This document shows, piece after piece, positions 1 through 20,375 of a stretch of DNA of 20,375 nucleotides (position 1 is its first letter; each line of letters begins with the position of its first letter). The notes under the pieces were generated by a model. That model saw nothing but the letters and a program-made list of their open reading frames with translations. It was not told the origin of the DNA and did no database searches. Made by a program: the position numbers and the translations under genes. Source of the DNA: a virus. The stretch covers positions 1 to 20,375 of the IMG/VR virus record IMGVR_UViG_3300020421_000185. One strand, written 5' to 3'.

Positions 1-25
1 GAGTCTTTATGGCTCCCTTTTTTTT
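1..25 (+). terminator. Intrinsic terminator upstream of gene 11 (T7 T-phi position), left arm cut by window edge
   Basis: Positions 1-5 (GAGTC) pair with 11-15 (GGCTC), including one G-U wobble, around a five-base loop. Two further C residues (16-17) would pair with G residues expected just outside the window. Eight T residues follow (18-25). This is a standard Rho-independent terminator shape. T7 has its main late terminator between the major capsid gene and gene 11, the same place as here, so the inferred role is to reduce transcription of the tail genes relative to the capsid gene. The upstream capsid gene is not in the window, so that comparison rests on synteny. Confidence 0.7.
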
Positions 26-39
26 ATTTATATCGAACT

Positions 40-654
40 ATGGCATTTCCTACCACTAACGCTACACAAGAATTACCAGCGGTTAATGAAATATTAGCGT
101 CAGTTGGTCAAGCTCCTGTAACGACACTAGATCAAACCAACCCAGACGTTGCGATTGCATACGACACGTTGTTACAGGTGTCAAGAGAAGTCCAGTCAGA
201 AGGATGGACATTTAATAAAGAATATCATTATCCATTTACTCCTGATGATAATAATGAAATAGTCATACCAAGCAATATCTTACAAATAGATATGGCTGAT
301 AAAGGTGATTATAAAGATCTGAATGTCATTAGACGTAATGGAAAATTATATGATAAAGAAGATCATACACATACATTTACTTCTAAAGTAGAATGTGATG
401 TTCTATGGCTTTTCGATTGGGTTGATTTACCCAGACCTATACAAGATTATATAACTGCTAGAGCTTCTACAATTGTTGTTTCTAAAATAGTAGGTGATCA
501 GAGTTTATACCAAATGTGTCAACAGAAAGAAGCTTTTGCTAGATCTTTAGCACTTGAGTATGAATGCAATCAAGGTCAGTTCACATTCTTTGGACACCCC
601 CAAGGCGGTAACTATTACAACAGCTACAAACCATACCATGCCTTACAAAGATAA
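40..654 (+). CDS. Tail tubular protein A (T7 gp11-like)
   Basis: This 204-residue protein matches the tail tubular protein A family in size (T7 gp11 is 196 residues) and sequence character. The N-terminus has an AVNEILASVGQAPV segment, followed by a region on replicate units and early waking of tryptophan-containing strands (SEGWTFNKEYHY), both typical of the family. In T7-like phages the protein forms the ring that joins the portal to the tail nozzle. It is the first gene after the terminator and its stop overlaps the next start by one base (TAATG), so translational coupling with tail tubular protein B is likely. No Shine-Dalgarno sequence is visible upstream; the leader is AT-rich. The start was chosen as the first ATG after the terminator. 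Confidence 0.93.
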   Translation: MAFPTTNATQELPAVNEILASVGQAPVTTLDQTNPDVAIAYDTLLQVSREVQSEGWTFNKEYHYPFTPDDNNEIVIPSNILQIDMADKGDYKDLNVIRRNGKLYDKEDHTHTFTSKVECDVLWLFDWVDLPRPIQDYITARASTIVVSKIVGDQSLYQMCQQKEAFARSLALEYECNQGQFTFFGHPQGGNYYNSYKPYHALQR

Positions 655-3050
655 TGCCAAATGTCACACAAACTATTTCTAATTACTTAGGTGGTGTATC
701 TAAACAACCTGATACAAAGAAGATGCCTGGTCAATTATCTGACTGCATCAATGCTTACCCAGACCCTACGTTTGGTTTAACTAAACGACCTGGATTTAAG
801 TTTTTAAAAGGTTTAGGTAATGAGAACATTTATGCCAATGCTAAGTGGTTCTATATACACAGAGATAATGATGAGAAGTATATTGGATGTATTAAAGGTA
901 CAGCTATATACATTTGGAATGTAACCTCTGGTGTAGCAGCAACCATAACCTATACCTCAAATGCTAATACCTCATATCTAACAGGCACTACAGCTAATGA
1001 TTATGATATATTAACTGTACAAGATACCACCATAGTTACTAATAAAACTAAGACTGTAACCACTCAAGCAGCTCCATCATTCACTGCTAATAAGGTCGGA
1101 ACTGTAAGACTAAGAGCTGTAACAGCTGACACAACATACAGTGTTACTGTTAATGGATCTACAGTTACAAATACCACTGGAGCTACACCTGATGCAGATG
1201 CAATACTAACCAGTTTAAAGAATAGTATTAATGGTTTAAGTATATCTGGAATGACAGTCACTCAGCTTGACTCATCCCTTGAATTAAGCTGCTCCAGTGC
1301 CTTCACATTGACTGGTAAAGGCGGTCCAGACAACGAAAGGTTATCTACATACCAAAACCAAGTCGCTAACGTTACAGACCTTCCTGGCAGGTCTAAGCAT
1401 CATCGTGTAGTAAAGATTATAAATACAAGTTCAGATAATGATACTTACTACTCAAGATTCATAGCTGATAATGGTACATCTGGAGCTGGATATTGGGAGG
1501 AATACATCGCACCTGATGTGTCTCCAGGTTTAACAGCTACAACTATGCCTCATGAGCTAGTTAATACAGGTACTAATGCATTTACTTTTAAAGCTATTTC
1601 ATGGACTGAAAGATTAACAGGTGATGATACAACTAACTCACATCCTAGTTTTGTAGGTAAGAAGATACAACAGTCTTTCTTCCATAGTAGCCGACTTGGT
1701 TTCTTGGTTGATGATCATGTTGCAATGAGTCAATCAAACGAGTTTTATAACTTCTATCATGTGTCTGCAATGACTCAGATAGCGTCTGATCCAGTTGATT
1801 TAAGTACTTCTAGTATTAGACCTACATTACTTACAGGTGTCTTACCAACTGCACAGGGTTTAATCCTGTTCAGTAAGAACCAACAGTTCTTGATGTTTGC
1901 ACCTAATGGTATCTTTACTCCTACTACAACGATTATTCGTGGTATCTCTAACTATGAGATGGATATCAATATTGATCCTGTTGATAATGGTACTAACCTT
2001 ATCTTCCTAAGTAAGACTCCAGGTTATACACGTATCTATCAAATGAGAACAGCGGGTCAAGAAATGAACCCGTCTGTCTTAGACATAGGAAGAGTAGTAT
2101 CTGAATACATACCAAGTTCTATAACAGATCTTATAGCTAGTCCTCAGAACTCATTCATAGCAATGTGGGGAACAGCTAAGAATGATATCTACTTCTATAG
2201 AACCTATAGTGATGGACAAAGAGAGGTTATGCAATCTTGGTTTAGATGGCAACTACCAGGATTAGTTCAAACTGTATCAGTTGATTCTGATGTGATGTAT
2301 GCAGTCACTATGCAAGGTGGTCAATATACATTAATTAGTGCAAGCCTTAACCAAACACCAGAGGAAACCATCTTGGTTAACTCAGATGGTCAGAAGATGA
2401 ATCCTTGTATGGATTTATATGCAACTGCTAGTTCAGTCGTATATGACCAAGCTGATCCTGTTAACCCATTCTCTAAGTGTTATATACCTTTTAATAATGT
2501 AACTGGATTAACACCTGTACTTGTTATTGGTAGTACGGCTTCTGATTTAACTAATCCTACGTTTGTTGAATCAGGTTTTACTATTACACCAACAGTAGCT
2601 ACTGATGGTACTGGTACTTACTTTAAAGTTCCATTTAAAGATTTCACTGGCTCTACTGCTAGTAAAGTAATTGTAGGGTTTAAGTATACTTATGATATAC
2701 ATCTACCTACTATCTATTTCACTCAAGGTGAAGAAGGCACTCAGGCTGACTTTACGTCAACATTAACCATAGCTAGAGTTAAATTCTCAGTAGGTTTATC
2801 AGGTATTATCAGTTTTAAATTAAAGAGAAAAGGTACAACAGATTACGACGATGTTATACCTATACCTCTTGCAAATGAATACTTAGCTAATGACGTACCT
2901 TTAACAGATGAGTCTGTAGCTGCAATACCAATACATCAAAAAAACACAAACTTCACGCTTAAAGCTTTTAGTGATTCACCATTCCCTGTTTCACTAACTT
3001 CAATGATGTGGGAAGGATATTATTCACCACGATTTTATAGGAGAACATAA
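654..3050 (+). CDS. Tail tubular protein B / nozzle (T7 gp12-like)
   Basis: This 798-residue protein is almost the length of T7 gp12 (794 residues) and follows gp11 directly, as in T7. The N-terminal TQTISNYLGGVSKQPD segment and the nearby CINAYPDPTFGLTKRPG segment are typical of tail tubular protein B, including the motif in which the phage protein begins with a short 'GG(V/I)S' loop. The rest is rich in Thr, Ser, Asn and Gly, as expected for a beta-propeller nozzle protein with no transmembrane segment. It forms the tail tip through which DNA leaves. The ATG shares its A with the previous stop codon. I see no frameshift or unusual domain. Confidence 0.93.
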   Translation: MPNVTQTISNYLGGVSKQPDTKKMPGQLSDCINAYPDPTFGLTKRPGFKFLKGLGNENIYANAKWFYIHRDNDEKYIGCIKGTAIYIWNVTSGVAATITYTSNANTSYLTGTTANDYDILTVQDTTIVTNKTKTVTTQAAPSFTANKVGTVRLRAVTADTTYSVTVNGSTVTNTTGATPDADAILTSLKNSINGLSISGMTVTQLDSSLELSCSSAFTLTGKGGPDNERLSTYQNQVANVTDLPGRSKHHRVVKIINTSSDNDTYYSRFIADNGTSGAGYWEEYIAPDVSPGLTATTMPHELVNTGTNAFTFKAISWTERLTGDDTTNSHPSFVGKKIQQSFFHSSRLGFLVDDHVAMSQSNEFYNFYHVSAMTQIASDPVDLSTSSIRPTLLTGVLPTAQGLILFSKNQQFLMFAPNGIFTPTTTIIRGISNYEMDINIDPVDNGTNLIFLSKTPGYTRIYQMRTAGQEMNPSVLDIGRVVSEYIPSSITDLIASPQNSFIAMWGTAKNDIYFYRTYSDGQREVMQSWFRWQLPGLVQTVSVDSDVMYAVTMQGGQYTLISASLNQTPEETILVNSDGQKMNPCMDLYATASSVVYDQADPVNPFSKCYIPFNNVTGLTPVLVIGSTASDLTNPTFVESGFTITPTVATDGTGTYFKVPFKDFTGSTASKVIVGFKYTYDIHLPTIYFTQGEEGTQADFTSTLTIARVKFSVGLSGIISFKLKRKGTTDYDDVIPIPLANEYLANDVPLTDESVAAIPIHQKNTNFTLKAFSDSPFPVSLTSMMWEGYYSPRFYRRT

Positions 3051-3052
3051 AC

Positions 3053-4801
3053 ATGAGTAAGTCGCCTCCAGCTATTGATCATGCAAATGATCAGATTAAA
3101 AAAAAGTTTGCATACGATAAGAAGAATTTTGAATACCTTTGGGGTATAGATGCTGATACAGTTAATCAACATGGTGACCAGGGTGTACAGTTATTAAATG
3201 AAGACGGTACAAAGAAGGGTGAAAAATGGAACCAATATTATACCAGTGTTGAAAACCTAGACCTTAAAAAACAAGCTGACGCAGAGTCAAAAGCCTATTC
3301 TGATGAAACTGCTAAACAGCAGTGGCAAATGGGTAAATCCCAACAGCAATATGAATGGGATCAACAAGACGCAGCTTATTTAAAGTCTAATGATACTGCT
3401 GATGATGTTTTAAAATTCAACCAGGCTGAATATGAAGATGCAATAAAGAGGGAAGAAACAGTATTAAATGAGCAATTCATTGAATCAGCATTTCAGAATC
3501 AAAACTTAATTGCTGATCTATATGAAGCTACTGGTACAAAAGGTTTTGATGCAGCAGCTACGAAATTAGGATTACAACAACAGGAATCAACACTTAATAG
3601 TCAAAAGCAAAAACAACTACTTAACTTAGAACAAAGTAATAAGGCTGCTGAGTTTGCTGAAACTGGTGCAAAGCTTAATATGCTTGATAAAGCTGGTAGT
3701 GCTGAATTTCAAAAAGCAGGTGTCAAGCAAGATCTATTTATTAAAGAAGCTGATAATAGATTTAAGAAAGCAGCTTTGTTAATGGATATGGATTCACAAG
3801 ATCGAATAGCACAACAGCAAAACGATCTGATCCGTAGAGAAAACAAAGCTACTTATGCTAAAGCTGCACATGAAAGTACAGAAGCAAATCTACAATCATT
3901 GAAAGCTCAAGGTGATGCTTCTTTAACAGCAGCTGGTAGATCACAAGGTAAAGCTGTACAAATGGTATTTGCTGAACTTGGTAGACAACAAGCTTATATA
4001 GCTAAAAGTTTAATACATGGTACTAAAGCTGCTGAAGCTAGTATGAAGAATAACTTAGCAAATGCAGCTACTACTAAACAAAAGTCTAAATTAAACCTCC
4101 AACAAATAGCAGACGAAACAGGACAAAACATTGATAAAGCATTATTAAATCTACAAGAAATTGATAGGAATTTAAAAATTAGTAATGCTAAAGGTGCAAT
4201 CAGTATTGATGAAATTAAAAAACAGGTTTACGATAATATTCAAAATACAACTCTAGATGTTGAGACATTAGAAAATAACCTTAAACATGCACAAACTGAA
4301 ACTGGTTTAAATCTTAAAAAGATTGATTGGGATTTACAAAATCTAGGATCTAATTTCAAAACAGATCAAGATATTTTAAAAGCTAGTTTAGATAGTGCAG
4401 TTGATGCATCTGCATTGAGTGTTAGTAATATTATCCGATCTAAACAACAAGCAGATTTAGAAGCTGAAGCTAGAAGAATGTTAGATCCTTCTATAGGTAG
4501 AGAAGAATTAGATCTAGATCTATTCAAACCTATTGAGCAGCCTTCACCTAAGTATATGGATCCCCAAGAACCTACACTCCCACCTGCTCCAGTAATGGGT
4601 GCAATGATGAACGATGTTTCAACTGGTGTGGGATTCACTGGAGCTGCTATAGGTGGTGTTACTGCTGGTCTAGGTGCGGCTGGTGCTGCAGCTTCTATAG
4701 CTACAGCTGGTGGCTCTGCTGCTTGGGCTACTGGCCTAACTGCTGCTATTCCTGGTATTGGTATCGGTGTTGCTGCTTTGACTTTCTTAAATATGATATA
4801 A
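3053..4801 (+). CDS. Internal virion protein (T7 gp14 position), enlarged
   Basis: This 582-residue protein occupies the T7 gene 14 slot but is about three times longer than T7 gp14 (196 residues). From about residue 60 to 470 it is rich in Gln, Ala, Lys, Glu and Leu with long helical, coiled-coil-like stretches. A Pro-rich linker follows near residue 495-515. The last 58 residues (about 525-582) are Gly/Ala/Ile-rich and hydrophobic, ending in FLNMI, which suits a membrane-inserting segment. T7 gp14 is thought to form the outer-membrane part of the ejection channel. AGGAG at 3039-3043 lies nine bases before the ATG, one of the few good ribosome-binding sites here. The assignment rests on position and composition; direct homology to gp14 is not obvious. 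Confidence 0.75.
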   Translation: MSKSPPAIDHANDQIKKKFAYDKKNFEYLWGIDADTVNQHGDQGVQLLNEDGTKKGEKWNQYYTSVENLDLKKQADAESKAYSDETAKQQWQMGKSQQQYEWDQQDAAYLKSNDTADDVLKFNQAEYEDAIKREETVLNEQFIESAFQNQNLIADLYEATGTKGFDAAATKLGLQQQESTLNSQKQKQLLNLEQSNKAAEFAETGAKLNMLDKAGSAEFQKAGVKQDLFIKEADNRFKKAALLMDMDSQDRIAQQQNDLIRRENKATYAKAAHESTEANLQSLKAQGDASLTAAGRSQGKAVQMVFAELGRQQAYIAKSLIHGTKAAEASMKNNLANAATTKQKSKLNLQQIADETGQNIDKALLNLQEIDRNLKISNAKGAISIDEIKKQVYDNIQNTTLDVETLENNLKHAQTETGLNLKKIDWDLQNLGSNFKTDQDILKASLDSAVDASALSVSNIIRSKQQADLEAEARRMLDPSIGREELDLDLFKPIEQPSPKYMDPQEPTLPPAPVMGAMMNDVSTGVGFTGAAIGGVTAGLGAAGAAASIATAGGSAAWATGLTAAIPGIGIGVAALTFLNMI

Positions 4802-4807
4802 AAAACA

Positions 4808-7537
4808 ATGGCAAACTTAACTTTTCGGGGGTCAGCCCGTAGAAAAGCTTTTGATCCTTTCGACGTTCCTGATGAAACTTTAAAACTACAACAGGAAACA
4901 GAACGTACCTTAAGTGGTATGCGAGAAGTTAGGACTCAAAACCTACAAAATAGGAGAGATGGTTTACAAGCCATCAAAGAAAACAGCGCAAAAGAGAAAG
5001 AACAAAGAAGAGAAAACCAAAGCATTGAAAGAGATTTTGCTAAAGCATTTCATGAAGCTGAGATGCAGCATTATGCAACAAGGATTGATGATGCAGCTAC
5101 AAAAATAAAAGAAGAGAAACTTAAACCTGATAAACCTGGACTACAAGATTTAATTGAGTTCATACCTTCAGCAATGCAGAAGTTATCTGCTATTGAGAAT
5201 CAAAGATACGATAGAATGTCGTCTGAAGGTAAAGTTCTTTTAAATCAATTAGGTGCTGATCCTTCTATTGCTATAGCATATACCAAACAATTAGATACAT
5301 TAAGAGGTAATGAATCTGCTTTAAATGAAGTAATTGAAAAATACTTTCCAAATGCAAGTGATTTACAACGAGCACAGTTAAGAGGATTACGTGGTTATCG
5401 GTTAGTAGGTTTCAGAGCTGCAGCTGGTCAAGATGTTATTGAAAACAACTATACAGCATCATGGGAACAGTGGAAAAGAAATCCTAATAATGTAGGACCA
5501 TCTGGAAGAACTGTTGCTGAGATGGAAGGTGATCCTAACTTACAAGTTGGTACAGAGATTAAAGGATTAAGAGCTAGGCATGATGCTGAGTTTCAAAAGA
5601 TGTATTTCATGGGTGATAACCCTGAATTAGTAAAAAGGTATTTCCAACCTGAACTAGATAAACTTGCTGATACATACAATGCCAAGCTGAATCAAACACT
5701 CAGTACTAATAGAGAAGTTAAGAACTTTCAAGATGATAAACAAGATGTCAAAAGCTATAGAGCCTTAGATAGAGAAGGAACTCAATGGGTTAAAGATTAT
5801 GTACATAGTGGTGGTGATAAAGGGTATAAGTGGAGAACTCTGTCAAATGCAGTTACTGAGATGATATCAAGTGGTGAAATGAATGGCACAGAACTTGATA
5901 AGATATTATCTACAGAAATAGAGATAAATGGGAAGTTAACAACTATAGGTGAAAGTAAAGAAGAACTTTTTAAACCTGCTAGAAAAGCACTTCATGAAAG
6001 AGAAAATCAAAATAGATTAACTTATATAGAAAATAAAAAGAATAAAAACATTCAAGCTCTTCAGATGTATGAACAACACAGAGGAGAGTTCGGTAGGGAT
6101 TACAATGCTGAAGAATGGAAAAGATTAGAGGATTGGTATACAGGTCAGGGTTTCTCTAGAGATGATATGGAAACATATGCTAGTTGGGTAAAGGCTAGTA
6201 AGAATAGAGAACCTATGGAACTAGAACAAGCTAGAGCATATTTAGATGGTAAGGCTCAGAATAATGAGCTAATAATGATGCACTTACATTTAGTACCTGA
6301 ATCTCTTTGGGATGAATACAGCAAGAAAGCTTTAGATGGTCCTAATCAGATTGTCGATAAGAAAGGTATTATGGGTCAACTAGAAAAGTCTATTATTGCT
6401 GTTGCTGATAAAAGTGCTAAATCTAAGTTTGAAGTTAGAGCTGAGGCAGATCGAGTTATATCCATTGCAAAAGCAAAAGTAGATAAGTTATTAGAACCTG
6501 CATTGATAAGTCAAGTAGGTGGTGATCCAACAGATATCTACCAAAAAATTATTGATAAAGAAATAGAATTATTAAATAGCAACGCCCAAGGTACTATTTA
6601 CGAAAGAGCAGTAGATAGTGCTGGTAATATTCTTTATGGTCCAGGTGCAGGGTTTGTCAGTACACACGATCCAACCTCAACACTCAGAGGTTATCAACAA
6701 GCAATTATAGAGAAGCAAGACCTGACTGGAGTATTAACTGAACATGATAAAACTCAATTAGTTAACTACAAGAACAGAGTAGGTAGAATGCCTTTGTTCT
6801 TGAATGGTATGGCTTCTGTTGATCCAAATAGAACTCCATTTGAAATAGCTGAAGATCTTGTAGCTGCTGAAATCAAAGGTGGAACAATTGAACCTAAAGG
6901 ACATGAAGGAATACTTAGAGTTATACCACCTGCAAATAGAAAACTAATCACTGATAGAGGGTCTACAGCAAAGACATGGTTAGCAGCTGGGTATGATTTA
7001 GAACAGGAAGATGCATTAACTACTTCTTTTATACCTAAAGATATCTATAACTTTAATCCTGATAATCCTTATGATGTAGTAACAAGTTCATTTGCAGGTA
7101 ATGGTTTAAATATAGGTACTAGCGTATTTGGTGCTGATCTTAGTTTTGTACCACTGAAGAATATTATTGATGCTCAAAGCAAAGGAATAGTTTCAGAAGT
7201 TGGTGCATTTAAAACAACTAAGAACGATCTATTACGTTTAATTGGTACAGGTATGGCATCCCCAGAAGATATGTTTACACCTGAATTACAGAAACTATTT
7301 TATAGAGAGAAGGTATATCAAGATACGTCTACTATGTATGCTAATAATGATATGTTTGAACCAATACCAGGCGTAGGACAGCATTTTATAACAACAGCTA
7401 AAGAACAGAAAGGTGAACTAGATGCAGATACTGCAGCTGCAATAAGCACCCGTCTTGATTTAACAAAGATACCTGCTGCTGTTTATAACGAGTTCATAGG
7501 TCGAACTGTACAACCACTCACACGAATAACAAAATGA
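4808..7537 (+). CDS. Internal virion protein (T7 gp15-like)
   Basis: This 909-residue, mostly helical, charged protein lies between the gp14-like and gp16-like genes, the position of T7 gp15 (747 residues). It starts with a basic segment (SARRKAFDPFDV), then a Lys/Glu/Gln-rich region of coiled-coil character up to about residue 110. I see no signal peptide, convincing transmembrane helix or catalytic motif. In T7, gp15 and gp16 form the periplasmic tunnel and motor for DNA entry. No Shine-Dalgarno sequence precedes the ATG; the six-base gap to the previous stop is A-rich, and a hairpin lies just inside the gene (4821-4847). The function is inferred from gene order. Confidence 0.8.
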   Translation: MANLTFRGSARRKAFDPFDVPDETLKLQQETERTLSGMREVRTQNLQNRRDGLQAIKENSAKEKEQRRENQSIERDFAKAFHEAEMQHYATRIDDAATKIKEEKLKPDKPGLQDLIEFIPSAMQKLSAIENQRYDRMSSEGKVLLNQLGADPSIAIAYTKQLDTLRGNESALNEVIEKYFPNASDLQRAQLRGLRGYRLVGFRAAAGQDVIENNYTASWEQWKRNPNNVGPSGRTVAEMEGDPNLQVGTEIKGLRARHDAEFQKMYFMGDNPELVKRYFQPELDKLADTYNAKLNQTLSTNREVKNFQDDKQDVKSYRALDREGTQWVKDYVHSGGDKGYKWRTLSNAVTEMISSGEMNGTELDKILSTEIEINGKLTTIGESKEELFKPARKALHERENQNRLTYIENKKNKNIQALQMYEQHRGEFGRDYNAEEWKRLEDWYTGQGFSRDDMETYASWVKASKNREPMELEQARAYLDGKAQNNELIMMHLHLVPESLWDEYSKKALDGPNQIVDKKGIMGQLEKSIIAVADKSAKSKFEVRAEADRVISIAKAKVDKLLEPALISQVGGDPTDIYQKIIDKEIELLNSNAQGTIYERAVDSAGNILYGPGAGFVSTHDPTSTLRGYQQAIIEKQDLTGVLTEHDKTQLVNYKNRVGRMPLFLNGMASVDPNRTPFEIAEDLVAAEIKGGTIEPKGHEGILRVIPPANRKLITDRGSTAKTWLAAGYDLEQEDALTTSFIPKDIYNFNPDNPYDVVTSSFAGNGLNIGTSVFGADLSFVPLKNIIDAQSKGIVSEVGAFKTTKNDLLRLIGTGMASPEDMFTPELQKLFYREKVYQDTSTMYANNDMFEPIPGVGQHFITTAKEQKGELDADTAAAISTRLDLTKIPAAVYNEFIGRTVQPLTRITK
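4821..4847 (+). promoter_or_regulatory. Possible hairpin just downstream of the gp15-like start
   Basis: CTTTTC (4821-4826) can pair with GAAAAG (4842-4847), and the adjacent GGG (4827-4829) with CCC (4836-4838), leaving a three-base bulge. The hairpin begins 13 bases after the A of a start codon that has no Shine-Dalgarno sequence. It might affect initiation or mark an RNA-processing site, but it also encodes a conserved-looking basic segment, so it may be coincidental. Confidence 0.25.
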
Positions 7538-7543
7538 TGAATT

Positions 7544-10500
7544 ATGGATCGGAGCAATGATTTCGATACTAGGCTTAATAATAGAGCAGTACAAGAAAGC
7601 TTAGATGCTATAGAAGAAGAGAAAGCACAGAAAGAGATACAACAACAAGAGGCAGCAGCACAAGAGGCAGCTGCTACAACAACTGCTCCACCAGCTAAAA
7701 AGACTAACAATGTTAAAGAACTTGGTAGTGCTGTAGCTGGCGGTGTTGTAGATCTATATAACAGTGTTGGTTCTCTACCTAAACTACTAGACAAAAGATT
7801 TTATCAACCTACTGATCCTGAAAATCCCTGGTCATATGATGCACCTTGGTTAATTAAAAACAAACCAATAACTCATACCACCTGGGGAGGATTCATTAGA
7901 GGTGGTATTGAAATGGCTGGTGGTTTTGTAGGTGCAGGTAAAGTTACGTGGGGAGTTAAAGGTCTCAAAGGTGTAGCAACTGCAGCTAAAACTACAAGAT
8001 TAGGACGTGTTGGATTAGGAGCTGCTCAAGGTGCGGTTTATGACTTTATAAGTAACCAATCCCAAGAGGCTAATTTAGCTAGAAGTCTTATTAATATTAA
8101 ACCTGAATGGGCTGGATTACTTGAACCAGTAGCTACAAAAGACACAATGTCTCCAGCTATGAAAGCAGCTTATAATGTAGGAGATGGTTTAGGTATTGGA
8201 GGTTTCTTAGATTTAACTTTTGAAGGTATGGGTTTAGGACTTAAATCCATTGGTAGAAGTAAGAAGAAAGCTGCTAAGAAGATAACAGGTGGAGATGTTG
8301 ATAAACTTTATAAAGCTATTAATGATAGTAGTGATCTTGATTATGAGGCACTAACTAATAATGTAGAGAAAGGAGCTAAAGCTACTTTTGAAAAAAGTCT
8401 TTATAGGAAGTTTAAAAACCAAGCTAATAAACTTAGTGAAGGAACAAGGGTAAAAGCTGCTGATAGAGAAAACTACGGAACAATCGTAGGGTTTGAGAAA
8501 GGTAAAGCTAAAGTTAGATTTGTTAATCCACAAACTAAAAAGGCAGCTGTAGTATCCTTTGATAAAGGAGCATTAACCCCAATGGGAGGTGGTGCTAAAG
8601 TACCATCTATTGCTGAATGGAGAGGTAAAAACAAACCTTGGGAAGCTTTAAACGATGAGCAAAGAGAGGGTTTTAGAAAGATATATGCTGAGAAGAATCA
8701 TCTTGATTGGGGAGATGAAAGGGACTTTACTCTTAACTCTCGTAAGCAAGGCGATGCAAATGTACAGTTAGCAGTAGAGCAACTTGAATTTGATTTAAGT
8801 ACTAACAGTTCACGTCAAAATCCTGCATATCTTAAAGGTGGTGATATCTCTGATAACCAAGCTTTAATTTCTACATCTAATCCTGTTAAAGGTGTTAGAG
8901 ACATGATAGAGATCAGGAATAATCCTATTCAAAAGTACGGATCACCAGAGGGTACTATCACTGAAGCAAACATACGAAGAGCTGAATACACAGCTCCAGG
9001 TATGATGCTTGCAGAGTCAAATGCTTTAGCAAAGCAATTACAAGCTAGTCCTGCATATAACCTTTTATATGAAGGTTCTAATGCAAAAGTTATTCAAGAT
9101 GATTTAAAGAATGCTGCTACTGATATATTCAAATTTATTAGTGATTCAGGTAATAGTCGTCTAATTGATATTCCTGAAGCAGACGTTATTTCATACATCA
9201 AGAATGTAGATACCAATCCAACTTTGATTGAAGGTCTACCAATACTTAACAAAGCTCAGTTAAATGCTACTGATGTAGTACTTGGTCAGCTTTTATTTGA
9301 AGCTAGAGACTTAGCTAAGGCTAGTTTAAGTGTTGCTGATCAAATCAGTCCTTCCTCACCTGGAGGCCTATTAGATGGAATACTATCTAGATACTCAGCT
9401 ATAGCTCGGTTAAGAAAGGAAACCAGTATTGCTTCATCTTATAACCTACGTAGATTTAGAGATGGAGAAAAGGTAGGTAAATTCGATACTAGACAAGTTA
9501 TAGCTAACGCTTCTGACGCTGCAGCTAGTGAAGTAGCTACATTTAAACAACTCTTAAAAGGTGATGTAGATAACGACTTACTAGAATCATTCATACACTT
9601 CACTGCTACTGGTAACGGTAATAAGCAGACTTTCAAAGACTTAGACGCTTTCTTTAGAAACAAGCTACATGGCTATAAGAATGGTAATCAATACCAAAGA
9701 AATGCCATCCTAAATGAACTGATGGTAATGGGTATTAACTCAATACTATCTGGTCCTAAGACTGTCGCTAGAGCATTAGTTGGTACTGGTTTAGGTACAG
9801 CTATGAGACCTGTAGCAACCATGATAGGTGCTTTAGGAGATATAGATGGACAGACCTTTAGAAGTTCAGCTGCATCTCTTGGAGGGATGATGGAAGCACA
9901 GACTGAAGCTTGGAGAAAAGCTGTAGCTGACTTCCAAAACTACAACTTAGATGAGAAAGGCTTTAGAGGATTCACTGAAACAACAGCTGATCAAGAATGG
10001 AGAGCAATGATGTCTCACTTCGATCAGAACGGGACTGCTGGTGATAAGGCTGCAGCTTTGGTTGCTGATAACTTAAGAAGTCTTAATAAGTCTCCATTCT
10101 TTAATTATGGTCCTAGAACCATGAAAGCAATGGATACCTACTTTACACAAATCATTGGTAGAGGTAGACAAAGACAACTTGCGTTTGATGATGTTTATTC
10201 CAAGATGACAAATCAAGGTATTCTTATTAGTGATAAGGATATGCCAGATCTACTTAGGAAAGTTGAACAAGACTTTGAATCTAAAGTGTTCTCAGCTGAT
10301 GGACAAGTTACTGATGAAATGGCTATGTTTGCAGCTGATGAAGCAAAGCTAACTAAATCATTAACAGGTGTAGCTAAGGATATAGATAAGATCTTTGACA
10401 AGCTGCCATTCCTTAAACCTTATTTCTTATTTGCTAGAACAGGTGTAAATGCTTTGCAGATGACTTCAAAGTATACTCCACTTCTTAATCTAAGAATTAA

Positions 10501-11686
10501 AGAGCATACTGATATATTCACGAAATCTTGGGATGATCCTGAACTGTTGCAATATGGTATCAAGAGTCAAGCTGATCTAAATGTAGCTAAGGCTACTGCT
10601 AGAGGACGTATGGCTATTGGTTATAGCTTTACAGCTTTAGTAGCTGGTATGGGTTTGAATGGAACAATCACTGGTAATGGTCCTCCTGATCGAGCATTGA
10701 GACGGTCTTGGATACAACAGGGATGGCAACCTAGATCATTTAAAATAGGTAATTCTTATGTTAGTTATGAAGCACTAGAACCATTTAATTCATTCTTTAG
10801 TGTTGCTGGAGATATAGTTGAGTCTCAAAAGGTAATGGGTGAAGAATGGGTAGGTAACTGGTATGGAAGGATGGCTCATTTAATTGGAGCTAATGTAGTT
10901 AACAAATCCTTTATGGCTGGTTTACTACAAATATCTGATTTATTAACTTCTCAAGGAGGTGATACACCTAGAGCTGCAGCTAACTTAGTTAATAACCAAA
11001 TACCTTTAGCTGGACTTAGAAACGAAATAGGTAAAGTATTCTCACCTGGTATGAGAGAACTGGAATCTGGGTTCTGGCAAAGTATTGGTAATAGAAACCT
11101 TTGGGTTGATTTAGTAACTAAAGATCAATTCATGCCTTATAGGTATGACGTTTTAAATGGAGAGAAGCTTAGGGACTGGGATCCCATGACACGTCTAGTA
11201 AATGCTGTAATACCTCTAAATCTAAATATAGGTACAACAAATGAAACTAGAGAGTTGTTAATGAGAAGTGGTCTTAATTTAAGTCAAACATTTAATACAG
11301 GTCCAGATGGTCAGCTATTAGAAAATATGCCAGATCTTAAATCTAAATATCAGTTCTATATGGGTCAACAGAATATCGAGGCTCAGGTTGCAAAAGTAAT
11401 GACTCCTGAAATTATAGATTCAATTCAAAGAATGGAGAAAGGTAAGAAAGATTTTGAAGCTAAAGATACTCTTCATGGAAGATTAATTGTACCTATATTC
11501 CGAACAGCAAAACAAACAGCTTGGGATATGTTGTTACAAGATCAACAACTAGGAGGTCAAGCACAGCAAATAGATACCTTACATTCATTAGGTAAATTAG
11601 AAGACGACTTTAGAAGTCAAGGACAATATAATAAAGAAGCTCAAGTAAGAAAAGAAATAGAGGCAATAAAAAACTTACCTAAATAA
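7544..11686 (+). CDS. Internal virion protein / DNA ejection protein (T7 gp16-like)
   Basis: At 1380 residues this is the largest gene and compares with T7 gp16 (1318 residues). After an acidic, Gln/Ala-rich stretch (about 20-52) there is a Gly-rich hydrophobic region (about 105-165). An SH3/KOW-like beta segment follows at about 297-347, with GTRVKAADRENYGTIVGF and a VRFVNP strand. A long helical region comes next. The conserved C-terminal part has FLKPYFLFARTGVNALQ, then GNGPPDRALRRSWIQQGW (about residue 1045) and a YVSYEALEPFNSFFS segment, a pattern I recognise from large ejection proteins of podoviruses. I cannot find the N-terminal lytic transglycosylase domain that T7 gp16 carries. No Shine-Dalgarno sequence is visible. 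Confidence 0.85.
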   Translation: MDRSNDFDTRLNNRAVQESLDAIEEEKAQKEIQQQEAAAQEAAATTTAPPAKKTNNVKELGSAVAGGVVDLYNSVGSLPKLLDKRFYQPTDPENPWSYDAPWLIKNKPITHTTWGGFIRGGIEMAGGFVGAGKVTWGVKGLKGVATAAKTTRLGRVGLGAAQGAVYDFISNQSQEANLARSLINIKPEWAGLLEPVATKDTMSPAMKAAYNVGDGLGIGGFLDLTFEGMGLGLKSIGRSKKKAAKKITGGDVDKLYKAINDSSDLDYEALTNNVEKGAKATFEKSLYRKFKNQANKLSEGTRVKAADRENYGTIVGFEKGKAKVRFVNPQTKKAAVVSFDKGALTPMGGGAKVPSIAEWRGKNKPWEALNDEQREGFRKIYAEKNHLDWGDERDFTLNSRKQGDANVQLAVEQLEFDLSTNSSRQNPAYLKGGDISDNQALISTSNPVKGVRDMIEIRNNPIQKYGSPEGTITEANIRRAEYTAPGMMLAESNALAKQLQASPAYNLLYEGSNAKVIQDDLKNAATDIFKFISDSGNSRLIDIPEADVISYIKNVDTNPTLIEGLPILNKAQLNATDVVLGQLLFEARDLAKASLSVADQISPSSPGGLLDGILSRYSAIARLRKETSIASSYNLRRFRDGEKVGKFDTRQVIANASDAAASEVATFKQLLKGDVDNDLLESFIHFTATGNGNKQTFKDLDAFFRNKLHGYKNGNQYQRNAILNELMVMGINSILSGPKTVARALVGTGLGTAMRPVATMIGALGDIDGQTFRSSAASLGGMMEAQTEAWRKAVADFQNYNLDEKGFRGFTETTADQEWRAMMSHFDQNGTAGDKAAALVADNLRSLNKSPFFNYGPRTMKAMDTYFTQIIGRGRQRQLAFDDVYSKMTNQGILISDKDMPDLLRKVEQDFESKVFSADGQVTDEMAMFAADEAKLTKSLTGVAKDIDKIFDKLPFLKPYFLFARTGVNALQMTSKYTPLLNLRIKEHTDIFTKSWDDPELLQYGIKSQADLNVAKATARGRMAIGYSFTALVAGMGLNGTITGNGPPDRALRRSWIQQGWQPRSFKIGNSYVSYEALEPFNSFFSVAGDIVESQKVMGEEWVGNWYGRMAHLIGANVVNKSFMAGLLQISDLLTSQGGDTPRAAANLVNNQIPLAGLRNEIGKVFSPGMRELESGFWQSIGNRNLWVDLVTKDQFMPYRYDVLNGEKLRDWDPMTRLVNAVIPLNLNIGTTNETRELLMRSGLNLSQTFNTGPDGQLLENMPDLKSKYQFYMGQQNIEAQVAKVMTPEIIDSIQRMEKGKKDFEAKDTLHGRLIVPIFRTAKQTAWDMLLQDQQLGGQAQQIDTLHSLGKLEDDFRSQGQYNKEAQVRKEIEAIKNLPK

Positions 11687-11716
11687 TCCACTCAGTCAAC
11701 ATTACAAATAGCGTAA

Positions 11717-14700
11717 ATGGCTGTTACACAAAATAACTTTACAGGGGACAATTCAACTGTCCTCTACAATTTCACATTTCCATATTTAGCTCAGACAGAC
11801 GTTAAGGTAAAACTTGATGGTGTCGATACAACTGCATATTCTTTTGCCAACGCTACAACAGTTCAGATGAACTCAGCTCCTGCTAGTGGAGTAAAAGTCA
11901 TTGTTTATAGGAACACAGATAACGACAACAAAAAAGCAACATTCTACCCTGGATCAGCAATTAAAGCAGAAGACTTAAATAATAATATTGACCAGATTCT
12001 GTATGTTGCTCAAGAGGTTGATAATAACGCATTAAGTACATTAGGTACTTCTCCTATGCAAGGTGATCTACAATTAGATCAAAATAAAATTATATTTGAA
12101 GGTGCTACAGCAGACGCACATGAAACTAGTATTGGAGTAGTAGATCCTACGGCTGATAGGACAATTAATTTTCCTAATGTTTCAGGTAACGTCGTAACAA
12201 CTGGAGACACAGGAACTGTTACGTCAGCAATGATTACAGACGCAACTATTGTCAATGCTGATATCAATGCAAGTGCAGCAATAGCTCAATCAAAATTAAA
12301 TATCGCTAATGCAACAACATCTGCAGCTGGCTATCAATCTGCAGCAGATAAAACAAAATTAGATGGTATTGAAACTGCAGCTACAGCTGATCAAACAAAT
12401 GCTGAAATTAGAGCTGCTGTAGAAGCTGCATCTGATAGTAATGTCTTTACAGATGCTGATCATACTAAATTAAATAATATTGAAACTGCAGCTACAGCTG
12501 ATCAAACAGCTGCTGAGATTAGAACCTTAGTAGGTGATGCTAGTAATTCAAATGTCTTTACAGATGCAGATAATACTAAGTTAGCTGGTATAGAGACAGC
12601 AGCTACAGCTGATCAAACAGCTAGTGAGATAAAAACACTTATAGCTAGTTCACCGTTAGATGCTTCACACCTAGCGGCTGACTCAGTTACAACCTCGGAA
12701 CTTGCTGATGCTGAACTCACAACACTTGCTGGTATGCAGTCAGGTACTGCATCTATTTTGGCAAGTGGTACTGCTCTTACTGCGACAAATTCCGAAATTA
12801 ATGCGGTATGTGACGGTAAAACTGTACAAACTACTATATCAGATACTGATGCCTCCTACCCTACAAGTGGAGCTGTTGTTGATTACGTTGCTGCTCAGAT
12901 AGCCCCATTAGGTGGTCTTGAAGTAATAGCAAATGAAGATAGCTTCCCCACTCAACCTGCTTCTGGTGTTGTAATAAGTATTGCAGATGCTGGTGGTATT
13001 GTTGTTAATGGTAGTGGTGTCTCTACAACTGCTAGAACCTCTGGTAATGGATCAGATAACGTAACTATTAATGGATTCCCTTCGACTCTACATAGTACTA
13101 CGTTGGCAGATAGTATGGGATTATTAGTAAGCTCTACTGGATCAAGTAATACTTATACCTACCATAAACTACTTGGTAAAGAAGATGATATTAAGAATCT
13201 TAGTGATGATATAAACGACTTTAATGCTAGATATAGAATAGCTTCATCTGCTCCTTCATCTAATAATGATGATGGTGACTTATATTTCGATACAACAGCT
13301 AAGAAGATGAAAGTCTATAATGGTGCTACTAGTCAGTGGGATGATGTAGCTCAATCTTCTTCATCTTATATCGTAACGTTATCAGAAGCTTTTGATAACA
13401 GTAGAACAGACTTTACTATGTCTACTGCAGCTACAGATGCTCAGTCAACTATAGTCAGTATAAATGGTGTTATACAGAAACCTAATGCTGGTACAAGTAC
13501 ACCTAGTGAAGGTTTTGCTATTAGTGGTAATACACTTAAGTTATCTAATGCACCTGCTACAGGCTCTACATACTTTGTAGTTGTCTTAGGAGATACAGTT
13601 TCAATTGGTACTCCAAGTGATAATACAGTAAGTACAATTAAGATACAGAACTTAGCAGTTAATACTAATAAGATTGCAGCTGATGCTGTGGACGGTACGA
13701 AGATTGCAGACGATGCAGTTGGTGCTGAACATATAGAAGTATTAGATGCTAATCTTCAGTTTGCAGATAATGCAAAAGCTCAGTTTGGTACGACAAATAA
13801 TGATGATCTTCAGATCTACCATAATGGAACTCATAATTATATAACTAATGCTGCGGGTAAAGTTCTATATTTTTATGGAGATGATTTCTCATTTAAGAAC
13901 GCTGCTGCAGATGAAACATTAATGTCATTTGCTAATGGATATGGGGTAAATCTCTATCACAATGACATCAAAACTGTTGCTACTAATTCAAACGGGATAA
14001 CTGTTCAAGGACCAGAAGGTGGTAATGCTGAAGTACTCATGTATGCTGATGAAGGAGATGATAATTCGGATAAATGGAAATTACAAGTCAATTCAAATAC
14101 CTATTTCTATTTATCAAACTACGGTGATGGAGCTTGGGAAACAAATATCCTTGCTAAACCAGCTGCTGAAACACAACTCTATTACGACAACTCAAAGAAG
14201 TTTGAGACTAAGACTTACGGTAACTTCTTTACAGGTAGTTTAAGAACTGATGACGGTGGAAATATAAAAATGGGAACTGAGGATGATCTCCAGATCTACC
14301 ATGATGGACCGAATTCTTGGATTAACAATACTAGTGGTGCTCTTTATATAAAAGCTGCTGCTAGTAATGGAGTTTATATTTTAGATAACAACAATGATAC
14401 TCTTTTATCCGCAATAGATGATGCAGGTGTAACTCTCACTTGGGATAATTCTCCGAAATTTTCGACAGAAAGTTATGGCTGTTTATTTACAGATAATGTT
14501 CTTTTTGATAATCCCGATACGGCTGGTAGAGATATAACATGGGCAGCTAATCTTAATTGCATGCGTTGGGAAAATAACACTAAAGCATGCTTTGGAGGTG
14601 GGTCAGAACTACAAATCTGGCACGATGGAACTTCAAATTGGCTATTTGCTGATTTGGCTAGTACCTACGCCCTTAAAATCGTTAACGATGGTAATGATGT

Positions 14701-15307
14701 AAATAGATTTGGACTAAAGGTACAGAGTGGTAGAGATGATTCTACAGGGACTAACTATGCTATATCTATTGCAGATGGAGACGGTACTGGCCAAGGTAAT
14801 ATAACATTTACTAGTGGTACTATTACCTATGGACCCTTTACAGCTCATCACCCTTGTATAGTTCCTGATTCTGAGAATCCTTCAGATAGTTCTAATGCTT
14901 ATCCATACGGCACATTATTAGAAACGATAAGCATTGAATACACTCAAAAGAACGGTGCTAATACTGAAAGAGGGATTAGATATAAAGTACAGAAAACTCA
15001 AGCCGCTAACTCTAAGAAAGTATTAGGTGCATATGGTTCATCAATGAATGGTGGTCCAGATGGTCAAACAAACGAACATCAAGCTTTAATCTTAGGTGAC
15101 GGTCATATCCTTGTTAATAATGCTGGTGGAAACATCGAGGTAGGTGATGGTATTTGTTCTTCTGCAACAGCAGGTATAGGACAAAAAGCTACAGCTAACC
15201 CATCAATGATTATCGGTATAGCTCAAGAAGCTATTACATTTACTGGTAGTGAAACAAAACTCGTAGCTGTTCAATACGGCTTACAACAATTTATACCTTG
15301 GACATAA
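11717..15307 (+). CDS. Long tail fibre with T7 gp17-type N-terminal attachment domain
   Basis: This 1196-residue protein begins with the T7 tail fibre attachment domain (about 1-115): a YNFTFPYL segment, KVKLDGVDTTAYSF, then FYPGSAIKAEDLNNN and LYVAQE. A region of 37-residue repeats follows (about 215-300). A GDLYFDTTAKKMKVYNG module near residue 520 is typical of marine phage fibres. Three DLQIYHNG-type motifs follow, near residues 697, 856 and 964. The last 155 residues (from about 1040) run from a TAHHPCIV segment to GDGHILVNNAGGNIEVGDGI and may be a self-processing chaperone domain. The N-terminus should dock on the tail, with the distal part binding the host. No Shine-Dalgarno sequence is visible in the 30-base gap upstream. 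Confidence 0.88.
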   Translation: MAVTQNNFTGDNSTVLYNFTFPYLAQTDVKVKLDGVDTTAYSFANATTVQMNSAPASGVKVIVYRNTDNDNKKATFYPGSAIKAEDLNNNIDQILYVAQEVDNNALSTLGTSPMQGDLQLDQNKIIFEGATADAHETSIGVVDPTADRTINFPNVSGNVVTTGDTGTVTSAMITDATIVNADINASAAIAQSKLNIANATTSAAGYQSAADKTKLDGIETAATADQTNAEIRAAVEAASDSNVFTDADHTKLNNIETAATADQTAAEIRTLVGDASNSNVFTDADNTKLAGIETAATADQTASEIKTLIASSPLDASHLAADSVTTSELADAELTTLAGMQSGTASILASGTALTATNSEINAVCDGKTVQTTISDTDASYPTSGAVVDYVAAQIAPLGGLEVIANEDSFPTQPASGVVISIADAGGIVVNGSGVSTTARTSGNGSDNVTINGFPSTLHSTTLADSMGLLVSSTGSSNTYTYHKLLGKEDDIKNLSDDINDFNARYRIASSAPSSNNDDGDLYFDTTAKKMKVYNGATSQWDDVAQSSSSYIVTLSEAFDNSRTDFTMSTAATDAQSTIVSINGVIQKPNAGTSTPSEGFAISGNTLKLSNAPATGSTYFVVVLGDTVSIGTPSDNTVSTIKIQNLAVNTNKIAADAVDGTKIADDAVGAEHIEVLDANLQFADNAKAQFGTTNNDDLQIYHNGTHNYITNAAGKVLYFYGDDFSFKNAAADETLMSFANGYGVNLYHNDIKTVATNSNGITVQGPEGGNAEVLMYADEGDDNSDKWKLQVNSNTYFYLSNYGDGAWETNILAKPAAETQLYYDNSKKFETKTYGNFFTGSLRTDDGGNIKMGTEDDLQIYHDGPNSWINNTSGALYIKAAASNGVYILDNNNDTLLSAIDDAGVTLTWDNSPKFSTESYGCLFTDNVLFDNPDTAGRDITWAANLNCMRWENNTKACFGGGSELQIWHDGTSNWLFADLASTYALKIVNDGNDVNRFGLKVQSGRDDSTGTNYAISIADGDGTGQGNITFTSGTITYGPFTAHHPCIVPDSENPSDSSNAYPYGTLLETISIEYTQKNGANTERGIRYKVQKTQAANSKKVLGAYGSSMNGGPDGQTNEHQALILGDGHILVNNAGGNIEVGDGICSSATAGIGQKATANPSMIIGIAQEAITFTGSETKLVAVQYGLQQFIPWT
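12368..12619 (+). repeat. In-frame 111-base (37-residue) repeats in the tail fibre gene
   Basis: A 30-base segment encoding IETAATADQT occurs at 12368-12397, 12479-12508 and 12590-12619, exactly 111 bases apart. The flanking residues (FTDAD-x-TKL-xx before, x-AEI after) are also repeated, giving a 37-residue unit. The first two copies are identical at the DNA level over this segment and the third has drifted slightly. Such repeats probably form a shaft section of a trimeric fibre and can change number by recombination. Confidence 0.85.
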
Positions 15308-15310
15308 ACT

Positions 15311-16846
15311 ATGGCATTAACAAAAATAGATGACAGAGGTTTGACGACTCCAATCGACCTCTTAGATGATGAAAAGATTAGGTTTGGTACGACAGATAAT
15401 GATCTAGAAATCTTTCATGGATCAAATATAAGTACGATAAAAGATGGAAAAGGTGATCTACGGATCATGAGTGACACCATAAGAATCCAAAGGAATGCTG
15501 GTGGTGAAAACTATATTTATGCTACTGAAGGTGGAGCTGTAAAATTATACTACGATGGCGGTGATCCTAAGCTTGAGACAACTTCAGAAGGTACAGCTAC
15601 AACAGGTCGTGCAACTATTACTGCCACAGGTAGTGCTGGAAAACCTACGTTAACGCTTGGTGCTGTAAACAGCTCAGGTTCATTAGCCTTAACAGATAGT
15701 ACGAGTAAAGCCGCTAGAATAGGTGTTTACCATTATACAAACGCCGAAGAACCTATAGCTGTATTATATCCAGTCTCAACTGACGCCAACAACCAAATTA
15801 ATTATGGTGGTGGAACTAGCTATATGAACGCGGCAACGCATCATAAATTCTTCACTGCTACAGATGGTACAACTAACACTACTACTGGTACAGAAAAAGT
15901 CAGAATAATGCCTGATGGGAAAGTTGGTATAGGTACTGGTGCTCCTGACAGGTTGCTCCATTTATATGAAAGTTCAACAACTCAAACACCAAGTACAGAA
16001 TCGCAATTAGTACTTGAAAAGAATGCTAATTCAGGTATAACAATTCTTTCTGGACAAACAACTAATGGTCGTATCTTATTTGGAGATAGTGGAGATAATG
16101 ATATAGGTCAGATTGATTATGACCATAATGATGATTCTCTACGTTTTGTTGCTGGTGCTGTAGAGCGTATGCGTCTCGGTAATGATGGAAAAGTATATTT
16201 CGGAGATTATCTTGACGCTGCTACGCGAGCTTATATACATTCAGATGGTGATGACCCTTGGGCGTTAACTATTTCTGCTTCTAATTCTACTTCTACTGAC
16301 AGAGGAATAGTATTTAGATTAAGGCCAGGCCACAAGGCAGCAGAATTTGCCACGACTGGTCACCTAAAATTTCCTGATGGTCACGGTATTGACTTTGGTG
16401 AAACTGAAGGTCCTAATTCCACTAGTACAGTGCTCGACGACTATGAAGAAGGTCATTGGGATTTATCAGGTGCCAAATGCAACGTAGATTTACACGATAA
16501 TTATGACAGAGGTTGGTACGTCAAGGTTGGTCACATGGTTAATTGTGGGGCTTATGTACAAAGTGATGAGACTTCAACTGACACAACTACTAGTTTAACA
16601 TTTACGTTACCTTTTGCTACATCCGCTGTACCTTCAGGAGGAGATACGGGATGGATTGGTGGTTGCTCTACGAATAGTTTTGCTTTATCTGCTAACATGA
16701 CTCAAACTAATATAGCTGCAGGTGATGCGGCAGCAACTGCAAGTATAAGACAAAGTGGGGGTGCAACAGGCTGGGTAAACCTGAGACTTAATCAATTTGC
16801 AGATGGAAAATTAATGCAATTTACATTGACATACAAGTGTCAATAG
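15311..16846 (+). CDS. Second tail fibre / tail spike-like protein
   Basis: This 511-residue protein starts three bases after the long fibre gene and resembles its distal part. Near residue 30 it has NDLEIFHGSN, a version of the DLQIYHNG motif. A KVGIGTGAPDRLLHLYE segment near residue 205 matches the 'VGIGT-x-x-P-x-x-x-LHV' element common in phage fibre proteins. The C-terminal part begins near residue 375 with STVLDDYEEGHWDL, a recurrent marine phage fibre element, and then has WYVKVGHMVNCGAYV, suggesting a globular receptor-binding knob. It lacks the T7 gp17 attachment domain, so it would have to bind another fibre or tail protein. The specific role is inferred. Confidence 0.75.
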   Translation: MALTKIDDRGLTTPIDLLDDEKIRFGTTDNDLEIFHGSNISTIKDGKGDLRIMSDTIRIQRNAGGENYIYATEGGAVKLYYDGGDPKLETTSEGTATTGRATITATGSAGKPTLTLGAVNSSGSLALTDSTSKAARIGVYHYTNAEEPIAVLYPVSTDANNQINYGGGTSYMNAATHHKFFTATDGTTNTTTGTEKVRIMPDGKVGIGTGAPDRLLHLYESSTTQTPSTESQLVLEKNANSGITILSGQTTNGRILFGDSGDNDIGQIDYDHNDDSLRFVAGAVERMRLGNDGKVYFGDYLDAATRAYIHSDGDDPWALTISASNSTSTDRGIVFRLRPGHKAAEFATTGHLKFPDGHGIDFGETEGPNSTSTVLDDYEEGHWDLSGAKCNVDLHDNYDRGWYVKVGHMVNCGAYVQSDETSTDTTTSLTFTLPFATSAVPSGGDTGWIGGCSTNSFALSANMTQTNIAAGDAAATASIRQSGGATGWVNLRLNQFADGKLMQFTLTYKCQ

Positions 16847-16892
16847 ATTCCTAGACCGTTAGCACGTCTCTAAACTACGCCATAAACCTGTC

Positions 16893-16907
16893 TATATCGG
16901 AGATATA
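16893..16907 (+). promoter_or_regulatory. Small hairpin with ribosome-binding site in its loop, before the 93-residue gene
   Basis: TATATC (16893-16898) is a perfect inverted match to GATATA (16902-16907) around the loop GGA. The GGAG at 16899-16902 is the only Shine-Dalgarno-like sequence for the ATG at 16914, eleven bases on. It lies in the only sizeable gap (67 bases) of this otherwise packed block. The gap could also hold a phage RNA polymerase promoter, but no T7-consensus match is visible. The stem is AT-rich and short. Confidence 0.35.
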
Positions 16908-16913
16908 CCCTAA

Positions 16914-17195
16914 ATGGCATTAACAGAAACACAAGAGAACGATAAGATTGAAATCGTTGGAAAATGGAACATACAGGTAAGAAACGCAACAATCATTAAA
17001 AAAGATGGTGTGGAACTTACCCGTTCCTTTAGTAGATATATATTAGTACCTGGAACACTTGATGCAAGTGATAACCTAGTTGAGACCTCGATTTCGGGGG
17101 AGGACAGCGACGTTCAGGCAATCTGCAACGCTGCATGGACCACACAAGTCAAAGCAGACTATAAAGCATTCTTAATAGCAAATAAACCTTCATAA
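16914..17195 (+). CDS. Small conserved marine phage protein, function unknown
   Basis: This 93-residue soluble protein begins MALTETQENDKIEIVGKW and contains a basic TRSFSRYIL segment followed by an acidic loop. It has a C-terminal CNAAWTTQVKADYKAF helix. I recognise the general pattern from small proteins encoded near fibre genes in marine cyanophages, but I know of no established function. It has no signal peptide and no transmembrane segment. It is preceded by GGAG at 16899-16902 and followed two bases later by the next gene. A virion accessory or host-takeover role is possible; the sequence does not decide. Confidence 0.8.
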   Translation: MALTETQENDKIEIVGKWNIQVRNATIIKKDGVELTRSFSRYILVPGTLDASDNLVETSISGEDSDVQAICNAAWTTQVKADYKAFLIANKPS

Positions 17196-17197
17196 TA

Positions 17198-17506
17198 ATG
17201 GCAACAAAAACTTGGCAAGTCAACACCCTTCAAAGAGAACTATCTGATGGGTATGTAAATAAAGTAATCTATCGTGTTAACGGTGAAGATGGTACATATA
17301 AATTTAGAGCAACTGGTGAAGTAGATCTTCCTAAGCCTTCTAGTCTTGTACCTTACGCTGACCTTACAGAAGAAACTGTACTTAAATGGGTCAAAGATAA
17401 ACTAGATGCAGACAATGCTGGTACTGTAGCTGCAATTGAAGAAGCTGTAGAGAACGGTGTGAACGAACAAAAGACTCCAACTACAGGTGTCGGTAAACCT
17501 TGGTAG
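17198..17506 (+). CDS. Small conserved hypothetical protein
   Basis: This 102-residue protein opens with MATKTWQVNTLQRELSDG and a beta-rich stretch (VNKVIYRVNGEDGTYKF). It continues with a LTEETVLKWVKDKLD helix and ends in GVGKPW. The N-terminal beta region with a conserved Trp and the helix 'EE-x-V-x-x-W-V-K' resemble a family of unknown function found in phages infecting marine bacteria. I cannot name an activity. There is no membrane segment. It is two bases from the previous gene and its end overlaps the next reading frame by 20 bases if that gene starts at GTG 17487. Confidence 0.8.
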   Translation: MATKTWQVNTLQRELSDGYVNKVIYRVNGEDGTYKFRATGEVDLPKPSSLVPYADLTEETVLKWVKDKLDADNAGTVAAIEEAVENGVNEQKTPTTGVGKPW

Positions 17507-17885
17507 GATAAGAGTACCTACTACTCCTGAACCGCTACCCTCGATGCAAATCGAGTTCAAACCACCCACAGCGAGGTTTCCATCTTATAAACCAATGGTT
17601 ATACCTCCGAGTGATTTGGAGTCACCAGAGGGAGTAGAAGCTGAAGCATCAGAACAGCCAGAGCCACCTAAATTACAAATACCTGTATTGGATATTCAAA
17701 TGCCAATACCTGAGACAGCAGTAGTCGTTACAGCTGTTACTACAGCAGTAGTGGCAGTAGCTACTACTTCTATTACTCAATCTTTATTTGAACCAATTAA
17801 AAAGAAAGTTCAAAAACAATTACAAGCTAAAGTTGACAAATGGAAGCAATCGAAGAAAAACAAAAAGGATTCTTTGGTAAATTAA
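17487..17885 (+). CDS. Single-span membrane protein with Pro-rich N-terminus
   Basis: This protein has 132 residues from GTG 17487, or 113 from the ATG at 17544. The N-terminal half is rich in Pro and Glu (FKPPTARFPSYKPMVIPP). A hydrophobic Val/Ala/Thr-rich segment at about residues 78-100 looks like one transmembrane helix, followed by a very basic C-terminal tail (KKKVQKQLQAKVDKWKQSKK). The GTG start is preferred because the ATG lies inside a stable hairpin and because the upstream residues (RIRVPTTPEPLP) look conserved in type. Neither start has a clear Shine-Dalgarno sequence. It overlaps both neighbours. A spanin-like or lysis-accessory role is possible from its topology and position, but unproven. 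Confidence 0.7.
   Translation: MSVNLGRIRVPTTPEPLPSMQIEFKPPTARFPSYKPMVIPPSDLESPEGVEAEASEQPEPPKLQIPVLDIQMPIPETAVVVTAVTTAVVAVATTSITQSLFEPIKKKVQKQLQAKVDKWKQSKKNKKDSLVN
17540..17555 (+). promoter_or_regulatory. GNRA-tetraloop hairpin over an internal ATG
   Basis: CTCGAT (17540-17545) pairs perfectly with ATCGAG (17550-17555) around GCAA, a GNRA-type tetraloop. The in-frame ATG at 17544-17546 is inside the hairpin, so in RNA this codon would be hidden. It might favour the upstream GTG or control a short form of the protein. It also encodes a plausible peptide, so chance remains possible. Confidence 0.35.
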
Positions 17886-18130
17886 AAGATGCCGCAGAAG
17901 ATCAAGAACACCAAATACAAATCCTTGGGACATTTGTCCGTTTGGGCGTTGTGATTTGGAGTGGTTTTATTATTACATTAAACTACGTAGAAATACCTAT
18001 GATTAAGAAAAGTCCAGGTGGGGATATAACTTTTCCTGCCAGTATTTTTACTGGAGCATTAGCAACATTTGGTTTAACTACTGGTAACGGTAATAACAAA
18101 AAGAACGGTAACGATAAACAAAAGCAATGA
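17840..18130 (+). CDS. Two-span membrane protein, holin candidate
   Basis: This 96-residue protein has a charged N-terminus (FFGKLKDAAEDQEHQ) and a probable transmembrane helix at about 29-50 (RLGVVIWSGFIITLNYV). A second, shorter hydrophobic segment lies at about 64-80 (PASIFTGALATFGL), followed by a Gly/Asn/Lys-rich hydrophilic tail. Size, two spans and a charged tail are the usual holin pattern, and it lies between fibre and small-terminase genes as T7 gene 17.5 does. I recall similar proteins in cyanophages annotated only as hypothetical. It overlaps the previous gene by 46 bases and the next by four (ATGA), which suggests coupling. Lysis function is inferred. Confidence 0.75.
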   Translation: MEAIEEKQKGFFGKLKDAAEDQEHQIQILGTFVRLGVVIWSGFIITLNYVEIPMIKKSPGGDITFPASIFTGALATFGLTTGNGNNKKNGNDKQKQ

Positions 18131-18498
18131 AGAAATGGCTTTTACTCTTAGTGCTGGCATCACCCACGGTAGCGAGAGCAGAATTAGTGACCCCGAATTT
18201 CACCCAGGGGTCGATGAACAGTACAACCACAACGACCCAAGAAATCGTCGAGGAGATCACGACGACCACTTATGGGTCTGCATTAAACAAATGGAGTGGC
18301 GAAAATATCACTCATACATCAGCCTCATCAGGAGGCTTAGTAGATACAGATTCAGTATTTACCCTACATACAGCTGGAGACCCTTTCACTTTAGAAATAA
18401 CAGAAAGAGCAGCCAGTCAAGTTCTATCCGTAGAAGTAATCGACAGAGAAATCGACGTTACTGCTACTACGGTCTCCTTATCAGTCTTCTCGCAATAG
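18127..18498 (+). CDS. Exported protein with Thr-rich N-terminus, function unknown
   Basis: This 123-residue protein has a classic signal peptide: Lys-Lys at positions 2-3, a Leu-rich core, and a likely cleavage site after ARA at residue 18. The mature part starts ELVTPNFTQGSMNS, contains runs of Thr (TTTTT and TTTT), and ends in SLSVFSQ. I recognise this pattern from small proteins of unknown role next to tail genes in marine cyanophages. There is no lipobox and no cysteine in the mature part, so it is not a typical Rz1 lipoprotein. It overlaps the previous gene by four bases. Another reading frame, from ATG 18135, stays open through its entire length and becomes the next gene. Confidence 0.8.
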   Translation: MKKWLLLLVLASPTVARAELVTPNFTQGSMNSTTTTTQEIVEEITTTTYGSALNKWSGENITHTSASSGGLVDTDSVFTLHTAGDPFTLEITERAASQVLSVEVIDREIDVTATTVSLSVFSQ

Positions 18499-19130
18499 CA
18501 CCAGCTAAAGCGAGTGATCCTGAGACTAATAACGTTAGTAATCCTGTAGCTGCAGCGACTGGAAATGTAACCAATCAGGCGGTGCAATTCCAGAACAATG
18601 GAGCACCATCTAGGCAACACTACGGACCTAACATCTCGTGTAATGGAAGTACGATGACTTTCTCACCATTTTATATGGGAAATCAAACCACTCCATTTGA
18701 TGAGACAATGGCACAGCAAACCTATACGGTGGCTGAGAACTGGGGAGCACAGATTAACTTTATGATCCCACTTGATAAGCGTGGATTAGAAAGGTGTCGC
18801 AGTATAGCGGCAAGACAAGAAGAGAAGATGCGCCTTGACTACGAATTAGTCAGGGTTTTGAAATGCTCAGAACTACAACAAAAAGGCTTCATGATATTGC
18901 CTAATACACGTGTCTATGGGATGTGTAGCGATGTTATTCCTATATCATCTTGGACTAAGGCAAAGAAAGAAGTCATGAAATGTATAACACCACCTAAACC
19001 TTGGTATAAACCTTGGAGTAAACCTAAAGAACCTAAATGTACTATGTCCACTTTAAGTGAAGCGATAAAGAAACAAGCGGAAGCACAAGCTAAAGCAGCA
19101 AAGAAAACCACTAAAAAAACCACTAAATAA
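18426..19130 (+). CDS. Exported, cysteine-containing conserved protein; start codon uncertain
   Basis: A signal peptide (core YCYYGLLISLLAIA, cleavage after AKA) precedes a mature region of about 205 residues. That region has NQAVQFQNNGAP, then TFSPFYMG, NFMIPLDKRGLERC and EKMRLDYELVRVLKC, then GMCSDVIPI, a Pro/Trp/Lys segment and an Ala/Lys tail. Six cysteines in the mature part suggest disulfides outside the cytoplasm. This matches a protein of unknown function that I recall from cyanophages. The start is the problem: no ATG, GTG or TTG lies in frame near the signal peptide. I give ATC 18426, which places a basic N-region before the core. In-frame ATGs exist only at 18291 and 18135, inside the previous gene and far upstream of the signal peptide. 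Confidence 0.7.
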   Translation: MRRSNRQRNRRYCYYGLLISLLAIAPAKASDPETNNVSNPVAAATGNVTNQAVQFQNNGAPSRQHYGPNISCNGSTMTFSPFYMGNQTTPFDETMAQQTYTVAENWGAQINFMIPLDKRGLERCRSIAARQEEKMRLDYELVRVLKCSELQQKGFMILPNTRVYGMCSDVIPISSWTKAKKEVMKCITPPKPWYKPWSKPKEPKCTMSTLSEAIKKQAEAQAKAAKKTTKKTTK

Positions 19131-19292
19131 ATGATCGTACTTATCAAACCCGTCCTCATGGCGTTCCTCAGCTCTTCAGCTGTTAAGGAATTAGTTATAC
19201 AACTACTAGAAGCCTATGCAGAATCAACTGATAACACCATTGATGATAAGGCAGTCGAACTGATTAAAAAGAACTTATTCCCAGGAAGCTAA
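19131..19292 (+). CDS. 53-residue conserved small protein, function unknown
   Basis: An ATG directly after the previous stop (TAAATG) opens a 53-codon frame that ends directly before the next ATG, so three genes abut without gaps. The protein begins MIVLIKPVLMAFLSSSAV, a hydrophobic N-terminus, followed by KELVIQLLEAYAEST and a DDKAVELIKKNLFPGS end. I recognise this pattern (hydrophobic start, 'IDDKAVE' segment, 'LFP' end) from a small protein common in marine cyanophage genomes, with no known role. The N-terminus may associate with the membrane. The perfect abutment on both sides supports a real gene. Confidence 0.75.
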   Translation: MIVLIKPVLMAFLSSSAVKELVIQLLEAYAESTDNTIDDKAVELIKKNLFPGS

Positions 19293-19535
19293 ATGAAGAA
19301 AGCCACTGAAGCCCAATTTAATGAATTACATAACCTCGTCACTAAAGAATTTCTAAAGAGGGTCAAAAGTGGCGAAGCTTCTACCCAAGACCTTAAGGCA
19401 GCCTGTGATTGGCTTAAAACTAATGACATCAGCGGTATTGCATATGATGGTAACCCACTCTCTAAACTTGCAGCTGTAATGCCAAAAGTAGATCCAGAAC
19501 TAGTACAGAGCAGACTCTATGGCAAACGGAGCTAA
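19293..19535 (+). CDS. Probable terminase small subunit (T7 gp18-like)
   Basis: This 80-residue protein is close to T7 gp18 in size (89 residues). It is helical: NELHNLVTKEFLKRVKSGE, then STQDLKAACDWLKTND, a PLSKLAAVMPKVDPE segment and a basic end (LYGKRS). The 'S-x-x-D-L-x-A-A-x-x-W-L-K-x-N-x-I' helix is what I associate with small terminase subunits of marine podoviruses. It would recognise concatemeric DNA and pass it to the large terminase, which should be encoded downstream. AGGAAG ends four bases before the ATG. The last 17 bases overlap the next gene. The assignment is by pattern and position. Confidence 0.65.
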   Translation: MKKATEAQFNELHNLVTKEFLKRVKSGEASTQDLKAACDWLKTNDISGIAYDGNPLSKLAAVMPKVDPELVQSRLYGKRS

Positions 19536-19767
19536 ATACGCTAACGGCAATTTTAAAGCCCAACAAAAGCGATACAACAAAACAAAGAAAGGTCTTAAAT
19601 TACGAGTGGCTGCTAATGCAGCTAATAGAGCTAAAGGTACTTACGGAAATGGTGACGGTAAAGACGTTGCCCATAAAAAAGGCAGAGAGGGTGGTAAAAA
19701 AGCTTCAGATGTAACTCTGAAAAGCCCTTCGCAAAACCGTAAAAGCCGCTTAAAAATTCGTAAATGA
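19519..19767 (+). CDS. Small basic protein with HNH-like pattern
   Basis: This 82-residue, very Lys/Arg-rich protein has an RYNKTKKGLKLRVAANAANR helix, then TYGNGDGKDVAHKKG (about residues 41-55) and a C-terminal SQNRKSRLKIRK. The order G-D-G-K-D-x-x-H followed by a basic segment with Asn 73 resembles a group of small phage proteins related to the HNH (beta-beta-alpha metal) fold, but it has no zinc cysteines. It may bind or cut DNA. I recall similar proteins in marine phages annotated as hypothetical. It overlaps both neighbours (17 bases at the start, four at the end), so the three packaging-region genes are tightly linked. Confidence 0.7.
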   Translation: MANGAKYANGNFKAQQKRYNKTKKGLKLRVAANAANRAKGTYGNGDGKDVAHKKGREGGKKASDVTLKSPSQNRKSRLKIRK

Positions 19768-20093
19768 CCCCACTTCTACCAACCCCTGATCACTATTTAT
19801 ACAACCTAATAACCATGACAAATTCAGAAGCCAGAAAGCTCTGGAGAAGAGCTATTAAAGAGCACTTCAATTGTACATGTGTTTATTGTGGAAACAACTA
19901 TGAAATTAATGAACTTACACTTGATCATGTCAAAGCTAAAACAAATGGTGGTGAGAGCCTTACAAGCAATTTGGTTCCCGCCTGCAGAGAATGTAATCAG
20001 GGCAAAGGTAGCAATCATTGGCAAAGATGGATGCGTTCGACATATGGACGTAACCATGCCAGAGAACAACTTATTCTAAATCATATAAGCTGA
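19764..20093 (+). CDS. HNH endonuclease
   Basis: This 109-residue protein has clear HNH features. C39-x2-C42 and C74-x2-C77 form a zinc-binding pair of knuckles. LTLDHVKAK contains the catalytic Asp54-His55, and Asn69 lies in the SNLVPACRECN segment with Asn78 after the last Cys. It should be a metal-dependent nicking or cutting endonuclease. HNH genes beside terminase genes often help cohesive-end or packaging cleavage; a freestanding homing endonuclease is the alternative. The first ATG (19764) overlaps the previous stop. The ATG at 19815 (residue 18) would still keep the whole domain and may be the real start. Confidence 0.9.
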   Translation: MTPLLPTPDHYLYNLITMTNSEARKLWRRAIKEHFNCTCVYCGNNYEINELTLDHVKAKTNGGESLTSNLVPACRECNQGKGSNHWQRWMRSTYGRNHAREQLILNHIS

Positions 20094-20375
20094 TGGCATT
20101 ACAGAAACCTAGTTTACTTAAACAGTTTAAAGATGTAATTGATGCAAATATAAAGAAAGGTGCTAAAACAAGTGAAGAGCTAAGAAAAGGTATACCATCA
20201 TCTTTTACAGCTGCAGATGGGAGAGAATATAGATTATCAAATGTAACTAGATATTCTAAAACAGGTAAAAATCCTACATTCTTAGACGTTGCAAAAAATA
20301 AAGAAGTTACAACAGCTAGGGCTAATGCAATAAAAATGCAAACCAGTCCAAATGTAGAGAAGTTCAACCCTAAGA
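20093..20375 (+). CDS. Unidentified protein, 3' end cut by window edge
   Basis: The ATG shares its A with the previous stop (TGATG). The frame is open for 94 codons to the end of the window. The visible part begins MALQKPSLLKQFKDVIDANIKKG, followed by a basic, Ser/Thr-containing region (RYSKTGKNPTFLDVAKNK) and a TARANAIKMQTSPNVEKF segment. It does not look like the ATPase start of a large terminase. The Lys-rich composition and the HNH neighbour would suit a second nuclease or DNA-binding protein, but no motif shows this. I do not recognise it. Confidence 0.65.
   Translation, partial: MALQKPSLLKQFKDVIDANIKKGAKTSEELRKGIPSSFTAADGREYRLSNVTRYSKTGKNPTFLDVAKNKEVTTARANAIKMQTSPNVEKFNPK

Follow-up and report, generated by a model that had tools for sequence, protein, structure and literature searches.

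A cyanophage exported-protein gene that very probably starts at tryptophan-derived codons within the preceding gene

The Locus and Its Two Genes

The window, by which we mean the whole 20,375-base virus record analyzed here, belongs to the late region of a T7-like cyanophage, and Cyanophage NATL1A-7 is its nearest annotated record. Two adjacent genes, called gene 1 and gene 2 below, lie near its end and overlap extensively (Table 1). The 3' end of the DUF6450 gene overlaps the start of gene 1 by 4 nt (ATGA); its membrane protein product, encoded directly 5' of gene 1, occupies the position of the T7 holin and could be a holin candidate.

Table 1. Features of the locus, with positions in the window
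Feature	Position	Strand	Basis or remark
DUF6450 protein, 96 aa, hydrophobic stretches	17840..18130	+	sequence, profile matches
Gene 1, 123-aa exported protein; holds the gene 2 start in its -1 frame	18127..18498	+	ORF, PHROG 650, alignments
Gene 2, full ORF of 331 aa from ATG 18135	18135..19130	+	364 nt overlap with gene 1; PHROG 848/1755
Most likely gene 2 start, ATG from the last A of Lys3 (AAA) and the TG of Trp4 (TGG)	18135..18137	+	comparison, GenBank start of NATL1A-7 gp165
Alternative in-frame ATG, at Trp56 of gene 1	18291..18293	+	ATG or GTG in nearly the whole clade
ATC proposed as a rare start; rejected (not conserved)	18426..18428	+	comparison of relatives
Predicted gene 2 signal peptide, n/h/c regions (RYCYYGLLISLLAIAPAKA)	18456..18512	+	alignment
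Inferred mature exported domain of gene 2, about 205 aa	18513..19127	+	alignment, model
T7 gp18-like small terminase (DNA_Packaging_2)	19293..19535	+	downstream; marks the T7-like late region

The gene 1 product carries the signal peptide MKKWLLLLVLASPTVARA and matches PHROG 650 (7e-32). Its DUF6322 score in the window (16.8 bits) falls below the Pfam gathering cut-off of 30.6, which orthologues from S-RIM4 (145.5 bits) and S-H38 (58.5 bits) pass; gene 1 thus appears to belong with DUF6322 by way of its myovirus orthologues. The C-terminus, TTSLSVFSQ, is conserved and sits above the beginning of the conserved frame of gene 2. A structural model (pLDDT 82, pTM 0.39) has two strands of about 23 residues plus shorter ones, and a fold search with it returned weak matches to the stems of long-hairpin pores (best E 0.037, TM 0.29). 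In cyanomyoviruses, a PHROG 564 gene upstream of gene 1 (L094:957-1406, L093:705-1163) weakly resembles the gene 1 family (PHROG 650, E 0.003; DUF6322, E 0.09) and may be a diverged paralogue.

Gene 2 has no Pfam family, and PHROGs lists both gene families without an assigned function. The core of its predicted signal peptide (about 18465-18494) overlaps the final codons of gene 1 and is followed by an AxA motif ending at 18512. The alanine at the -1 position of the likely cleavage site is invariant across 63 aligned relatives, which suggests that the signal is cleaved, and the mature part contains four invariant cysteines. The model for gene 2 has strand pairs and a long helix of 35 residues but is mediocre (pLDDT 70, pTM 0.42); a fold search with it gave no matches, and a profile search against PDB sequences yielded nothing convincing.

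Matches to gene 2 occur in 439 annotated phage records, every one a cyanophage or marine virus. In five additional scans, viral contigs were searched with queries drawn from different lineages, which enlarged the set to 430 loci, so that the comparison covers about 430 loci with the gene pair from T7-like and T4-like cyanophages, of which 418 pairs were scored. A scan of genome contigs found only 16 loci with the gene, titled Prochlorococcus, Synechococcus or unrelated bacterial genomes; most likely these are phage contigs, and an origin in the hosts was dropped from consideration.

Start Codons from Tryptophan Codons of Gene 1

The original prediction held that gene 2 lacks a normal start codon, on the premise that its signal peptide needs one close upstream. 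The facts behind that claim are readily confirmed: no ATG, GTG or TTG occurs in frame between 18294 and the signal peptide, an ATC is present at 18426, and no stop interrupts the frame as far back as ATG 18135; the 439 records and at least 418 scored gene pairs share the arrangement. The claim itself is wrong, as is the premise, for in these phages about 10 to 110 residues precede the signal peptide, depending on the lineage. When the canonical starts in the frame of gene 2 were all enumerated, from the last upstream stop to the end of gene 1, a canonical NTG was found in all scorable loci except L166; this locus was discarded as a start-less case, its contig being cut inside gene 1.

The NTG is almost always derived from a tryptophan codon of gene 1, with x|TGG read one base early as xTG. 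Different clades use different tryptophans, at 21, 22/37, 37, 55, 64, 69 or 118-121 codons before the end of gene 1 (Table 2), and the codon in front of the tryptophan is chosen accordingly. The preceding Thr codon in the S-H38-like myoviruses is ACA in 75/75 sequences (usage 0.42), and the preceding Ser codon in the S-RIP2 group is TCA in 79/82 (usage 0.31). In the S-RIM4 group that codon is TCA in 37/37 cases when it encodes Ser and ACA in 25/25 when it encodes Thr, while the Pro codon that precedes Trp37 in the P-SSP7 group is never CCC (0/75; usage 0.21), which would yield CTG. Codon choice before the tryptophan preserves the gene 2 start codon.

Table 2. Position of the gene 2 start and stops in the gene 2 frame, by group; stops are observed versus expected and were counted over related sequences, so that the figures overstate independence
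Group	NTG, codons before gene 1 end	Stops, NTG to gene 1 end	Stops upstream of NTG
S-H38-like myoviruses	21 (74/75)	0 vs 114	455 vs 423
S-RIM4-like myoviruses	55 (71/72)	0 vs 141	203 vs 244
S-RIP2 group	mostly 64	0 vs 280	277 vs 156
P-RSP2	37	0 vs 25	92 vs 60
P-SSP7 group	37 or 22	12 vs 111	281 vs 263
Window's clade	69 and 121	0 vs 200	

Roughly every second gene of the window begins with ATGGC[AT] (at 40, 4808, 11717, 15311, 16914, 17198, 19519 and 20093), often behind A-rich sequence and without a Shine-Dalgarno element; starts derived from TGG match the ATGG context automatically.

Of the 418 scored pairs, which span podovirus and myovirus lineages, 410 have gene 2 in the -1 frame relative to gene 1, and the near-identical contigs L001 and L002 have the same open frame as the window. 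In P-SCSP1d and P-SCSP2, an ordinary ATG (MTRSTLLALSLL...) opens gene 2, which occupies the +1 frame. The +1 frame is likewise used, possibly with a TTG start, by four S-H38-like loci that have lost the usual tryptophan (gene 1 reads ETS or EIE, not ETW), and this coincidence of a lost tryptophan with a changed frame argues for the tryptophan-derived start. In the last two exceptions, L265 and L322, gene 1 appears to have been called wrongly: stops interrupt its presumed peptide. In the few +1-frame lineages (L340 1400-1500, L351, L353, L359 1390-1490; L097 1435-1965, L098 1805-2335), the mature part of the exported protein is kept and the leader is re-made in another frame.

Stop Codons Are Avoided Back to the Start of Gene 2

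The -1 frame gains a stop wherever a gene 1 codon ending in T precedes one beginning with AA, AG or GA. Such stops were tallied by distance, and the expectation was obtained by synonymous resampling of gene 1. Between the NTG and the end of gene 1, no stop was observed in five of the six groups, whereas upstream of the NTG, in the groups other than the window's clade, stops are roughly as frequent as expected or more so (Table 2). The 12 stops in the P-SSP7 group match 12 loci in which the nearer NTG, at 22 codons, is the sole start. The boundary of stop avoidance shifts with the position of the start, clade by clade, a pattern that neither a start nor a frameshift close to the signal peptide predicts. 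Gene 1 codons 57-104 acquire a stop in 90% of resampled sequences versus 0/72 observed, and codons 5-56 in 68% versus 7/72; a -1 frame open over such a length is thus more than chance would give. An overlapping frame that stays stop-free beyond the amino-acid demands of gene 1, as it does in five of six groups, points to same-strand dual coding.

Dual coding with a long N-terminal extension, one of the explanations first offered for the locus, is therefore supported by stop avoidance and by the preserved tryptophan-derived ATGs. The suggested check for constraint in the overlapping frame gave a divided answer: stops are strictly avoided over the extension, but the synonymous rate of gene 1 is lowered only over its last ~19 codons, under the gene 2 signal peptide, and near its 5' end. 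The 5' stretch comprises codons 3-17 (18133-18178) in the window's clade and lies under the signal peptide of gene 1 itself; over codons 18-103 the rate is not lowered. Given this distribution, the extension is apparently tolerated as a long n-region, without conservation of its sequence, and selection for positive charge in it is weak or absent relative to resampling. Both the barely constrained amino-acid sequence of the extension and the unusual length of an n-region of about 109 residues count against dual coding in the window; so does the missing Shine-Dalgarno element at the two candidate starts discussed next.

Which ATG Is Used in the Window

Two tryptophan-derived ATGs are available in the window, at 18135 and 18291. 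The former lies 8 nt after the gene 1 ATG (18127), and both share an A-rich upstream region; a Shine-Dalgarno element is absent or weak upstream of 18127, 18135 and 18291, as it is absent from most genes of the window. One possible, though less probable, reading keeps the dual coding and places the start at 18291, for a 279-aa preprotein, with the open frame back to 18135 being incidental or ancestral. Trp56 is conserved, and almost every member of the clade has ATG or GTG there. Moreover, the seven relatives with stops in codons 5-56 all retain the ATG at Trp56 as the sole start left to them; the four of these seven that were placed on a tree cluster together in a single well-supported group, ten rows in size.

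Other observations count against a start at 18291. The frame from 18135 to 18291 is open in 61 of the 68 full-length sequences of the clade. Stops upstream of 18291 in the unselected clade number 14 versus about 74 expected, and the depletion is strong outside one subclade. In the set with open frames, which was chosen for openness, 0/356 at-risk sites are stopped upstream of 18291. Asn31 before Ser32 is AAC in 34/34 sequences, and Asn54 before Lys55 in 35/35, where AAT would make a stop and where the baseline for Asn elsewhere is 57% AAT; considering that these sequences, too, were chosen for openness, the unselected 14 versus 74 is the safer figure. Among T7-like loci, 72/82 of those with the Trp4 ATG have an uninterrupted frame as far as codon 4, as against 0/148 of those without it. 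The combination of open frame and Trp4 ATG is also found in two loci of the P-SSP7 group (L155, L170), and in L022 and L174-L176 the Trp4 ATG is the sole canonical start; L022 has CTG at Trp56, yet its frame is open to Trp4. The use of AAA for Lys3 was set aside as support for 18135, the same bias (74/75) being present in the P-SSP7 group, mostly without Trp4. On the depletion of upstream stops, the restriction of open frames to loci with the Trp4 ATG, and the loci with no other start, 18135 is most likely the start of gene 2, favored over 18291, and both may be used.

Other Explanations for the Missing Nearby Start

Three further explanations place the answer close to the signal peptide or in the sequencing itself, as the original prediction had proposed. 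Noncanonical initiation near the signal peptide, for example at ATC 18426, would provide the short basic n-region of a textbook signal peptide, and synonymous suppression does begin near codon 105. It is nevertheless very improbable: ATC occurs at this position in only 27 of 69 relatives, the others having AGA, GTC, CGA, GGA and so on, other clades have no common codon there, and such a start leaves unexplained both the avoidance of stops 45-95 codons further upstream and the preserved tryptophan-derived ATGs. A programmed -1 frameshift that fused the products of genes 1 and 2 would fit the constant -1 relation of the frames and the location of the conserved gene 1 C-terminus over the start of the gene 2 conserved frame. 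We consider it no likelier. Stop avoidance would not be predicted upstream of a shift near the signal peptide, whereas it is total back to the NTG of each clade and ends there (including the 12 P-SSP7-group loci with the nearer NTG). By eye, no conserved slippery heptamer is visible in the aligned gene 1 C-termini; the cleavage motif with its invariant Ala would fall in the middle of the fusion; and P-SCSP1/2 and the four S-H38-like loci use the +1 frame. Finally, a sequencing or assembly error that removed a start or introduced an indel is the least credible explanation; independent contigs and the family as a whole refute it: L001, L002 and the isolates NATL1A-7, NATL2A-133 and P-SSP6 share the frame relation without a nearby start.

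Gene 2 is thus very probably an ordinary exported-protein gene with a canonical start well inside gene 1, in its -1 frame, and the 3' part of gene 1 is dual-coding. On this reading, a gene 1 TGG following a codon that ends in A, G or T would, read one base early, serve as an ATG, GTG or TTG start. The length of the N-terminal extension would vary, from roughly 10 to 110 residues before the signal peptide, because lineages use different tryptophan codons. In the window, the start at 18135 would be reached from the same ribosome-landing region as that of gene 1, making nearly all of gene 1 dual-coding. The preprotein, with its n-region of about 109 residues, would be exported by the Sec route and cleaved after AKA (18512), leaving a protein of some 205 aa, periplasmic or extracellular and presumably held by disulfides.

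Existing Annotations and Known Overlaps

NATL1A-7 gp165 (ADP00132.1) and its P-SSP6 counterpart (AGF91576.1) are orthologues of gene 2, and their GenBank coding sequences start at the Trp4 ATG, 8 nt after the start of gene 1. Gene 1 is unannotated in both records, so that the overlap is not recorded; in the NATL2A-133 record gene 1 is annotated, and gp165 is shortened instead. The cyanomyovirus gp165/gp166 pair and its relatives (S-RIM8, S-RIM4, P-TIM68) comprise the same two families with the same -1 overlap, and the annotated gene 2 starts of S-RIM4 and P-TIM68 are the tryptophan-derived ATGs identified here. The overlap in that pair is 55-58 codons and uses another tryptophan codon, as compared to 121 codons in the window. 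Many cyanophage gene 2 coding sequences in GenBank are cut short downstream of the signal peptide, with the true starts inside gene 1; examples are L082:2579-3034 (P-SSP7 gp45), L096:1600-2055 (S-H38), L093:1546-2061 (DSL-LC03), L091:869-1258 (S-RIP2) and L084:2032-2439 (NATL2A-133). GenBank already contains the gene 2 orthologues, some of them with the correct start. A literature search found no paper on the gene 1/gene 2 overlap or on DUF6322, and within the papers searched we have not found described the overlap, the tryptophan-based start, its movement between lineages or the evidence for selection.

Long co-directional overlaps in prokaryotes have been regarded as annotation errors: in the 338 prokaryote genomes examined by Palleja et al., none of the real co-directional overlaps exceeded 60 bp, and the longest of them measured 56 bp (PMC2478687). 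The overlaps described here, in contrast, run from 63 to about 364 nt, occur in phages and are backed by comparative evidence. Extension of the 5' end of the downstream gene is the rarer route to overlap (PMC3887535), and the present pair resembles such cases in that a start codon farther 5' carries the downstream gene into its neighbor (PMC3887535, PMC2478687).

A second comparison is with the lambda Rz/Rz1 genes and other overlapping two-component spanins, which likewise encode two exported proteins in overlapping frames (PMC6139136). The likeness extends to a small membrane protein nearby in the late region and to annotation programs that miss one partner (PMC6139136). An inner-membrane spanin partner has an uncleaved N-terminal TM segment and a periplasmic coiled coil; gene 2 has a hydrophobic segment and, in its mediocre model (pLDDT 70, pTM 0.42), the 35-residue helix, but the invariant Ala at the cleavage position suggests that its signal is cleaved. 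Neither protein has the lipobox of an outer-membrane partner: both signal peptides are of the AxA type, the cleavage sites of the window proteins lack a Cys, and none is invariant at that point in the alignments. A further difference from Rz/Rz1 is that no small gene is embedded here; the overlap is formed by the 5' end of the downstream gene. Searches with gene 1 and gene 2 gave no match to any spanin family.

In a published spanin survey, P-SSP7 and many T4-like cyanophages appear among the spanin-less phages, and its authors point out that genes of this kind can be hidden by wrong start calls (PMC6139136). Phages so listed that have gene 2 matches are P-SSP7, P-HM1, P-SSM2, Syn1, Syn9, Syn33, S-SSM5, S-SM2 and S-SSM7. 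Considering that the lipobox that defines o-spanins is absent, we treat this link as a lead only. A doubtful but more explicit proposal is that genes 1 and 2 constitute the missing outer-membrane disruption system, in which gene 1 would form a multimeric beta-hairpin pore and gene 2 a disulfide-bonded periplasmic partner, with the shared start region setting their ratio.

Implications

Placing the start of gene 2 inside gene 1 resolves inconsistent gene calls, such as the shortened P-SSP7 gp45 and the gene 1 dropped from NATL1A-7. It also reveals a large natural series of one overlap, in which the start has moved 21 to 121 codons into the neighboring gene and nearly always onto a tryptophan codon. 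Because real co-directional overlaps of such length have been doubted (PMC2478687), the series provides a well-sampled test case for the growth of overlaps, for translation starting at two ATGs separated by 8 nt and for the length of n-region that a signal peptide tolerates. Lastly, the correct starts restore the signal peptides, which are needed for guessing the function of these two families, present in many T4-like and T7-like marine cyanophages.
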